A DNA stretch of 64,000 bases from Deltaproteobacteria bacterium (GTDB lineage: Bacteria > Desulfobacterota > GWC2-55-46). The stretch's first letter is position 1. Each line of letters begins with the position of its first letter. The notes beneath the pieces were generated by a model, which worked only from the letters and a program-made list of their open reading frames with translations, was not told where the DNA came from and did no database searches. The position numbers and the translations under genes are program-made. The stretch lies in assembly GCA_020846435.1 (NCBI GenBank), contig JADLDY010000001.1:1-64000 (forward strand), in the 5' to 3' direction. Shown piece after piece: positions 1-64,000 of the stretch.

Positions 1-349
1 TCAAGCAGGCCAGCGAGGTGGAACCGATGTCGGAAGAAGCTACCGAGTTGCCGGCTATGGTAGAGCCATAGGCGGTGAAGGACGCGGGAGCCTGGGTGCC
101 CCTGTTCCACAACGGCTTCAGGTTGTTGGTGGTGTTGGTGTGGTGAGGCGTGTGACAGAATACGCAGATCTCGGTGGTGCCGTTGCCGGTGGTGGTGATG
201 TGCTCGCCGAGGGATCCGAGGTTGTGCCTCGAGTTACCGATGCCGTTGGCGGCGTCGCCGTCGTTATAGGTGTCGATGGCGGAGGCGGTGCCTACCGCGA
301 TGAAGCCTACTGAAGCTACTGCGAGCGCGAGAGTAAGGAACCTTTTCAT
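1..349 (-). CDS. c-type cytochrome, C-terminus cut by window edge
   Basis: The first 116 codons read from an ATG at 349, preceded by an AAGGAG ribosome site. Residues 1-24 form a Sec signal peptide (MKRFLTLALA start, cleavage near ASA), so the product is exported. One heme-attachment motif, CVFCH, is at residues 62-66, followed by TPHH, which resembles the first heme site of deltaproteobacterial multiheme cytochromes. The remainder, probably with more hemes, lies outside the window. The gene has its own strong promoter and a leader of about 180 nt. With the NHL and c7 lipoproteins next to it, it probably serves periplasmic or outer-surface electron transfer. The exact family cannot be assigned from the fragment. 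Confidence 0.85.
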   Translation of the reverse strand, partial: MKRFLTLALAVASVGFIAVGTASAIDTYNDGDAANGIGNSRHNLGSLGEHITTTGNGTTEICVFCHTPHHTNTTNNLKPLWNRGTQAPASFTAYGSTIAGNSVASSDIGSTSLACL

Positions 350-533
350 TAGTATGACTCCTTGTTTAGGGTTTGGTTTTTTTGCCGTTGTTTTTCTTTT
401 TTCTTGTTTGACAGGCATTTTTTATTTAGACAATAAAAAATGCCGTCAATCCCCGCCCAACTTCGGCAGAATCGCGGCATCGTCACCAGCAAGTCTTCCA
501 GAGGCCCTTCATGAACCTCTAGAGTTTCAAGTT
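350..533 (-). promoter_or_regulatory. Long structured mRNA leader of the cytochrome gene
   Basis: About 184 nt separate the expected transcription start from the cytochrome ATG, and I see no gene in them. On the minus strand ATGCCG pairs with a later CGGCAT that runs into a T tract, which looks like an intrinsic terminator. The same CGGCATTTTTTATT segment can instead pair with a downstream AATAAAAAATGCC segment (plus-strand dyad 408-449, about 18 bp with one bulge). These mutually exclusive pairings are the layout of an attenuator or riboswitch expression platform. The upstream part also folds locally (AGAGG...CCTCT). I do not recognise the GEMM c-di-GMP consensus or any other named riboswitch. 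Confidence 0.45.
408..449. repeat. Near-perfect inverted repeat in cytochrome leader
   Basis: Left arm 408-426 and right arm 432-449 are complementary over about 18 bp with one bulged base and a 5-nt loop. The arms contain AT runs (ATTTTTTATT / AATAAAAAAT) capped by GGC/GCC. It may act as part of an antiterminator or as a stand-alone RNA hairpin in the leader. Confidence 0.6.
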
Positions 534-539
534 AATCTT

Positions 540-567
540 ATTATACTCGAGGATTAAGAATTGTCAA
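540..567 (-). promoter_or_regulatory. Sigma-70 promoter of the cytochrome gene
   Basis: On the minus strand a perfect TTGACA (562-567) and a perfect TATAAT (540-545) are separated by 16 bp. This predicts transcription starting near 533. It is the best consensus match in the window, suggesting high basal transcription with control placed in the leader. Confidence 0.8.
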
Positions 568-625
568 CAGGAAAATTAATAATTTTTAATTGAAGGCTTT
601 TTGTGGTGTGGGGTGGGTGACTGAA

Positions 626-653
626 AAGGGCCGCCCCTGGCGGGGCGGCCCTT
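626..653 (-). terminator. Intrinsic terminator after NHL lipoprotein gene
   Basis: Perfect 12-bp GC-rich stem (626-637 with 642-653) and a 4-nt loop. On the minus strand it is followed by TTTTC and lies 13 nt beyond the stop codon of the NHL lipoprotein gene. Confidence 0.85.
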
Positions 654-666
654 GATTTAAGCCTTG

Positions 667-1710
667 TTACTTCTTTACAGGGGCCTGCGCTGCCCTTGCC
701 TTGGACTTTGCGCCGACATATTCGAACATGTTTATCCTGCGGTTCCATGAATCGACGACATAGATGTAGTCCTGCGAGTCGACGGCCAGTCCCGCCGGCA
801 GTATCATCTGCGACCTGTCGCTGCCGTAGGACGCGAACGCCAGGAGCACCTGCCCCTCGTCGTTGAATATCTGTACGTTGTTGAAGGCCGCGTCGACGAC
901 ATATATGTGGCCTTCGCTGTCAACGCCGATGCCCTTTGGCCTGGCGAACATGCCTGGCGCGTCTCCGAACTGGCCGAAGGCCTTGATGAACTTTCCGGTC
1001 TTGTCGAAGATCTGCACCCTTCCGTTCATCGTGTCGACGACGTAGAGGTTGCCCTTCGTGTCAATGCCGAGGTGGGAGGGGAAGTTGAACTCTCCCTCTT
1101 CCTTGCCCCTTTTGCCGATGGTGCCTGTATTCTTCAGTGTGTCGAGGTCAAAGACCTTGATGTTGTGGGTATGCGTGTCGGTTACGTAAAGGCGCCTGTT
1201 GATGCTGTCGGCTATTATTCCGCTCGGCTGCTTGAACGGCTCGTCAGGCTGCAAATAGGCGAGTATCTTGGCAGAGGAGCTCAGGACCGTGACCTTGTCG
1301 ACCTGCGAGTCGGTAACGAATATCCTGCCGTCGGTGTCCGCGGTGACGCCGATGGGCTTGTAGAACAGCTTGGCGCCCATGTTGGCGAGGGTGTTCATCT
1401 TCGAGTTCTTCGGATCAAAGATGAATACGTCGGAGTTGGCGGTGTCGGTGACGTATATCTTGCTGTCGTTGCCTACGAAGACGCCCATAGGCTTCTTGAG
1501 GGCCATGCCTGTCTCTCCGCCAAGGAGTATGCTGGTGGCTACGCCTCCTCCGCTGAAGTCGGCGCTGCCCTTGTAGGCCCTTACGTATTTTATCTTGGGT
1601 TCATCCGGCGGCTCAGGCCAGACGATGTCCGGCAGAGGGGGAGCGGCGCACCCGAAAATGGCAGCGCTGACCGCTACCGTCATTAGAACCCTTTTGAAAA
1701 GTTGTTTCAT
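667..1710 (-). CDS. NHL-repeat (6-bladed beta-propeller) lipoprotein
   Basis: A 347-residue secreted lipoprotein. The N-terminus MKQLFKRVLM plus a hydrophobic run ends in lipobox IFGC/AA, so it should be lipid-anchored. The rest repeats the NHL signature about six times (V.D..N..VQIFD, IYVVD...N..I..F), which folds as a beta-propeller used for protein contacts. The ATG at 1710 is chosen because an AGAGGGA site precedes it; an in-frame extension to 1881 crosses the gene's own promoter. Such propellers commonly sit beside multiheme cytochrome genes in iron-reducing deltaproteobacteria, which fits the two cytochromes flanking it here. The exact role is unknown. Confidence 0.85.
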   Translation of the reverse strand: MKQLFKRVLMTVAVSAAIFGCAAPPLPDIVWPEPPDEPKIKYVRAYKGSADFSGGGVATSILLGGETGMALKKPMGVFVGNDSKIYVTDTANSDVFIFDPKNSKMNTLANMGAKLFYKPIGVTADTDGRIFVTDSQVDKVTVLSSSAKILAYLQPDEPFKQPSGIIADSINRRLYVTDTHTHNIKVFDLDTLKNTGTIGKRGKEEGEFNFPSHLGIDTKGNLYVVDTMNGRVQIFDKTGKFIKAFGQFGDAPGMFARPKGIGVDSEGHIYVVDAAFNNVQIFNDEGQVLLAFASYGSDRSQMILPAGLAVDSQDYIYVVDSWNRRINMFEYVGAKSKARAAQAPVKK

Positions 1711-1769
1711 CGTCTTCCCTCTGTTTTTCAAGGTGTGAGCGCCCTCGCGGGTTTGCCGATCCAGGGTAA

Positions 1770-1799
1770 ATCTTACAATGCCGGCCGAGTCCAAGTCAA
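1770..1799 (-). promoter_or_regulatory. Sigma-70-like promoter of NHL lipoprotein gene
   Basis: Minus-strand TTGACT (794-799 of kb 1) and TAAGAT (770-775) with an 18-bp spacer, 60 nt upstream of the ATG at 1710. This suggests the gene is not only read through from the c7 gene upstream. Confidence 0.6.
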
Positions 1800-1908
1800 G
1801 AGCAAGTTGGGTAAGTGCGCTTGTATTAAAAAGATTTAACATTGTTCCAGGCCGCGCTCTCTCCCGGAGTATCCTTCGCATGGTCTGACCGGGCCGTTGT
1901 GAAAAAGG

Positions 1909-2547
1909 CTATTTCCAGCGCTCTTTTTCAAGCGACTGTCCCTTCAATACTATATGGCATCTCACGCAGTTGTCTCTCGGCCAGAAGGTGAAGGCGACCT
2001 TGCCGTGGCACCGGCCGCACCACTGCCCCTTGAATATCTCGTCCATGGTTATGGGGTTGGCGCCTGCTTCCGGCAAAAATATCTTGGGGTGGCAGTTGTT
2101 GCAGCTGAGCCAGTAGGTGTGTATGGAATGAGGGAACATGACATTGGCCATCAAAGGGACCTTGGCCTCTATGAAGATGTTGAGGTGGAGCGGAGGCTCT
2201 TCTTCCACGCCCGCTTCAAGGGAGCCCTTGGGGTTGATGTACCCGTTCACGACGGCCGCGGTCCAGTTCACGTTGCCCGAAGGGTCCTTGGGCAGCGCCT
2301 CGAGGGCGCGTATCTCGGTCGTGCCTTTTCTGATCGAGGCCCTGTTGGACATCTGTTTGTAGAATTTTTCGTAATAATCGTCGGCCTGGCCGAAGTCAGT
2401 GGTCTTTTGCTTGGGCAGATCGGCGTTTATGATCTCGTCCAGAGATTCACCGCACCCGGCGAGCGTGATGAGAAGAAAAAGCAGGGGGAGGAGAGCCCAT
2501 GTGCCGCCGCTGAATTTATGTTTTGGAGAGGTCGTCAAGTTTTGCAC
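1909..2547 (-). CDS. Triheme cytochrome c7-like lipoprotein
   Basis: 212 residues. The hydrophobic segment 17-31 ends in lipobox LAGC (Cys32), indicating a lipid anchor. Three CxxCH sites occupy the C-terminal half: CNNCH 149-153, CGRCH 177-181 and CVRCH 194-198. The distal His residues in MFPHSIH just before the first site are typical of cytochrome c7-type folds. Residues 35-130 carry no recognised domain. The start codon is a GTG at 2547; no strong ribosome site precedes it, so the start is moderately certain. It probably passes electrons between periplasm and outer membrane with the neighbouring cytochrome and NHL protein. Confidence 0.85.
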   Translation of the reverse strand: MQNLTTSPKHKFSGGTWALLPLLFLLITLAGCGESLDEIINADLPKQKTTDFGQADDYYEKFYKQMSNRASIRKGTTEIRALEALPKDPSGNVNWTAAVVNGYINPKGSLEAGVEEEPPLHLNIFIEAKVPLMANVMFPHSIHTYWLSCNNCHPKIFLPEAGANPITMDEIFKGQWCGRCHGKVAFTFWPRDNCVRCHIVLKGQSLEKERWK

Positions 2548-2599
2548 CTGGAAAACAGGAGGGCAGTTACGATTTTTATATTTTGCAGCCCTACATTAA

Positions 2600-2628
2600 G
2601 TTTTACTATGCGTCGCCTGTTTTGTCAA
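2600..2628 (-). promoter_or_regulatory. Sigma-70-like promoter of c7 lipoprotein gene
   Basis: Minus-strand TTGACA (2623-2628) and TAAAAC (2600-2605) with a 17-bp spacer, in the gap between the divergent c7 and MinD-like genes. Confidence 0.65.
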
Positions 2629-2659
2629 GGTTTTAACACCTCAGATTACCTCAATAATA

Positions 2660-2688
2660 TTGACAATTAACTGGAAAAGGATGATTAT
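2660..2688 (+). promoter_or_regulatory. Possible promoter giving a leaderless MinD-like mRNA
   Basis: TTGACA at 2660-2665, 17-bp spacer, GATTAT at 2683-2688. The predicted start of transcription falls on or next to the ATG at 2696, so the message would have almost no 5' leader. Confidence 0.4.
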
Positions 2689-2695
2689 AGGCGGC

Positions 2696-3913
2696 ATGTT
2701 ACAAGACAGGACAATATGGTCGGTAGGCGGCGGAAAGGGCGGGATCGGCAAGAGCGTCGTTACCGCCAATGTCGGGTGCGCCCTCGCGCTCTCCGGCAAA
2801 AAAGTCATTCTCGTCGACGCCGACCTCGGCGGGGCGAACCTCCATACCTATTTCGGCATCAAGTTCCCTTCAAGGGGCCTTGACGATTTTTTGAAGGGCA
2901 GGGTAGCTGGCCTTATGGACGCCGCCATAGAGACGCCTCTGCCGAACCTCCGGCTCATAAGCGGGGCTGGCGAGTTCCTCGGAATAGCGAACCCGGTCTA
3001 CGCCCAGAAGATGAAGCTCATATCCGCCATCAAAAAGCTCGAGGCTGACTTCATCCTCGTCGACCTCGGCGCGGGCTCTTCATATAACGTACTTGATTTC
3101 TTCGCCATATCAGGCGAAGGCATAGTGGTCCTTGTGCCGGAGCCGGCCGCCATCCAGAACGCCTACATATTCCTGAAGAGCTTTGTTTACAGGAGGCTCC
3201 AGAGGCTCTTTGCCGAGAACCCTTCGATGACCGCTCTAATAAAGGACGCGACCGACTCGAGGAGCGCCGGAGCGGTGAAGTCTTTTTCAGACCTGTGCGA
3301 GAGGATCGCTTCCGAGGACAGGGGCGCGGCAACGGCCGCTCTCTCCGAGGTCAAGGCTTTCAGACCGCGGGTCGTCCTCAACATGGCGGCATCGAAGGAC
3401 GACCTCAAGGTGGTCGAGGCGTTCAGGGCGGCCGCCATGACCTTCCTCGGCATGGAGACCGAGTTCGCGGGAGCGCTCTATTCGAGCCCGATTGTAAAGG
3501 CCGCGGCGAGGAAGATGCGGCCGTTCATGCTGGACGAGAACGCGCTGGATGCCAGAAGGGAAGTTGAGGAGATCGTCGCCAACCTCATTCCAAAAGCGTC
3601 CGTGCCCGCGGCCGAAGCAACGGCCGAGGCCGCTTTGGGCCATCGGGAGGAAACAAGGGAGCACGAAGTCTTCGGCTACAACGAGAACGTCAGCCACGAC
3701 GGAGCGGTCTTCCACGTCCAGACAGAGGCGCAGGGCGCTGGAGAGCCTTTTATCGAGACGATAATATACAACGGCGGCAGGATATTCTTTTCCAAGAGGA
3801 CGCCCTGGAAGGACGCTTCTTCCGAGGGCCTCTCCATGAGGGACTTCGCGGCAAGGCAGCACAGAGCGGCGGTAGCCGCGATAAAAACCGGCAGGATAAG
3901 GGTACAGGGTTAG
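2696..3913 (+). CDS. MinD/FlhG-like P-loop ATPase
   Basis: 405 residues from the ATG at 2696; an alternative ATG is at 2681, and the TTG at 2660 falls in a probable -35 box. The deviant Walker A GGGKGGIGKS (residues 11-20) and the ILVDADLGGANLH segment define the SIMIBI MinD/ParA class. These ATPases dimerise on membranes or DNA to place division, flagellar or chemosensory machines. The C-terminal 110 residues after the ATPase fold are unusual and unassigned. A PilZ-like gene follows 3 nt later, so the pair probably acts together, perhaps in c-di-GMP-linked positioning of a motility or secretion structure. No flagellar genes lie nearby, so calling it FlhG would be premature. Confidence 0.8.
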   Translation: MLQDRTIWSVGGGKGGIGKSVVTANVGCALALSGKKVILVDADLGGANLHTYFGIKFPSRGLDDFLKGRVAGLMDAAIETPLPNLRLISGAGEFLGIANPVYAQKMKLISAIKKLEADFILVDLGAGSSYNVLDFFAISGEGIVVLVPEPAAIQNAYIFLKSFVYRRLQRLFAENPSMTALIKDATDSRSAGAVKSFSDLCERIASEDRGAATAALSEVKAFRPRVVLNMAASKDDLKVVEAFRAAAMTFLGMETEFAGALYSSPIVKAAARKMRPFMLDENALDARREVEEIVANLIPKASVPAAEATAEAALGHREETREHEVFGYNENVSHDGAVFHVQTEAQGAGEPFIETIIYNGGRIFFSKRTPWKDASSEGLSMRDFAARQHRAAVAAIKTGRIRVQG

Positions 3914-3916
3914 CGC

Positions 3917-4621
3917 ATGTCATTCGTGGTCATTCTGTCGGGCCGCACCGGCCTTATTACGGATTCCTTCAGGGAGAATGTCCTTGAATGCGGCTTCGAG
4001 CTTGGCGACGGAGGGGACGGCTCTTTTCGCGTCTCGACCGACGAAGGCGGACTTTCGGTAATTGCCGTCAACGGGCCTGATGACCTTCACAGGATAGAGC
4101 CTGACGGCACGAGGCCGTTCATGCTCTTCAGCCTTGAGACGCTTCAAATTGACGCTACGGAGGGGCTCAGGGAAAAGGGGCTCCACGGGGTCATAACCCC
4201 TAAGACCGCGCCTGAAGACCTCGCGTTTCTCCTGAACAGGGCCATCTTCTACGACAAGATGGTCAAGCGCAACCCCAGGGCGCCTGTCAACCTGCCGGTC
4301 GTCATTACCTTCGGGAGCAGGGTCGTAAATACCTTCGCTTCTCTCCTCAGCAGGGACGGCATGTTCATAGTGACGATGAGCCCGTTTGAGGTGAACGCTC
4401 TGTGCTCGCTGAGGTTTTCACTGCCTGGCGGCGAAAAGGAGTTTTCAACGGGGGCGAGGGTGCTTTACAGGGTCGTCATCAACAAGGAGCTGAACATAAT
4501 CTCAAACCCGAGGGACCCGTTCAAGCGCATGGTGTCGCACCCAGGGATGGCCGTGTTTTTTGCCGATTTGCCGGAGGAGGACAGGGAAGAGATAAACAGA
4601 TACGTCGAGAGCATCCATTAG
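3917..4621 (+). CDS. PilZ-like protein with N-terminal receiver-like region
   Basis: 234 residues, translated directly after the MinD-like gene. Residues 1-110 look like an alpha/beta receiver-type region, alternating hydrophobic strands and helices, but lack an obvious conserved acidic pocket. From about residue 118 (RAPVNLPVVI) the pattern matches PilZ-type c-di-GMP effectors: an Arg-containing start, a strand with LLSRDGMFI in place of the D/NxSxxG motif, and a closing helix DREEINRYV. The canonical RxxxR and DxSxxG residues are not perfect, so nucleotide binding is uncertain. The pairing suggests it is a partner or regulator of the upstream ATPase. Confidence 0.65.
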   Translation: MSFVVILSGRTGLITDSFRENVLECGFELGDGGDGSFRVSTDEGGLSVIAVNGPDDLHRIEPDGTRPFMLFSLETLQIDATEGLREKGLHGVITPKTAPEDLAFLLNRAIFYDKMVKRNPRAPVNLPVVITFGSRVVNTFASLLSRDGMFIVTMSPFEVNALCSLRFSLPGGEKEFSTGARVLYRVVINKELNIISNPRDPFKRMVSHPGMAVFFADLPEEDREEINRYVESIH

Positions 4622-4651
4622 CAAATCATTTCCATAACGTCTGCGCTTTCA

Positions 4652-5320
4652 TCACTGCCCAAGATAGCTCCTGTTGAATTCCCTCAATATGCCGGACACC
4701 TCGTCGTCCTCGGTCTGCCTGAAGTCGGCGTAGAGCTGGCTTACCGCGAAGAACATGTCAGGCACGACCGGGCAGATTATCTCCGTCACCTCTCCCATCC
4801 GCTGTATAAGCTCGATGGTGTCGGAAGGACCGCCGGGGACCGCGACGATTATTTTTTTCGCTTCGGAAGCGTGGGCCGCCTGTATGGCTGATATCATTGT
4901 CGAGCCTGTTGCCAGCCCGTCGTCGGCGATTATGACTGTCCTGCCCTTGAGCGAGACCTTCCTGCGGACCTGCTTGTACGTGCTGAGTTTTTCCCTCATC
5001 GCCTCAAGCCTCGTCTTTTTTTCGCCCTCGATGTAGCTCTCTTTCACATGCAGGCTCCTTATCACAGTGCTGTTAAGGTAGACCTGCCCGCTTTCAGTCA
5101 CGGCCCCTATCGCGAGCTCGGGGTTGTACGGCGCGCGCAGCTTGCCCGCGACTATTATGTCGAGGTCGGCATGAAGGGCGCGCGCTATCTCGGCGGCAAC
5201 CGGCACGCCGCCCCTCGGGAGGCCCACGACGACAGGCCGCTCTGGAGAGTATTTGACGAGCAGGGCGGCCAGAGCCGCGCCAGCGTCTTTTCTGTTTTTA
5301 TAGGGGGCCACGGATTCCAT
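4652..5320 (-). CDS. Phosphoribosyltransferase-domain protein
   Basis: 222 residues of type I phosphoribosyltransferase fold. VVVGLPRGGVPVA (30-42) is the first loop and TVIIADDGLATGST (128-141) the PRPP-binding loop with its two acidic residues. The family, often called predicted phosphoribosyltransferase, has a large hood insertion and no firmly known substrate. It lacks the features of apt, hpt, upp or pyrE enzymes. The gene stands alone, convergent with the PilZ-like gene (30 nt between stops), and its promoter sits immediately before the ATG with no ribosome site, so a leaderless transcript is likely. Confidence 0.75.
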   Translation of the reverse strand: MESVAPYKNRKDAGAALAALLVKYSPERPVVVGLPRGGVPVAAEIARALHADLDIIVAGKLRAPYNPELAIGAVTESGQVYLNSTVIRSLHVKESYIEGEKKTRLEAMREKLSTYKQVRRKVSLKGRTVIIADDGLATGSTMISAIQAAHASEAKKIIVAVPGGPSDTIELIQRMGEVTEIICPVVPDMFFAVSQLYADFRQTEDDEVSGILREFNRSYLGQ

Positions 5321-5326
5321 GAATGA

Positions 5327-5354
5327 ATCTTATCCGCTTAAAAGCCTTTGTCAA
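5327..5354 (-). promoter_or_regulatory. Promoter abutting the phosphoribosyltransferase ATG
   Basis: Minus-strand TTGACA (5349-5354), 16-bp spacer, TAAGAT (5327-5332). Only 6 nt separate the -10 box from the ATG at 5320, so transcription should start at the initiation codon. No Shine-Dalgarno sequence is present. Confidence 0.6.
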
Positions 5355-5371
5355 GGAATGGGAGGGAAGGG

Positions 5372-7285
5372 CTATTCTTCGGGCTCAGGCGCGGGTACAG
5401 CGTTTTCGGACGAGATGGACCACCATTTCGCGACAGAGTCCGCGACGGCGACGACGGCGAGCCCCGCCATTATGGCGACGAGTATTGAATCGAGCCTGAA
5501 GGTGAATGCCTGCGATGGGGTTGCGCTTGATGCCGCCTTCGCGCTAAAGAGCCAGAAGAGCTCCCACGCGGCGACCAGCGTCATGACGAACATGAAGACC
5601 ATTGGGATAAGAGTTACCCAGATGTACTTTGCCTTGCCCATCTTGAGGAGTATGGTCGTTCCCACGCACAGGGCGAGGGCGGCCAAGAGCTGGTTTGCCA
5701 CGCCGAACATCGGCCAGATGGTCGAGACAGACCCCGAGCTTATGAGGAAGCCCCACGCTATGACGACGAGCGCGCTGGTGATGACGACGCCTGGCATCCA
5801 GTCTGTCCTGCCGAGCGGCTTGTATACATGCGCCCCGAACTCCTGGAGGATGAACCGGGCGACCCTTGTGCCCGCGTCTACCGTCGTCAGGATGAAGAGG
5901 GCCTCGAACATGAGCGCGAAGTTGTACCAGTAGGGCATGAGCCCCTTCATGCCGGGGAGGGCCGTGAAGATGGAGGCCATGCCGACTGCCAGAGAGACCG
6001 CCCCTCCCGGCCTTCCGGCCACATCAACGCCGACTGTCGCTGAAAGCTCGGCTATCCTCTCAGTAGGAAAGCCGATTGCGGCGAGGGCGTCGGCTGAAAG
6101 GGTCGTGTTGATGGCGAAGTAGTCGCCGGGAATTAAGACGGTCGCCGCTATTATGGCGATGACCGCCACGAACCCTTCGCAGAGCATCGCGCCGAAACCT
6201 ATGGGCAGGATATCGCTCTCGCGCTCTATCATCTTGGGGGTCGTGCCTGAAGATATTAGCGAATGGAAGCCTGATATCGCGCCGCACGCTATTGTGATGA
6301 ACATGAATGGGAAGAGAGTTCCAGGTATTATCGGGCCGCCGCCTGAGGCGAACTTGGTCATGGCAGGCATCTTTATCTCAGGGGCGAGGAATATAACGCC
6401 CGCCGCGAGGATGAGCACGGTTCCTATCTTCATGTAGGTCGAAAGATAGTCCCTCGGCGCGAGCAATAGCCAGACAGGCAGGACAGAGGCCAGAAAGCCG
6501 TATATGGCGAGCGCCCAGATGAGGAAGTTTTTGTCGTGGCTGAATATGGGTTCGAGAAAGCTCCCCTGAATGTATCTGCCGCCGAGGACCGCGGCAATCA
6601 GCAGGGCGACGCCTATGACGCTCACTTCGCCGACCTTGCCGGGGCGGAACTTGTAGAGGTAGAGGCCCATCAAGAGGGCTATCGGTATGGTCGAGAAGAT
6701 GGTGAACGCGCCCCAGGGGGATTTATACAGGGCGTTGACGACGGCGAGGCCCAAGCCCGCGAGCGCGACGATTATTATGAAGAGTATGGCGAGGGCCGCC
6801 GAGATTCCGGCAACTGGGCCGACCTCGTTCCTTGCCATCTGCGCGAGCGAACAGCCGTTCCTCCTGACTGACGCGGCAAGTATTATCATGTCGTGTACGG
6901 CGCCGCCAAAGGCCGCGCCGATTAATATCCATAAGAAGCCGGGCAGATAGCCGAACTGCGCGGCCAGCACAGGGCCGATTAACGGCCCCGCGCCAGCGAT
7001 TGCCGCGAAATGATGGCCGAAGAGCACGAGCGTGTGCGTGGGGTGGTAGTCCTTGCCGTCGCCCAGCCTTATGGCCGGGGTCGTGCGCTTGTCGTCGAGG
7101 GCGAGTATCTTTGCCGCGACGAACGAGCCGTATAGCCTGTAGACGATGATGAAGAAGCACGCCGCCGCAACTACCAGCCAGAGGGCGTTGACAGACTCTG
7201 ACGGGTTGATTACGCGCGTGACCACGCCGAAGGAGACGGCGAAGAGAACGGCGAGGACAGCTATGACGATGTTGGAAAGTTTCAT
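5372..7285 (-). CDS. cstA: CstA-type carbon-starvation / pyruvate transporter
   Basis: 637 residues with many membrane helices. The early helices carry CstA family hallmarks: DGKDYHPTHTLVLFGHHFAA, GPLIGPVLAAQFGYLPG and GAVHDMIILAASVRRNG. Family members (CstA, BtsT/YjiY) import pyruvate or peptides at the inner membrane when carbon is scarce. Length is slightly below the roughly 700 residues of enterobacterial CstA. A promoter lies at 7314-7343. No ribosome site is visible; a small CAGGC/GCCTG hairpin (7293-7307) sits just before the ATG and could influence translation. The gene is monocistronic. Assignment to the family is firm, substrate less so. Confidence 0.9.
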   Translation of the reverse strand: MKLSNIVIAVLAVLFAVSFGVVTRVINPSESVNALWLVVAAACFFIIVYRLYGSFVAAKILALDDKRTTPAIRLGDGKDYHPTHTLVLFGHHFAAIAGAGPLIGPVLAAQFGYLPGFLWILIGAAFGGAVHDMIILAASVRRNGCSLAQMARNEVGPVAGISAALAILFIIIVALAGLGLAVVNALYKSPWGAFTIFSTIPIALLMGLYLYKFRPGKVGEVSVIGVALLIAAVLGGRYIQGSFLEPIFSHDKNFLIWALAIYGFLASVLPVWLLLAPRDYLSTYMKIGTVLILAAGVIFLAPEIKMPAMTKFASGGGPIIPGTLFPFMFITIACGAISGFHSLISSGTTPKMIERESDILPIGFGAMLCEGFVAVIAIIAATVLIPGDYFAINTTLSADALAAIGFPTERIAELSATVGVDVAGRPGGAVSLAVGMASIFTALPGMKGLMPYWYNFALMFEALFILTTVDAGTRVARFILQEFGAHVYKPLGRTDWMPGVVITSALVVIAWGFLISSGSVSTIWPMFGVANQLLAALALCVGTTILLKMGKAKYIWVTLIPMVFMFVMTLVAAWELFWLFSAKAASSATPSQAFTFRLDSILVAIMAGLAVVAVADSVAKWWSISSENAVPAPEPEE

Positions 7286-7313
7286 GGTTTTTCAGGCAAA
7301 AGGCCTGAGAAAC

Positions 7314-7343
7314 ATTTTAAGGTAAGTTGGCGTGGGGTGTCAA
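7314..7343 (-). promoter_or_regulatory. Sigma-70-like promoter of cstA
   Basis: Minus-strand TTGACA (7338-7343) and TAAAAT (7314-7319) with an 18-bp spacer, about 30 nt upstream of the cstA ATG. Confidence 0.6.
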
Positions 7344-7425
7344 GGAAGGGGGAGTATTGCTAGGTTTTTTTAAATGATACACGCAGCGCACACTACAAGG
7401 CTTTGAGACGCGATATTTTTTTAAG

Positions 7426-8421
7426 CTATTTAGCTTGCTGCATTCGCCAATTGCTTGGCTTTCCTTTTTCTGTCCAGAGCGCAGATGAAACAGGAAGTAT
7501 CTCCTGTTGCTCCTCATTAGATGGCTCTTCATGTCTGCTGGATATGATAACCCAGCCAAGTTTTATATCTTCCTTAAATTTGCGAGCGTAAAGAAAATTT
7601 CGAATATAGCTATAGATTGAGTAGAGCAAGAAGGAACTCAATACTATGAGTTGAATTTTGAATTCTGCAAACCACTTAATAACTGATTCGCTGGTGACAG
7701 CTCCCCAAAATGCTAGACAGGTCATAAATAGCATGAATACAAAAGCTGGTTTGGATAACTTACACAGTTGCGCCGCATGATTTTTAAGTTCATCGATTTC
7801 GTCGGGAGTCAATCTTCGCCGTAATAATTCCGCGTTTTGTTCATTATCTATCTGTAGAACGTCTCTTGGTAAAGAAATAATATAGGGACTCTCTGGTGCA
7901 GAGGCGGCTTCTGTTATCTCGACCTCGTATCGTGTCTTTAATAAATTGCCATTTATCGAAAAAATGAATCCAGAGTTTGGAAAAACTTCGAAAGTATGTT
8001 TTTTAGTAAGCTCACTAGGAGGAGATTTTAGCTCCTCTAAAAAATTTTCACTTTCGTCTAATACCCCTTCAAAGCGGTAGATGAAACCTGAACGAGTATC
8101 CTTTTTTAATTTTTTTGCTTTTTTGAAATAATCGTTAGCCAATGAGAATAAAACTGGAAAACCGATGAAAAGCATCGCAATCGTGATTATGGCAAAAAAA
8201 ATGTCATAAAACTCAGGCAAGATCTCATCTAAAAAATAAAACAATATAAAGGTAAAAAGTGGCAGTGCAATCGAAAAAACCGCAAGACTTATCCATGTTG
8301 TTCTGGTAATGCGGAGGCGCTTTCTGAGGAATGAAATCTCAACAAAGGATAGCGGCCTGCTTCCGGTGCAGGGCGCTCCCAGACACCATTTATTTTTTTG
8401 ACTTAAATTTTCTAAATTCAT
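7426..8421 (-). CDS. Hypothetical membrane protein in AT-rich island
   Basis: 331 residues from the ATG at 8421. An in-frame extension to 8469 would translate a palindromic repeat, so it is not used. Two hydrophobic helix pairs are visible: one near residues 46-95 (ISLAVFSIALPLFTFILF and a second helix) and one near 235-285. A soluble, mixed alpha/beta stretch lies between them. No family is recognised. The DNA is clearly richer in A+T than its neighbours and uses different codons, which suggests recent acquisition. It is separated from the duplicated-domain gene upstream only by the palindrome, and may or may not be transcribed with it. Confidence 0.6.
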   Translation of the reverse strand: MNLENLSQKNKWCLGAPCTGSRPLSFVEISFLRKRLRITRTTWISLAVFSIALPLFTFILFYFLDEILPEFYDIFFAIITIAMLFIGFPVLFSLANDYFKKAKKLKKDTRSGFIYRFEGVLDESENFLEELKSPPSELTKKHTFEVFPNSGFIFSINGNLLKTRYEVEITEAASAPESPYIISLPRDVLQIDNEQNAELLRRRLTPDEIDELKNHAAQLCKLSKPAFVFMLFMTCLAFWGAVTSESVIKWFAEFKIQLIVLSSFLLYSIYSYIRNFLYARKFKEDIKLGWVIISSRHEEPSNEEQQEILPVSSALWTEKGKPSNWRMQQAK

Positions 8422-8445
8422 CCCATCTACATCTGTCTGAATGTT

Positions 8446-8469
8446 AGTAGGGTGGGCTGTGCCCACCAT
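8446..8469. repeat. GTAGGGTGGGC...GCCCACC palindromic element
   Basis: The sequence contains GGTGGGC-TGT-GCCCACC, a perfect 7-bp dyad with a 3-nt centre, preceded by GTAG. I recall this short palindrome as a dispersed intergenic element in many unrelated bacteria, frequently mis-translated as VGTAHPT. Here it lies exactly between two genes on the minus strand. Confidence 0.6.
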
Positions 8470-9078
8470 TTAAATGCTATTATCCTTTAACACCAGCACA
8501 AGCCTGCCCCCATCCTCGTGCAAAGGCCCCACCTCGTAACTTTCATCCAAAGATGCTGAAAGCGCGAACTGTACGAACTCTCTGGCAAGGAGGACGAGGC
8601 CGAAGGCCGTGCCAATAATGAAGGCGGCCCTGTTGTACCTGTCCCACTCTATTTTCGCTGGAGCGATCTCTTCCTCGTGGAAAGATTCGATGACGCCGTT
8701 CATCATCTCGAGGATGTTCTCAAGGTACAGGACTTCGTCTGACTGGCCGTTGCCCCGCGTTTCTCTCCAGTCTATTTGAATCAAGCCGTCTGTTTTATGG
8801 GCTGGTTTTTTCTTGAGGATGATAACTTCATCAGAGCCGTCCTCGAAGCGCGTGGTGTACTCGTGTGAGCCGGCATCAATTGATTCACAAACGGCCGCAG
8901 TCAGCATGAGGTCTCTGGCCATGTTGACAAGGCCGTACCTGTTCCCGATAAAGCAGCCGGCGTTTTCTGCCTCGTTCCAATGGAACTCTGCGTACTCGAC
9001 GCTGAAAACGGCTTTCTCGTTTTCCACAATCGCGTACTGCTCGTTGAAGCGGCCTATTTTTTCCAAAAGCATTTTCAT
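8470..9078 (-). CDS. Hypothetical protein with internal tandem duplication
   Basis: 202 residues with no recognised family. Residues about 31-91 and 141-199 align along their length: (F/I)xW...(Y/E)N.A.FIG...GLV..AR(D/E)......(A/S)...S.D......EDG....I/LVLK. Each unit is therefore a small repeat domain of about 60 residues, joined by a 45-residue linker. The ATG follows the stop of the YHS gene directly (TAGATG), so the two are co-translated. The role is unknown; the coupling suggests a partner of the metal-binding YHS protein. Confidence 0.7.
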   Translation of the reverse strand: MKMLLEKIGRFNEQYAIVENEKAVFSVEYAEFHWNEAENAGCFIGNRYGLVNMARDLMLTAAVCESIDAGSHEYTTRFEDGSDEVIILKKKPAHKTDGLIQIDWRETRGNGQSDEVLYLENILEMMNGVIESFHEEEIAPAKIEWDRYNRAAFIIGTAFGLVLLAREFVQFALSASLDESYEVGPLHEDGGRLVLVLKDNSI

Positions 9079-9252
9079 CTACTCGTCCCTTATCCAGTCG
9101 ACGATCTCGCCGGTGAGGTACTTGTTGGCGTGGCGCTCGAAGCGCTCCTTGCAGCCCAGGCCGCAGAAATAATACTTCTCGCCCTTGTGCTCAAAAGAGT
9201 AAAGGGCCTTCTCCTCATCCACTGCCATTTTGCAAACAGGGTCCGTGGCCAT
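9079..9252 (-). CDS. YHS-domain protein
   Basis: 57 residues: MATDPVCKM start, then YSFEHKGEKYYFC, LGCKERF and a short C-terminus. The DPVCKM...YFC..GC...F pattern is the YHS domain, a small treble-clef-like metal (often copper or zinc) binding unit found in P-type ATPases, monooxygenases and stand-alone proteins. It sits between tldD and the duplicated-domain gene on the same strand. A weak GAGAAACA sequence precedes the ATG. It probably handles a soft metal in the cytoplasm. Confidence 0.85.
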   Translation of the reverse strand: MATDPVCKMAVDEEKALYSFEHKGEKYYFCGLGCKERFERHANKYLTGEIVDWIRDE

Positions 9253-9270
9253 GCTGTTTCTCTAATCCCC

Positions 9271-9288
9271 TCCCATCGAGGGATGGGA
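9271..9288. repeat. Small hairpin between tldD and the YHS gene
   Basis: TCCCATC and GATGGGA form a 7-bp stem with a 4-nt loop, 8 nt past the tldD stop. There is no T tract on the minus strand, so it is more likely an RNA-stabilising or processing hairpin than a terminator. Confidence 0.4.
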
Positions 9289-9296
9289 AGTTGTGA

Positions 9297-10688
9297 TTAC
9301 TTCGCTTCGCCCCCGACCGTTATCTCAGGTATGCGCAAAGTCGGCTGAGCGTCCGAGACCGGCACGCCCTGGCTGTCCTTGCCGCAGGTGCCGATTGAAT
9401 AGCCGAGGTCTGTGCCGACCATGTCTATCTTCATCAATATGTCAGGGCCGTTGCCAGTGAGGGTCGCGCCTTTCACTGGCTCGCCTATTTTGCCGTTCTC
9501 TATGAGGTAGCCTTCCGTGACCTCGAAGACGAAATCCCCGTTGACCGTGTTGACCTGTCCGCCGCCCATCTTCTTGACGAAAAGCCCTTTGTCGAGAGAC
9601 TTGATTATGGCCTCTGGGCTCTCTTTGCCCGGCGCGATGATGGTGTTCGTCATCCTCGGTATCGGCCTGTGGTGGTACGATTCGCGCCTGCCGTTGCCGG
9701 TCGACTTAGAGCCTGATTTCATGGCGTTGAGCCTATCGCACATGTAGCCCTTTAATATGCCGTTCTCGACGAGCACTGTCCTCTCTCCCGGCGTGCCTTC
9801 GTCGTCGAAGAAGAACGAGCCGCGTTTGTGCGGGATGGTCGCGTCGTCGATGACTGTTACGAGTTTCGAGGCGACCTGCTGGCCGATTTTGCCCGAGTAG
9901 ACGGAGAGCTTCTGAAACGCGAGGTCGGCCTCCAGCCCGTGGCCGACCGCTTCGTGTATCATCGTGCCTCCGGCGTCGCTGGAGAGGACTACCGGCATCT
10001 TGCCGCCCGGCGCCCTTCTTGCCGAGAGCATCATGATGGCCCTTCTCGCGGCTGTCTCGGCGATCGACTCCGGCGTGGTCTCTTTGAACGCCTCGAGCCC
10101 CATTATGCCGCCGATCGGCTCGTAGCCTGTCTGGATGGAGTCGCCTTCGGCTGATACGACATTGCAGACGAGGAGGAGAGCGCATCTGTCCTCTTCGACG
10201 AAGTCGCCGAGAGAGTTGACGAGCGTTATCTTCCTGAAGGCGTCTCCGTACATCACTCTTGCCTGTCTGACGCGCTTGTCAAATGCCCACGCGGTCGAGT
10301 TGGCGCGGTTGACGAGTGAGACCTTGTCCTTGAGGGCGGCCTTGTGGGCGAGCTCTTTTATGTCGAAGCCCGGGGCCACCTGCTTTTTGAGGAGGCCGAT
10401 GGAGCTTTGAGAGTGAGATCCCTTGACGCCGCTCGCGACAGCCGACGCTACTTCAAGGAGCCCTTTTTCTGTGATGTCGTTCGTGTAGGCGTAATAGGTC
10501 TTGAGGTTGGCTATGACGCGCACCCCCGCGCCCCTGTCGCGGCCGGTTATTATCTTCTCTATCCGGTTCTCTTCCGCGACTATCGAGGTGTTGGCGGTAT
10601 CTTCCAGATAAATGTCCGCGTACTCGCCGCCGTTAGCGAGCGCGGCCTTCAGTATTTTGAACGGGTCGAAGCCCTCTATAAGGCTCAT
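9297..10688 (-). CDS. tldD: Metalloprotease TldD
   Basis: 463 residues, the usual length. The zinc-binding HEAVGH motif is at 245-250, followed by GLEADLAFQ, and the C-terminal half holds the family's RESYHHRPIPRMTN-type segment. TldD pairs with TldE in other bacteria to degrade unfolded peptides or mature modified peptides. No tldE homologue is in the window, so the partner must be elsewhere or the enzyme acts alone. AGGTAGGA precedes the ATG. An 88-bp inverted-repeat element lies just upstream. Confidence 0.9.
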   Translation of the reverse strand: MSLIEGFDPFKILKAALANGGEYADIYLEDTANTSIVAEENRIEKIITGRDRGAGVRVIANLKTYYAYTNDITEKGLLEVASAVASGVKGSHSQSSIGLLKKQVAPGFDIKELAHKAALKDKVSLVNRANSTAWAFDKRVRQARVMYGDAFRKITLVNSLGDFVEEDRCALLLVCNVVSAEGDSIQTGYEPIGGIMGLEAFKETTPESIAETAARRAIMMLSARRAPGGKMPVVLSSDAGGTMIHEAVGHGLEADLAFQKLSVYSGKIGQQVASKLVTVIDDATIPHKRGSFFFDDEGTPGERTVLVENGILKGYMCDRLNAMKSGSKSTGNGRRESYHHRPIPRMTNTIIAPGKESPEAIIKSLDKGLFVKKMGGGQVNTVNGDFVFEVTEGYLIENGKIGEPVKGATLTGNGPDILMKIDMVGTDLGYSIGTCGKDSQGVPVSDAQPTLRIPEITVGGEAK

Positions 10689-10719
10689 TGTATTCCTACC
10701 TGTGCTGGTTGTTTTTTGT

Positions 10720-10807
10720 TGTCATTGCGAGGAGTGTAACGACGAAGCAATCTCACAGCAGTTGATTTATCTGAAGACGGGATTGCTTCGCTGCGCTCGC
10801 AATGACA
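10720..10807. repeat. 88-bp inverted-repeat element, family B
   Basis: Perfect 12-bp terminal inverted repeats (TGTCATTGCGAG / CTCGCAATGACA) with further inner complementarity (GAAGCAATCTC / GGGATTGCTTCG). No coding potential. Similar TCATTGCGAG-type elements are widespread small non-autonomous repeats. A second, diverged copy is at 55970-56050. Confidence 0.75.
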
Positions 10808-10842
10808 GGAGACAGCAGTATATCAACGGCCAGCAAACAAGG

Positions 10843-11043
10843 TCAAGGCTGGCCGTTGTCCTTGTGCCCCTTTTTCTCAACGAACATCTGGCAGGACATG
10901 CCGGAGTTCCTGAAGACTACCGCAGATGGCATCTCCTTGCACTTGAAGCCCATAGCCTTGCACCCGTGCGGGAAGTGCTCGTTCCATGTGATGAAAAAAT
11001 GGGCGCAGTGGAAGCAGTTTATCTTTTCTTTTATTCCGTCCAT
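10843..11043 (-). CDS. Small Cys-rich protein, probable zinc ribbon
   Basis: 66 residues with a CxxC pair (INCFHCAHFF, Cys10 and Cys13) and further cysteines in HGCKAMGFKC and GMSC. The spacing and the W.E.FP.GCKA..FK pattern match short deltaproteobacterial proteins that databases often name uracil-DNA glycosylase. No glycosylase catalytic motif is visible, so I do not use that name. It probably binds one metal ion. A short open frame ends only 1 nt before its ATG. Confidence 0.6.
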   Translation of the reverse strand: MDGIKEKINCFHCAHFFITWNEHFPHGCKAMGFKCKEMPSAVVFRNSGMSCQMFVEKKGHKDNGQP

Positions 11044-11044
11044 G

Positions 11045-11137
11045 TCAGCAGATGGCGTGCCTGATAGAGTTGTAGATGTCTATCTTTTTATCGTCAACTT
11101 CTCGGAAGACTATAGCCCATAAGCGGCCTTCAGGCAA
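11045..11137 (-). CDS. Possible 30-residue ORF upstream of Cys-rich gene
   Basis: From a TTG at 11137 the frame reads LPEGRLWAIVFREVDDKKI and ends in YNSIRHAIC, stopping 1 nt before the downstream ATG. The composition looks protein-like, and the tight spacing suggests translational coupling. The frame stays open upstream without an ATG or GTG, and no ribosome site is clear. It could be a small real protein or the decayed end of a longer gene. Confidence 0.25.
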   Translation of the reverse strand: MPEGRLWAIVFREVDDKKIDIYNSIRHAIC

Positions 11138-11318
11138 GCCGGGGAACCGGCCTGCCGTGAAGGGGGCGGCTTTGATGGGGAGCGGGAAAAGTAAGTTTTT
11201 CTGGCAGAGGAAGATTCTGGAAAAAGGCGGAGAAAATATTTGACAGGCGGGTCCTTGGGCAGCCCCCTTCAGGGGCAGGACAGGCGCAGCCCGTCCTGCC
11301 GGCGCGTCATTTAAAACT

Positions 11319-11789
11319 TCAGGATATATCTACCGTGATCTTTCTCGGCTGCTCCTCGACGACCTTTGGCAGAGCCACTGTGAGTATGCCGTCCTTGAGG
11401 GTCGCTTTAATCCCGTCCTGTTTTATCTTGAATGGGATGTTCAGAGACCTCGCCAGATACCGGTAATTCCTCTCAGAGTAGGTGTAGTTGCCTTCGCTGA
11501 CTCCGGCGTCGGTCTTGACCTCTCCTTTTATGGTGAGGGTGGAGTCCTGGAGCGATATGTCGATGTCATCTTTAGCTACTCCGGGCATCTCGGCCCTGAT
11601 GATTATCTCGGCAGGCTTGTCTACGATGTCGATGGCCGGGCTCACGGTTGATTGTTCTTGTCCAGCGGCCTGCCTTTTCCATGGCGCGGCCTCTGTTTTT
11701 CTGGCAGGGAAGAGGTCCTCCCATATCCTGTCCATCTCTCTTCTCATCGAGTCGAGTTCCTTTAACGGGTTCCATTTGTCGAGCGGCAT
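11319..11789 (-). CDS. Small heat-shock protein, Hsp20 family
   Basis: 156 residues. The N-terminal helix DSMRREMDRIWEDLF, an alpha-crystallin core from about residue 45 (DIVDKPAEIIIRAEMPGV) and the GILTVALPK strand are diagnostic. The protein is an ATP-independent holdase forming oligomers in the cytoplasm. The ATG at 11789 follows AAGGAGG at 10-nt spacing. A sigma-70-type promoter lies at 11840-11868; no sigma-32 box or CIRCE element is visible. Confidence 0.95.
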   Translation of the reverse strand: MPLDKWNPLKELDSMRREMDRIWEDLFPARKTEAAPWKRQAAGQEQSTVSPAIDIVDKPAEIIIRAEMPGVAKDDIDISLQDSTLTIKGEVKTDAGVSEGNYTYSERNYRYLARSLNIPFKIKQDGIKATLKDGILTVALPKVVEEQPRKITVDIS

Positions 11790-11839
11790 TGGCAAGCGTC
11801 CTCCTTTCAAACGTATGGCTGTTTTGCCATCATGTTTAA

Positions 11840-11868
11840 AAGATAGGTACGGCTCATGAATCTGTCAA
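11840..11868 (-). promoter_or_regulatory. Sigma-70-like promoter of hsp20
   Basis: Minus-strand TTGACA (11863-11868), 17-bp spacer, TATCTT (11840-11845), about 50 nt before the ATG and AAGGAGG site. Confidence 0.65.
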
Positions 11869-11893
11869 GTCAGCTTGTCTGATTGCCGTGTTT

Positions 11894-12805
11894 TTAGTGG
11901 ATTGTTAAAACAAGGGCTGTTATCTGGAGAAGTCCGGTCGCGAGGTGGCTGAGTATTATCGATTTTATCGCTGGCAAGAGAGCCGCTTTGTCGTCATAAA
12001 CTTTCATGACCAGAAGAGAGCCGCGCAAGGCCGGGATGACGCCAAGTAGCGCTATGAGCGAAAGAGGCGGCATGAAGCCTGTCAAGACCCCGATGATCAC
12101 GCTGGCAAAGGCGAAGAGCGCTATCGCGAGAAGGCCGTACCTCGCTGTGCGCCTGCCGAGCCTTACGACGAGGTTGCGCTTGCCGGACAGAGAGTCTGAT
12201 TCGAAGTCAGGGAACTCGTTTACGACGAGGATAGCCACTATGAGAAACGAGAGGGGAAGCGAAGCTACGGCCGCCTCAATGTGGAGCCCTTTTGTCTGGG
12301 CCATGCACGCGCCGACGACCGTGAGGAGTCCGAAGTCGATCCCGACAATCGCTTCTCCGAGCCCTCTTCCGGCAAGGAACAGCGGCGGGGCGGAGTAGAA
12401 GTACCCTGAGAGGAGGCCGAGGCCGCCGATGACGAGTATGAGGGGGGTGGCGGCCCAGGCAAGGTAAAGCCCGGCTGCTGTGCCCGCGGCAAGGAGCGCG
12501 GCCCCTAGATAGAGCGTATCGCGCTGCGTCAGGAGGCCGTTCTGTATGAACCTGCTGCCTCCGGCAAAGGGCGTAAGCGGGGAGAGGTTGAGCCCATCGG
12601 CCCCGTTCCTTGAGTCATAGTAGTCGTTGAGCACGTTCATTCCCGCGTGGTAGCACAGGGCCGCGAAAAGGGTTATCGCGAAAAGGGCCGGGCTGAATTC
12701 GCCGGATAAACGCCATGCTACAGCCGCCCCGAGTCCGACCGGGGCCGCTATGGCCGGGAGGAACTGGGGCCTTGTGGCGAGAATTAGGGTCTTAAGCCTG
12801 CCCAT
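11894..12805 (-). CDS. menA: MenA-like UbiA prenyltransferase
   Basis: 303 residues, polytopic. The first Asp-rich motif NDYYDSRNGAD is at 60-70 and the second, NEFPDFESDSLSGKR, in the middle; these bind the Mg-prenyl diphosphate. Overall pattern (RPQFLPAIAAPVGLG, LTPFAGGSRFIQNG) fits 1,4-dihydroxy-2-naphthoate polyprenyltransferase of menaquinone synthesis. No other men genes are nearby, so a different aromatic acceptor cannot be ruled out. It overlaps the upstream exchanger gene by 14 nt, implying co-expression. Confidence 0.8.
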   Translation of the reverse strand: MGRLKTLILATRPQFLPAIAAPVGLGAAVAWRLSGEFSPALFAITLFAALCYHAGMNVLNDYYDSRNGADGLNLSPLTPFAGGSRFIQNGLLTQRDTLYLGAALLAAGTAAGLYLAWAATPLILVIGGLGLLSGYFYSAPPLFLAGRGLGEAIVGIDFGLLTVVGACMAQTKGLHIEAAVASLPLSFLIVAILVVNEFPDFESDSLSGKRNLVVRLGRRTARYGLLAIALFAFASVIIGVLTGFMPPLSLIALLGVIPALRGSLLVMKVYDDKAALLPAIKSIILSHLATGLLQITALVLTIH

Positions 12806-13829
12806 TGCCTCCCATTATCATCCAGATGGCTATGAATACGAATATGGCGTAGAGCACGCCGTTGATTATGAAGGGCCAGGGAGTTATCTTCTTCACCCTC
12901 ATGGCGAGGAAATAAAGCCAGAGGCCGGCGATGATGGTGATGACGCTGCTTGAGAGCACCGTGAGGTTCAATGTCCACGGCGTGAGGAATATGCCTATAG
13001 CTGGAAGGAGGCTGCCCTGGAAGACCATCGCGCCGGTGATGTTGCCGACGGCCATAGTGTCCTTGCCCTTCCTTATCCACAGGATGCTGTTGACCTTCTC
13101 CGGGAGCTCGGTCGCTATCGGCACTATGAGGAGCGAGAGGGCTATTACCGGGATGTGCAGGAACTCGGCGAGGTGCTCGACCCCGTTCACAAAGCCCTTG
13201 GCCCCGACGATGATGAGGCCGAGCGCGATGAGGAGCTGCAGGACTACGATGCCCATGTGGTCCTTGAATATCCTGCCGAAGTAAAGGGCCTTGCTTTCCT
13301 CTGTGGCGTGCCCGTCCTTGACAAGGGCCGCGCTCGCCTTGACCGTTTCCAGGACATAGTAGAAGTAGGTCAGCACGAGGACAAAGGCCACGAAGATGCG
13401 CACGAGCCTGTACTCCTGCGGGGTGAAGGCCACGAGGAAGGCGAGTGTGAAGGCGAAGAGGAAGAACTCGATATCGCGCCTGAGCCCGCCTCTTTCAGCC
13501 GCCAGGTGATCCCTTTTCCTTGAACCCTTGAACTTCCACATCGAAAAGCCGACGAGGAACATGGCCAGGGTCGAGAGCATGAACGGAGCGCCGAGTATGG
13601 CTCCGACGCCGACCTCTTCGCTGACGTGCGCTGAGGAGCCTCCGAAGATGGCGACCAGCGGCACCATCGTCTCCGGGAGGGCCGTGCCTACGGCGGCGAA
13701 GATGCTGCCTGTCACGCCCTCCGAGAACTTGAGCTTGGCCCCGAGGGACTCTATGGCGTTGGTGAATATCTCGGCGGCCACTACGATGACGACGAGCCAG
13801 AACACGAGAAGCATTATTTCGTAAGTCAC
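12792..13829 (-). CDS. Cation:proton / sodium-calcium exchanger family protein
   Basis: 345 residues with about ten membrane helices in two halves. The alpha-1 repeat reads GSIFAAVGTALPETMVP and the alpha-2 repeat LIVPIATELPEKVNS with TGAMVFQGSLLP nearby; the acidic TE/LPE residues bind cations in the CaCA superfamily. It probably exports Ca2+ or another divalent cation across the inner membrane. The gene lies 13 nt after resB and overlaps menA, in a four-gene minus-strand run. Substrate cannot be decided. Confidence 0.8.
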   Translation of the reverse strand: MTYEIMLLVFWLVVIVVAAEIFTNAIESLGAKLKFSEGVTGSIFAAVGTALPETMVPLVAIFGGSSAHVSEEVGVGAILGAPFMLSTLAMFLVGFSMWKFKGSRKRDHLAAERGGLRRDIEFFLFAFTLAFLVAFTPQEYRLVRIFVAFVLVLTYFYYVLETVKASAALVKDGHATEESKALYFGRIFKDHMGIVVLQLLIALGLIIVGAKGFVNGVEHLAEFLHIPVIALSLLIVPIATELPEKVNSILWIRKGKDTMAVGNITGAMVFQGSLLPAIGIFLTPWTLNLTVLSSSVITIIAGLWLYFLAMRVKKITPWPFIINGVLYAIFVFIAIWMIMGGNGQA

Positions 13830-13842
13830 TTTAAAGCCTCCT

Positions 13843-14883
13843 CTATTCCCCGGTACGTTTCTGTCTTACGAGCTCCGCCCTCTCACCCCTGAAGAACAGG
13901 AGGAGGATCATGCCGACGACCAGCACGGTAGAGCCCGCTATTATGAAGCCGATGCCAGGGTCCTTGTTGATGATGAATATGACGTACGGCGTGAAGATGA
14001 AGTCGACGAGCTTTATCTCGTGGCCGTCAGCTGAAACCGACGCTCCCGGCGCAGAGAGCGGCAGGAACGAGGTCCCGTGCGCCCCGGTTATCGCTACATA
14101 AGGGTTTGAAAAGTCGCCTGAGCGGTTGTATGCTTTTCCTTCGGCGTCGACAGCGAAATCCGGGTATATCTCTCCGAGCCTGAACGCGGCGCCGTCAGGG
14201 GACTGAAAAGAGCCTTCGAGCTCGACGCTCTCTCTTTTCCCGTCTATCTCCATTACAAGGCCTGACGGGCTCTGTCCCTGGTCGAAGTGGTAGAAGGCTA
14301 TGCCGTCGTGTATGAGCGGGGCGTTCATCCCGAGCGTGCCCTGCTCAATTTTTTCGCCCTTCGCGTCGAGGAGCGTGACGCCTGTTTCAAGGGAGTCGAG
14401 CTCGCCAGAGGGCAGGACGTTCATCTCAGTGCTGTCGAGGCGCAAAAACAGGCCGCTCGTATGCGGCACAGGGATGGAATCCCCCTTGAAAACGACATTG
14501 CCGTAGCTCTTGAATCCCCACACGCTTCCAACGAGGTGGCCGAGGAGCGCTATGAGGAAGCCGACGTGCACTATGTGAGGGAACAGGGCGGCCCAGGGTT
14601 TCTTGTTCCTGATGACCGCGGCGGCCTTGTCGGCCGTGCACACGAACGTGTTGATGCCGAAGACGGCCGTGAGGGCTATCAGGGCCCATACCCAGGCCGT
14701 GAGTGGCAGGTACTCTGCGCCGAGAGAAGAGATGAACGGCAGGAGCACCTCCTGGTCAAAGGCCCTGTAAAACTGCGGATAGCGGACGGAAAGGATCGAA
14801 CCCCACGCGGCGACCATGCAGATTAGCGCCGAAAGTATAACCGTGAGGTATACCGAGGCGAAAAAATTCCAGACCCGTCTCAT
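13843..14883 (-). CDS. ResB-like cytochrome c biogenesis protein
   Basis: 346 residues. The N-terminus resembles ResB/Ccs1: an initial helix with SVYLTVILSALICMVAAWGSI, a second helix pair near residues 58-80, PHIVHVGFLIALLGHLVG with the conserved His, a large periplasmic domain (about 130-300) and a final helix. ResB partners CcsA/ResC to deliver heme to apocytochromes outside the inner membrane. No ccsA is adjacent. Given the many c-type cytochromes in this window, a system II type of heme ligation is plausible. The protein is shorter than Bacillus ResB. Confidence 0.75.
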   Translation of the reverse strand: MRRVWNFFASVYLTVILSALICMVAAWGSILSVRYPQFYRAFDQEVLLPFISSLGAEYLPLTAWVWALIALTAVFGINTFVCTADKAAAVIRNKKPWAALFPHIVHVGFLIALLGHLVGSVWGFKSYGNVVFKGDSIPVPHTSGLFLRLDSTEMNVLPSGELDSLETGVTLLDAKGEKIEQGTLGMNAPLIHDGIAFYHFDQGQSPSGLVMEIDGKRESVELEGSFQSPDGAAFRLGEIYPDFAVDAEGKAYNRSGDFSNPYVAITGAHGTSFLPLSAPGASVSADGHEIKLVDFIFTPYVIFIINKDPGIGFIIAGSTVLVVGMILLLFFRGERAELVRQKRTGE

Positions 14884-14886
14884 GCC

Positions 14887-15705
14887 TTACTGTTTAAACC
14901 ACCTTATGATGTTCTCGGCAAGCCTCCTGTTGTCGGCCTCCCCGATGAACTTGTTGGCGAAAGGAGCGTCGTCGGCGACGACCACGACCTTGCCCTTGCC
15001 AGCTTCGCTCACTGCCACTATGCCGAACTCCTGCTGGGGCTCGCCCTTGTCGAACTTCCTGTTCCTGTCCATGTCAGCCCACGCCTTCGCGGTCGTCGCG
15101 GCAACAGTCATGGCCGGTTCATTGGCCATGAGGCCCCATGTCCCGTATACGGAGAGCTTCTCGATGCCGGTTGTTACCGGATGCGGCCCGAAGTTCGTCA
15201 CGAAAAAGTCCTGGGACTTGTTGTCTATGAGGCCGGTCGACTCCCCGATGGTGAAGTTCGAGACGATTATCCCGAACGAGTTGGTGAGCTGCGCGAGCGG
15301 CGGGGAGATGTGGAGAAGCATCAGAAGGTTGCCGCCACCTTTGACGAACGCTTCGAGGGCCGATATTTCTTCGCGCGTAAACTGCTGCACCGGCCCGGCT
15401 ATGACGTAGGTCTTGACCTTCGAGAGCCTGGCCGCGGTCACGGCTTCCTTGTTGATGCCGGCTTCCTCGCCGGAGAGCTTCCACATGCCGTAGAAGGTCG
15501 AATAGTTGAGCGGGCCTTCCTTGACCGGCGAGAATATCTCGGTGTGGCCCATGTCGAAGACAACGGTCGCGGCGGCGGTCTTCGATTTTACGGCAGGCTT
15601 CTTTGCCGTCTGCTTCGGCACCGGCTTGTCGGCGAAAGAGGCGCCAGACAGTCCGCCTAACAGCAACATCGTCGTCACGGTCATGGTGAGGATCGTTTTT
15701 TTCAT
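14887..15705 (-). CDS. Exported class I GATase-like (DUF4350-type) protein
   Basis: 272 residues with a signal peptide (MKKTILTMTV to SFA, about residue 25). The body (VVFDMGHTEIFSPV, KVKTYVIAGPVQQFTREEISALEAFVKGGGNLLMLLH) has the flavodoxin/GATase-like fold typical of DUF4350 proteins, which lack glutaminase activity and occur in envelope loci. It starts the four-gene run ending at menA; 3 nt separate it from resB. Function is unknown; location suggests a periplasmic role linked to cytochrome assembly or envelope. Confidence 0.6.
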   Translation of the reverse strand: MKKTILTMTVTTMLLLGGLSGASFADKPVPKQTAKKPAVKSKTAAATVVFDMGHTEIFSPVKEGPLNYSTFYGMWKLSGEEAGINKEAVTAARLSKVKTYVIAGPVQQFTREEISALEAFVKGGGNLLMLLHISPPLAQLTNSFGIIVSNFTIGESTGLIDNKSQDFFVTNFGPHPVTTGIEKLSVYGTWGLMANEPAMTVAATTAKAWADMDRNRKFDKGEPQQEFGIVAVSEAGKGKVVVVADDAPFANKFIGEADNRRLAENIIRWFKQ

Positions 15706-15756
15706 GTCAGGAGCCTTTCTTTAGTACGCGTTTTTGGCCTGATAAAGGCTTTCAAC

Positions 15757-15785
15757 AGGATATCTCCGGCCCATATCCGTGTCAA
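15757..15785 (-). promoter_or_regulatory. Sigma-70-like promoter for the GATase-like/resB operon
   Basis: Minus-strand TTGACA (15780-15785), 17-bp spacer, TATCCT (15757-15762). It drives the operon running to menA and is divergent from the queD promoter. Confidence 0.6.
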
Positions 15786-15823
15786 GGATTAAGAGGCTCG
15801 CCAGAGGCTTTGTTCAATTGTTC

Positions 15824-15853
15824 TTGATTTTATGGAGAAGTACTGGATAAACT
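15824..15853 (+). promoter_or_regulatory. Possible promoter abutting the queD ATG
   Basis: TTGATT (15824-15829), 18-bp spacer, TAAACT (15848-15853), then 6 nt to the queD ATG. Transcription would start at the initiation codon; the GAAGG just before the ATG is too close to act as a standard ribosome site. Confidence 0.45.
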
Positions 15854-15859
15854 GAAGGC

Positions 15860-16237
15860 ATGTACGAACTTACGATAATAGCCAATTTTTCATCGGCCCA
15901 CTGCATAAGGGGCTACGAGGGGGCCTGCGAGAACCTGCACGGCCACAACTGGAAGGTGGAGGTCAGCGTCCGCGCCAGAGGGCTCGACCGCCTCGGCATG
16001 GTCATGGACTTCAAGGCCATAAAGGCCAGAACCCGCGAGGTGGTCGACCGGCTCGACCACAGGTACCTGAACGAGGTCCCCCCCTTCGACAGCGTCAACG
16101 CAACGGCCGAGAACATCGCGAGGCATATCTTCGACGAGCTTTCCTCCTCGATCGCCGAGTCCGGGGTTTCCGTTGCGCGGGTCAAGGTCTGGGAGTCGGA
16201 TACGGCGGCCGCCGCGTATTCCGGGGAGGAAGGCTGA
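15860..16237 (+). CDS. queD: 6-carboxy-5,6,7,8-tetrahydropterin synthase QueD
   Basis: 125 residues. Zinc ligands are His14 (SSAH), His27 and His29 (NLHGHNW); Cys23 is the catalytic thiol. DFKAIKARTREVVDRLDHRYLNE and the C-terminal VKVWES strand complete the PTPS/QueD family. The enzyme turns 7,8-dihydroneopterin triphosphate into carboxytetrahydropterin, the second step toward queuosine. folE2, which makes its substrate, begins 3 nt after the stop, so the two steps are encoded as a unit. queC and queE are not in the window. Confidence 0.9.
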   Translation: MYELTIIANFSSAHCIRGYEGACENLHGHNWKVEVSVRARGLDRLGMVMDFKAIKARTREVVDRLDHRYLNEVPPFDSVNATAENIARHIFDELSSSIAESGVSVARVKVWESDTAAAAYSGEEG

Positions 16238-16240
16238 GGC

Positions 16241-17026
16241 ATGCCCAGGAAAAAAGAGCTCAGGGACGTTCAGGCCCAGCCTGACTTTCGGCACATACCC
16301 ATAGACAAGGTCGGCGTAAAGGATATCCGCTACCCGATCGTGGTCCTCGACAAAAAGAACAAGTTCCAGCACACCGTCGCGTCCATCAACATGTACGTCG
16401 ACCTGCCGCACCAGTTCAAGGGAACTCACATGTCGAGGTTCGTCGAGATACTGAACGAGCACCGCGGCGAGGTGACGGTCAAGAACTTCCCGCAGATACT
16501 CAAGAAGATGAAGGAGAAGTTTTCCGCCACGACCGCCCACCTCGAGGTGGAGTTCCCGTACTTCATTGAAAAGACCGCGCCTGTCTCCAAGTCAAAGGGG
16601 CTCATGGAGTACAGGTGCAGGTATCTGGGCATGCTCGCTGAGGAGAGGGATTTCGTCCTTGAGGTGATGGTGCCGGTCTCGACCTTGTGCCCGTGCTCGA
16701 AGGAGATAAGCGACAGAGGCGCCCACAACCAGAGGGGCGTCGTCAAGGTCGGGGTGAGGTTTACCGGCTTCGTCTGGGTAGAGGAGATAATAGGGGCCGT
16801 CGAAAAGTCGGCTTCAAGCCCGGTCTACTCGCTCTTGAAAAGGGTCGACGAGAAGTTTGTGACAGAGCAGGCCTATGACAACCCCATGTTCGTCGAGGAC
16901 GTCGTAAGGGAAGTCGCCATCAACCTCGGGAAGATGAAGAAGATAAAGTGGTGCAGGGTCGAGGCGGAGAACTGGGAGTCGATACATAATCACAGCGCGT
17001 ATGCTTTTATCGAGCGTACGCTCTGA
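16241..17026 (+). CDS. folE2: GTP cyclohydrolase FolE2 (type IB)
   Basis: 261 residues with the family signature PVSTLCPCSKEISDRGAHNQRG in the middle (metal-binding Cys in CPC) and the C-terminal WCRVEAENWESIHNHSAYA segment. FolE2 opens the GTP ring to form dihydroneopterin triphosphate for folate and queuosine synthesis. It accepts metals other than zinc, so it is useful under zinc limitation. The position directly after queD links it to deazapurine synthesis. A strong terminator follows at 17188. Confidence 0.95.
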   Translation: MPRKKELRDVQAQPDFRHIPIDKVGVKDIRYPIVVLDKKNKFQHTVASINMYVDLPHQFKGTHMSRFVEILNEHRGEVTVKNFPQILKKMKEKFSATTAHLEVEFPYFIEKTAPVSKSKGLMEYRCRYLGMLAEERDFVLEVMVPVSTLCPCSKEISDRGAHNQRGVVKVGVRFTGFVWVEEIIGAVEKSASSPVYSLLKRVDEKFVTEQAYDNPMFVEDVVREVAINLGKMKKIKWCRVEAENWESIHNHSAYAFIERTL

Positions 17027-17063
17027 TTTGTCGACAGCGTCGCTTGTCCGGCGTGCATCAGAA

Positions 17064-17171
17064 GTGGCTCATTCCTCGCTCCTTGTCTCCTCGCATCTGG
17101 ACCTTTTTGAACGGCCTGTGTGATTCCGGAGTTTTTCAACGTGCTGTGCCAAAAGGCCCATCTGCTTTGTC
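17064..17171. repeat. Rearranged remnant of dispersed repeat family A
   Basis: The segment holds the right half of the family (ATTCCTCGC..., TCCTCGCATCTGGACC, TTTTTGAACGGCCTG), then a fragment with GGAGTTTTTCAAC, then a left half (CCAAAAGGCCCATCTGCTTTG). This looks like two degenerate copies joined. The remaining non-coding DNA to 17369 holds two terminators and nothing else recognisable. Confidence 0.6.
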
Positions 17172-17187
17172 TTATCATAAGCCAGCC

Positions 17188-17223
17188 AACGCGGCGTACC
17201 TGAAAAGTACGCCGCGTTTTTTT
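17188..17223 (+). terminator. Intrinsic terminator after folE2
   Basis: Perfect 12-bp stem AACGCGGCGTAC / GTACGCCGCGTT with a 7-nt loop, running into seven T. The stem is the central GCGGCGTAC / GTACGCCGC palindrome of repeat family A, so the mobile-type repeat appears to have supplied the terminator. Confidence 0.9.
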
Positions 17224-17307
17224 CTGTCATTCTATCTCAGGGCAGGGAGCAGGGACTGGACTCTCCGCCGCTATCTCTCCCGCGGCATGACGTTTCTTAT
17301 GAATTAA

Positions 17308-17337
17308 AAAAGGGCCCTCTTTTCAGAGGGCCCTTTT
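17308..17337. terminator. Bidirectional terminator between folE2 and response regulator
   Basis: 13-bp perfect stem (17308-17320 with 17325-17337), TTTC loop, A run upstream and T run downstream. It serves the minus-strand response-regulator gene ending at 17370 and backs up the folE2 terminator. Confidence 0.9.
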
Positions 17338-17369
17338 GTTTTTTTCAGATGCAAAGCAGACAACCGGTA

Positions 17370-18146
17370 TCAGCCTTTGTAGAGGACTTCCTTTACCTTG
17401 AGCTTCAACTCTTCGACCCAGAACGGGTTGCCCTTCTGTATGAAGCCCTTCACGTTCAGCTCGAACCACTTGGGGTCCAAAACCAGGTCGTCTATGATGT
17501 CCTTGCCGGTCGTTATTATGGCCGGGGCCGACACGCCTGACTCCCTCAACTGCACGAGGAGCTCTTCCCCGTCAAGGGCCGAGCCAGCGTCGGCCGGGTT
17601 CTTCAGGTACAGGTCTGTTACTATGAGGTGGATTTTGCCCTTGGCGGCCTTCATCGCCTCGGTCGAGCTCTTGGCCGGTATTATCGAGAAGCCGATCTCC
17701 GAAAGGGTCTTCTCGACCATGTCCCTCGAGAGCCTGTCGTCCTCTATGACAAGGATGGTCTCTGCTCCGGCCTCGTGGGCGGCTTCCCTTGCTGGCGCGC
17801 TCGTCTCCCTGACAGGCTCTGCCTTGACTTGCGGCGTGGCTGGGGGGGCTGCTGGCGGCGGGGCTGGAGCTGCCTTTCGCGGCGCGCTCTCCCTGCTGGC
17901 TATCTCGGCGGCCTTCTGCGCGGCCTTTTTAGCGAGCTCGGAGAGCGGGTTCACGTCAAAGGCCGCCCCGGTCCATTTGAGGAAGAACTGGGAGCCGCAT
18001 TTTACGCAGCTGATGCGCGAACCCCTCTCCCATTCGCTAAGCTGTTCAGAGGGTATCCAGAGCCTGAAAGAGGTGTCGCACTCAGAGCATTTTATCTCTA
18101 CTGGCTCTTTCGCCGCGGACGCTTTTTTTTCCTTTAGTTCAGGCAT
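17370..18146 (-). CDS. Zinc-ribbon response regulator
   Basis: 258 residues in three parts. A zinc ribbon (Cys20, Cys23, Cys47, Cys50; the MJ0042-like CSEC...CVKC pattern) comes first, then an Ala/Pro/Glu linker (about 66-126), then a receiver domain from 129 with acidic pocket EDD (135-137), phospho-acceptor Asp178 (IVTDLYL) and a TTGKD loop. The final Lys position reads VKGFIQKG. There is no DNA-binding output domain, so the ribbon presumably provides contacts. No histidine kinase is adjacent. Such proteins occur in deltaproteobacteria, often linked to chemosensory networks. Confidence 0.8.
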   Translation of the reverse strand: MPELKEKKASAAKEPVEIKCSECDTSFRLWIPSEQLSEWERGSRISCVKCGSQFFLKWTGAAFDVNPLSELAKKAAQKAAEIASRESAPRKAAPAPPPAAPPATPQVKAEPVRETSAPAREAAHEAGAETILVIEDDRLSRDMVEKTLSEIGFSIIPAKSSTEAMKAAKGKIHLIVTDLYLKNPADAGSALDGEELLVQLRESGVSAPAIITTGKDIIDDLVLDPKWFELNVKGFIQKGNPFWVEELKLKVKEVLYKG

Positions 18147-18194
18147 TTATCCCTGCTGGCCGATTATGAGGCATGGATTTTCCAGAATGCCGAC

Positions 18195-18224
18195 AGTTTA
18201 ACTTAAATCGCCGGCGGGTGTCAA
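18195..18224 (-). promoter_or_regulatory. Sigma-70-like promoter of zinc-ribbon regulator
   Basis: Minus-strand TTGACA (18219-18224), 18-bp spacer, TAAACT (18195-18200), about 50 nt before the ATG. It starts just after the lptD stop. Confidence 0.6.
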
Positions 18225-18232
18225 CGGTTCTC

Positions 18233-20386
18233 CTACTTCGACTCGACCCTTCCCTTTATGCCGGCGACCCTGCCGAGCCCGAGCAGGTCGAAGGTGACGT
18301 AAATTACCTTCTCTTCAAGCCTTTCGGTGTAGGTCACGGCCGAATTCCAGCACTGATGTGCATATTCCAGGCCGAAAGCGGTCTCAAGGGGCCTTTTTTC
18401 ATCGAACGAGAACCTCTGGAGGAAGGTGAAGGCAAGCCCTTTTGAAAGCTGCGCCCTCAGGGACCCCTCAAGGTAGTTCGCGCCGTCGCGCACGAACCTG
18501 TGGGCGATGTTCAGGTTGTCGCCCCGTTTGTCGTTCGCGGCGAACGCTATGTCGTAGGTGTTGAACCTGTTTTCGTAAGCGTCGAAGCTGCCCTTGGCAG
18601 TGCCCCAGGCCCACTGTGCCGGCCGCACGATAATCTCGCTGGTGATCTCCGAAAACGGCCTTCTTTCGTCCGTCGCGGCGACAAGATCCCTTTGCGCCTC
18701 GTGCAGGTTGTAGGACTGTCTGACGTCGAGGTACAGATAGTCGAAGTAGGAGGTCTTGTCCTTGTCGACGAGCTTGCCCGTGAGGGTCGAGTTGAACGAG
18801 TATGTAAGGCTGTTGGCCGCCGCTATCCTGTCGAGTGCGTCAAACTCCGGCAGGCCTGACTGGGCCTTCTCCGGTATGTAGGTGTACCTGAGGCCCGGGC
18901 GCATGGTATGCCTCAGGGCCTTGAGAGAGGGCATGTCAACGCCGAAGACCCTGACGAGAGTTGTCGTGAGGTCGGCCGAGATGTCGTAGATGTACCTCTC
19001 GAACCATCTTCCGTCAGGGTGGTCGTCCACCAGCCAGAAGGTGGCCCTCGGCCCGAACGACGGCGTGAAGTCGAACAACCCGAGCGGGTTCATCGGAAGC
19101 GAGACCCTGGGGTGCGCGTCGACCCGCTGCCCCTTTAGCCCCTCTTTCCTCCAGAAGTTCACGAAGCTCGATTCGCTTGAAATATAAAAAGGCGTGGCGC
19201 CGACCTTCTTCTCCGTGCTTGTCGCGCTGATCTCCGGGAGCCTCTGGAGGGTCGTCGCGTCGTCGTCAAGGAGGTTGTTGAAGAACCTGAACTGGCCGAC
19301 GAGGCTGAAGATTGACCAGCGCCAGCTCGCCGAGACGTTGCTCTCTATTGATTCAAGCGACCTTTCGCTGGTGCCCTTGCCGAAGTCGATGAAGTACTCG
19401 TCGTCGCTCACGAGGTCTATGTCCGCCATGAGCTTGACGTCGCCGGGGAGCTCCTCGTGGTGCTGGAACTGGATGCGCCACCTGTTGTTGTCGGCGTCCA
19501 CAGGCCTCGAGAGGTTGGAGAGGCCGTCCCTGAACTCCCTCACCCGCTCGATGCTGTTTTCCTGGTACTGGTAGTAGTTAGCCGTCCCGTAGCTCTTGCG
19601 GCTCCTCATGTACCTGTACTCGAGCCCTTTGCCTATTCCCCTGTCGGTCTCTATGTCGAGATAGAAGGTAGCGTCAGTGCTCCGTGATATGGCCCAGAAG
19701 AACGAGTTGTCAAGGACGAAGCCGCGGAGCTCCGAGTACCCGGGCTTGGGCTGGAGAAAGCCGGTCTGCCGGTCTCTTTTTATGGGCACCGAGATGTAAG
19801 GCGTGTAAAGGACAGGTACGCCTTTTATGTAGAATCTGGCGTTCCACCCCGTGAGAAAATCCCCGACTACGACCTTCGCCGAGGTTGTCTCGAAGCTCCA
19901 CGCCGGGGACTCATCAGGGGCGCAGTCGCAGGTAGTGTAGCTCAGGGCCCCGACGGTATACGATTCCGGCCCGGTCTTTTTTATGTTCTCGGCAGTGAGG
20001 TGGATGTTGTCCTCGCGGTAGAAGAGCCTGCCGTTGGCGAGGACCGCTGTCTTGTCCTTGAGGTTGAACTGGAGGCTCTTGGCGCTAAGAGTGCTGCCGC
20101 CTTCGTCGACGACGCTTATCGAGCCGGACGCGGTCGCTATCCCCGTTGCCATGTCCATTATCGCTTCGTCTGCCCTGAGGACTACCCCTGGCTGGGATAT
20201 TTCAACATTGCCGGAGGCGTGATAGGTGTCGGTCGCCTTGTCGTAGGTTATCTTGTCGGCGTTTATCTCAACAGGCGCGTCCTTGGTGAATATCTCGCCT
20301 GTCGGGGGCTCGGCGGCCGAAGAGGGGCGCAAAGGCGCGAAGACGGATATGAGCAAAAATATAAGGAGGAGTATCCTTGAGGGCAT
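18233..20386 (-). CDS. lptD: LPS-assembly outer membrane protein LptD
   Basis: 717 residues from the ATG at 20386, which begins a clear signal peptide (MPSRILLLIF to SSAA). Residues about 35-135 form the LptA-like beta-jellyroll (VEINADKITYDKATDTYHASGNVEI), and the rest is the barrel. LptD with LptE inserts lipopolysaccharide into the outer leaflet. A CxC pair (Cys153, Cys155) after the jellyroll and a Cys near the C-terminus (679) match the disulfide-forming cysteines of the family. It is the last gene of the long minus-strand run starting with trpE. The presence of lptD shows a diderm, LPS-bearing envelope. Confidence 0.9.
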   Translation of the reverse strand: MPSRILLLIFLLISVFAPLRPSSAAEPPTGEIFTKDAPVEINADKITYDKATDTYHASGNVEISQPGVVLRADEAIMDMATGIATASGSISVVDEGGSTLSAKSLQFNLKDKTAVLANGRLFYREDNIHLTAENIKKTGPESYTVGALSYTTCDCAPDESPAWSFETTSAKVVVGDFLTGWNARFYIKGVPVLYTPYISVPIKRDRQTGFLQPKPGYSELRGFVLDNSFFWAISRSTDATFYLDIETDRGIGKGLEYRYMRSRKSYGTANYYQYQENSIERVREFRDGLSNLSRPVDADNNRWRIQFQHHEELPGDVKLMADIDLVSDDEYFIDFGKGTSERSLESIESNVSASWRWSIFSLVGQFRFFNNLLDDDATTLQRLPEISATSTEKKVGATPFYISSESSFVNFWRKEGLKGQRVDAHPRVSLPMNPLGLFDFTPSFGPRATFWLVDDHPDGRWFERYIYDISADLTTTLVRVFGVDMPSLKALRHTMRPGLRYTYIPEKAQSGLPEFDALDRIAAANSLTYSFNSTLTGKLVDKDKTSYFDYLYLDVRQSYNLHEAQRDLVAATDERRPFSEITSEIIVRPAQWAWGTAKGSFDAYENRFNTYDIAFAANDKRGDNLNIAHRFVRDGANYLEGSLRAQLSKGLAFTFLQRFSFDEKRPLETAFGLEYAHQCWNSAVTYTERLEEKVIYVTFDLLGLGRVAGIKGRVESK

Positions 20387-20446
20387 CGAGAGGTTTCCGA
20401 GTGTTAAGGCTAACGGGATTTGACTGCAAATTAGCACACAAGGGGC

Positions 20447-21748
20447 TTATTTACAAGTAGAGCTCTTGCTTCTGGCAAGCGACTTCAGGAGAAAATCCCT
20501 TGCTTCCCCGACCGTGAAAAGAGAGCCCGCAACGCATACGCAGTCGCTCTTTTGAGCGAGCGAGAGGGCCTTCTTGCACGCCTCTTTGACGGTGGGGGCG
20601 CTCATCGTCAAAGAGGCGTACTTCGAGGCCGCCTCCATTATGACGCCGGGGTCGGCCGCCCGCTCGCCTGCCGGCGCTGTTGCTATCAGGATATCAGATG
20701 AGGGGACGAGCTCTTTTAATATACCGTCTATCTCCTTGTCCGACATTATCCCTACGACGAGTATGAGCCGCTTTTTTTTGAGGCTGCCGAGCGCGGCTTT
20801 CAAGGTCAGCGCGCCGGATGGGTTGTGCGCGCCGTCGAGGACTATGAGCGGCCTTTTCGACAATATCTCGAATCTGCCGGGCCAGGAGGCACTCCTGAGT
20901 CCGGAGCGTATCGCCTTCTCCGGTATGTTCACTTCGCGAGCGCGCAGCAGTTCAATTGCCGCAAGCGAGATCGCCGCGTTCTTCATCTGGTGCGGCCCGT
21001 GGAGGCTTATATTCACTCCGGTGAGAGGGCCTGATATGCCCGAGTAGGCGAGATGCCCTCTGTCGTCTGCGCCTGCGTGGAAGTCCTTTCCCATGAGGTA
21101 GATGGGGGAGGCTTCTTCCTTTGCCTTCGCCTGTATCACGCGGAGAGCCTCCTTTTGCTCGACCCCTGTAACGACAGGCACTCCGGGCTTGATTATTCCG
21201 GCTTTTTCAGAGGCTATCTCTTTTATCGTCGAGCCGAGCCAGGCCGTATGGTCGAAGTCTATGTTCGTTATGACGGATACCATCGGGAGGACGAGGTTGG
21301 TCGCGTCAAGACGCCCTCCCATGCCGGTCTCTATGACCGCGAAGTCGACCTTCTTCCTCCTGAAATAAAGGAAGGCCATGGCCGTCGTGAACTCGAAGAA
21401 GGTTAGTTCCGTGAGCCCGGCTTTCTCGCTGGCGGCCTTTACTTCAACGGCCGCATCAACGAGCTCTTTCCCGGTGATGGTTTTTCCGGAGACGGATATC
21501 CGTTCGTTGAATTTCGAGAGGTGAGGGGAGGTGTAAAGGCCGGTTTTGAGGCCGGCTTCCCTGAGGACAGAGGCGGTCATGGCGCACACTGAGCCCTTGC
21601 CGTTTGTGCCGGCCACGTGTATAGACCTGAACGAGTCCTGCGGGCTGCCGAGGGTCTCAAGGAGAGTCCTGACGCGATCGAGCCCCGGCTTTATGCCGTG
21701 CTTTTCGAGGCCGTAGAGGTAGTCGATGACGCCCCTTGAAGAGGGCAT
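20447..21748 (-). CDS. folC: Folylpolyglutamate / dihydrofolate synthase FolC
   Basis: 433 residues from an ATG whose A is shared with the accD stop (TAATG), so it is translationally coupled; a longer reading frame into accD is not real. HVAGTNGKGSVCAM is the P-loop, GMGGRLDATN and SVITNIDFDHTAWLG follow, and VLDGAHNP begins the C-terminal Mur-ligase-type domain. The enzyme adds glutamate to dihydropteroate and folates. The accD-folC order is a widely conserved arrangement. Confidence 0.95.
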   Translation of the reverse strand: MPSSRGVIDYLYGLEKHGIKPGLDRVRTLLETLGSPQDSFRSIHVAGTNGKGSVCAMTASVLREAGLKTGLYTSPHLSKFNERISVSGKTITGKELVDAAVEVKAASEKAGLTELTFFEFTTAMAFLYFRRKKVDFAVIETGMGGRLDATNLVLPMVSVITNIDFDHTAWLGSTIKEIASEKAGIIKPGVPVVTGVEQKEALRVIQAKAKEEASPIYLMGKDFHAGADDRGHLAYSGISGPLTGVNISLHGPHQMKNAAISLAAIELLRAREVNIPEKAIRSGLRSASWPGRFEILSKRPLIVLDGAHNPSGALTLKAALGSLKKKRLILVVGIMSDKEIDGILKELVPSSDILIATAPAGERAADPGVIMEAASKYASLTMSAPTVKEACKKALSLAQKSDCVCVAGSLFTVGEARDFLLKSLARSKSSTCK

Positions 21749-22602
21749 TACCGTGGGCGGACGAGCATTGAAAGAAGCCTCGAGAGCGTCTCTTTCATGA
21801 GCTTTCTTTCGACTATCATGTCCACCATGCCGTGCTCGAGGAGGTATTCGGCCCTCTGGAAGCCCTCCGGGAGCTTTTGTCTTATCGTCTCGGCTATGAC
21901 CCTGGGGCCTGCAAAGCCGATCAATGCCCTGGGCTCTGCTATGATGACATCTCCCAGCATGGCGAAGCTCGCGGACACCCCTCCCATCGTCGGGTCTGTG
22001 AGGACCGATATGTATGGGAGGCCCGCTTCTCTCAATTTGGCGAGGGCGGCCGAGGTCTTGGCCATCTGCATGAGGGAGAGGATCGACTCCTGCATCCTCG
22101 CGCCTCCTGAAGAGGAGAAGATTATCATGGCGCATTTGGCTTCTATCGCCCGCTCTATGGCGCGGGTTATCTTTTCGCCTACGACTGAGCCCATGGACCC
22201 GCCCATGAAGGAGAACTCGAAGACGGCCGCGAAGGCCTTCTGTCCGCCGATCTCTCCCTCGCCGGTTATCATGGCGTCCCTGAGGCCCGATTCCTTCTGC
22301 GAGGACTTGAGCCTGTCCTTGTACTTCTTGAGGTCCTTGAAGTCGAGCGCGTCTACGGGTTCGATGTTCGCGTCAAATTCGATGAAGGTCCCCTCGTCGA
22401 AGGTGATGTTTATACGGCTCCTCGCGGAGATGCGGAAGTGGTAGTCGCACTTGGGGCAGACGTCGAGGTTTCTCTCGACCTCTTTTTTATAGATTATCTC
22501 GCCGCAGTGGTCGCACTTAACCCACAGGCCGAACGGGACTTTCACGCTCTTTCCTTCGGCGGCTTCTCCGTTGGTGAAGATGTCTTTCTTAAACCAGATC
22601 AT
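21748..22602 (-). CDS. accD: Acetyl-CoA carboxylase carboxyltransferase subunit beta
   Basis: 284 residues. The N-terminal zinc finger has CDHC and CPKC; the crotonase-like core includes [19 protein letters not shown] and [16 protein letters not shown]. With AccA it moves the carboxyl group from biotin to acetyl-CoA for fatty-acid synthesis. GAGGAACT precedes the ATG. The start overlaps the HD-GYP gene end by 14 nt, and folC begins at its stop. Confidence 0.95.
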
Positions 22603-24262
22603 AGTTCCTCGCGCTTTGAGCCCTGCCAGGCTTCTGGCGGGGCGTGCCGTCAATGTCGCCTTTTCTGAAGGCTCTCATGAATGCTTTCACTACGTTTATG
22701 TCAAATTGCCTTCCGGCGCACTTCCTTATCTCGCGCACGGCTTCCTCCGGCGGTCTGCCCTTCCTGTACGGCCTCGTGGTGGTCATGGCGTCGTAGGTGT
22801 CGGCGACCGAGATTATGCGGGCCGTAAGCGGGATCTCTTCGTCCTTGAGCCCAGCGGGGTAGCCGAGCCCGTCCACCCTCTCGTGGTGGTGGAGCATGCC
22901 GGGCATTATCTCTCTGAGGTGAGGGATGTGCTTCAATATCTCGGCCCCGAACTGCGGGTGCATGCGCATGGAAGCGGCCTCATCCGCGTCAAAGGGCGCT
23001 TCCTTTCTCAACACCTTGTCCTCGACCCCTATCTTGCCTATGTCGTGGAGCACGGCCGAGAGCCTTAAGACTTCCATCTCTTCCTCGGGCATCCTCAGGT
23101 GGGAAGCTATCGCCATGCAGTAGGCGAGTACCCTTTTCGTGTGTCCGCCTGTGTAGGGGTCCCTTTTTTCTATGGCCTCGGCCAGCGCGCCTGAAGTAGC
23201 GTAGAAGGCGTCCTTTATCTCTTCGTAGAGACGGGCGTTGTCGAGGGCTATTGCCGCCTGATTTGAAAAGAGCTGGAAGAGCCGTAGGTCTTCAGACGTG
23301 AACGCGCCGCCTATCCTGTTGATGGCCTGCAATACTCCTATGACCTGACCCTTGATGACGACCGGCACGCAGACCATGTTCTTTGTCCTGAACTTGCTCT
23401 TCCTGTCGACGCTGCCCTGAAACCTCGGGTCGCGGGTGACGTCCGGCACGATGACGGACCTCCCGTGCTGGGCGACCCATCCGGCTATGCCTTCACCGAC
23501 GCTGAGCCGTACTTCCTTGAGGCGCTTGCCCTTTTCTCCGAGGGCCACTTCGAAGTAAAGCTCTCCGCTTTCCCTGTCGAGCAGCAAAAGCGAGCCTGTT
23601 TCTGCCCTCATGAGCCTCGTTATCGCTTCCATAGCCCTAAGGCGCACGACGTTGTGGTCGAGAGAGGAGATGAGTAGGGCACCGACCTCGTTGAGCGTGG
23701 AGAGCTGCTTTATCCTGTTGTCGAGCGTGGAGATAAGCTCCGCGCGCTCGATTATTATGTTCAGGTGGTTGGCGAGCGAGGTGAGCACCTTGAGGTCAGC
23801 GTCATTGAACGGGGCGCGCCCGGGAGCGCGGCTTGCCGTGATGACGCCGCTGACCCCGTCTTTTTCCCTGAGTAGCGGGACGGCGAGCACGCACGCCCTG
23901 GAGGCGGGTCGGGAAGTCTTTTTTTGTGCCTGTCCGGTTTCCTGTGTCTTATTTCCGGGGCCATTGACGCAGGGCTTGCCTGAGTTCGCGGCCATTACAG
24001 CCAGAGCGCGCTCCTTGAGGCCGTCCTTGCCCTTTGCCGCCTCGAGAGAGAGGCTCATGTCTTTGTCCAGCGAGTAGAGCGCGCCGCCTTCGGCGTCAAC
24101 GGCCTTCAGGGCGAAGTCCATGAGACGGCTCAGGAGCGTTGAACGGGACGCGCCCCTTATGGCGAGCCCGCCCATCTCGCGGTAGACCTCGACCTCAAGC
24201 TCCATGATGCGGAGCTTTTTTCTGAGGAGGTCGAGTTCGGCTGTCTGGTCGAGGGTCTTCAT
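22589..24262 (-). CDS. GAF-GAF-HD-GYP c-di-GMP phosphodiesterase
   Basis: 557 residues from the ATG at 24262. An open frame continues upstream through the neighbouring repeat and is not used. A short coiled coil (1-30) is followed by a first GAF domain (about 38-172), a second GAF (about 190-345) and an HD-GYP domain with His406-Asp407 (HDIGKIG) and [11 protein letters not shown] at 459-469. HD-GYP enzymes hydrolyse c-di-GMP. No membrane segment is present, so the GAF domains likely sense a cytoplasmic ligand. It is inserted between trpA and accD, which are adjacent in many genomes, and overlaps accD by 14 nt. Confidence 0.9.
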
Positions 24263-24277
24263 GTTCAAAGCCTTGTT

Positions 24278-24400
24278 AGGTTGCTGAAAAAGTCCCATCT
24301 GCTTTGTCGTCTTTAAAGCTCGTAATTGCGGCGTACACAACAAAGTACGCCTCATTCCTCGCTTCTCGTCTCCTCGCATCTGGAACTTTTTGAGCAACCT
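24278..24400. repeat. Dispersed repeat family A, copy between trpA and HD-GYP gene
   Basis: 123 bp bounded by inverted ends AGGTTGCTGAAAAAGTCCC and GAACTTTTTGAGCAACCT. The interior holds a GCGGCGTAC...GTACGCC dyad. There is no coding potential beyond a spurious extension of the HD-GYP frame. Confidence 0.85.
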
Positions 24401-24425
24401 GTCGCTGCTTCTGATTTTTTGTCTG

Positions 24426-25232
24426 TTAAATGCCGCGCTTTATCCCCGAGACGAAAGAGCCAAGCTCTTTTATGAGCCTGGGTCCTTTGTTCCTGGCGAT
24501 GACGCTCACTATGGCGCTGCCGACGACAGCCGCGTCCGCGCTCCTGCACACTTCTTTAGCCTGCTTCGGCGTCGAGATGCCGAAGCCGACTCCGAGGGGG
24601 AGTTTCGTGTGTTTCCTCACCCGTCTGATGTTCGCGTGAAGGTCCCCGGCGACCGAAGAGCGCGCGCCGGTGACCCCGGCGACCGAGACAAAGTAGATGA
24701 AGCCCGATGCCTTTGACGCGACAAGCCTTATCCTGCTGTCGTCGCTCGTGGGTGTGAGAAGGAATATGAGGTCAACGCCGTTTTTGTCGAGCTCGGTTTT
24801 GAGCTCGCCGGCCTCCTCTGGAGGCAGGTCGACGATGAGCACGCCGTCGGCGCCAGAGGCGGCCGCGTCCTTCGCGAATTTTTTGAGGCCGTAGCTGAAT
24901 ATGGGGTTGTAGTACCCGAAGAGGACCAGCGGAGTCTCACTTTGCTTCCTTACATCTGCGACGAGCTTCAGGACGTCAGTGAGGTGCACGCCTCCCTTTA
25001 CGGCCCTCTCATAAGAGGCCTGTATGGTCGGGCCGTCTGCCATGGGGTCGGAGAACGGTATGCCGAGCTCTATCATGTCTGCGCCCGAGTTTTCCAGCTC
25101 CCTGATTATCTTTTTCGTCGTACCGATGTCCGGGTCCCCGGCGGTGACAAAGGCTATGAAGCCTTTTTTCTTTTCCGCTTTGAGCCTGTCGAACAAACCG
25201 GTGATCCTGTTGCTGCTGGTCTTGTTTTTCAT
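24426..25232 (-). CDS. trpA: Tryptophan synthase alpha chain
   Basis: 268 residues, TIM barrel. Catalytic Glu55 (MIELGIPFSDP) and Asp66 (MADGP) have the 11-residue spacing seen in the E. coli enzyme. It cleaves indole-3-glycerol phosphate and passes indole to TrpB. It lies 12 nt after trpB and is the last trp gene of the operon. Confidence 0.97.
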   Translation of the reverse strand: MKNKTSSNRITGLFDRLKAEKKKGFIAFVTAGDPDIGTTKKIIRELENSGADMIELGIPFSDPMADGPTIQASYERAVKGGVHLTDVLKLVADVRKQSETPLVLFGYYNPIFSYGLKKFAKDAAASGADGVLIVDLPPEEAGELKTELDKNGVDLIFLLTPTSDDSRIRLVASKASGFIYFVSVAGVTGARSSVAGDLHANIRRVRKHTKLPLGVGFGISTPKQAKEVCRSADAAVVGSAIVSVIARNKGPRLIKELGSFVSGIKRGI

Positions 25233-25244
25233 TTATATGGCCGC

Positions 25245-26438
25245 CTATATCTCGAAGTTAAAGGCTTTGGAGACGGTGTTGAGGTCCTTGTCGCCCCTGC
25301 CTGAGAGGCACACGATGACGCTCGAGCCTTTTTTCATGTCCCGCGCGGCCTTCAATGCGTAGGAGACCGCGTGCGAGCTCTCGAGCGCCGGTATTATGCC
25401 CTCCGAGAGGGTGAGGGCCTTGAATCCTTCGAGGGCTTCCTTGTCGGTGATGGTCTTGTAATCGACCCTGCCAATGTCGTTGAGCCACGCGTGCTCAGGG
25501 CCGACGCCAGGATAATCGAGCCCGGCGGAAATCGAATGGGTATCTATTATCTGTCCGAACTTGTCCTGCAGGAGATATGTCTTGTTGCCGTGGAGGACTC
25601 CGACCCTGCCGCCGTTGATGGACGCCGCGTGATGGCCAGTTGACAGGCCCTTTCCTCCGGCCTCGACCCCGGTCATCTTGACCTTTTTGTCGTTTATGAA
25701 CGGGTGGAAAAGGCCAAGGGCGTTAGAGCCGCCGCCGACGCACGCGACAAGCAGGTCAGGCAGGCGGCCTATTATCTTTTTGGCCTGGCTCCTTGCTTCT
25801 TTGCCGATGATCGACTGGAAGTCCCTTACCAGCATGGGGTAGGGGTGCGGGCCGGCGACCGTCCCTATTATGTAGAAGGTGTTGTAGACGTTCGTGACCC
25901 AGTCCCGCAACGCCTCGTTCATGGCATCTTTCAAGGTCTTGCTGCCGGAGGTCACGGGCACAACGCGCGCTCCGAGGAGCTTCATGCGAAAGACGTTCGG
26001 CATCTGGCGCTTGATGTCGTCCTCGCCCATGTAGACGTCGCACTCGAGGCCGAACATGGCCGCGACGGTCGCCGTGGCAACTCCGTGCTGGCCAGCTCCT
26101 GTCTCGGCTATGACCCTTTTCTTGCCCATCCTCTTGGCAAGGAGTATCTGGCCTATGGTGTTGTTTATCTTGTGCGCGCCGGTATGGCACAGGTCTTCCC
26201 TCTTGAGGAATATGTCCGCGCCTCCGGCAAGCTTGGTGAGCCTCTCCGCGTGGTACAGGGGCGTGGGCCTGCCGACGTACTCGCCGAGGTAGTAGGCGAG
26301 CTCTTTTTTGAAGGCCGGGTCTTTCTTCCATCTCAGGTACGCTTTTTCGAGTTCGAGGACGGCGGGCATCAGCGTCTCTGATATGTACCTGCCGCCGTAT
26401 ATGCCGAAATGTCCGAGTCTGTCTGGCGTCTTTGTCAT
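25245..26438 (-). CDS. trpB: Tryptophan synthase beta chain
   Basis: 397 residues. [16 protein letters not shown] holds the PLP lysine (Lys90), and GGGSNALG is the phosphate loop; [13 protein letters not shown] identifies the TrpB1 class that works with TrpA. It condenses indole with serine. The ATG overlaps the trpF stop by 4 nt. Confidence 0.97.
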
Positions 26439-27055
26439 CTCGTCCTTACCTGTTCAAAGAATTTTCTCAATTTATCGTGGTCTTTCCTGCCGGGTTTTTT
26501 CTCGACCCCTGAGCTCACGTCGATCGCGTAGGGATGGACCTTCTCTATTGCTTCTCTCACGTTCTCGGGTGTGAGACCGCCCGAGAGTATTATGCGCCCG
26601 GCTCCTGCCGCCTCGGAGGCTATCTCCCAGTCAAAGGTCTCTCCTGTGCCTCCGGGGACACCTTCCCTGTATGTGTCGAGGAGTATGCCGGAGACGGTGT
26701 ATGAGCGTAGCTTGTTCAGTACCGAGGCGTCCTTGACGCGCAGCGCCTTTATCGTGCGCAGGCCAAGCGACTGGCAGTACTCGGGTGTCTCGTCTCCGTG
26801 GAGCTGAACGCAGCCGACCCCCGCTTCCTTTGCCGTGTCAACGAGCTTCTCGGGCGGCTCGTTGACGAAGACGCCTACGGTCGCCACGAAAGGCGGCAGC
26901 TCCCTTATGATGAGCGCGGCGGTCCTCGGGTTTATGAACCTCGGGCTCTTTTCGTAGAAGATGAAGCCCACGGCGTCGGCGCCGAGCTCGGTAGCTAAGA
27001 GCGCGTCCTCAAGGTTTGTTATTCCACAGATCTTTATCCGGACTTGGTTTTTCAC
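26435..27055 (-). CDS. trpF: Phosphoribosylanthranilate isomerase
   Basis: 206 residues. KICGIT (8-13) contains the catalytic Cys10, and the [14 protein letters not shown] stretch carries the acid. The start is a GTG at 27055 lying inside the end of trpC: the two genes overlap by 47 nt in different frames. The frame has no later credible start before the catalytic strand, so the overlap is real. AAGGA lies about 10 nt before the GTG. Confidence 0.95.
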
Positions 27056-27836
27056 CCCTGAGTTCCTTTAGCTTTTTTCTGAAGTTCTCTTCGCGCATCA
27101 ATGCCTCGCCTATGAGGAAGGCCTCGACCCCGCATTCCCTGAGCTTCAGGATGTCCTCGTGCGTGTTTATGCCGCTCTCTGACACAAGCACCCTGTCCCT
27201 GGGGACATAGGGCGCGAGCCTGACCGTGGTGTTGAGGTCGGTTTTGAAGGTCTTCAGGTCCCTGTTGTTGACGCCGATTATCCTGGCCCCTGCGTCCAGG
27301 GCTATCTCCATCTCGGCTTCGTCGTGCACTTCGACGAGCGCGGACATGCCGAGCTGGTAGGTGAGGTTGAGGAGCTCCTTGAGCCTGTCCTTGCCTAATA
27401 CCGCGACGATGAGGAGGAGGGCGTCGGCGCCCGCGACCCTTGATTCGAATATCTGGTATTCGTCGAAGATGAAGTCTTTTCTGAGGAGCGGGACCCTCAT
27501 GTTCCATCTGAGGCCCGAGAGGTACTCGAGCTTGCCCATGAAGAACTTCTCTTCCGTGATTATCGATATGGCGGCGGCTCCCGCCTCGAAGTAGCCTCTG
27601 GCTATCTCGGCCGGGACAAAGTACTCCCTTATCATGCCCTTTGACGGCGAGGCCCTCTTTACCTCGGCTATTATCCTTATCCTGTCCTTGCTGCCGCCCC
27701 CGTAGGAGATGGCGGCCTCGAAGTCCCTGGCCTTGGGAAAGGTCTTGAGCCGGTCTTTAAGCCCTTCGAGCGGGTATTCTTCCTTGGCCACTTCGAGGGA
27801 GAGCTTTTTGCTTTCGATTATGTCGTCGAGTATCAT
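27009..27836 (-). CDS. trpC: Indole-3-glycerol phosphate synthase
   Basis: 275 residues, TIM barrel: IIAEVKRASPSKGMI near residue 55 holds the catalytic Lys, followed by LLRKDFIFDEYQI, IGVNNRDLKTFKTD and LVSESGI. It is a monofunctional TrpC; the isomerase is separate. It overlaps trpD by 4 nt and trpF by 47 nt. Confidence 0.96.
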   Translation of the reverse strand: MILDDIIESKKLSLEVAKEEYPLEGLKDRLKTFPKARDFEAAISYGGGSKDRIRIIAEVKRASPSKGMIREYFVPAEIARGYFEAGAAAISIITEEKFFMGKLEYLSGLRWNMRVPLLRKDFIFDEYQIFESRVAGADALLLIVAVLGKDRLKELLNLTYQLGMSALVEVHDEAEMEIALDAGARIIGVNNRDLKTFKTDLNTTVRLAPYVPRDRVLVSESGINTHEDILKLRECGVEAFLIGEALMREENFRKKLKELRGEKPSPDKDLWNNKP

Positions 27837-28840
27837 CTGTTTGTAATTTCCTTCAGGCGCTCGAGTTTTTCCAGCGCCAGACCTGAGTCGATTGCGCCAT
27901 GGGCTATGGCGATGCCTTCCTCGATTATCGAAGCGAGCCCTCCGGCGGTTATCGCCGCCGCGGCGTTCAATATCACTATGTCTCTTGCGGGCCCCTTTTT
28001 GCCTTCGAGCACGCCCATTATTATCTCGGCGTTCTCATCAGGGCCGCCGCCCAGGAGGTCTTCAGGCGAACATCTCTCAAAGCCGAAGTCTTCCGGTTTG
28101 ATGTGGTATGTTCTGATGGAACCGGCGTTGAGTTCCGTGACCCTGGTCTCATCGGCCAGGGTTATCTCGTCGAGGCCGTCCTCGCCCCTGACGATGAAGG
28201 CCCGTTCAGAGCCCAGGTTGTTCAATACCTTGGCGAGAGAATCGGTAAGAGAGCTGTCGTAGACGCCGATTACCTGCCTCTTCGCGCCAGCCGGGTTTGT
28301 GAGCGGGCCGAGGATGTTGAATATGCTCCTTATGCCGATTTCGCGGCGGACCGGGGCGGCGTACTTCATGGCCCCGTGGAGCATCGGCGCGAAGAGAAAG
28401 CCTATTCCGGCATCTTTTATGCACTCTTCGACTCTGGAGACTTCGGCTTCTATGTTCACTCCGAGGGCTCTCAATACGTCCGCGCTGCCGCTTTTTGACG
28501 AGACCGACCTGTTGCCGTGCTTGGCTATGACGAGGCCCGCGCCGGATGTGACGAAGGCCGCGGCAGTCGAGATGTTGAAGGTCATTGAGTTGTCCCCGCC
28601 GGTGCCGCAGGTGTCGACAACGCCCTCCGGCGCGTCGACCTTCGTCGCTTTTTCTCGCATGACCTTGGCCGCGCCTGTTATCTCATCTACGGTTTCGCCC
28701 TTCATCCTCAATGCCGTGAGAAGAGAGCCTATCTGCGCGGGGGACGCCCCGCCTGTCATGACTTCGTTCATGACGTCAGTCATCTCGGCTTCGGTGAGGT
28801 CGATCGATTTTACGAGCTTCGCTATCGCTTCCTTCATCAT
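27833..28840 (-). CDS. trpD: Anthranilate phosphoribosyltransferase
   Basis: 335 residues. [17 protein letters not shown] is the PRPP/anthranilate loop and [21 protein letters not shown] the second signature. It transfers a phosphoribosyl group to anthranilate. The start overlaps trpG by 4 nt; a second Met follows the first, so the precise start is 28840 or 28837. Confidence 0.96.
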
Positions 28841-29415
28841 TTTTTAGCCGCGTACTTTCTCAGGAAGTTTTTCAGTATGTCTTTCCCGGCCCTTGTGAGG
28901 ATTGATTCAGGGTGGAACTGGACGCCTTCGATCGGCAGTTCCCTGTGGCGAAGGCCCATTATCTCGTCCATGTCCGTCCACGCGCTCACTTCGAGGCAGG
29001 CGGGCAGAGTCTCCCTTTTGACCACGAGCGAATGGTAGCGGTTGGCCTCGAAGGGGTTTTCTATCCCTTCGAATATGGTCTTGCCGTCGTGGAAGACCAT
29101 CGAGGTCTTGCCGTGCATGAGGCGCCCGGCCTTCACCACGTCGCCGCCAAAGGCGTAGCCAATGGATTGATGTCCGAGGCAGACGCCGAGGATTGGGACC
29201 TTGCCCGCGAAGGCCTTTATCGCCTCGACCGAGATCCCGGCTTTCGGAGGGTCGCACGGCCCCGGCGAGATGACTATGGCGTCAGGCGCGAGCTTTCCGA
29301 TGCCTTCAAGCGTTATGGCGTCGTTGCGCCGGACGAGCACGTCCTCTCCAAGCTCCATGAAGTACTGGACAAGGTTGAAGGTGAAGGAGTCGTAGTTGTC
29401 TATCATTAAAATCAT
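28837..29415 (-). CDS. trpG: Anthranilate synthase glutaminase component
   Basis: 192 residues, class I glutamine amidotransferase with nucleophile Cys79 (GVCLGHQ) and the VQFHPES His-Glu pair. It supplies ammonia to TrpE and may double as PabA, as no separate pabA is seen. An 80-nt gap with a shortened family A repeat separates it from trpE. Confidence 0.95.
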
Positions 29416-29429
29416 AAAGTTATCTCGTC

Positions 29430-29497
29430 AGGCTGCCTCAAGCTTCCCATCTGCTTTGTTGTCAGCGTCGCTCGTATATGGGGTTTTTGAGCAGCCT
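29430..29497. repeat. Internally deleted family A repeat inside the trp operon
   Basis: 68 bp with inverted ends AGGCTGCCTCAAGCTTCCC and TTTTTGAGCAGCCT; most of the central dyad is missing. Its edge overlaps the trpE stop codon (29496-29498), so the element supplies the end of the reading frame. Confidence 0.75.
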
Positions 29498-30980
29498 ATA
29501 AGAGTCCTGTTCGTGCCATTTCAACAGCCTTCAGCATGCCCCTTGCCTTGTTCTCCGTCTCCTCGAATTCCTTTTCAGGCACAGAGTCGGCGACTATCCC
29601 GGCCCCGGCCTGCATGTGTATCATCGAGTCCTTTATCACGAGGGTCCTAATGGCTATGCACATGTCCATGTTGCCTGAAAAATCAAAGTAGCCGACGCAC
29701 CCGCCGTAGATCTCTCTCTTGCAAGGTTCGAGCTCTTCTATTATCTCCATGGCCCTGACCTTTGGCGCGCCTGTGAGCGTGCCCGCGGGGAAGCAGGCTT
29801 TGAGCGCCTCGAACGGGCCCATGCCGTTTTTCATCAGCCCCTTGACGTTCGAGACTATGTGCATGACGTGGGAGTAACGCTCGACAGTCATGAGCTCGTC
29901 GACTTCGACCGTCCCGGCCTTCGCTACCCTTCCGATGTCGTTTCTTCCGAGGTCGACGAGCATGATATGCTCGGAGAGCTCCTTCGGGTCGGCCAGAAGG
30001 TCTTTTTCAAGGATCAGGTCCTCACTTTCGTCGTGGCCGCGCTTTCTGGTCCCGGCGATAGGCCTTACGTTTACCTTCCCGCCCTCGACGTTCACGAGTA
30101 TCTCAGGGGACGAGCCGACAAGGGTCGCTTCCCCGAGCTTCAGGAAGAACATGTAGGGGGACGGGTTTATGACACGCAAGGCCCTGTAAATATCGAACGG
30201 GTCGGCTGTGACCGGCGTCGAGAACCGCTGGGAGAGGACGCACTGGAATATGTCGCCGTCGACGATGTACTCTTTTATCTTCTCTACCGCCCTGAGAAAG
30301 TCTTCCTTTTTGAAGTTGGAAGTGATCTTTACAGGGGCCGTCTCATGGGCAGCGGTTTTTCTCGCTGGAAGGCCGCCGCGGAGCCTGTCGACAAGCGCGT
30401 CTATTTTGCGGACCGCGTCGGAATAGGCTCTGTCAAGGTCGGCCTCCTCGTCGATGTAGGCGTTGGCGACGACTTTTATCCTGTGCTCGACGTTGTCGAA
30501 GACGAGGAACGTGTCAGTGAATATCAGGTAGATGTCATGAAGGCCCAGTAGCCTCGGGGAGACGTCGGGCAGCTTTTCCACATGGCGGACTATGTCGTAG
30601 CCCATGTAGCCGATTGCCCCGCCGAAAAACCTCGGCGCCCCTGTGAGTATGGCCGGCCTGAAGCCTGACATGAGGGCTTTTACCGCTTCTACCGGGTCGC
30701 CCTCTGTCCTGGTGACTTTGCCGCCTTCCACGACCTCTATGGCCCGTCCCTTGCTCCTTATTACCTTCTTAGCGGAAGCCCCGAGGAAGCTGTACCTGCC
30801 CCATTTCTCTCCGCCCTCGACGCTCTCGAGGAGAAATGCGTCTCCTCCGTCGTTTATCTTCATGAAGGCGGAAACAGGCGTGTCGGTATCGGCAAGGATG
30901 TCCCTGAATACGGGCACTATGTTGCACGCTGCGGCTTTTTCCCGAAAGGCCTCAAGGGAGGGCGAATGACTGGGCTTCAT
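29496..30980 (-). CDS. trpE: Anthranilate synthase component I
   Basis: 494 residues. The N-terminal LLES segment belongs to the tryptophan feedback site. The catalytic half has FQCVLSQRF, GTRKRGHDESED, DLGRNDIGRV and the CFPAGTLTGAPK loop. It makes anthranilate from chorismate and ammonia. First gene of the trp cluster; only about 35 nt separate a weak promoter from the ATG, so there is no room for a classical leader-peptide attenuator. The stop codon lies in a repeat. Confidence 0.96.
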   Translation of the reverse strand: MKPSHSPSLEAFREKAAACNIVPVFRDILADTDTPVSAFMKINDGGDAFLLESVEGGEKWGRYSFLGASAKKVIRSKGRAIEVVEGGKVTRTEGDPVEAVKALMSGFRPAILTGAPRFFGGAIGYMGYDIVRHVEKLPDVSPRLLGLHDIYLIFTDTFLVFDNVEHRIKVVANAYIDEEADLDRAYSDAVRKIDALVDRLRGGLPARKTAAHETAPVKITSNFKKEDFLRAVEKIKEYIVDGDIFQCVLSQRFSTPVTADPFDIYRALRVINPSPYMFFLKLGEATLVGSSPEILVNVEGGKVNVRPIAGTRKRGHDESEDLILEKDLLADPKELSEHIMLVDLGRNDIGRVAKAGTVEVDELMTVERYSHVMHIVSNVKGLMKNGMGPFEALKACFPAGTLTGAPKVRAMEIIEELEPCKREIYGGCVGYFDFSGNMDMCIAIRTLVIKDSMIHMQAGAGIVADSVPEKEFEETENKARGMLKAVEMARTGLL

Positions 30981-30989
30981 AAGGGATTA

Positions 30990-31019
30990 ACAGTAACATA
31001 GCCCAATGATTCGAGTCAA
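30990..31019 (-). promoter_or_regulatory. Weak candidate promoter of the trp operon
   Basis: Minus-strand TTGACT (31014-31019) with TACTGT (30990-30995) at 18 bp. The -35 is good and the -10 poor. The -10 to ATG distance is 9 nt, again leaving almost no leader. Confidence 0.3.
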
Positions 31020-31095
31020 TATCTAAGGGGGAGGCGCTTGGGGCGCAAGTGCCTCGAAAAGCGTGGGTTTTGACCTTTACAGCCCCTTTTTTGCC

Positions 31096-31124
31096 TTGAC
31101 ACTTCAGCTCCTTTTTCATAAAAT
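31096..31124 (+). promoter_or_regulatory. Strong sigma-70 promoter of coiled-coil lipoprotein
   Basis: TTGACA (31096-31101), 17-bp spacer, TAAAAT (31119-31124). The roughly 100-nt leader contains small hairpins (CCCGC/GCGGG near 31190) and ends with AAGGAG before the ATG at 31233. Confidence 0.8.
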
Positions 31125-31232
31125 CTGCCTCTCCGATACTTGAGAATTTCAGATGCCCACGCTTCATGTGGCACGTCTTTTTTCACCCGCTTTGAGGCGG
31201 GACACATTAAACAGATAAGGAGACTCTAAAAG

Positions 31233-31511
31233 ATGATGAGGAAGGCAGGTTTTCTCGGTCTGGCACTGGCCGCGCTGCTTGTGACAACAGGCTGCGGGCA
31301 GAAGATAAAGGCTGAGAACGAGCAGTTGAAAGTCCAGGTTTCGTCCATAACGGCGGAGAACGCCGACCTGAAGACCCAGCTCGGGACTCTCCAGAAGGAA
31401 GGCGAGGATCTGCGCGCCCAGATCTCCGGCCTTACCGCCGAGCTCGACACCACCAAGCAGCAGCTCGCCGACGCCAAAAAGCCCAAGGCCGTAAAGAAGA
31501 AGAGAAGATAA
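31233..31511 (+). CDS. Small coiled-coil lipoprotein (Lpp-like)
   Basis: 92 residues. Lipobox LLVTTGC (Cys21) ends the signal peptide. Residues 24-80 follow a heptad pattern (IKAENEQLKVQV, ENADLKTQL, EGEDLRAQI), predicting a long parallel coiled coil. The tail is very basic (KKPKAVKKKRR), suited to binding peptidoglycan or anionic surfaces, as in Lpp. A strong promoter and strong terminator flank it, implying an abundant monocistronic message. It is probably a structural outer-membrane lipoprotein; exact partner unknown. Confidence 0.85.
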   Translation: MMRKAGFLGLALAALLVTTGCGQKIKAENEQLKVQVSSITAENADLKTQLGTLQKEGEDLRAQISGLTAELDTTKQQLADAKKPKAVKKKRR

Positions 31512-31526
31512 GGTTTTTATCCGCGA

Positions 31527-31559
31527 GACCGCCCGGGCTTTCCCGGGCGGTCTTTTTTT
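31527..31559 (+). terminator. Intrinsic terminator after lipoprotein gene
   Basis: 11-bp perfect stem GACCGCCCGGG / CCCGGGCGGTC, CTTT loop, seven T. It lies 16 nt past the stop. Confidence 0.95.
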
Positions 31560-31702
31560 ATCCGCGCTTTAAAGTAAGCCACTGAGATGCCGATATAATG
31601 GCAATGCGGCCTGATGGCGGGCGCGCGGCCGGGGCTTTGCGGCCCTGTTTCCTGTTGAGCGGGAATGTTCCTTATTTTATAGAATTCAACCCCTCAAAAG
31701 AT

Positions 31703-31708
31703 TATAAT
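31703..31708 (+). promoter_or_regulatory. Possible -10 box before the chemoreceptor gene
   Basis: A perfect TATAAT lies in AT-rich DNA 131 nt before the chemoreceptor ATG, but the -35 region (TAGAAT-like at 17 bp) is poor. The rest of the 327-nt gap after the lipoprotein gene holds its terminator and a GC-rich hairpin (CTGCCT...AGGCAG, about 31782-31813); I see nothing else. Confidence 0.35.
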
Positions 31709-31838
31709 ACTGCGAAGGCGCGAGTTTTTTTCAATTGGTTCCGACCTTCCAGCCCGCCATCATGCTTTTTCATTCTGCTTCCTGCCTGGCCACGCGCCCG
31801 GGCCGCAGGCAGGGACTTTCTTCGGAGTTATAGATAGA

Positions 31839-34031
31839 ATGTTCCGGCAAGGCCTGAAATCCAAAATATTGAACCTTACCATCGGGCTTACTCTCGTAGG
31901 CTTCGGCGTCCTCATTTTCCTTGTCATAAAAGAGGAGGAGAAGAGCCTTTTGCGCGAGCGCCTGAAGGCCAGCGAGCTCATGGCCCAGCCCATCCTTCAT
32001 ACCATCTACAAGGACATGTTGGATGAGCGCGCCGACATGCCGCGCTTTCTCATGGAGGGGCTCAAGACCATAAAGGGAGTTGAGAGGGTCCAGCTCATAA
32101 GGTCGAACGGCGTCGAGGAGGCCTTCCAGGACTACAAGACCCTGAACGCCGTCAAGGCCGAGTTCGGCGAGATAAAGCCCGAGTGGGTAGTGGACCATCC
32201 CAACAAGCTCAACAACGTGGCCCGGGGCATACACAACCCGGACTTCAAGAAGGCGCTCCAGGGCTTCAACTCCGGCGGGAAGCAATCCGTCTATTACGTC
32301 GAGAGCGACGGCGAACGCTCCCTTTTCACATACCTCGTCCCCATAGAGTACAGGCCCAAGTGTTCCTCGTGCCATGAGCATGAGGAGGCCGCCCGTGGCG
32401 CGCTCATGATAACGACCTCGCTCGACGACATGTACGGGCTTCTGGCGAGTTCTCGGAACAAGTGGATATTCTACGGACTGGCGACCCTTGGCGCCATGAC
32501 CGTATTGCTGGGCCTTCTTGTCTCGGGCCTCATCATCAGGCCGGTCGAGCGGGCGGTAGCCATGCTCAAGGATATAGCCGAGGGGCAGGGAGACCTCACG
32601 AAGAGGCTCACGATAAGCTCGAACGACGAGATAGGCATGCTCGGCAGGTGGTTCAACAAGTTTGTTGAGGGCATGCAGAACATGGTCAAGGACATATTCG
32701 GCATCTCAAGGGAGGTCTCCTCCGCCTCCAGGCAGATAGAGTCGTCGTCCGGAGAGATAGTCGAGGCGGTCAAGAAACAGCTCCAGGCCGTTGAGGACAC
32801 CTCCGGGTACATCAGGGAGATGGACGCGTCCATAAAGACCGTCGCCGAGGACGCAGAGGCCTTGCGGAGCTCTTCCAGGGAGGTCTCAGGCTCAGTGCAC
32901 ACCATGTCGAATTCGGTCGAGGACGTCAAGGTCAACATCGACAAGCTCTTCATCTCCGCTTCTTCCACCAACTCATCCATAAACGAGATGGCCGTCTCCA
33001 TAGGCCAGGTCGCCTCCCACGTCGACGAGCTCTTCAGGAACACCGAGGAGGTCGTCTCGTCGATAGTCGACATAGGCGACAAGGTCAAGGAGGTAGAGAC
33101 CTACGCGAGGAGCCAGGCCGAGCTCGCCGAGACCGTCAGGGTCGACGCAGAGGACCTCGGCATGTCTTCGGTCGTCAAGACCCGGGAAGGAATAGAGAAG
33201 GTCAGCGAGGAGGTGGCGTCAACCTCCCTTGTAATCAACCGCCTCGGCGAGAGGTCGAAGGAGATAGGCAAGATCCTCACGGTCATAAACGACATAGCAG
33301 ACACCACGCACCTTCTGGCCCTGAACGCCACCATCCTCGCGGCACAGGCAGGCGAGCACGGCAAGGGCTTCGCGGTCGTCGCCCGGCAGGTCAAGGACCT
33401 GGCAACCAAGACGACAGCCTCGACCAAGGAGATATCCGGCCTCATAAGCCAGGTCCAGAGCGAGGTCGCGGTCGCCGTCGATTCGATGAAGAGGAGCTCC
33501 GAGAAGGTCGAGGACGGCGTGAACCTCTCAAGGGACGCGCAGGAGGCCCTGATGAAGATACTCGATTCCTCAAGGCGCTCCTTTGAGATGGCCAAGCTCA
33601 TAGAGAAGGCAACTATCGAGCAGACAAAGGGCGCGGGGCAGATAGCGAGCTCGGTCAAGGGCATGAGCCACATGGTCGGCGACATCAAGCAGGCTTCCAG
33701 CGAGCAGTCGCACGCCGCGCGCGAGATACTCACCGACACCGCGCAGATGAAGGAGTTCATGGAGAGGGTGAAGCTCTCGACCATAGAGCAGGCCAGAGAG
33801 ACCAGAAGGGTCGCCGAGGCGATATTCAGGGTGCTGGAGAAGATATCGAGGGTCGCCGACTCGACAGGCGAGCAGATGGTCTTTTCAAAGAGGATAGTCT
33901 CCGCCGTCGACACGGTCAGGAACGCGGCCGAGGACAACGCCGCGCTCGCGGCAAGGCTCGAGAAGACGGTAGAGGAGATGAACAGGCAGGCCGACTCCCT
34001 GAGAAGCACGGTTGCCAACTTCAAGGCATGA
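31839..34031 (+). CDS. Heme-c-sensing methyl-accepting chemotaxis protein
   Basis: 730 residues. Transmembrane helix 1 (about 13-31), a periplasmic sensor of about 175 residues with one heme-attachment site CSSCH (175-179), helix 2 (about 208-231), a HAMP domain (232-285) and a cytoplasmic signalling coiled coil. The sensor resembles the c-heme PAS-like receptors known from Geobacter. The signalling tip reads [19 protein letters not shown], recognisable but altered from the usual NAAIEAARAGE. It probably monitors redox state or a heme ligand. The stop overlaps the first possible ATG of the next cytochrome gene, so sensor and cytochromes are likely co-expressed. No che genes are nearby. Confidence 0.9.
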
Positions 34032-34045
34032 GAATGGAGGGGTCG

Positions 34046-35026
34046 ATGCGCGCTGGATCGCGTTTGTTGCTGCCGTTATTGTTCACTGTCTTTTTTGCCG
34101 GTCAGGCCTGGGCCGCGCCTTCGGACGCAGACTGGTCGAAGGCAGGGCACAGGGACGTCACGCTTTTTTACCCGGGGGTCGCTTCCTGGGAGTTTTTGAA
34201 CGGTGATGACCACCGCTTGGGCGGCAGGGAGATAAAAAAGGGCAAGAAGGACTGCCGCCACTGCCACATGAGCAAGGATGGCGAGCTTGACCTCAAGGCC
34301 GCCGAGATAGCGGCCGGGTCCATGAGGATGAAGAGGTCGCACAACCCCTTCGAGCCGGAGCCTGTTGCCGGAAAAAAAGGGCTGATGAAGGCCGGCGTGA
34401 AGGCCGCGTATGATTCCGAGAACCTCTATGTAAGGGTCGAGTGGGAGTCAAAGGGCTCAGGATGGCGCTCCAGGGGCACCCCTGACAGGGTCTCCATACA
34501 GATGAACGGCGCAGAGCCGTACTTCGCCAAGTACGGCTGTTTCATAACCTGCCATAACGACGCCAATACCATGCCGGGGAGCCCGTCGAGGCGGGAGGTC
34601 GCCGCCAACCCGGCCTATAACGGCAGGGATGACGTGAGGCTCTACGCCTTTTACGCCAAGGGCTCGTGGGACGGCCCGAGGCACGGCGACAGGCTCAAAA
34701 ACGGGCTTATAGACTTGAAGTCAGTCGAGTTTGAAGGCGGCAAGGCGACGAGCCGCGACGGCTGGGTCTTTGATGACCGCGCGTGGGAGGAAAAAGACTC
34801 TCCCGGCGGCGGCGCTTTCTCGAACGGCAGGTATTCGGCCGTTTTCAGCTTCCGTCTCAAGTCAGCCGACAAATTCGACGTGAATGTCTCAGAGGGCGAA
34901 GTCGTGCCGATAGCCATATCCATACACGACGAAGGGGCTGAGAAGAGAAAGCATTTTGTCTCTTTCCCAGTGGCAATAGGCATAGGCGCGGCCGCGGAAG
35001 TGCGCGCCGTCAAACTCTCCAGATAA
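34046..35026 (+). CDS. Diheme EB_dh-type periplasmic cytochrome c
   Basis: 326 residues from the ATG at 34046, chosen for its GGAGGGG site; ATGs at 34028 and 34034 are alternatives. Signal peptide to about residue 23 (AWA). The heme motif CRHCH is at 70-74; a second, CFITCH at 165-170, has three residues between the cysteines (CX3CH). The beta-rich body (VKAAYDSENLYVRVEWES, VSIQMNGAEPYFAKYG) fits the ethylbenzene-dehydrogenase-related heme-binding family. The alternative, a one-heme protein with a non-heme CX3CH, is less likely. It follows the heme chemoreceptor and precedes the porin-cytochrome. Confidence 0.7.
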   Translation: MRAGSRLLLPLLFTVFFAGQAWAAPSDADWSKAGHRDVTLFYPGVASWEFLNGDDHRLGGREIKKGKKDCRHCHMSKDGELDLKAAEIAAGSMRMKRSHNPFEPEPVAGKKGLMKAGVKAAYDSENLYVRVEWESKGSGWRSRGTPDRVSIQMNGAEPYFAKYGCFITCHNDANTMPGSPSRREVAANPAYNGRDDVRLYAFYAKGSWDGPRHGDRLKNGLIDLKSVEFEGGKATSRDGWVFDDRAWEEKDSPGGGAFSNGRYSAVFSFRLKSADKFDVNVSEGEVVPIAISIHDEGAEKRKHFVSFPVAIGIGAAAEVRAVKLSR

Positions 35027-35036
35027 GGTGACGGGA

Positions 35037-36209
35037 ATGACGAAGCGCAGGCCCTGGCCGTTGCAAAGCTGTGAATCTTTTCTGTGCGCGCTCGCGCTCG
35101 CTCTTCTCGCTTTTTTAGTTCCGTCTTCCGTCGAGGCGTACCCGTCCTTTGCCCGCCATGTCGGCAGGGACTGCGGCTACTGCCACACGGCCTTCCCGAA
35201 GCTAAACGACACAGGCAGGACCTATCTTGCCAACGGCTACCGTTTCGAGGCTGAAGGCGAATGGAAGGACGTTAAAGACCTTCAGTCTATTCCCGTCTCC
35301 TTCGAGGTCGAGGTCGAAGGGCTTTACGACAACATAAAGAACGGCGGCGACTGGTCCGAGGCTTCAGACCTCAAGGTCGAGGAGGCCGAGGTCATCTCAG
35401 GCGGGGCTTTCGGCAGGCAGGGGCGCGTGACGGCCCTTTTGTCGGTTGCGGTAGAGCAGGCCAATGACGGCAGTTTCGACACTGTCATACCAAAGGCCTT
35501 TTTTCAGGTGAACGACCTCTTCGGGCCGGCAGGCTCCGGAAGGCTCAACCTCAGGGCAGGGATAGACGAGGTCGGCCTGCCGTTTTTCCGTCCCACAAGC
35601 ACGCCTATATCGAACGCCATGTTCGCCGAGACTCTCATAGGTGCCATAGGCGCCTCAGAGAGGCTCATCGAGGTGAACGGCTCGTTCATGAGCGAGGGCA
35701 ACCGGATTCTCTCTCACAGGTACAGGGCCGGAGTGGTGAGGGAGCCTGTCGAGAGCGATAACAAGCTCAAGGGTTTTTACGCGTCATGGGCCGCGACCGT
35801 CGATGAGTATTTGAGCTTCGGGGCGATCTTCAGGGCAGGGGAGGAGAGCGAGACAGGCCGGGACATCTCATACCAGAGGTACGCTCTCGCGGCTGAGGTG
35901 GAGACAGGCCCCTTTATCCTCACGGCCGCTTATTTGCGCTCCAAACGGGAGGGTTCAGTCTCTGACGGGGACGACTTTCTTCTGGAAGCCCTTTATTTCA
36001 TTAAGAGATTCACCTTGGGGGCCCGCTACGAGACCGCTGATTTCGAGGGCTCTGAGGCAGCCAGGTCACAGACCTTCATGGCAAGGTACGATATCATGAG
36101 CAACTCGTTTGTCCAGTTCGAGTACAGGCACCGCGAGGACCCGGACACGGTGGCTGGAGGCGGCGAGCTTGAGGACAAGGCGAGGCTCATATTCACGGCC
36201 CTTTTTTAG
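35037..36209 (+). CDS. Monoheme cytochrome fused to outer-membrane beta-barrel (Cyc2-like)
   Basis: 390 residues from the ATG at 35037 with AAGGTGA upstream; a GTG at 35028 is possible. Signal peptide to about residue 34. The heme segment PSFARHVGRDCGYCH (heme motif 46-50) followed by TAFPKLNDTGR..LANGYRF matches the cytochrome domain of Cyc2-type iron oxidases and related heme porins. The remaining 310 residues alternate polar and hydrophobic positions with frequent aromatic belts and end in ALF, as outer-membrane barrels do. It could carry electrons across the outer membrane. Whether it oxidises iron is unproven. Confidence 0.7.
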   Translation: MTKRRPWPLQSCESFLCALALALLAFLVPSSVEAYPSFARHVGRDCGYCHTAFPKLNDTGRTYLANGYRFEAEGEWKDVKDLQSIPVSFEVEVEGLYDNIKNGGDWSEASDLKVEEAEVISGGAFGRQGRVTALLSVAVEQANDGSFDTVIPKAFFQVNDLFGPAGSGRLNLRAGIDEVGLPFFRPTSTPISNAMFAETLIGAIGASERLIEVNGSFMSEGNRILSHRYRAGVVREPVESDNKLKGFYASWAATVDEYLSFGAIFRAGEESETGRDISYQRYALAAEVETGPFILTAAYLRSKREGSVSDGDDFLLEALYFIKRFTLGARYETADFEGSEAARSQTFMARYDIMSNSFVQFEYRHREDPDTVAGGGELEDKARLIFTALF

Positions 36210-36260
36210 GCAGGACTTAGACCCCGCATATGCTCCCTGATTGCGCGCGTTGGGCTTGTG

Positions 36261-36292
36261 ATGCTTTGAAAAACGGAGTTTTTCAGCAACCT
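36261..36292. repeat. Fragment of family A repeat end
   Basis: Only the terminal part (GGAGTTTTTCAGCAACCT) is recognisable, 80 nt after the porin-cytochrome stop. Confidence 0.4.
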
Positions 36293-36305
36293 GTTAAGAG
36301 GCTTA

Positions 36306-36893
36306 ATGGGCGATAGGGAAGAAATAGACATACTTGACGGCAAGATCGCCAGGCTCAAGGTCGAGTACGAGCAGTACTTCGCAAGGGTACTTAAAAGAGA
36401 GCCTGTGAAGCTGCGCGAAGAGATCGAAAGGACTATCCTCGCCTACGGCAACAAGGTCATAAACAACACCTCCACCAAGTTCAAGCTCAACGCCATAGTC
36501 GCCAAATACAATTCCTATAAGCAGTATTGGACAAGGGTCCTGCGCGCCATAGAAGAAGGCACTTACGTCAGGAAGGCCGAGGGCGCGCTTGACGGGCCGA
36601 TAGCCAAAGGGCCTTCTTCGCCTCCGAGCCCTGAGCCGAGGGTAAAAGCTCCCTCAAGGGAAGAGCGCGTCGATGACAGCGGCGTCTCCGGGATCTATGA
36701 GAAGTACATAGAGGCAAGGCGTCAGTGCAACGAGCCTGTCGAGGGCATAACGATCGAGACCCTGCAGAAGACCATGGACCAGTACAAGAAGAAGATAGAA
36801 GAGCAGTTCAAGACCTCGAACCTGGAGTTCAAGGTCTCCATCAAGGACGGACACGCCAAGCTTTCAGTCACGCCCAAGAAGGCCGCCTCTTAG
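36306..36893 (+). CDS. MXAN_5187 C-terminal-domain-like protein
   Basis: 195 residues, soluble. Residues 1-85 form a helical region (IDILDGKIARLKVEYEQYFARVLKREP). A Pro/Ser linker (about 95-118) precedes a C-terminal unit IYEKYIEARRQCNEP...GITIETLQKTMDQYKKKIEEQF...VKDG-like strand. That unit matches a small deltaproteobacterial family known from MXAN_5187, of unknown function. The ATG follows AGAGG. It stands between the cytochrome cassette and zupT; no functional link is clear. Confidence 0.65.
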   Translation: MGDREEIDILDGKIARLKVEYEQYFARVLKREPVKLREEIERTILAYGNKVINNTSTKFKLNAIVAKYNSYKQYWTRVLRAIEEGTYVRKAEGALDGPIAKGPSSPPSPEPRVKAPSREERVDDSGVSGIYEKYIEARRQCNEPVEGITIETLQKTMDQYKKKIEEQFKTSNLEFKVSIKDGHAKLSVTPKKAAS

Positions 36894-36944
36894 GAAAGCC
36901 TTCCAAAGTTTTCTTCTGTCCACGGTTTTTTCTCTTCAATCCCC

Positions 36945-36972
36945 TTTATTTTCCCTGATAAGCTAATATAAT
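36945..36972 (+). promoter_or_regulatory. Candidate promoter of zupT
   Basis: Perfect TATAAT (36967-36972) with a TTTATT -35-like hexamer (36945-36950) at 16 bp, 62 nt upstream of the zupT ATG. Confidence 0.45.
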
Positions 36973-37033
36973 GAAGTAGCGGCGAAGGAGCTCATGGTTT
37001 TCTTTTTGCCTGAATGTCTCAGGGGGGCTTCAT

Positions 37034-37927
37034 ATGAGTGGCATATGGGTCGCGATAGGGCTCACGCTCTTTGCCGGGCTCGCGACCGGCATCGGGAGCG
37101 CGATAGCCTTTTTCGCGAGCAGGACGAACTACCGCTTCCTTTCGGTCTCGACAGGTTTTTCAGCTGGCGTCATGCTCTACGTCTCTTTTGTCGAGATATT
37201 CATAAAGGGTACTGACGCGCTGGTCAATGCCTATGGCCATTACTGGGGCCACTGGGTCAACGCTGGCTCTTTCTTCGGCGGCATAGCCCTCATAGCGATA
37301 ATAGACAACCTCATCCCCGCGGCTGAAAACCCGCACGAAACGCACTCCGGGGCTGAAAGCGACCCGCTGCGTAACCCGTTGGCTCCGGTGCCTCACTTCG
37401 AGAAGGCGGCCCATGCCTCAGAGGCTTACGCGGGCATGCACGACCACAGCCGCCAGAAGCTCCTTCGCATGGGCCTTTTCACGGCCCTTGCCATAGCCAT
37501 CCATAACTTCCCTGAGGGGCTCGCGACCTTCCTGGCCGCTCTCCAGGACCCGAAACTTGGCGTCGCCATAGCCGTGGCGGTCGCCCTCCACAATATTCCC
37601 GAAGGCATAAGCGTGTCGGTGCCCATATATTACGCGACAGGCAAGCGTAGCCGTGCTTTTGCCTACTCGTTCCTGAGCGGCCTTGCTGAGCCTGTCGGGG
37701 CGGTCATAGCTTATTTTGCCATACGGCTCATCATGGGAGGCGAGGGCGGCGTACTCCCTCCTCAGGTGATGGGCGTGCTCTTCGGAGGGGTAGCGGGCAT
37801 AATGGTATATATCAGCCTGGACGAACTTCTGCCAACGAGCCGCGCCTACGGCAAGGGGCACGACAGCATCTTCGGTTTGCTGGCGGGGATGGTCGTCATG
37901 GCGTTGAGTCTGCTTCTGATGAAGTGA
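37034..37927 (+). CDS. zupT: ZupT-type ZIP divalent metal importer
   Basis: 297 residues, eight predicted helices. Conserved metal-site segments are [14 protein letters not shown] and [13 protein letters not shown] (His, Asn, Pro-Glu in helices 4 and 5). A His-containing loop (about 95-135) lies between helices 3 and 4. ZupT imports zinc and other divalent metals at the inner membrane. It is about 40 residues longer than the E. coli protein because of that loop. AGGGGGG precedes the ATG. No Zur or Fur box was recognised. Confidence 0.9.
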
Positions 37928-37930
37928 TGC

Positions 37931-38052
37931 AGGTTGCCTCAAGCTTCCCATCTGCGTTGTCGTCATCAAAGCTCGTAATTGCGGCGTACAAACAAAGTAC
38001 GCCGCATTCCTCGCTTTTCGACTCCTCGCATCTGGAACTTTTTGAGCAACCT
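37931..38052. repeat. Family A repeat after zupT
   Basis: 122 bp with inverted ends AGGTTGCCTCAAGCTTCCC and GAACTTTTTGAGCAACCT. The central GCGGCGTAC/GTACGCCGC dyad is intact, and the interior is nearly identical to the copy at 24278-24400. Confidence 0.85.
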
Positions 38053-38103
38053 GTGTTACTTTGGCATTTTTCAGCAGCTGATACTGCGGGGCCATGAAAA
38101 TAA

Positions 38104-38140
38104 AAAAGGCGGGGTCTTCTGACCCCGCCTTTTGTTTTGT
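38104..38140. terminator. Bidirectional terminator downstream of atpC
   Basis: 13-bp perfect stem (38104-38116 with 38121-38133), TTCT loop, A tract on one side and T-rich tract on the other. It ends the minus-strand ATP synthase operon and would also stop plus-strand transcription from zupT. Confidence 0.9.
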
Positions 38141-38153
38141 TATCTGTCTTACT

Positions 38154-38564
38154 TCAGCCTTTTCTTTCCTTGACCCTGATCTTTGCCGCGGCGTACTCGA
38201 CCTTGTCAACGGCCTGGTTATATGCCGGGTCGTCCTGGGAGAGGGCTTTCATCGCGTCCTCGGCCTTCTGGAGCTCCGCTCTGGCGGCCTCAAGGATTAT
38301 CTCGGCCTCTGTCTCGGCCGCGTCCACGAGTATCGTCGTCTTGTCAGGAAGGACTTCCGCGTACCCGCCGCTTACCGCGAGTATCCCTGTTTCCGAGCCC
38401 TTCTTGTAGCTTATCTCGCCGGGGCGCAGAGTAGTGAGAAAAGGCGTGTGTCCGGCAAGGACGCCGAAGTCGCCGTCGCGCCCGGGGGCGGTCACTTCAT
38501 CGACTTCCCTCGAGAGGAGCTTACGGAGCGGTGTTACTATCTCAAGCAGTATGGTCTCAGCCAT
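38154..38564 (-). CDS. atpC: ATP synthase F1 epsilon subunit
   Basis: 136 residues: N-terminal beta-sandwich (LEIVTPLRKLLSREVDEVTAPGRDGDFGVLAGH) and a C-terminal helical hairpin rich in Ala/Glu. It couples F1 rotation to Fo and can inhibit ATP hydrolysis. The ATG is 1 nt past the atpD stop region, and it is the last operon gene. Confidence 0.95.
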   Translation of the reverse strand: MAETILLEIVTPLRKLLSREVDEVTAPGRDGDFGVLAGHTPFLTTLRPGEISYKKGSETGILAVSGGYAEVLPDKTTILVDAAETEAEIILEAARAELQKAEDAMKALSQDDPAYNQAVDKVEYAAAKIRVKERKG

Positions 38565-38565
38565 C

Positions 38566-40068
<1,503 letters not shown>

Positions 40069-40076
40069 TCAGTCAC

Positions 40077-40943
40077 TTATTTCAGCGCTTCCGCGCCGCC
40101 GATGATCTCCATGAGCTCTCTGGTGATGGCGGCCTGACGGAGCCTGTTGTACACGAGCGTGAGCCCGCCTATCATCGAACCAGCGTTCTTGGAGGCCGAA
40201 TCCATCGAGGTCATCCTCGCGCCGTGCTCGCTGGCCGAGGTCTCGAGGAGGGCCCTGAAGGCCTGCACTTCGACGTACTTCGGCAGAAGGGACGCGAGCA
40301 CCGCCCCTTCGGAGGGCTCGTAGAGGTACTCGCCCTGTGAGCCGTCCTCTTTTTTGTCCGCGTTAACGGCCGCGGAGACCGGAAGGAGCTTTTGCGTCAC
40401 AGGCGTCTGCGTCATGGCGCTCTTGAACTCGCTGAAGACTATGTGCACTTCGTCGAGATCGCCGTTCATGTAGGAGGCGACGACGTCGTTGGCTATCTCG
40501 ACGGCCGTTCCATAGCCCGGCCTGCCGCCGCCTATTGCGCGGGCGTTCAGTATCTTGAAGCTCCTTCTCTTGAAGTACTCCGCGCCCCTTTTCCCGACCA
40601 GATAGAGGCTCACTTCGGAAGATTTGTTCTCCCTTATGAACCTTTCAGCCGTGCGCAGGAGCTGGGAGTTGAAGCCTCCGCAAAGGCCTCTGTCGGATGT
40701 GAAGAGTATGAGGCCGACCTTGGCGTTGCCCCTGTTCTCAAGGAGAGGGTGGCTGTCGGACGACGCCTTTGAAGCCAGAGAGTTGATAAGCTCGAGCATC
40801 TTCTCGGCGTAGGGCCTGGCGGCCGTTATCTCGTCCTGGGCGCGCTTCAGCTTCGCCGCCGAGACCATTTTCATGGCCTTTGTGATCTGGCGGGTGTTCT
40901 TGACCGACTTTATTCTTCTTTTTATGTCTTTAAGGTTTGGCAT
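40077..40943 (-). CDS. atpG: ATP synthase F1 gamma subunit
   Basis: 288 residues. N-terminal KDIKRRIKSVKNTRQITKAMKMVSAAKL and C-terminal YNRLRQAAITRELMEIIGGAEAL helices form the rotor coiled coil. The 89 nt between atpG and atpD hold no gene. Confidence 0.97.
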   Translation of the reverse strand: MPNLKDIKRRIKSVKNTRQITKAMKMVSAAKLKRAQDEITAARPYAEKMLELINSLASKASSDSHPLLENRGNAKVGLILFTSDRGLCGGFNSQLLRTAERFIRENKSSEVSLYLVGKRGAEYFKRRSFKILNARAIGGGRPGYGTAVEIANDVVASYMNGDLDEVHIVFSEFKSAMTQTPVTQKLLPVSAAVNADKKEDGSQGEYLYEPSEGAVLASLLPKYVEVQAFRALLETSASEHGARMTSMDSASKNAGSMIGGLTLVYNRLRQAAITRELMEIIGGAEALK

Positions 40944-41018
40944 GGTCCTTTGGAGCCACCTTTAGTGTGTTTTTACCGAAAATCGATCTTTTTCCTGATT
41001 TTCAGAGGCAGTCGCTGA

Positions 41019-43080
<2,062 letters not shown>

Positions 43081-43081
<1 letters not shown>

Positions 43082-44043
43082 CAGTTAAGCCTCAGGTTGT
43101 TAAGGTATCCTTTTACGAGCCTGGCCTGGTCGTCCGGCGAGAGCTCCTTTTTCAATATCTCTTCGGCCAGCTCGATAGCGACTCTGGCGGCCTCTTCGCG
43201 TATCTCGATGCGGGCCTTCTTTATTTCCTGCTCGGCCGCGACCTTTGCCTGGGCCTTCAACGCCTCGGCGCTCTTGGCCGCCTCGGCGATTATGCGGGCT
43301 TTCTCGGCCTGGCCTTCGAGCTTCAATTCGTTATGTATCTCGGCGACCTTCCTGTCGAGAAGGGAGAGTTTTTCCCTGTACTCGGCGGCGTTCCTGTCGG
43401 CGGCGTCCTTGGCTTTTCTTGCTTCCTCTATCGCGTTCTTTATCTCCGAGCTCCTCTTGGCGAGAAGCTTGGCTATGGCCTTTGTCCACACGAGGTAGAC
43501 GCCTACGGCCAGTATCACGAAGTTTATTATCTTCCAGGTCATGCCTGAGTCGCCGTGTCCGCCCTCAGAGGAGGCAAAAGAGAGCGTTGGGATGAGAAGG
43601 CCTATAATAAGGAAGCCGACCACGTTCCTCTCGAGGACCTTGCCGGCTATCTCCCGGGCAAGCGACTTCGCTTCCGTGCCGAGGCCCGCGATGGCGCTCT
43701 TCTTGCTCGCCTCGATCTCGGTCCTTATGCCGGAGAGCTCCTTGAAGGCTTCGGCTCTGGCGGCCTCTAAGGTCGCCTTTTCCTTTTCAACGCCTTCGAG
43801 CCTTATCCTGGCGCGTTCTTCATTGCCCTTTACAGCCGCTTCCCTGAGCTTCTTCTCATAGGCGATGATGCCGTCGGCTATTTCCTTGTCGGTCTCAGCG
43901 GCCTTCCTGATGAAGCCGCCTATCTGAGAGTCCCTCTCGGCGAGTATCTTCTGCACGGGCTTGTAGAGGAAGCTGTTCAGGATGAGGAGGAGTATGAAAA
44001 AGCCGATTATCTGGATTAAAAGGGTATAGTCGATTGATATCAT
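43081..44043 (-). CDS. atpF: Fused ATP synthase b'-b stalk subunit
   Basis: 320 residues joining two subunits normally made separately. Residues 1-139 are a complete b': membrane helix (about 5-27), then a charged stalk ending AREIAGKVLER. Residues 141-320 are a complete b, including its usual hydrophobic leader (GFLIIGLLIPTLSFASSEGG) and membrane helix (about 168-187). The frame crosses the join without a stop. A GTG at 43623 (residue 141) preceded by GAGAGGAAC could also start b alone. A genuine fusion would leave an extra hydrophobic segment in the stalk. Either a true fusion, dual initiation, or a lost stop by assembly error is possible. The a and c genes are absent here, as in Geobacter-type genomes. 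Confidence 0.85.
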
Positions 44044-44194
44044 TTTTTTTAGTTAAGTCCCTGTTTTTTTTACACTACACCCCATTGGCGCGCTTTAATT
44101 TTCAAGCTGGCGGCCTTTTGGGGAGTTCTTTAGGTTTATTAGGGGTATGTTTCAGGTCCCTGAACCTAAAACAGAGTATTGCTATCATAGGCCA

Positions 44195-44211
44195 AACTTG
44201 ATTGTCAAGTT
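44195..44211. promoter_or_regulatory. Perfect dyad upstream of the ATP synthase operon
   Basis: AACTTGA-TTG-TCAAGTT, a 7-bp perfect inverted repeat that contains a minus-strand TTGACA. The accompanying -10 is unclear (TATGAT at 13 bp, TAGCAA at 18 bp). It may be an operator over the atp promoter. The rest of the 220-nt gap contains only a small GCCCC/GGGGC hairpin at 44218-44231 after cusA. Confidence 0.35.
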
Positions 44212-44263
44212 AATTGTGCCCCGGAAGGGGCGGCAGGAGGGTCCGCAGGGAGGGAAGGCGCTC

Positions 44264-47200
44264 TCAGTCCCTGAGCCTCCTTCCCTTCCACAGGGCGTAG
44301 ATGGCCGGGAGCACGAGGAGCTCGAGAAGCCCTGAGGTCAGCATTCCTCCGACCATTGGGGCGGCGATTTTTTTCATGACGTCCGCGCCCGTCCCTGTGC
44401 TCCACATTATGGGAAGGAGCCCGAGGATTATGGCGGTGATGGTCATGATCTTGGGGCGCACCCTTGAAACAGACCCTTCCATTATGGCTTCCTTGAGGTC
44501 GGCTTTCGTCTCGAGCCTTCCCTCGGCCTTCCTTTTCGCGAGAGAGAGGTTGAGGTATATGAGCATTATTATGCCCATCTCAGCGTCCAGGCCAGCGAGA
44601 GCTATGAAGCCGACAGCAAACCCTATTGAGAGGTTGTAGCCGAGTATATACATGAGCCAGGCCGCGCCTATGAAAGAGAACGGCACGGCAAGGAGTATGA
44701 TGAGGCACTCGGTCACAGATCTGAAGTTAAGGTACAGGAGAAGGAATATTATGAGGAGCGTCAGCGGCACTATGACCTTGAGCTTGTCAAAGGCCCTTTC
44801 CATGTACTCGTACTGCCCGCTCCACGAGGCGTAGTAGCCGGGAGGGAATTTTACATTCTCTTCTACCGCGGCTTTCGCCTCTTTGACGTATCCGCCTATG
44901 TCAGTGTCCCTGACATCGACGAATATCCATGTGGTAAGCAGGGCGTTCTCCGTCCTTATGGCCGGCGGGCCCATGTTCACTCTGATGTCGGCGACCTGTG
45001 AAAGGGGTATCTGGGCTCCGTTCATCGCGGGGATGAGCACCCGTTCGAGCTTGTCTATGTCGTCCCGGAGCTCCCTCATGTAGCGGACGTTCACGGGATA
45101 GCGCTCGAGCCCCTCGACGGTTGTCGTCACATTCTCTCCGCCAATGGCGGCCATGATGACAGACTGCACGTCCTCGATCTTGAGGCCGTACCTTGCGGCC
45201 TCCTCCCTCTTGATGGAGATATCGAGGTAGTAGCCTCCGCCAGTCCTTTCAGCGTAGGCGCTTGAAGTGCCGGGGAGCTTTTTAACCACGCTCTCGACCT
45301 CGAGCGCGACCCTCTCGAGCTCTTTTAAGTCCTTGCCGAAGACCTTTATCCCGACAGGCGTCCGTATGCCGGTCGACAGCATGTCTATTCTGGCCTTTAT
45401 GGGCATGGTCCAGGCATTGGTCACGCCCGGCATCGAGAGGGCTTCATTCATCTCATCGACGAGGCTTTCCATTGTCACGCCCGGGCGCCACTCGTCTTTC
45501 GGCTTGAGGGTTATTATTGTCTCGAACATCTCGAAAGGAGCCGGGTCGGTCGCCGTCAGAGCCCTGCCTGCCTTGCCGAATACGCTTTCGACCTCGGGGA
45601 AGCCCTTTATTATCCTGTCCTGCGTCTGGAGCATCTCGGAGGCTTTCGTGACCGACACCCCGGGGAGCGTGACCGGCATGTAAAAGAGGGTGCCTTCGTT
45701 CAGGGCCGGCATGAACTCGCTGCCAAGCCTGCTTGCCGGAAAGATACTGACGGCAAGCGCCGCGAGCGCGACGAGTATCGTCGTTTTCTTGTGCCTGAGG
45801 ACTCTTTCGATGGCCGGCCTGTAGAGCCGGATGATGGCTCTTGTGACAGGGTTGTGCTCCTCGGGCCGTATCCTCCCCTTGATTAAAAGGCCCATGAGGA
45901 CCGGCACGAGCGTTATAGAAAGGATTGCGGCCGCGGCCATGGCGAAGGTCTTGGTATATGCGAGCGGACGGAAGAGCTTGCCCTCTTGCGCCTCGAGCGT
46001 GAAGATGGGCATGAACGAGACTGTTATTATGAGGAGCGAGAAGAAAAGCGAAGGGCCGACCTCTTTTGCGGCCCGGCCTACGGCCTCCCACCTGTCCTCT
46101 TTGTCTCCTGCCTTTTCGAGGTGCTTGTGCCCGTTCTCGACCATTATTATCGCGCCGTCTATCATCGCGCCTATTGCTATGGCTATGCCGCCGAGGCTCA
46201 TGATGTTAGCGTTGATGTCCATGAGGCGCATGACGATGAAGGAGGCGAGTATGCCGATTGGCAGCATTATTATGGCGACGAGCGACGACCTGAAGTGCAG
46301 AAGGAATATTACGCAGACGAGGGATACAAGGATGGATTCCTCTATGAGCTTTTCCTTGAGTGTGGCTATTGCCTCGTATATGAGGCCGCTCCTGTCGTAG
46401 ACGGCCCTTACTGTCACGCCTTCCGGCAGTCCGGTCTCGATCTCCTTGAGCTTTTCCTTGACGCCGTTTATGACGTCGAGCGCGTTCTCGCCGAAGCGCA
46501 TGACGACTATGCCGCCGACCGCCTCGCCCTCTCCGTTGAGCTCTGCTATCCCTCTTCTTTCGTCAGGGCCGACCTCCACCCTCGCGACGTCCTTTATGCG
46601 GATGGGCGTGCCTGTGCGGTCTGACCTCAAGACGATGTTCTCTATGTCAGGGACGCTCTTTATGTAGCCGAGGCCCCTTACCATGTACTCGCGCTCGGCC
46701 ATCTCCACGACGCGCCCTCCGACGTCGCTGTTGCTCATCTGGAGGGACTTTACTACTTCATCGATAGATACGCCGTAGGCGGTAAGCCTCCTCGGGTCGA
46801 TGTTCACCTGGTACTGCTTCACGAAGCCGCCTATCGAGGCGACTTCAGATACTCCGGGCACGGATGTGAGCTGGTAGCGGATGAACCAGTCCTGTATGGA
46901 GCGCAGCTGGGCGAGGTCGTAGCCTTCTCCCTCGACCACATACTCGTAGACCCAGCCGACCCCTGTCGCGTCAGGGCCGAGAGTGGGGGAGACGCCTTTG
47001 GGGAGCTTGCCTGAGGCGAAGTTCAGGTACTCCAATACCCTCGAGCGCGCCCAGTAGATGTCGGTTCCGTCTTCGAATATCACATATACGAAGGAGACGC
47101 CGAAGAACGAATAGCCTCTTACGACCTTTGCCCTGGGCACCGAGAGCATGGCCGTCGTAAGCGGGTAGGTTATCTGGTCTTCGACGACCTGCGGGGCCTG

Positions 47201-47365
47201 TCCGGGATATTCGGTGAAGATTATCACCTGCGTGTCAGAGAGGTCCGGGATGGCGTCGACCGGCGTGTTGTAAAGGGCCCATACGCCCCAGCCGCTTATG
47301 AAAAGAGCGGCGAGGATCACGAGGAGCCGGTTTCTTATCGAGAGGTCTATTATCTTCCTGAGCAT
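44264..47365 (-). CDS. cusA: CusA-type heavy-metal RND efflux pump
   Basis: 1033 residues, twelve membrane helices in two halves with two large periplasmic loops, the HME-RND length. The proton-relay segment GAMIDGAIIMVENGH is in helix 4. The porter domain has Met-rich stretches (MPALNEGTLFYMPVTLPG, NAWTMPIKARIDML) placed like the copper/silver-binding methionines of E. coli CusA, favouring Cu(I)/Ag(I) over Zn/Co/Cd. It works with CusB and the TolC-like protein encoded upstream; it overlaps cusB by 1 nt. A related Czc specificity cannot be excluded. Confidence 0.9.
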   Translation of the reverse strand: MLRKIIDLSIRNRLLVILAALFISGWGVWALYNTPVDAIPDLSDTQVIIFTEYPGQAPQVVEDQITYPLTTAMLSVPRAKVVRGYSFFGVSFVYVIFEDGTDIYWARSRVLEYLNFASGKLPKGVSPTLGPDATGVGWVYEYVVEGEGYDLAQLRSIQDWFIRYQLTSVPGVSEVASIGGFVKQYQVNIDPRRLTAYGVSIDEVVKSLQMSNSDVGGRVVEMAEREYMVRGLGYIKSVPDIENIVLRSDRTGTPIRIKDVARVEVGPDERRGIAELNGEGEAVGGIVVMRFGENALDVINGVKEKLKEIETGLPEGVTVRAVYDRSGLIYEAIATLKEKLIEESILVSLVCVIFLLHFRSSLVAIIMLPIGILASFIVMRLMDINANIMSLGGIAIAIGAMIDGAIIMVENGHKHLEKAGDKEDRWEAVGRAAKEVGPSLFFSLLIITVSFMPIFTLEAQEGKLFRPLAYTKTFAMAAAAILSITLVPVLMGLLIKGRIRPEEHNPVTRAIIRLYRPAIERVLRHKKTTILVALAALAVSIFPASRLGSEFMPALNEGTLFYMPVTLPGVSVTKASEMLQTQDRIIKGFPEVESVFGKAGRALTATDPAPFEMFETIITLKPKDEWRPGVTMESLVDEMNEALSMPGVTNAWTMPIKARIDMLSTGIRTPVGIKVFGKDLKELERVALEVESVVKKLPGTSSAYAERTGGGYYLDISIKREEAARYGLKIEDVQSVIMAAIGGENVTTTVEGLERYPVNVRYMRELRDDIDKLERVLIPAMNGAQIPLSQVADIRVNMGPPAIRTENALLTTWIFVDVRDTDIGGYVKEAKAAVEENVKFPPGYYASWSGQYEYMERAFDKLKVIVPLTLLIIFLLLYLNFRSVTECLIILLAVPFSFIGAAWLMYILGYNLSIGFAVGFIALAGLDAEMGIIMLIYLNLSLAKRKAEGRLETKADLKEAIMEGSVSRVRPKIMTITAIILGLLPIMWSTGTGADVMKKIAAPMVGGMLTSGLLELLVLPAIYALWKGRRLRD

Positions 47366-48705
47366 CAGTGCCTGTGCTCCGCTGGCGGCGCTTGAGCCGG
47401 TTCTGGCTCGACGGCGCGGGGTGTTCCCATCGAGCTTGTCGCCGCCTTCAGGTTGGACTCTGAATCTATGAGGAAGCTCGCTGAGGTGACGACCATGTCG
47501 CCTTCATCAAGCCCCTCAGTCACTTCCCAGACGCCTTCTCCCTTGCTTCCGGTTTTTATCTCCCTGGGCTCGAACGTGCCGTCTTGCCTGTCGATTATGA
47601 CCATCTTTCTCGTGCCGGTGTCTATGACGGCTGAATCCGGCACGGCGAGGGCACTTCTGGCGGCGATTACGTCTATCTCTATGTTGAGGTACATGCCGAG
47701 CTTCAAACCGTGGTCCCTGTTGTCGAGGGAGAACCTGACCTTCGCGGTCCTTGACTCGGCAGTCGCTTCCTCGGATGAGTACCTTATAGAGCCGAGGTGC
47801 GTGTATATGTGCTCGACAGGCGCCGTGCGCGCCTTTGAGGGCGAGTACGAAGGCGTGAGAGTAGCCTTCTGCCCGATCTTCACGTATGGCATCTCGTACT
47901 CGTAGACTTCGCCGTAGACCCAGACTTTTGAGTGGTCGATTATCCTGAAGAGGGGCTCTCCCGCTTCGATCTTCTGCCCTTCGACCGCCATCTTTTCAGT
48001 GACCGAGCCTGTCGCCGGCGACCTTATCGCGAGGGTCCTTGAGACTGCCTCTTGTTTTTTTAGCCGCTCTATCTGGTCGCCGGATATGTCCAGGTATTTG
48101 AGCTTCTGGCGGGACGCGTCGAGGAGCGCCCTTCCGCCCTCCCTTGCCTCCGCGAAGGGGCTGTCCTTGACCTTCTCGTTGTTCTCGAAGGCGAGGAGGT
48201 ACTCTTCTTGCGCTGAGACGAGTTCAGGGCTGTAAAGCTCGAAGAGCTTTTCCCCCTTGCCTACCATGGCGTCGGTCCTGCTGACGTAGAGCTTTTCTAT
48301 CCAGCCGGGAACCTTTGTTGTGATGACGTGCGCCATCTCCTCGACAGGCTCGACCCTGCCGACGGTCCTTATCGCGCGCCTGATGTCGCGCCTTTCAACG
48401 GGCTCTGACCTGACGCCGATCTTCTGTATCCTCTCGGGGGTTATCCTCACGGTGCCGGGTTTGTCAAGAGGCGCCGCCTCGTCCTCGTAGACAGGGACGT
48501 AGTCCATGCCCATCTGGTCTTTCATCGGGGAAGGGGAGGTGACTTCAGGGTCCATGGGGTTCCTGTAAAAAAGGACCTTGCGCTCTGTTTTTTCAGCCGC
48601 CTTCTCGACCGGCTCCTTTGACCCGATGAGCCAGACGAGCGTGCCTCCGATCGTGAGCCCTATGAGAAGAAATATCATGCCGGTGATGAAGTTTTTATTT
48701 TTCAT
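47365..48705 (-). CDS. cusB: CusB-type periplasmic adaptor with heavy-metal-binding domain
   Basis: 446 residues. One N-terminal membrane anchor (about 8-27), then a heavy-metal-binding motif YRNPMDPEVTSPSPMKDQMG with several Met residues, then the membrane-fusion core (VGRVEPVEEMAHVITTKVPGWIEKLYV, lipoyl halves, alpha-hairpin, beta-barrel). The C-terminus ends PAEHRH. It bridges CusA and the outer-membrane channel and hands metal to CusA. It overlaps the TolC-like gene by 11 nt. Confidence 0.9.
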   Translation of the reverse strand: MKNKNFITGMIFLLIGLTIGGTLVWLIGSKEPVEKAAEKTERKVLFYRNPMDPEVTSPSPMKDQMGMDYVPVYEDEAAPLDKPGTVRITPERIQKIGVRSEPVERRDIRRAIRTVGRVEPVEEMAHVITTKVPGWIEKLYVSRTDAMVGKGEKLFELYSPELVSAQEEYLLAFENNEKVKDSPFAEAREGGRALLDASRQKLKYLDISGDQIERLKKQEAVSRTLAIRSPATGSVTEKMAVEGQKIEAGEPLFRIIDHSKVWVYGEVYEYEMPYVKIGQKATLTPSYSPSKARTAPVEHIYTHLGSIRYSSEEATAESRTAKVRFSLDNRDHGLKLGMYLNIEIDVIAARSALAVPDSAVIDTGTRKMVIIDRQDGTFEPREIKTGSKGEGVWEVTEGLDEGDMVVTSASFLIDSESNLKAATSSMGTPRAVEPEPAQAPPAEHRH

Positions 48706-49969
48706 CCATGACTCCAGTCAGGAGCTCGACGCCGGAGGCGCGCTCCAGGTCAGCTATCTTCATGTTGTATTCGAAAACAGCCTCGAGATATTCATTGCGC
48801 GTTTTTTTCAAGTTCCGCGCGGTGTCAAGGAGCGCGATCAGGCTCATGCCGCCTGACTTGTAGCTCTTAAGGGCAGTCTCGAACGAGAGCTCTGACTGCG
48901 GCACGAGGGAAGTCTCGAAAAGCTCTATCTGCTTTTGGGCGGCGATCGACTCTATCGCGGCGGCCTTCACCTCAAGGGCTTTCTTGTTCTGTCCGGCTTC
49001 GAGCCTTGCCCGCGCGGCTTTTGCCCGGCCTTTTGCCCCGTCTGAGAGGCTCCGGTACTTGCCCTGCCATATGGGGATGTTGACCTGGAACATCAGGTCA
49101 TAGCTTTCAAAGCGGCCGTCGCGCTGTATGGGCGCGACCCCGACCATGAAGTCAGGGTAATAGTTCTTCTGCGCGAGGGCGGCCGTGAGCTCGCTTGCCT
49201 CGGACTGTGCCTTGAGGCTAATTATGACAGGGGTCGAGGCGAGGGCCGCTTCCATGAGCTTTCGCTCATCGAACGAGGGCCGCCTTTTCGGGAGCTCGGC
49301 TGAGCCTGTAAGCTCTTCAGACTGGTCCATGTTGACGAGAGATTTTATCTCGGCCGCCGCGCCCTCGCGTCTGGCTTCGAGAGTGATGAGCTCGCTTGTG
49401 AGCATCGCCTGCTCGACATTGAGCTTTATCACGTCCTGCTGAGAGGCCTGCCCTGTCGAGTACATCGTGGAGGTGATCCTCGAGGCGTCTGAAATGAGAT
49501 CTTTTACCTCTTTTGTTATGCGGATCGACTCGTCTATGAACGCGTACTCGAAGTAAGCCCCCTTGACCATGGCGATGATGTCGAGCTCGCCTGCTGCTGC
49601 GGACGCCCTCGCGGAGAGCGCCTCTTTTCTCGCGGCCCGCTCCTTGAGCGAGAGCTTTCCAGGGAACGGGAACATCTGGCTTATCGTGTATCTCGTCATC
49701 ATCGCGTTGCCCGGCCCGGCTTCCAGCGGGCGTTTTGTGGAGAGGTCCTCGAGCTCTATCTTCAATGTGGGGTCGTCCAGGCGGCCCTCGGCCCTGGAGG
49801 CGGCCTCAATTGAGCCGGCTTCTTCCCGCATGGCGTCGAGCTCAGGGTTGTTTTTGCGCGCCAGTTCGAGTAGCTCTCTGAGTTCGAGCTTTTCCGTTGC
49901 GAGGGCATGACCGCAAGACAGCGCGAGTACGGTGAGCGCGGCGGCTGTAAGGGTGGCTTTTAACCCCAT
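48695..49969 (-). CDS. TolC/CusC-type outer-membrane efflux channel
   Basis: 424 residues with signal peptide (cleavage near ALA-TE, residue 25). Two OEP repeats of long amphipathic helices (ELLELARKNNPELDAMREEAGSIEAA; ALAQKNYYPDFMVGVAPIQ) define the outer membrane factor family. No lipobox, unlike E. coli CusC. It is the first gene of the efflux operon; GGAAGGGA precedes the ATG and a dyad-bearing promoter lies about 100 nt upstream. Confidence 0.9.
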   Translation of the reverse strand: MGLKATLTAAALTVLALSCGHALATEKLELRELLELARKNNPELDAMREEAGSIEAASRAEGRLDDPTLKIELEDLSTKRPLEAGPGNAMMTRYTISQMFPFPGKLSLKERAARKEALSARASAAAGELDIIAMVKGAYFEYAFIDESIRITKEVKDLISDASRITSTMYSTGQASQQDVIKLNVEQAMLTSELITLEARREGAAAEIKSLVNMDQSEELTGSAELPKRRPSFDERKLMEAALASTPVIISLKAQSEASELTAALAQKNYYPDFMVGVAPIQRDGRFESYDLMFQVNIPIWQGKYRSLSDGAKGRAKAARARLEAGQNKKALEVKAAAIESIAAQKQIELFETSLVPQSELSFETALKSYKSGGMSLIALLDTARNLKKTRNEYLEAVFEYNMKIADLERASGVELLTGVMDEK

Positions 49970-50071
49970 CGATTGTTTCCCTTCCTGGGTATTCTGTAAG
50001 ACGGCCGGGATATTGGAACTATATCTGCCGCTTCTGGCCGTGTCCAGAGCGGCCGAGATGAGGGCGTCTTG

Positions 50072-50100
50072 TTTCTACTGATTGTAGAATTTTTGCTCAA
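50072..50100 (-). promoter_or_regulatory. Promoter of the efflux operon with embedded BlaI-type operator
   Basis: Minus-strand TTGAGC (50095-50100), 17-bp spacer, TAGAAA (50072-50077). A perfect dyad TTCTAC-AATCA-GTAGAA occupies 50073-50089, covering the spacer and the -10. The same 17-bp pattern fills the spacer of the blaI promoter. A repressor bound here would block RNA polymerase. Confidence 0.65.
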
Positions 50101-50107
50101 AAAAATA

Positions 50108-50998
50108 TCAGTGGTGATGGACCTGCCTGGCCGCGCAATGCTCTTTGCAGCCCTTCACGATGTTGACATGCGCCTCGCATTTCTTGAGCGAGCACTCATG
50201 CGCCTGAGGCGCGGCGTAGATCGGCATTGAAAGGGCGAGGAGCAGAGCCCCCGACAGGGCGAGGCTCACGCCGAGAGCCTTCGCGGGCACCCTGGGCCGG
50301 GCCTCTTGTCCTTCAAGGAGCCTTCTGACTCTGCCCGTTACCTGCTCTGTGTTATCCGCGAGCGCCGCGTAGAGCGCGCCTTCCTTCGCGACCTTTATCA
50401 TGGCCGACGCGAGGCTCAGCGGCTCCCCGAGGCTCGATACGGCCGCGTCGTCAGCTTCATGCTCTTTTTTGAGGCGGGCGAAAGAGGCCAGATGCTTTAT
50501 GGCGGGCAGATAGAAGAAGGCGTCCTTAATGAAGCCGATGAGGAGGAACCTCAAAGGGTCAAAGCCTCTCTTGTGCCTGAGCTCGTGGAAAAAGACCGCC
50601 CTGAGCTCGTCTTTTTCAAGGCCTCTCAAGAGGCCGGTCGAGATGTATATTCTGGGTTTCAGGAGGCCGAAGGTAAAGGCCGTCTTCAGGTAAGGGTCGA
50701 TTATGAGGGCGACGCTTCCGCCGATGCGCTTTATTGGCAGGGATGAGAGTGCTCTTCTGGCCGCGAGGATATTCTTTATCGCCCTGAACGAGGCGTAAAG
50801 CAGCCCGCCGGAGAGGAGGAGGCCGCCTGACCAGAAGAAAAAGAGCTTGGCTACGGCCGCGAGCTCGACGCACCTTACAAGGAGCGTCTGGCATGCTTCA
50901 AGGGCGCCTGTCGTGAGCGTGAGCACTGAAGGGAAGGCGTAAGCGGCCAATACGGCCGGGACTATGATCAGGGCAAGGAGGATGGCCGGGAAGGTCAT
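50108..50998 (-). CDS. M56-family (BlaR1-like) membrane metalloprotease with Cys/His-rich tail
   Basis: 296 residues. Hydrophobic helices at about 3-21 and 52-71, zinc motif HELRH at 138-142 with EHEAD near 179-183, a further helix about 151-168 and a last helix about 243-262. This is the M56 protease core of BlaR1/MecR1, which on signal leads to loss of the BlaI repressor. The penicillin-binding sensor domain is absent. Instead a 33-residue tail after the last helix has four Cys and six His (HEC, KKC, EAH, KGC, EHC, final HHH). I infer a periplasmic metal sensor. blaI overlaps by 4 nt upstream; the copper-type efflux operon follows. Confidence 0.85.
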   Translation of the reverse strand: MTFPAILLALIIVPAVLAAYAFPSVLTLTTGALEACQTLLVRCVELAAVAKLFFFWSGGLLLSGGLLYASFRAIKNILAARRALSSLPIKRIGGSVALIIDPYLKTAFTFGLLKPRIYISTGLLRGLEKDELRAVFFHELRHKRGFDPLRFLLIGFIKDAFFYLPAIKHLASFARLKKEHEADDAAVSSLGEPLSLASAMIKVAKEGALYAALADNTEQVTGRVRRLLEGQEARPRVPAKALGVSLALSGALLLALSMPIYAAPQAHECSLKKCEAHVNIVKGCKEHCAARQVHHH

Positions 50999-51411
50999 TT
51001 TTTAGCCTCCAGCTCTTTTTTCTTGGACTCTATGAGCGCTGAGAGTTTTTCCAGCTCCCCGGGGTCTGAGGCGGCCAAAGTGTCGACGAACGAGGCAAGA
51101 AGGCCGCTCGAGGAGATGCCGAGTATGCCCTTGAAGACGTCCTGTGAGACGGTCCTGGCAAACTCTTCCTTTGAAAGGGCCGGGGAGAAGGCGATGAGGC
51201 TGGCGCCCTTTTCCTTCCTGACGAGCCCCTTTTTCGCGAGCCTTTCAAGGACGGTAAGGACGGTAGTGAGAGCGATGTCCCGGCCCGAGTTCATGCCGGA
51301 GAAGACGTCCCTGCCGCTTGAAGCGCCTGATGCCCAGAGGAACTCCATTACTTCCAGCTCCAGCGGGCCAAGGGGGCTTGAATATGTAGCAAGCCTTGAT
51401 TTTCTTGGCAT
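50995..51411 (-). CDS. BlaI/MecI/CopY-family transcriptional repressor
   Basis: 138 residues from the ATG at 51411, which follows AAGAGG. The winged-helix core is clear: LGPLELEVMEFLWASGASSGRDVFSGM, then TTVLTVLERLAKKGLVRKEK. The C-terminal helices serve dimerisation. The family includes BlaI and MecI (beta-lactam response) and CopY (copper). No C-terminal CxC pairs of CopY are present, so it is unlikely to sense metal itself; the M56 partner may do so. Its promoter contains a dyad also found before the efflux operon, implying autoregulation. Confidence 0.9.
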   Translation of the reverse strand: MPRKSRLATYSSPLGPLELEVMEFLWASGASSGRDVFSGMNSGRDIALTTVLTVLERLAKKGLVRKEKGASLIAFSPALSKEEFARTVSQDVFKGILGISSSGLLASFVDTLAASDPGELEKLSALIESKKKELEAKK

Positions 51412-51436
51412 AAGCCTCTTCCGAAAATTCCCTTTT

Positions 51437-51465
51437 ATTGTATTCGACATTGTGTAGAAAGTCAA
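51437..51465 (-). promoter_or_regulatory. blaI promoter with embedded dyad operator
   Basis: Minus-strand TTGACT (51460-51465), 17-bp spacer, TACAAT (51437-51442). The spacer is exactly TTCTAC-ACAAT-GTCGAA, one mismatch from a perfect 6+5+6 dyad and the same pattern as at 50073-50089. Confidence 0.75.
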
Positions 51466-51539
51466 GCGGAATTCCTTGCCAAAGCAGCTTCTTTACTGTA
51501 CATTGATAAAATTGCCAATTCCCTTATTTCGGAGTTTCC

Positions 51540-52175
51540 TTGGGTTTCTTTATAACTTTCGAGGGCATAGAAGGGTGCGGGAAATCCACCCAGCTCTCTC
51601 TCCTCAAGACCCGCCTTGAAAAGGGCGGCAGGGCTGTCCTTGGCGTAAGGGAGCCCGGCGGCACGCTCCTGGGCGAGCAAGTGAGGTCTGTGCTTCTCAA
51701 CACAACTGAAGAGGGCATCGACCCCTGGGCCGAGCTTTTTTTATACGAGGCCTGCCGGGCGCAGCTTGTGGCCAAAGTCATCAGGCCAGCCCTCATTGAG
51801 GGCAAGGTAGTCCTGTGCGACAGGTTTTACGACTCTACCCTTGCCTATCAGGGCTTTGGCAGGGGGCTCGACAGGGAGAAGATCGCGGGCCTCAATACTC
51901 TGGCGACAGGAGGCCTTGTCCCTGACCTCACCATACTCGTCGACTGCGCCGAAGATGTCGGACTCAAGAGGGCCTGGTCAAGGATAAACGCGGCGTCAGG
52001 GGCGAAAGAGGACCGTTTTGAAAAAGAAGATGCGGCATTTCACTCCCGGGTGCGCGAGGGTTTCCTGGAGATAGCCAGGGGCGCTTCAAGGGTCAGGGTG
52101 GTCGACGGCTCCCGTGAAATCTCTACTGTTCACAGGGAGATATGTGATATTATTAAAGGAGTGGCGGGTCTTTAG
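51540..52175 (+). CDS. tmk: Thymidylate kinase
   Basis: 211 residues. P-loop FEGIEGCGKSTQ (7-18), DRFYDSTLAYQG with the DR(Y/F) motif and a lid region follow. It phosphorylates dTMP. The start is a TTG at 51540 preceded by GGAG at good spacing; no ATG lies near the P-loop. Divergent from blaI with 128 nt between starts; holB follows. Confidence 0.95.
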   Translation: MGFFITFEGIEGCGKSTQLSLLKTRLEKGGRAVLGVREPGGTLLGEQVRSVLLNTTEEGIDPWAELFLYEACRAQLVAKVIRPALIEGKVVLCDRFYDSTLAYQGFGRGLDREKIAGLNTLATGGLVPDLTILVDCAEDVGLKRAWSRINAASGAKEDRFEKEDAAFHSRVREGFLEIARGASRVRVVDGSREISTVHREICDIIKGVAGL

Positions 52176-52201
52176 GTCATTCGCGACCCGGTTGTGATCC
52201 T

Positions 52202-53206
52202 ATGAGCTTCAGTAGCGTCCTCGGACACGCGAGGGAGATCGGCATATTGCAGGGGGCCATCAAGAGCTCCAGGGTGGCTCACGCCTTTATCTTCGCCGGG
52301 CCTGACGGCATAGGCAAAAAGCTTGTCGCAAGGGCGTTCGCCACTGTGTTGAACTGCTCTTCCGGCGGGGACGATTCCTGCGGCGCGTGCGCCGACTGCT
52401 CGATGATGGCAAGCTCCATACACCCGAACCTCATCGAGATCTTCCCTGTCGACAAGGACGGAGAAAAAGACCCTGAGGGGCTCATAAGGATAAACCAGAT
52501 AAGGGAAGTGCAGAACGCTCTCAGGTACAGGGTCGATCGCGGCATGAAGACGGTCATAGTCGACGGAGCCGACAGGCTCGTGCCCGCGGCCGCTCACGCT
52601 TTCCTGAAGACCCTCGAGGAGCCGCCTCCCGGGTCGGTCATAATACTCGTGACCTCGAAGCCTTCCGATTTCATGCCGACGGTCCTGTCCAGGTGCCAGC
52701 GGATAAGCTTCCGGCCGCTCCCGGAAGAGGCTGTAAAGGGTTTTCTTGTAGACGTGAAAGGGCTTGACCCGAACGAGGCCGGGGCGCTCTCGCGCCTTTC
52801 CGGCGGCTCTCTCGCAAAGGCCTGCGCTTTCATAGACGACGGCTCCCTCCAGAAGAGGAGGGAGGTAATCCACAGGCTCTCCCTTATCGGCCCCTCTGAT
52901 GTCGCGGAGGCGTTGAAGCTGGCCGAGGACCTCTCCAAGACAGACGGGCTCGATGAATTGCTGGAGTTCATAAAGAGCTGGTACAGGGACAGGATAGTGG
53001 CTTCCGAGGGCGCTCAGCACCTCGTCGCCAACAATGACATGCAAAGACAGCTCAAGGACGCCGGGGTCGGGGAGTTCAACCGGCTGTGCTCGGCGTTCTG
53101 GGCGGTAGAAGAGGCGAGGAAGGCGATAGCCCCGCCAAGGTACGCGAACAAGCAGCTCACGCTTGAGGTATTGGTCCTCAAGGTCTCTGGCGCGCGTTTC
53201 ATGTAG
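52202..53206 (+). CDS. holB: DNA polymerase III delta' subunit
   Basis: 334 residues. SRVAHAFIFAGPDGIGKK contains a Walker A-like loop (33-40); four Cys (52, 60, 63, 66) form the clamp-loader zinc module, and FLKTLEEPPPGSVIILVTS is the DnaX/HolB signature with the SRC-type arginine finger (VLSRCQ). It is a stator of the clamp loader. The tmk-holB order is common. The stop codon sits in the loop of the downstream terminator. Confidence 0.92.
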   Translation: MSFSSVLGHAREIGILQGAIKSSRVAHAFIFAGPDGIGKKLVARAFATVLNCSSGGDDSCGACADCSMMASSIHPNLIEIFPVDKDGEKDPEGLIRINQIREVQNALRYRVDRGMKTVIVDGADRLVPAAAHAFLKTLEEPPPGSVIILVTSKPSDFMPTVLSRCQRISFRPLPEEAVKGFLVDVKGLDPNEAGALSRLSGGSLAKACAFIDDGSLQKRREVIHRLSLIGPSDVAEALKLAEDLSKTDGLDELLEFIKSWYRDRIVASEGAQHLVANNDMQRQLKDAGVGEFNRLCSAFWAVEEARKAIAPPRYANKQLTLEVLVLKVSGARFM

Positions 53207-53219
53207 CGCGCGTTTTTTT
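53191..53219 (+). terminator. Terminator overlapping the holB stop codon
   Basis: CGCGCG (53191-53196) pairs with CGCGCG (53207-53212) around a 10-nt loop that contains the TAG stop, then seven T. The stem includes the last holB codons. Confidence 0.75.
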
Positions 53220-53245
53220 AAACGTAAATAACGAGGTAGATATAA

Positions 53246-54424
53246 ATGGTACGGGTCGTAGGCGTAAGGTTCAAAAAGGCCAGCAAGGTATATGACTTCG
53301 AGGCTGACGCTCTCGAGCTCTCACCCGGGGATACTGTAATAGTCGAGGTCGAAAAGGGGCTCGGCATGGGCTCGGTGGTATACACCCCCAGGGAGGTCGA
53401 CCCGGCGACCCTGTTGCGCCCTTTGAAGAAGATAGTGAGGAAGGCCGACCCTGTCGACGAAGAGCGTCACGGCTTCAACAACGAGCGCGAGATAGAGGCG
53501 TTCAGGATCTGCAAGGAGAGGATAATCAAGTACAACCTCCCCATGAAGCTCATAAGGGTCGAGTACCTCTTCGATTCGAGCAAGGCCATATTCTACTTCA
53601 CCTCAGACACGAGGGTGGACTTCCGCGAGCTGGTCAAGGACCTGGCTGCCACATTCCACACGAGAATAGAGATGCGCCAGATCGGCGTCCGCGACGAGGC
53701 CAAGATGATAGGCGGGCTCGGCCCCTGTGGAAGGGAGCTGTGCTGCTCCGGCTTCCTCGCCGACTTCGAGCCTGTTACGATAAAGATGGCGAAGGACCAG
53801 AACCTCGCTTTAAACCCGGTGAAGATATCAGGCATCTGCGGCCGCCTCATGTGCTGTCTTTCCTATGAGCACAGCTTCTATCAGAGCGAGCGTAAGAAGG
53901 AAAAGGAGCGCGAAAAAGAGATGGCGGCCAGGGGAGAAGTTCCCGCTGAAGGCCAGCCCGCAGACAAGAAGGAAAGGGATTCCAGGGGAGCACGCGGCGA
54001 CAGGGGCAGGGCCCCCAGGGACAGGGGCAGGCCGGGACAACCGCAACAAAAGGAGCATGGCTGTGGAGGGTGCGGCAAGCACGGCGAGCACGGCGCTCAC
54101 CATGGCCATGGCGCGCAGGGAGCAGCTCCACAGCAGGGCCCACAGCCGGCTGGAGCGCCGCAGCAGGGCGCGCCTCAAGGCCCACGTCCGGAAAGACAGG
54201 GCCGTCCGGACAGGCAGGGCAGGCCTGACAGGCCTGAGAGAAAAGACAGGCCTGATAGAGATAGAAAAGACAGGGGCCCCAGGCCAGACAGAGGCCCGAG
54301 GCCCGCAGGCGCAAGGCCTGAACAGGCGGCAAAGACAGAGCAGAGCGCGACAAGGCCTGAGCAGGAGCCGGTAAAGCAGGAGACGGCTGAAAACAAGCCG
54401 GACGATACGAGGCAAGGGGAATAA
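53246..54424 (+). CDS. ricT: RicT/YaaT-like PSP1 protein with long Arg/Pro/Gly tail
   Basis: 392 residues. Residues 1-212 are the PSP1/RicT core, including the six invariant Cys (161, 166, 167, 198, 203, 204) in GPCGRELCC and GICGRLMCC, which in the Bacillus RicAFT complex help hold Fe-S clusters and affect RNA processing. The last 180 residues are low-complexity: highly charged repeats with RPDR/RPER units, plus a Cys/His patch at 271-289 (GCGGCGKHGEH...). That tail resembles RNA-binding disordered regions. GAGG precedes the ATG. It sits between holB and metG, a conserved neighbourhood for this family. Confidence 0.88.
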   Translation: MVRVVGVRFKKASKVYDFEADALELSPGDTVIVEVEKGLGMGSVVYTPREVDPATLLRPLKKIVRKADPVDEERHGFNNEREIEAFRICKERIIKYNLPMKLIRVEYLFDSSKAIFYFTSDTRVDFRELVKDLAATFHTRIEMRQIGVRDEAKMIGGLGPCGRELCCSGFLADFEPVTIKMAKDQNLALNPVKISGICGRLMCCLSYEHSFYQSERKKEKEREKEMAARGEVPAEGQPADKKERDSRGARGDRGRAPRDRGRPGQPQQKEHGCGGCGKHGEHGAHHGHGAQGAAPQQGPQPAGAPQQGAPQGPRPERQGRPDRQGRPDRPERKDRPDRDRKDRGPRPDRGPRPAGARPEQAAKTEQSATRPEQEPVKQETAENKPDDTRQGE

Positions 54425-54430
54425 CGGGGA

Positions 54431-55966
54431 ATGCCCAGGGAGAAGAACACTTTCTACGTCACAACGCCGATCTATTACGTAAACGACGTGCCGCACATAG
54501 GGCACGCTTACACGACTATAGCCGCTGACTTTCTCGCGCGCTTTGCCAGGCTCAAGGGGCTCGATACCTTCTTTCTTACGGGCACCGACGAGCACGGCCA
54601 GAAGGTAGAGAAGGCCGCCGCCGCTTCAAGCATGAGCCCGCAGGATTTTGTCGACAGGGTCGGTGGCCATTACCTCAAGCTCTGGGACAAGCTCGAGATA
54701 TCGAACGACGACTTCATAAGGACTACCGAGGACAGGCACAAAAAGGCCGTCACGGCCCTGTGGAAGACTGTCGCCCAAAAGGGAGATATCTACCTCGGCG
54801 AGTACGAGGACTGGTACTGCACGCCCTGCGAGAGCTTCTGGACCGAAAAGCAGCTTGTCGATATGAAGTGCCCTGACTGCTCAAGGCCCGTTGAGAAGCT
54901 CAAGGAGCAGAGCTATTTTTTCAGGCTCTCGAAATACGGACAGCCCCTTCTCGATCACATCGAAAAGAATCCCGGCTTCATAAAGCCCGATTACAGGAAG
55001 AACGAAATCGTGAACTTCCTCAAAGAGGGCCTGCGCGACCTTTCAGTGAGCCGCACATCTTTCTCCTGGGGCATACCCGTGCCAGGGGATGAAAAGCACG
55101 TCATGTACGTCTGGTTCGACGCTCTCACGAACTACCTCACGGCAACAGGCTACCCGGATGATGCCAGACGCAGTGAAAAATACTGGCCCGCCGACCTGCA
55201 CATAATAGGCAAGGACATACTGCGGTTCCACGCGGTCTACTGGCCAGCATTTCTTTTGTCCGCTGGTCTGCCGCTTCCGAAGCAGGTCTTCGCCCACGGC
55301 TGGTGGACTGTCGACGGCCAGAAGATGAGCAAGTCAAAGGGCAATGTCGTCGACCCTTACGCGACAGCTGAAAAATACGGCGTCGACGCCTTCAGGTACT
55401 TTCTTTTGCGCGAGGTGCCTTTCGGCTTGGACGGAGATTTTTCCGAGAAGGCGCTCGCCGGAAGGATTAACGCCGACCTCGCCAACGACATCGGCAACCT
55501 CCTTTCGAGGTCGGTTACGATGATAGAGAAGTACAGGGACGGCGTTATCCCTTCTGCCGAGCCTTCCGCTGAAAGGGAGGAGCTTGAAGGCAGGGTGAAG
55601 TTCCTTTTCAAGGACCTGCCCCATCAGTTCGAGAAAGCAGTTGAAGAGCTCAACTTCCACGAGGCGCTCTCAAAGGTCTGGGCCATAGTGAAGGAGCTGA
55701 ACGGCTACGTTGACAGGTGCGCGCCCTGGAAGGAGAAGGATGAGTCAACCCTGTCCACCGTGCTCTCGACCCTTGCCGAAAGTTTGAGGATACTGGCGGT
55801 TTACGCCTGGCCTGTCATGCCTGCTTCCGGCCAGAAGATGTGGGAGTCTCTGGGCATCGACAAAAACATAGGCGAGGCCAGATTCGATGAAGCTGTTGTC
55901 TGGGGCTCCACGCTCACGGGCATGAAGATAAGGAAGATGCCGCCTCTTTTCCCGAGGCTCCAGTAA
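54431..55966 (+). CDS. metG: Methionyl-tRNA synthetase
   Basis: 511 residues. HIGH at 22-25 and KMSKS at 298-302 mark the class I active site. One zinc knuckle uses Cys130, Cys133, Cys147 and Cys150. The anticodon domain ends the protein; the optional C-terminal tRNA-binding extension is absent. It starts 6 nt after ricT. Confidence 0.97.
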   Translation: MPREKNTFYVTTPIYYVNDVPHIGHAYTTIAADFLARFARLKGLDTFFLTGTDEHGQKVEKAAAASSMSPQDFVDRVGGHYLKLWDKLEISNDDFIRTTEDRHKKAVTALWKTVAQKGDIYLGEYEDWYCTPCESFWTEKQLVDMKCPDCSRPVEKLKEQSYFFRLSKYGQPLLDHIEKNPGFIKPDYRKNEIVNFLKEGLRDLSVSRTSFSWGIPVPGDEKHVMYVWFDALTNYLTATGYPDDARRSEKYWPADLHIIGKDILRFHAVYWPAFLLSAGLPLPKQVFAHGWWTVDGQKMSKSKGNVVDPYATAEKYGVDAFRYFLLREVPFGLDGDFSEKALAGRINADLANDIGNLLSRSVTMIEKYRDGVIPSAEPSAEREELEGRVKFLFKDLPHQFEKAVEELNFHEALSKVWAIVKELNGYVDRCAPWKEKDESTLSTVLSTLAESLRILAVYAWPVMPASGQKMWESLGIDKNIGEARFDEAVVWGSTLTGMKIRKMPPLFPRLQ

Positions 55967-55969
55967 GCC

Positions 55970-56050
55970 GTCATCACGAGCGAAGCGAAGTGATCTGTTC
56001 TATTCGTTGATTTGAGATTGCTTTGTCGCGGATGCGCTCCTCGCGATGAC
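55970..56050. repeat. Family B inverted-repeat element after metG
   Basis: 81 bp with ends GTCATCACGAG and CTCGCGATGAC (one mismatch) and inner GAAGTGATC / GAGATTGCTTTG segments. It is a diverged relative of the element at 10720-10807. Confidence 0.65.
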
Positions 56051-56112
56051 CCTTGGTTCACTTGAAAAACGAGGGCTGTTTTCGCGGTCCCTTTTTTATT
56101 TTGGAAGGACAC

Positions 56113-57516
56113 ATGGAAAAGACGCTTTTCATAGACACTCACGCGCATCTTGACGACAAGAGGTTCTCGGAAGACCTCGACGCGGTCGTGGCAAGGGCAA
56201 AAGACGCCGGATTAAAGTCGATAATCACTGTCGGCTGCTGGAAAAAGGAAGGCGGCTTTTCTTCGGTTCTTGATGTATTGAAGAAATACGATTCGCTCTG
56301 GCTCGCGCTCGGGGTCCACCCGCACGAGGCAAAGGACGCCGTCGATGATGGTCCCTGGGACGAGATTAAAAAGCTCGCGATGGAGAAGGGCACGAGGCTT
56401 GTCGCCATAGGCGAGACAGGCCTCGACTACCACTACGACCATTCGCCGAGGGACGCCCAGAAAAAGGTCTTCGGTCGGCAGATAGCGCTCGCGAGGGAGC
56501 TCAACTTGCCCCTCATAGTCCACTCGAGGGAAGCTGACGCAGACACCATGGAGATGCTTAAAAGTGAGGGAGCGGCCAATGTCGGCGGGGTCTTCCACTG
56601 CTTCTCAGGTACGAAAGAGGTAGCCAGAGAAGTGATCGACCTTGGCTTTTACCTCTCCTTCACCGGAGTAGTGACCTTCCCGAAGGCTGATGATTTGCGC
56701 TCCGTCGTGAAGGTCGTGCCAATAGAAAAAATGCTTATCGAGACAGATTGTCCGTACCTTGCCCCGTCGCCTCACAGGGGAAAGAGGAACGAGCCGTCTT
56801 TCGTCGTCGAGACGGCAAAAGAGATAGCTAAGATAAAGGGGCTTACAACCGAGGACGTGGCGAGGATAACTACCCTCAACGCCGAAGAGCTCTTCGGCTT
56901 GAGGGGCGAAGAAGAAAAGCCTCAGATAGCCTACCCGATAAGAAAGTCCCTTTACCTCAACATAACCAACAGGTGCTCGAACCACTGCTCTTTTTGCGCC
57001 AAGTTCCAGTCATACACCGTGAAGGGCCATTACCTCAGGTTGAGGCAGGAGCCGGCCTTCGCCGACATAATAGCGGCCATCGGCCCTGACCCTGAGGAAA
57101 AGTACGATGAAGTGGTCTTCTGCGGATTCGGCGAGCCTCTCATAAGGCTTGACGTTGTAAGGCAGGTCGGCATGCACCTCAAAAGGCGCGGCTGCAAGAT
57201 AAGAATAGACACCGACGGCCTTGCGAACCTCGTCCACGGCAGGAATGTCCTGCCTGAGCTGATGTTCGTCGACACGATCTCGGTGAGCCTGAACGCGCCT
57301 GACTCGGCCACGTACCAGAAGCTCATAAAGACGCCCTTTGGCGACGACGCGTACCCGGCGATACTCTATTTCCTCAGGCAGGCGAAGAAGTTCATACCCA
57401 AGGTCATAGCCTCGGCTGTCGCTGTCCCGGGCCTTGACGTCGAGGCGACGAGGAAGGTCGCCGAGGACGAGCTCGGGGTCAAGTTCAGGGTAAGGGAATA
57501 CAACACGGTCGGTTAG
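56113..57516 (+). CDS. TatD-family hydrolase fused to radical SAM domain
   Basis: 467 residues from the ATG at 56113, preceded by GGAAGGA. Residues 1-265 are TatD (DTHAHLD with metal ligands His10 and His12; GETGLDYHYD; VHSREA; FHCFSG; ETDCPYLAPSPHRG). A radical SAM domain begins at about 280, with CSNHCSFC (Cys288, Cys292, Cys295) for the 4Fe-4S cluster and FCGFGEP binding SAM. TatD is a metal-dependent nuclease. TatD-linked radical SAM proteins are known as neighbours or fusions; the substrate is unknown. Confidence 0.88.
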   Translation: MEKTLFIDTHAHLDDKRFSEDLDAVVARAKDAGLKSIITVGCWKKEGGFSSVLDVLKKYDSLWLALGVHPHEAKDAVDDGPWDEIKKLAMEKGTRLVAIGETGLDYHYDHSPRDAQKKVFGRQIALARELNLPLIVHSREADADTMEMLKSEGAANVGGVFHCFSGTKEVAREVIDLGFYLSFTGVVTFPKADDLRSVVKVVPIEKMLIETDCPYLAPSPHRGKRNEPSFVVETAKEIAKIKGLTTEDVARITTLNAEELFGLRGEEEKPQIAYPIRKSLYLNITNRCSNHCSFCAKFQSYTVKGHYLRLRQEPAFADIIAAIGPDPEEKYDEVVFCGFGEPLIRLDVVRQVGMHLKRRGCKIRIDTDGLANLVHGRNVLPELMFVDTISVSLNAPDSATYQKLIKTPFGDDAYPAILYFLRQAKKFIPKVIASAVAVPGLDVEATRKVAEDELGVKFRVREYNTVG

Positions 57517-57524
57517 CCGTATAA

Positions 57525-58019
57525 ATGAACCCAATCAAAGACAGGTCGAGCCTCCTTTACATACTCCTGCCCCTGTGGCTTCTGGCGTCCTATGGCGTCC
57601 TGAAGGCCGAATGGGTCTCCGTCAATTTCCTCTCAACTGTAATGTTCGACTCGAAAGCTAAAGAGTCTCTTACGCAAAAACCCATAGACAGGCTCGCCTT
57701 GAAGGCCGAAGAGATCGCTCCTCCCGGCTCAAGGGTCTTTTTCTTTGACCCGTACCCCTGGGACAGCCCGGTCGGAGGTTTTTACGCCGGCAGGCTCAGG
57801 TACCAGCTCTACCACAGGGAATTGAAAGTCATAAGCCCGCTCGATGAGTTCGACCACAGGTCCATGAAGCCGGGCGACTTCGCCGTCTTCATCTGGCCTG
57901 ACGCAGTGGCGCAGATTGAAAAGGACCTCGTATCGCTTGCCGGAATGGAAGAAGCATACAGGCACGTTGACGCCAGGGGCAGCCAGTCTGTTTACATGGT
58001 TTCGGGGGGCGGCAGATGA
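57525..58019 (+). CDS. Hypothetical single-pass membrane protein
   Basis: 164 residues: one N-terminal helix (about 10-26), then a soluble, probably periplasmic domain (LALKAEEIAPPGSRVFFFDPYPWDSPVGGFYAGRLRYQLYHRELKVISPLDEF). No family recognised, though the layout resembles the soluble tails of GT-C-type membrane glycosyltransferases. It overlaps the next gene by 4 nt, and that gene overlaps the third by 4 nt, so the three form one translation unit. Confidence 0.65.
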   Translation: MNPIKDRSSLLYILLPLWLLASYGVLKAEWVSVNFLSTVMFDSKAKESLTQKPIDRLALKAEEIAPPGSRVFFFDPYPWDSPVGGFYAGRLRYQLYHRELKVISPLDEFDHRSMKPGDFAVFIWPDAVAQIEKDLVSLAGMEEAYRHVDARGSQSVYMVSGGGR

Positions 58020-59419
58020 TGCTCCTGAAGGCAGTCCTCGGAAGCCTCCTTTTTTTCCTGGCGGGCCATGTCGTCCTCAAATTCCTCGACAGGAGGAGCG
58101 AGGCTGCCTTCGGCCCTCTCTCTTATGCCGGGGTCTCCTTCATGCTCGGGCTCGGGGCAATAAGCCTCCAGATGTTCTTCTATTCCCTCGTTTCCATACA
58201 GTTCGGGGCTTTTCTTATATCTGCTCCGTGGGTCGTTCTCGGCGTTGCCATGCTCTTCATGAAGGCCTTCACGAGGACCGGCTTCACTCTCGACGGGCAA
58301 AAGCTCGGCTGGTTTGGAGCCGTTCTCTTTGCCGTCATACTCTCGCAGGTCTTCTACTCGTTCGCCTACGCTCTCACCATGCCCTTGAGCGGTTGGGACG
58401 CGCTGTTCATTTGGTTCGTGAAGGCGAGGGCGTTCTTCCTCGACAGGTCGGTAGAGGCGGCCTTTCTCACTGACCCGGTCTATGTGCAAGACCACCCTGA
58501 TTATCCTCTGCTTGTGCCTCTGGCTGTCTCGTGGATATACACGGCGATAGGGGCAGCGCAGGAGGAGGCGGGCAAAATAATATACCCGCTGCAGTTCGCG
58601 GCCCTCCTGTCGCTCATGCATTACGGCGTGAGGAAGCTCACCGGCTCAAGGACTACGGGCCTTCTTTTCACGGCCCTTCTCGCGCTCACGCCTGTGGTAC
58701 TCGTGCACGCGGCGGGCTTCCCCGTTCAGATAGACTCCGGGTACACCGGAAAAGACATGACAGGCTACGCCGACCTCGCGCTCTGCGCCTATTTCCTCGC
58801 CTCAGGGATCTTCATACTCCTTTTCGCGAAAGAAGGGAGAAGCCTGTTCGCGTTCATCGCTTCGTTCATGCTCGCAGGCGGCGCGTGGACAAAGAACGAG
58901 GGGCTCACCTTCGCGCTCCTCGGCTTTCTCGCCCTGTGCGTTATCGCGCTACTGAACAAGAGGGGGGGCTTGCGCTCCCTTGCCATCTCACTCTTGCCGC
59001 TTGCGCTCTTCATCCTGCCGTGGTCAATCTACAAGGCTGTCCACGGGCTCGGCAACGAGTACGTGCAGACTATGGGGCCTGCCGTATTCTTTTCGAATAT
59101 ATCGAGGCTTGCCTCGATAATCCCGTATGTCGCTGACTTCATGTTCCTGAAGCCCGGCGTCATAGGACTTGCGTGGTGGGCTTACGCCATAACCGCTGTT
59201 CTGGGTTTTAAACGCATGCTGGCTGACAAAACGATTGTGCTCCACTGGCTCATACTCGGACAGCTTGGCATCTATATTTTTGTGTACACCATAACTCCCC
59301 TTGATTTAAAATGGCACCTCGCCACATCGGTCGACAGGCTCCTCATGCAGCTCATTGCGCTCGCCATGCTGGCCGCGGCCGCCTGTCTCGGCAATCTCGC
59401 TGGGTGTAAAGGCAGATGA
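58016..59419 (+). CDS. Polytopic GT-C-like membrane protein
   Basis: 467 residues with about eleven helices. A first periplasmic loop holds SGWDALFIWFVKARAFF and DHPDYPLLVPLAVSWIY; another has KDMTGYADLALCAYFLASG; then GAWTKNEGL. The WD-(IF)-(W)-..KA and HPDYP motifs are found in putative GT-C glycosyltransferases that use polyprenyl-phosphate sugars. It is probably an envelope glycan or glycolipid transferase at the inner membrane. The acceptor is unknown. Confidence 0.6.
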   Translation: MMLLKAVLGSLLFFLAGHVVLKFLDRRSEAAFGPLSYAGVSFMLGLGAISLQMFFYSLVSIQFGAFLISAPWVVLGVAMLFMKAFTRTGFTLDGQKLGWFGAVLFAVILSQVFYSFAYALTMPLSGWDALFIWFVKARAFFLDRSVEAAFLTDPVYVQDHPDYPLLVPLAVSWIYTAIGAAQEEAGKIIYPLQFAALLSLMHYGVRKLTGSRTTGLLFTALLALTPVVLVHAAGFPVQIDSGYTGKDMTGYADLALCAYFLASGIFILLFAKEGRSLFAFIASFMLAGGAWTKNEGLTFALLGFLALCVIALLNKRGGLRSLAISLLPLALFILPWSIYKAVHGLGNEYVQTMGPAVFFSNISRLASIIPYVADFMFLKPGVIGLAWWAYAITAVLGFKRMLADKTIVLHWLILGQLGIYIFVYTITPLDLKWHLATSVDRLLMQLIALAMLAAAACLGNLAGCKGR

Positions 59420-61218
59420 TAAAGAAGATTACAGTTGCCGTTATCATTTTCGCCATCTTCTGGCTTGTGGTCCTCGGCCTCTCGGGCAGCCTTTCCTCCG
59501 GCTTTCATCTCACGGACGACCATCAGATAATAGGCTTTTCAAAGAGCCTCAAGACTTCCGCCTTAGTCGATCAGGCGATCGATTACATCAGGGGCGACAT
59601 CGCGACCAAGGGCAGGTTCCTCCCGCTCTATGACTTCCACAGGCTCATAGAGGTCAAGCTCTTTGGCACAGACTTCTTTCTCTGGGCCGTCTACGGCTGG
59701 CTCCTTGCCGCGATAGCTTCCTCGTGTTTCGCGGCCTTCATGCTCTTGTCAGGCTTTTCGCTTGTTGAGGCTCTCCTTTTTCCGCTCTTGCTCTTCCTGG
59801 GCTTCCAGTCTGGCGTCTGGTGGAGGTTCGGCACAGCCGAGACGATAGGCATGCCGCTTTTATCTTTCATGCTCGTAGTCTCGGCCATCGCCGCGAAGAG
59901 GCAGTCTGCCATCCTCGACGCTCTCTTTGTCATCTTCGGGATAATGCTGATGCTCTCGAAGGAGGCGTTCATACTCTTTATCCCGGCGGCTGTGTTCCTG
60001 CGGATATGGGCGCACCAGATGATAAACAACGCGGGATGGGCCAGGGCCGTCATGAGCTCGCTCGTGCCGGGTATCGCGCTCCTCGCGCTGGCTGGAGCTG
60101 ACATTGTTTTCATAAAGTTCTTCGTCGGCACGACGGGCATGGGATACGCCGGCTACGAGGGGTTCAGCGCGGGGCCCTTTTTGTCCGCGCTAGTCAATTA
60201 CCTGTACGCATCCCACGCGTGGCTTGCGCTTGTCGGGCTCGTCCTGTTCATGGCTGAAAGGCCCGGCTCAAGGGGCTATGGCGCGCTCTTGCCGGTCTTC
60301 TTCTTTTTCTGTATCGCGCTCCTTCCGCAGGCTCTGCTCCACGCGAAATCCGGCGCCGGTGAAAGGTATCTGCTGCCGGGCGTCTTCGGCCCTGTCTTCG
60401 CGGTGGTCTGTCTCATGCGCCTCATGCGGGAGCCGGTGAAGACGCAAGGCCGCGCTTCATTTGCGCGCGCTCTCGTATTTTGGGCTGTCGCGGCGGCGGC
60501 CGTTGTTTTCCTCGGTTCGTACATGATGAAGAGCCCCAAGTTCATGATAACCTTCACGCTCGAGAACCTGACCCTCCTTTCAGACGTTGAGCAGGTCCCG
60601 GCAGTTTCATATTTTGCCGCCTGGGTCCACAAGTGGGTGAGGCTACTTTTCCCCTGGCCGCTTGTCGCGCTCGCTGTAATCTCGGTCTTTGTCCTAAAAG
60701 CCGGCAGGGGAGCGCCCTCTCTCCTGACGAGGAGTTTTTTCCTCGGAGCCGCGGCCCTCTTCGCCGTGCTCCTGGGCTTCTCCGTGACCATTGACAACGC
60801 CTTTCATTCGGCTTTCCAGGGAAGGATGACAGGCGCGTGGCTTGAGTCGATAAAGGAGAACACGGCCAAGGACGACGCCATACTCGTCGTTGCCGACCCC
60901 GCCATGAACAACGAATGGGCGATGTCCCTGAAGACTTATCTCAATATCGAGACAGGCCGCGCTAACCTCTACGCTTATCCGGTGCTGACAAAGCCCGCGT
61001 ACACGCCGTTTGAAAAGACCCTCATGGACTCTTTCGGCTCGATATACGTCGGAAGGGGCCTGGCCCAGCTGAGCGCGCCGGATGAGGTGAAGGCTGTCGT
61101 TATCTTCCCCGAAGCCGAGGACGCTTTTCTTGCTTCTTCAGCCGGCTGGTTTAATGCGGCCTATTACAAAAAGTACGTCAACATGTACGGGTTCGTCAGC
61201 TATTACAGGCTCCAGTGA
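59416..61218 (+). CDS. Large polytopic membrane protein, GT-C-like
   Basis: 600 residues. A first helix (6-25) is followed by a loop LTDDHQIIGFSKSL...RFLPLYDFHRLIEVKLFG, whose acidic DDH may be the GT-C catalytic motif. About ten more helices follow and a soluble C-terminal domain of about 125 residues. The C-terminal pattern (SIKENTAKDDAILVVADPAMNNEW) resembles the domain of the first gene in this trio. Probably acts with the preceding two proteins. Confidence 0.6.
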   Translation: MIKKITVAVIIFAIFWLVVLGLSGSLSSGFHLTDDHQIIGFSKSLKTSALVDQAIDYIRGDIATKGRFLPLYDFHRLIEVKLFGTDFFLWAVYGWLLAAIASSCFAAFMLLSGFSLVEALLFPLLLFLGFQSGVWWRFGTAETIGMPLLSFMLVVSAIAAKRQSAILDALFVIFGIMLMLSKEAFILFIPAAVFLRIWAHQMINNAGWARAVMSSLVPGIALLALAGADIVFIKFFVGTTGMGYAGYEGFSAGPFLSALVNYLYASHAWLALVGLVLFMAERPGSRGYGALLPVFFFFCIALLPQALLHAKSGAGERYLLPGVFGPVFAVVCLMRLMREPVKTQGRASFARALVFWAVAAAAVVFLGSYMMKSPKFMITFTLENLTLLSDVEQVPAVSYFAAWVHKWVRLLFPWPLVALAVISVFVLKAGRGAPSLLTRSFFLGAAALFAVLLGFSVTIDNAFHSAFQGRMTGAWLESIKENTAKDDAILVVADPAMNNEWAMSLKTYLNIETGRANLYAYPVLTKPAYTPFEKTLMDSFGSIYVGRGLAQLSAPDEVKAVVIFPEAEDAFLASSAGWFNAAYYKKYVNMYGFVSYYRLQ

Positions 61219-61261
61219 GTTTTACCCGGCCTTTCCCCCTTTCCTGAAAAATTATCATCTT

Positions 61262-61290
61262 TTGACACTAATCACCCTAAATGCTATTCT
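61262..61290 (+). promoter_or_regulatory. Sigma-70-like promoter of era
   Basis: TTGACA (61262-61267), 17-bp spacer, TATTCT (61285-61290), 56 nt before the era ATG, which has AAGGACGG. Confidence 0.65.
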
Positions 61291-61345
61291 GAGTGCGCGG
61301 GAGCCAATGGGCTTACGCGGAGTAAACTTTTGAAAAGGACGGAAA

Positions 61346-62224
61346 ATGGCTTTCAGGTCAGGCTTCATATCAATAATCGGCAGGCCGAACGCCGGGAAAT
61401 CCACGCTCCTTAACAGGATAACCGGCGAGAAGATATCCATAGTCTCGCCAAAGCCGCAGACTACGAGAAACTCGATAAGGGGCATATTCAACAGGCCGGA
61501 TTGTCAGATAGTCTTCATCGACACGCCCGGCATACACAAGGGCAAGGGGCTCCTCAACGAGTTCATGGTAAAGGAGGCTGTCTCCTCCCTTTCGGACGTC
61601 GACGCGGTCGTTCTCCTCGTAGAGGCTGAAAAGCCTGTGTCAGATGACGACCGGCTTGTGCTGGAAGCTGTCAAGGGGCTCTCCTGCCCTGTCATACTCG
61701 GCATCAACAAGGTGGACAGCGTCGACAAGCGCCAGATCCTTCCCATCATAGACGAGTATTCTAAGGCCTACGCCTTCAGAGAGATAATCCCCATCTCCGC
61801 GTTGAAGGGCGAGGGGGTCGAACTCCTCGTGAATACCCTTACCGCTCTCATGCCGGAAGGGCCCAAGTACTTTCCGGACGACTCGGTCACAGACCTGCCC
61901 GAGAGGTTCATAGTCGCGGAGATGGTAAGGGAGAAGGTCTTTTTGTACGCGAGGGAAGAGGTGCCGTATTCAGCCGCAGTGACGGTCGACAAGTTCACCG
62001 AGAAGAAGGATATCATCTCGATCTCCGCGACGATAAGCGTCGAGCGCGAGTCGCAAAAGGGCATAATCATAGGCAAGGGCGGCTCGATGCTCAAAAAGAT
62101 AGGCTCGTCCGCGAGGACCGAGATAGAAGGGCTCCTCGGCAAGAAGGTTTTCCTCGAGCTCTTTGTCAAGGTAAGCAAGGAGTGGACGAGGAAGCCGGAC
62201 GCTCTCAAGGACTTCGGGTATTAG
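61346..62224 (+). CDS. era: GTPase Era
   Basis: 292 residues. G1 GRPNAGKS (12-19), the switch segment PKPQTTRNSIRGI, DTPGIHKG, NKVD and a C-terminal KH domain with IIGKGGSMLKKIG. Era binds the 3' end of 16S rRNA in 30S assembly. It has its own promoter; der follows after a repeat. Confidence 0.96.
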   Translation: MAFRSGFISIIGRPNAGKSTLLNRITGEKISIVSPKPQTTRNSIRGIFNRPDCQIVFIDTPGIHKGKGLLNEFMVKEAVSSLSDVDAVVLLVEAEKPVSDDDRLVLEAVKGLSCPVILGINKVDSVDKRQILPIIDEYSKAYAFREIIPISALKGEGVELLVNTLTALMPEGPKYFPDDSVTDLPERFIVAEMVREKVFLYAREEVPYSAAVTVDKFTEKKDIISISATISVERESQKGIIIGKGGSMLKKIGSSARTEIEGLLGKKVFLELFVKVSKEWTRKPDALKDFGY

Positions 62225-62347
62225 CAGACCGCCCAAAAAGTCCATCTGTTTTGGTGTCTTTGTCGTTCGGCATTGCGGCGTACACATAAAGCACGCCTCA
62301 TGCCTCGCTCCTCGACGAGAAGCATCTGGAGCTTTTTGAGCAGCCTG
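62225..62347. repeat. Family A repeat between era and der
   Basis: 123 bp with ends CAGACCGCCCAAAAAGTCC and GAGCTTTTTGAGCAGCCTG and the central GCGGCGTAC...GCACGCC dyad, more diverged than the copies at 24278 and 37931. It begins immediately after the era stop. Confidence 0.8.
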
Positions 62348-62402
62348 TATAAGATATTTCTTTAGCAATCCGGTCTAAATTGAAAGGAAACAGCAGGACT
62401 GA

Positions 62403-63713
62403 ATGAAGCCAATAGTAGCGGTGGTCGGAAGGCCGAATGTCGGAAAATCGACCCTCTTCAACAAGATACTGGGGAAAAAGAAGGCCATAGTCCATGACCA
62501 GCCCGGAGTCACGCGCGATCTCAACTACGCCGACACCGAGGAGCTGGGACGCAGCTTTACGCTCGTCGACACCGGCGGGTTCGAGCCCGACGCCGGGAAC
62601 ATAATAACAAAGCAGGTCAGGGACCAGGCGAGGCTCGCTATCGAGGACGCCGACGTCATAGTCTTCGTGATGGACGCGAGGGTCGGGCTCACTCCGCAGG
62701 ACACGGAGCTCGTCGACATGCTCCGTCGCGCGGGAAAGCCGGTCATATATGTGGCCAACAAGATAGACACGCCCAGGCAGGCCGCGCTCGTCGCTGATTT
62801 CTACTCGCTTGGAGTGGACGAGATAATGGGCGTCTCAGCCGAGCACGGTCTGGGCATAACAGAGCTTCTTGACGAGATATTGAAGAGGCTCCCTGAAAGG
62901 GACGAGCCTCCTATCGATGAGGAGAGGATAAAGGTCGCTATAGTCGGCAGGCCCAACGTCGGCAAGTCTTCTCTTCTGAACCGCCTCATCGGCAAATCCA
63001 GGTCTATCGTGAGCGACATCGCGGGCACGACGCGCGACTCTGTCGACACCCCGGTCGACCTTGACGGCAGGCAGTATCTTTTCATCGACACCGCGGGCAT
63101 AAGGAAGAAGAGCAAGGTGAGCCTTACGGTAGAGTCCTATTCGGTCATGGAGGCCATAAGGTCGATAGAGCGGTGCGACGTCGCCCTCCTCCTTGTCGAC
63201 GGCAAGGAAGGCGTCATGACGCAGGACGAAAAAATTGCCGGGATAATAGAGGACCGCAAGAAGTGCTGCGCGGTTATCGTCAACAAGTGGGACCTCGCTG
63301 AGAAGGACACCCACACGGTCGAGTACGCGAAGGAGACGCTCAGAAATAAGCTCCCCTTTATCGCCTACGCCCCGGTGTTATTCACCTCGGCCCTCACTGG
63401 CCAGAGGGTCCCGAAGGTATTGGAGACCGTCTCCGACCTCTTTGAGAGGGGCAGGTCCAAGGTCGCTACATCGGCACTGAACTCTGCGCTTGAGTCGATA
63501 GTGGCGAGAAAACACCCGCCAGCCTCAAGAGGCAGGGAAGTGAAGTTCTACTACATGACGCAGGTCGGAGTCCTCCCCCCGACTTTCCTCATATTCTGCA
63601 ACCACCCGGACGGAGTGGAAGACTCTTACGTGCGCTTCCTGACCTCGTCTCTCAGGGACGCCCTCGGCATGGACGGCATACCCTTGAGGGTCGTATTCAA
63701 ACAGAGGCACTGA
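62403..63713 (+). CDS. der: GTPase Der (EngA)
   Basis: 436 residues with two GTPase domains: P-loops GRPNVGKS at 9-16 and 182-189, switch motifs PGVTRDL and AGTTRDS, and NKID and NKWD specificity motifs; a KH-like C-terminal domain ends in ..RVVFKQRH. It acts in 50S subunit assembly. Confidence 0.97.
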   Translation: MKPIVAVVGRPNVGKSTLFNKILGKKKAIVHDQPGVTRDLNYADTEELGRSFTLVDTGGFEPDAGNIITKQVRDQARLAIEDADVIVFVMDARVGLTPQDTELVDMLRRAGKPVIYVANKIDTPRQAALVADFYSLGVDEIMGVSAEHGLGITELLDEILKRLPERDEPPIDEERIKVAIVGRPNVGKSSLLNRLIGKSRSIVSDIAGTTRDSVDTPVDLDGRQYLFIDTAGIRKKSKVSLTVESYSVMEAIRSIERCDVALLLVDGKEGVMTQDEKIAGIIEDRKKCCAVIVNKWDLAEKDTHTVEYAKETLRNKLPFIAYAPVLFTSALTGQRVPKVLETVSDLFERGRSKVATSALNSALESIVARKHPPASRGREVKFYYMTQVGVLPPTFLIFCNHPDGVEDSYVRFLTSSLRDALGMDGIPLRVVFKQRH

Positions 63714-63717
63714 ACAG

Positions 63718-64000
63718 ATGAGTTTTACGGCCATTGTCAGGGACAGCGGCAGGATATTCCTGAAGAGGAACTGCCTGACGAGCGCCGCCGCCATCTCTTT
63801 TTACGCTTTCTTCTCTCTCATCCCGCTCCTTTTCCTGATGACCGCGGGGCTCGGCTTTGTCCTGGGCTCGAGGCCTGACCTGCAGGACAGGATAATCATC
63901 CTGGTGAGCGAGAGCGTGCCGTACCTGACCCCGAGGATCGCCTCCGACCTCAAGGACTTATCTCTCAACTGGAAGACGTTCGGCTGGGTCGGCCTCCTGG
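63718..64000 (+). CDS. YihY/BrkB-family membrane protein, cut by window edge
   Basis: The first 94 codons. LKRNCLTSAAAISFYAFFSLIPLLFLMTAGLGFVLG is the diagnostic first part of the YihY/BrkB (wrongly called ribonuclease BN) inner-membrane family, whose function is unclear. It begins 4 nt after the der stop, so it is probably co-transcribed with der. Confidence 0.85.
   Translation, partial: MSFTAIVRDSGRIFLKRNCLTSAAAISFYAFFSLIPLLFLMTAGLGFVLGSRPDLQDRIIILVSESVPYLTPRIASDLKDLSLNWKTFGWVGLL

Follow-up and report, generated by a model that had tools for sequence, protein, structure and literature searches.

What binds the two 17-bp dyads that precede a blaI-type gene and a metal-efflux operon in a deltaproteobacterial genome, and what would release the bound regulator? 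The dyads lie in a window of 64,000 nt (the whole stretch of DNA that was analysed; Deltaproteobacteria bacterium, GCA_020846435.1, contig JADLDY010000001.1, positions 1-64,000 of the forward strand). The quite likely reading is that they are operators at which BlaI represses both its own blaI-M56 unit and a TolC-CusB-CusA pump, and that a metal triggers release through the M56 protease. The name blaI should not suggest beta-lactams at this locus; neither a beta-lactamase gene nor a penicillin sensor was found in it.

Position of the dyads in the window

The features fall on the minus strand in the order operator 1, blaI (51411-50995), M56 (50998-50108), operator 2, tolC (49969-48695), cusB (48705-47365), and cusA (47365-44264).

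51460..51465, minus strand: -35 element TTGACT of the blaI promoter (promoter scan and comparison of the locus set)
51443..51459, minus strand: operator 1 (predicted) in the blaI promoter, TTCTACACAATGTCGAA, asymmetric right arm; exact match
51437..51442, minus strand: -10 element TACAAT of the blaI promoter (promoter scan and comparison of the locus set)
50995..51411, minus strand: blaI-type repressor gene, 138 aa; ATG at 51411, preceded by GGAAGAGG; PF03965 E=1.9e-22
50108..50998, minus strand: M56 (BlaR1-like) membrane zinc protease, 296 aa; PF05569 E=1.4e-11
50111..50200, minus strand: C-terminal Cys/His tail HECSLKKCEAHVNIVKGCKEHCAARQVHHH, proposed metal sensor, after the last TM helix (residue conservation)
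50072..50100, minus strand: candidate weak promoter TTGAGC-N17-TAGAAA, read from the sequence and absent from the consensus scan list
50073..50089, minus strand: operator 2 (predicted) of the pump operon, TTCTACAATCAGTAGAA, symmetric (TTCTACTGATTGTAGAA on the plus strand); exact match
48695..49969, minus strand: TolC-type outer-membrane channel; PF02321 E=4.3e-38
47365..48705, minus strand: CusB-type periplasmic adaptor; PF16576 E=4.6e-62
44264..47365, minus strand: CusA/CzcA heavy-metal RND pump; TIGR00914 1279 bits, cut-off 701

The letters at 50073-50089 and 51443-51459 are exactly those given in the preliminary description, and the dyad consensus is better written as TTCTACa-N3-tGTAGAA. 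The same description had both dyads overlapping the -35/-10 region of a promoter. This stands on the blaI side, where operator 1 is the exact 17-bp spacer between TTGACT (51465-51460) and TACAAT (51442-51437). On the efflux side, the dyad is not clearly within a spacer. Operator 2 starts ~18 bp past the M56 stop codon. A weak candidate promoter, TTGAGC-N17-TAGAAA (50100-50072), shares part of its spacer and of its -10 with this dyad, the -10 overlapping the right arm. The efflux-side promoter is less certain than was stated because the promoter scan omitted this candidate and listed another match, TGGACA-N17-TATAGT (50046-50018), downstream of operator 2.

The interval 49970-50072 differs from that of the nearest relatives. 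In them, tolC follows a small first gene without a Pfam match; the window lacks this gene and keeps a 100-bp leader with TGGACA-N17-TATAGT. In other words, the leader is longer in the window because the small first gene of related operons is missing.

Distribution of the dyad in the genome and in relatives

The genome comprises 2,402,616 bases in 88 contigs. The genome-wide scan that had been proposed for TTCTAC-N5-GTMGAA returned six exact places in 2.40 Mb, all beside metal-handling genes, against ~0.17 expected from the base composition of the window. Thus, the dyad is far more frequent than chance. A whole-genome scan with variable spacing (TTCTAC-N{0..16}-GTAGAA) found five places, all with N5, and zero at the 16 other spacers. 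Sites with one mismatch were rejected as noise (18/18 against 22/27 for a backwards control pattern across the whole genome).

Two of the six exact sites are those of the window, two surround a second blaI gene (blaI2) on contig C2, and two are on contig C74. On C2, one dyad precedes blaI2 and the other precedes a small protein followed by tolC-cusB-cusA. On C74, one dyad precedes a 135-aa protein with CMVNDTYMNKPQIPV...YYGCCEGC and the other a short ORF rich in His; genes for a YHS-domain protein and a heavy-metal P-type ATPase are close by. The dyad forms the promoter spacer at three sites, as CTTGACT-dyad-TACAAT at the window blaI and as CTTGACA-dyad-TATTAT at blaI2 and at the first C74 site. 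The regulon would therefore be larger than two units, with at least the second pump operon and the periplasmic cysteine-protein locus as predicted members. The small periplasmic-type protein with CMVND...YYGCCEGC, a third target, is encoded at L013:5605-6012, a copy that has no Pfam or NCBIfam match, and is under a TTGAC[AT]-dyad promoter at three loci in other genomes too (L035, L036, and L048).

Only two PF03965 genes are present in the genome, the window blaI and blaI2. A dyad precedes each of them, and a further dyad precedes the TolC-CusB-CusA pump operon that adjoins each. It had been proposed that one repressor controls both units of the window. The whole-genome scan and footprinting across 59 relatives give strong support to a single specificity for both; the count of one repressor does not hold, as the second BlaI (55% identical) has the same boxes, and the two repressors probably share this specificity. 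There is no M56 gene adjacent to blaI2. The window M56 may act in trans on BlaI2 because it is the only good M56 match in the genome.

The comparison set consisted of 59 genomes, i.e. this one and its relatives, 47 of which encode a close BlaI; their loci were fetched and oriented. The N5 dyad was found upstream of blaI, in the region of its own promoter, in 47 of 53 loci. Canonical TACANNTGTA boxes (CopY-type KACA-NN-TGTM) occurred in 0/53 blaI upstream regions, and a canonical operator at these promoters was accordingly rejected. When near-variants are included, 49/50 dyads at blaI promoters abut TTGAC[AT] upstream and 50/50 abut TANNNT downstream, so that across relatives the dyad fills the 17-bp gap between the two elements. 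Genomes with blaI carry 2.06 symmetric dyads each vs 0.33 in genomes without it (P=1.3e-5, which overstates significance as relatives are not independent and serves as a guide only). A reversed control pattern showed no difference between the two groups. Throughout a whole bacterial class, these genes are accompanied by matching boxes.

A second dyad is present at the M56/pump junction in 36 loci with N5, plus two with N4, and most of the 36 have a T-tract and TTG at a fixed distance upstream. In 20/36 loci, operator 2 lies directly upstream of the RBS of the first pump-operon gene, within 32 bp of the Shine-Dalgarno sequence and start codon. Because of this proximity, a -10 element formed by the right arm would leave hardly any leader. 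The pump transcript may begin upstream, with BlaI acting as a roadblock to read-through, or it may start very close to the codon. The two positions also differ in letters. A GTCGAA right arm occurs at 27/50 blaI promoters vs 0/36 pump sites (P=8e-9, again only a guide, and mostly from one taxonomic family). The asymmetric own site may be the weaker one, in which case the repressor and protease genes would be released first.

M56 is not next to blaI in every locus; in G007 and G010, where it is not, an M56 with a Cys4His2 (C4H2) tail sits elsewhere. Two blaI loci of this kind carry two tandem dyads 28 bp apart (L100:138-182 and L102:4333-4377). Another locus has two identical copies of the dyad 2.8 kb apart (L108:7341 and 4499).

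Half-site spacing and the BlaI repressors

The window BlaI matches PF03965 (Penicillinase_R) over profile positions 1-114/115 with 80 bits vs a cut-off of 22.6, and MecI/BlaI structures match it by sequence. It matches the CopY_TcrY model (TIGR02698, 51 bits vs 122) and the BlaI model below their cut-offs. The half-sites had been described as BlaI/CopY-like but one base further apart, and both the whole-genome scan and the footprinting in relatives strongly support this. In BlaI/CopY operators, TAC and GTA are four bases apart, and the CopY/CopR consensus is RNYKACANNYGTMRNY (PMC7253601).

How is the spacing read? Three divergent BlaI proteins (L121, L125, and L126) form one clade (support 93/99), and each has TTCTAC-N4-GTAGAA at its own promoter. 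The site that follows M56 likewise has N4 at L125 and L126. The genomes concerned (G033, G031, and G032) carry an N5 BlaI as well, i.e. three genomes have both versions. N4 and N5 BlaI have identical recognition helices (A-x-TTVLTVLERL, nearly invariant); therefore, spacing would be read by dimer geometry. The M56 partner of the N4 clade has a different tail, CNHxYCLS...CPSD..C...C. In L126, TolC and a CusB-like adaptor that bears a CPMHP/CPICNM metal motif are encoded in the operon as well. A distant BlaI within the phylum (L146) has N4 boxes, so the 4-bp spacing may be ancestral. In G053, a divergent BlaI (L129) has TACTAC-N5-GTAGTA at its promoter, with different flanking letters and the same spacing.

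The M56 protease and the proposed signal

The window M56 protein scores 44.5 bits against PF05569 (cut-off 31). Its HExxH (H138, E139, and H142), E179xxxD183, and R223 are invariant in 42 sequences. BlaR1 relies on HExxH, ExxxD, and an arginine (PMC9834060), and R223 is probably the equivalent of that arginine. Pfam found no penicillin-binding sensor domain in the 296 aa, and NF000326 gave 25 bits vs a cut-off of 400. At the position of BlaR1's penicillin sensor stands a C4H2 tail of ~30 residues. Among ~40 related sequences, C269 and C288 are invariant and C274, H277, C284, and H287 are at least 90% conserved, with degenerate tails in a few (L094, L115, and L117). The loop between the first two TM helices contains an invariant C43 and a nearly invariant C36, and by position it corresponds to the signal-transmitting BlaR1 loop EL1. 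Arg/Lys-rich stretches on the protease side suggest, by the positive-inside rule, that the tail is in the periplasm. The basis for this topology is hydropathy, charge, and the likeness to BlaR1; an AlphaFold model of the M56 protein (four sequences) had a mean pLDDT of 37 and no usable fold.

The sites, their conservation, their co-occurrence with blaI, and the conserved protease motifs and tail are observed directly. From them we infer BlaI binding, cleavage, the identity of the metal, and the topology, as follows. Dimeric BlaI on the operators would hold down its own gene, the M56 gene, and the downstream TolC-CusB-CusA pump. RNA polymerase would be excluded from the blaI promoter because bound BlaI would span the full -35/-10 spacer. 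Induction would be BlaR1-like, with the M56 zinc-protease site facing the cytoplasm and sensing by the short periplasmic tail together with the two loop cysteines. Metal bound there, most likely Cu(I)/Ag(I) as judged from the pump type, would activate the protease; BlaI would be cut, and the pump and signalling genes would be released. Export of the metal by the pump would then close the loop. The parts of this mechanism differ in strength. The dyads are almost certainly operators of BlaI, as predicted from sequence, and BlaI very probably controls both units. Release of the repressor through M56 cleavage, by analogy with BlaR1, is likely, and metal as the signal, acting through the tail, is somewhat favoured. 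Three observations count against the whole: operator 2 lies beside the RBS in 20/36 loci, some blaI loci are without M56, and some tails are degenerate. More tentatively, and with the odds rather against it, metal may bridge C36/C43 of the loop and the C4H2 tail to switch the protease on, and coexisting modules may share half-sites at 5- vs 4-bp spacing with their own Cys tails, such that one base pair insulates two metal pathways.

Could the dyads work without BlaI? The second dyad could act as an RNA hairpin in a blaI-M56-pump transcript and control translation of the pump. This dyad is located past the M56 stop codon and before the RBS, at most 32 bp from the start codon in 20/36 loci, and a 6-bp stem is possible. 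However, the same arm letters occur at the blaI promoter, upstream of the expected transcription start. A hairpin needs pairing and not fixed letters, whereas loci found by the exact-arm pattern search outnumber near-variants, and at both sites the spacing goes with the clade of BlaI, making a hairpin highly improbable. It is extremely improbable that a regulator other than BlaI binds the dyads. Binding by BlaI is so far a prediction, which leaves room for another protein, but the dyads follow the presence of blaI across genomes, the half-sites match BlaI/CopY boxes, and different BlaI clades go with different spacer lengths under a nearly invariant recognition helix.

Other alternatives accept BlaI and concern its signal. 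CopY, a family relative, is released by binding metal directly (PMC7253601), and the second blaI locus has no adjacent M56, as would be expected if M56 were a bystander. The window BlaI, however, has neither Cys nor His in its 138 aa and lacks the C-terminal CxC motifs of CopY, so direct metal sensing by this protein was rejected. Most loci have M56 next to blaI, and G007 and G010 have a tailed M56 elsewhere; direct release is thus very unlikely. A sensor-poor BlaR1 that responds to beta-lactams or cell-wall stress, alongside a pump that exports drugs, would agree with family membership and with the M. tuberculosis BlaR1 homologue, which is without the sensor domain yet beta-lactam-linked (PMC9834060). 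Against this stand the CusA/CzcA heavy-metal type of the pump (TIGR00914), the other sites at YHS and P-type ATPase loci, a locus free of beta-lactamase, and a tail rich in Cys and His. A beta-lactam signal is therefore about as improbable as the hairpin.

The beta-lactam switch BlaI/MecI-BlaR1/MecR1 of Staphylococcus and Bacillus, one of the closest known systems, shares with the window module the BlaI-fold repressor, the dyad at its own promoter and at the target, an M56 protease of the gluzincin type that bears HExxH and ExxxD, and the two-gene repressor-protease unit. In contrast, here a C4H2 tail replaces the penicillin-binding sensor, the target is a heavy-metal RND pump, and the TAC/GTA half-sites are five and not four apart. 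CopY/CopR of Enterococcus and Streptococcus share the PF03965 family, metal-efflux targets, and similar TACA/TGTA half-sites, but here the C-terminal CxC is missing, a membrane protease partner is present, and the spacing is one base wider. The 5-bp spacing is not unique. Clostridium thermocellum BlaI_0696 has GTCTAT inverted repeats five nt apart, which its authors link to beta-lactam response genes (PMC8457756); it is a precedent for the spacing with a different half-site. The operons of Shewanella pNi1-3 and Glaciecola pGLAAG01 likewise have the order blaI-M56-tolC-cusB-cusA, one dyad upstream of blaI, a near copy of it downstream of M56, and arms five apart (AAACCGAT-N5-ATCGGTTT); their half-site is unrelated and their M56 is without the Cys/His tail. 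Thus, BlaI/CopY boxes four apart, the five-apart boxes of BlaI_0696, and BlaI-M56-Cus plasmid operons are already known. No earlier description was found of the C4H2 tail or of a two-spacing pair of modules, nor of a metal-sensing BlaR1/M56 in the open-access literature.

M56 proteases without the penicillin sensor, such as the M. tuberculosis homologue, were known before, and what signal they respond to is a question that can be addressed here. With its conserved C4H2 tail, its metal pump, and operators that are clean, the module makes the answer directly testable for one large group. Likewise, the coexisting 4-bp and 5-bp systems are a natural test of how a winged-helix dimer reads spacing while the recognition helix is constant. 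A third spacing occurs on a Priestia megaterium plasmid (L194), where copper-binding and P-type ATPase genes stand next to a BlaI-M56 pair that is followed by TACTAC-N6-GTAGTA dyads.
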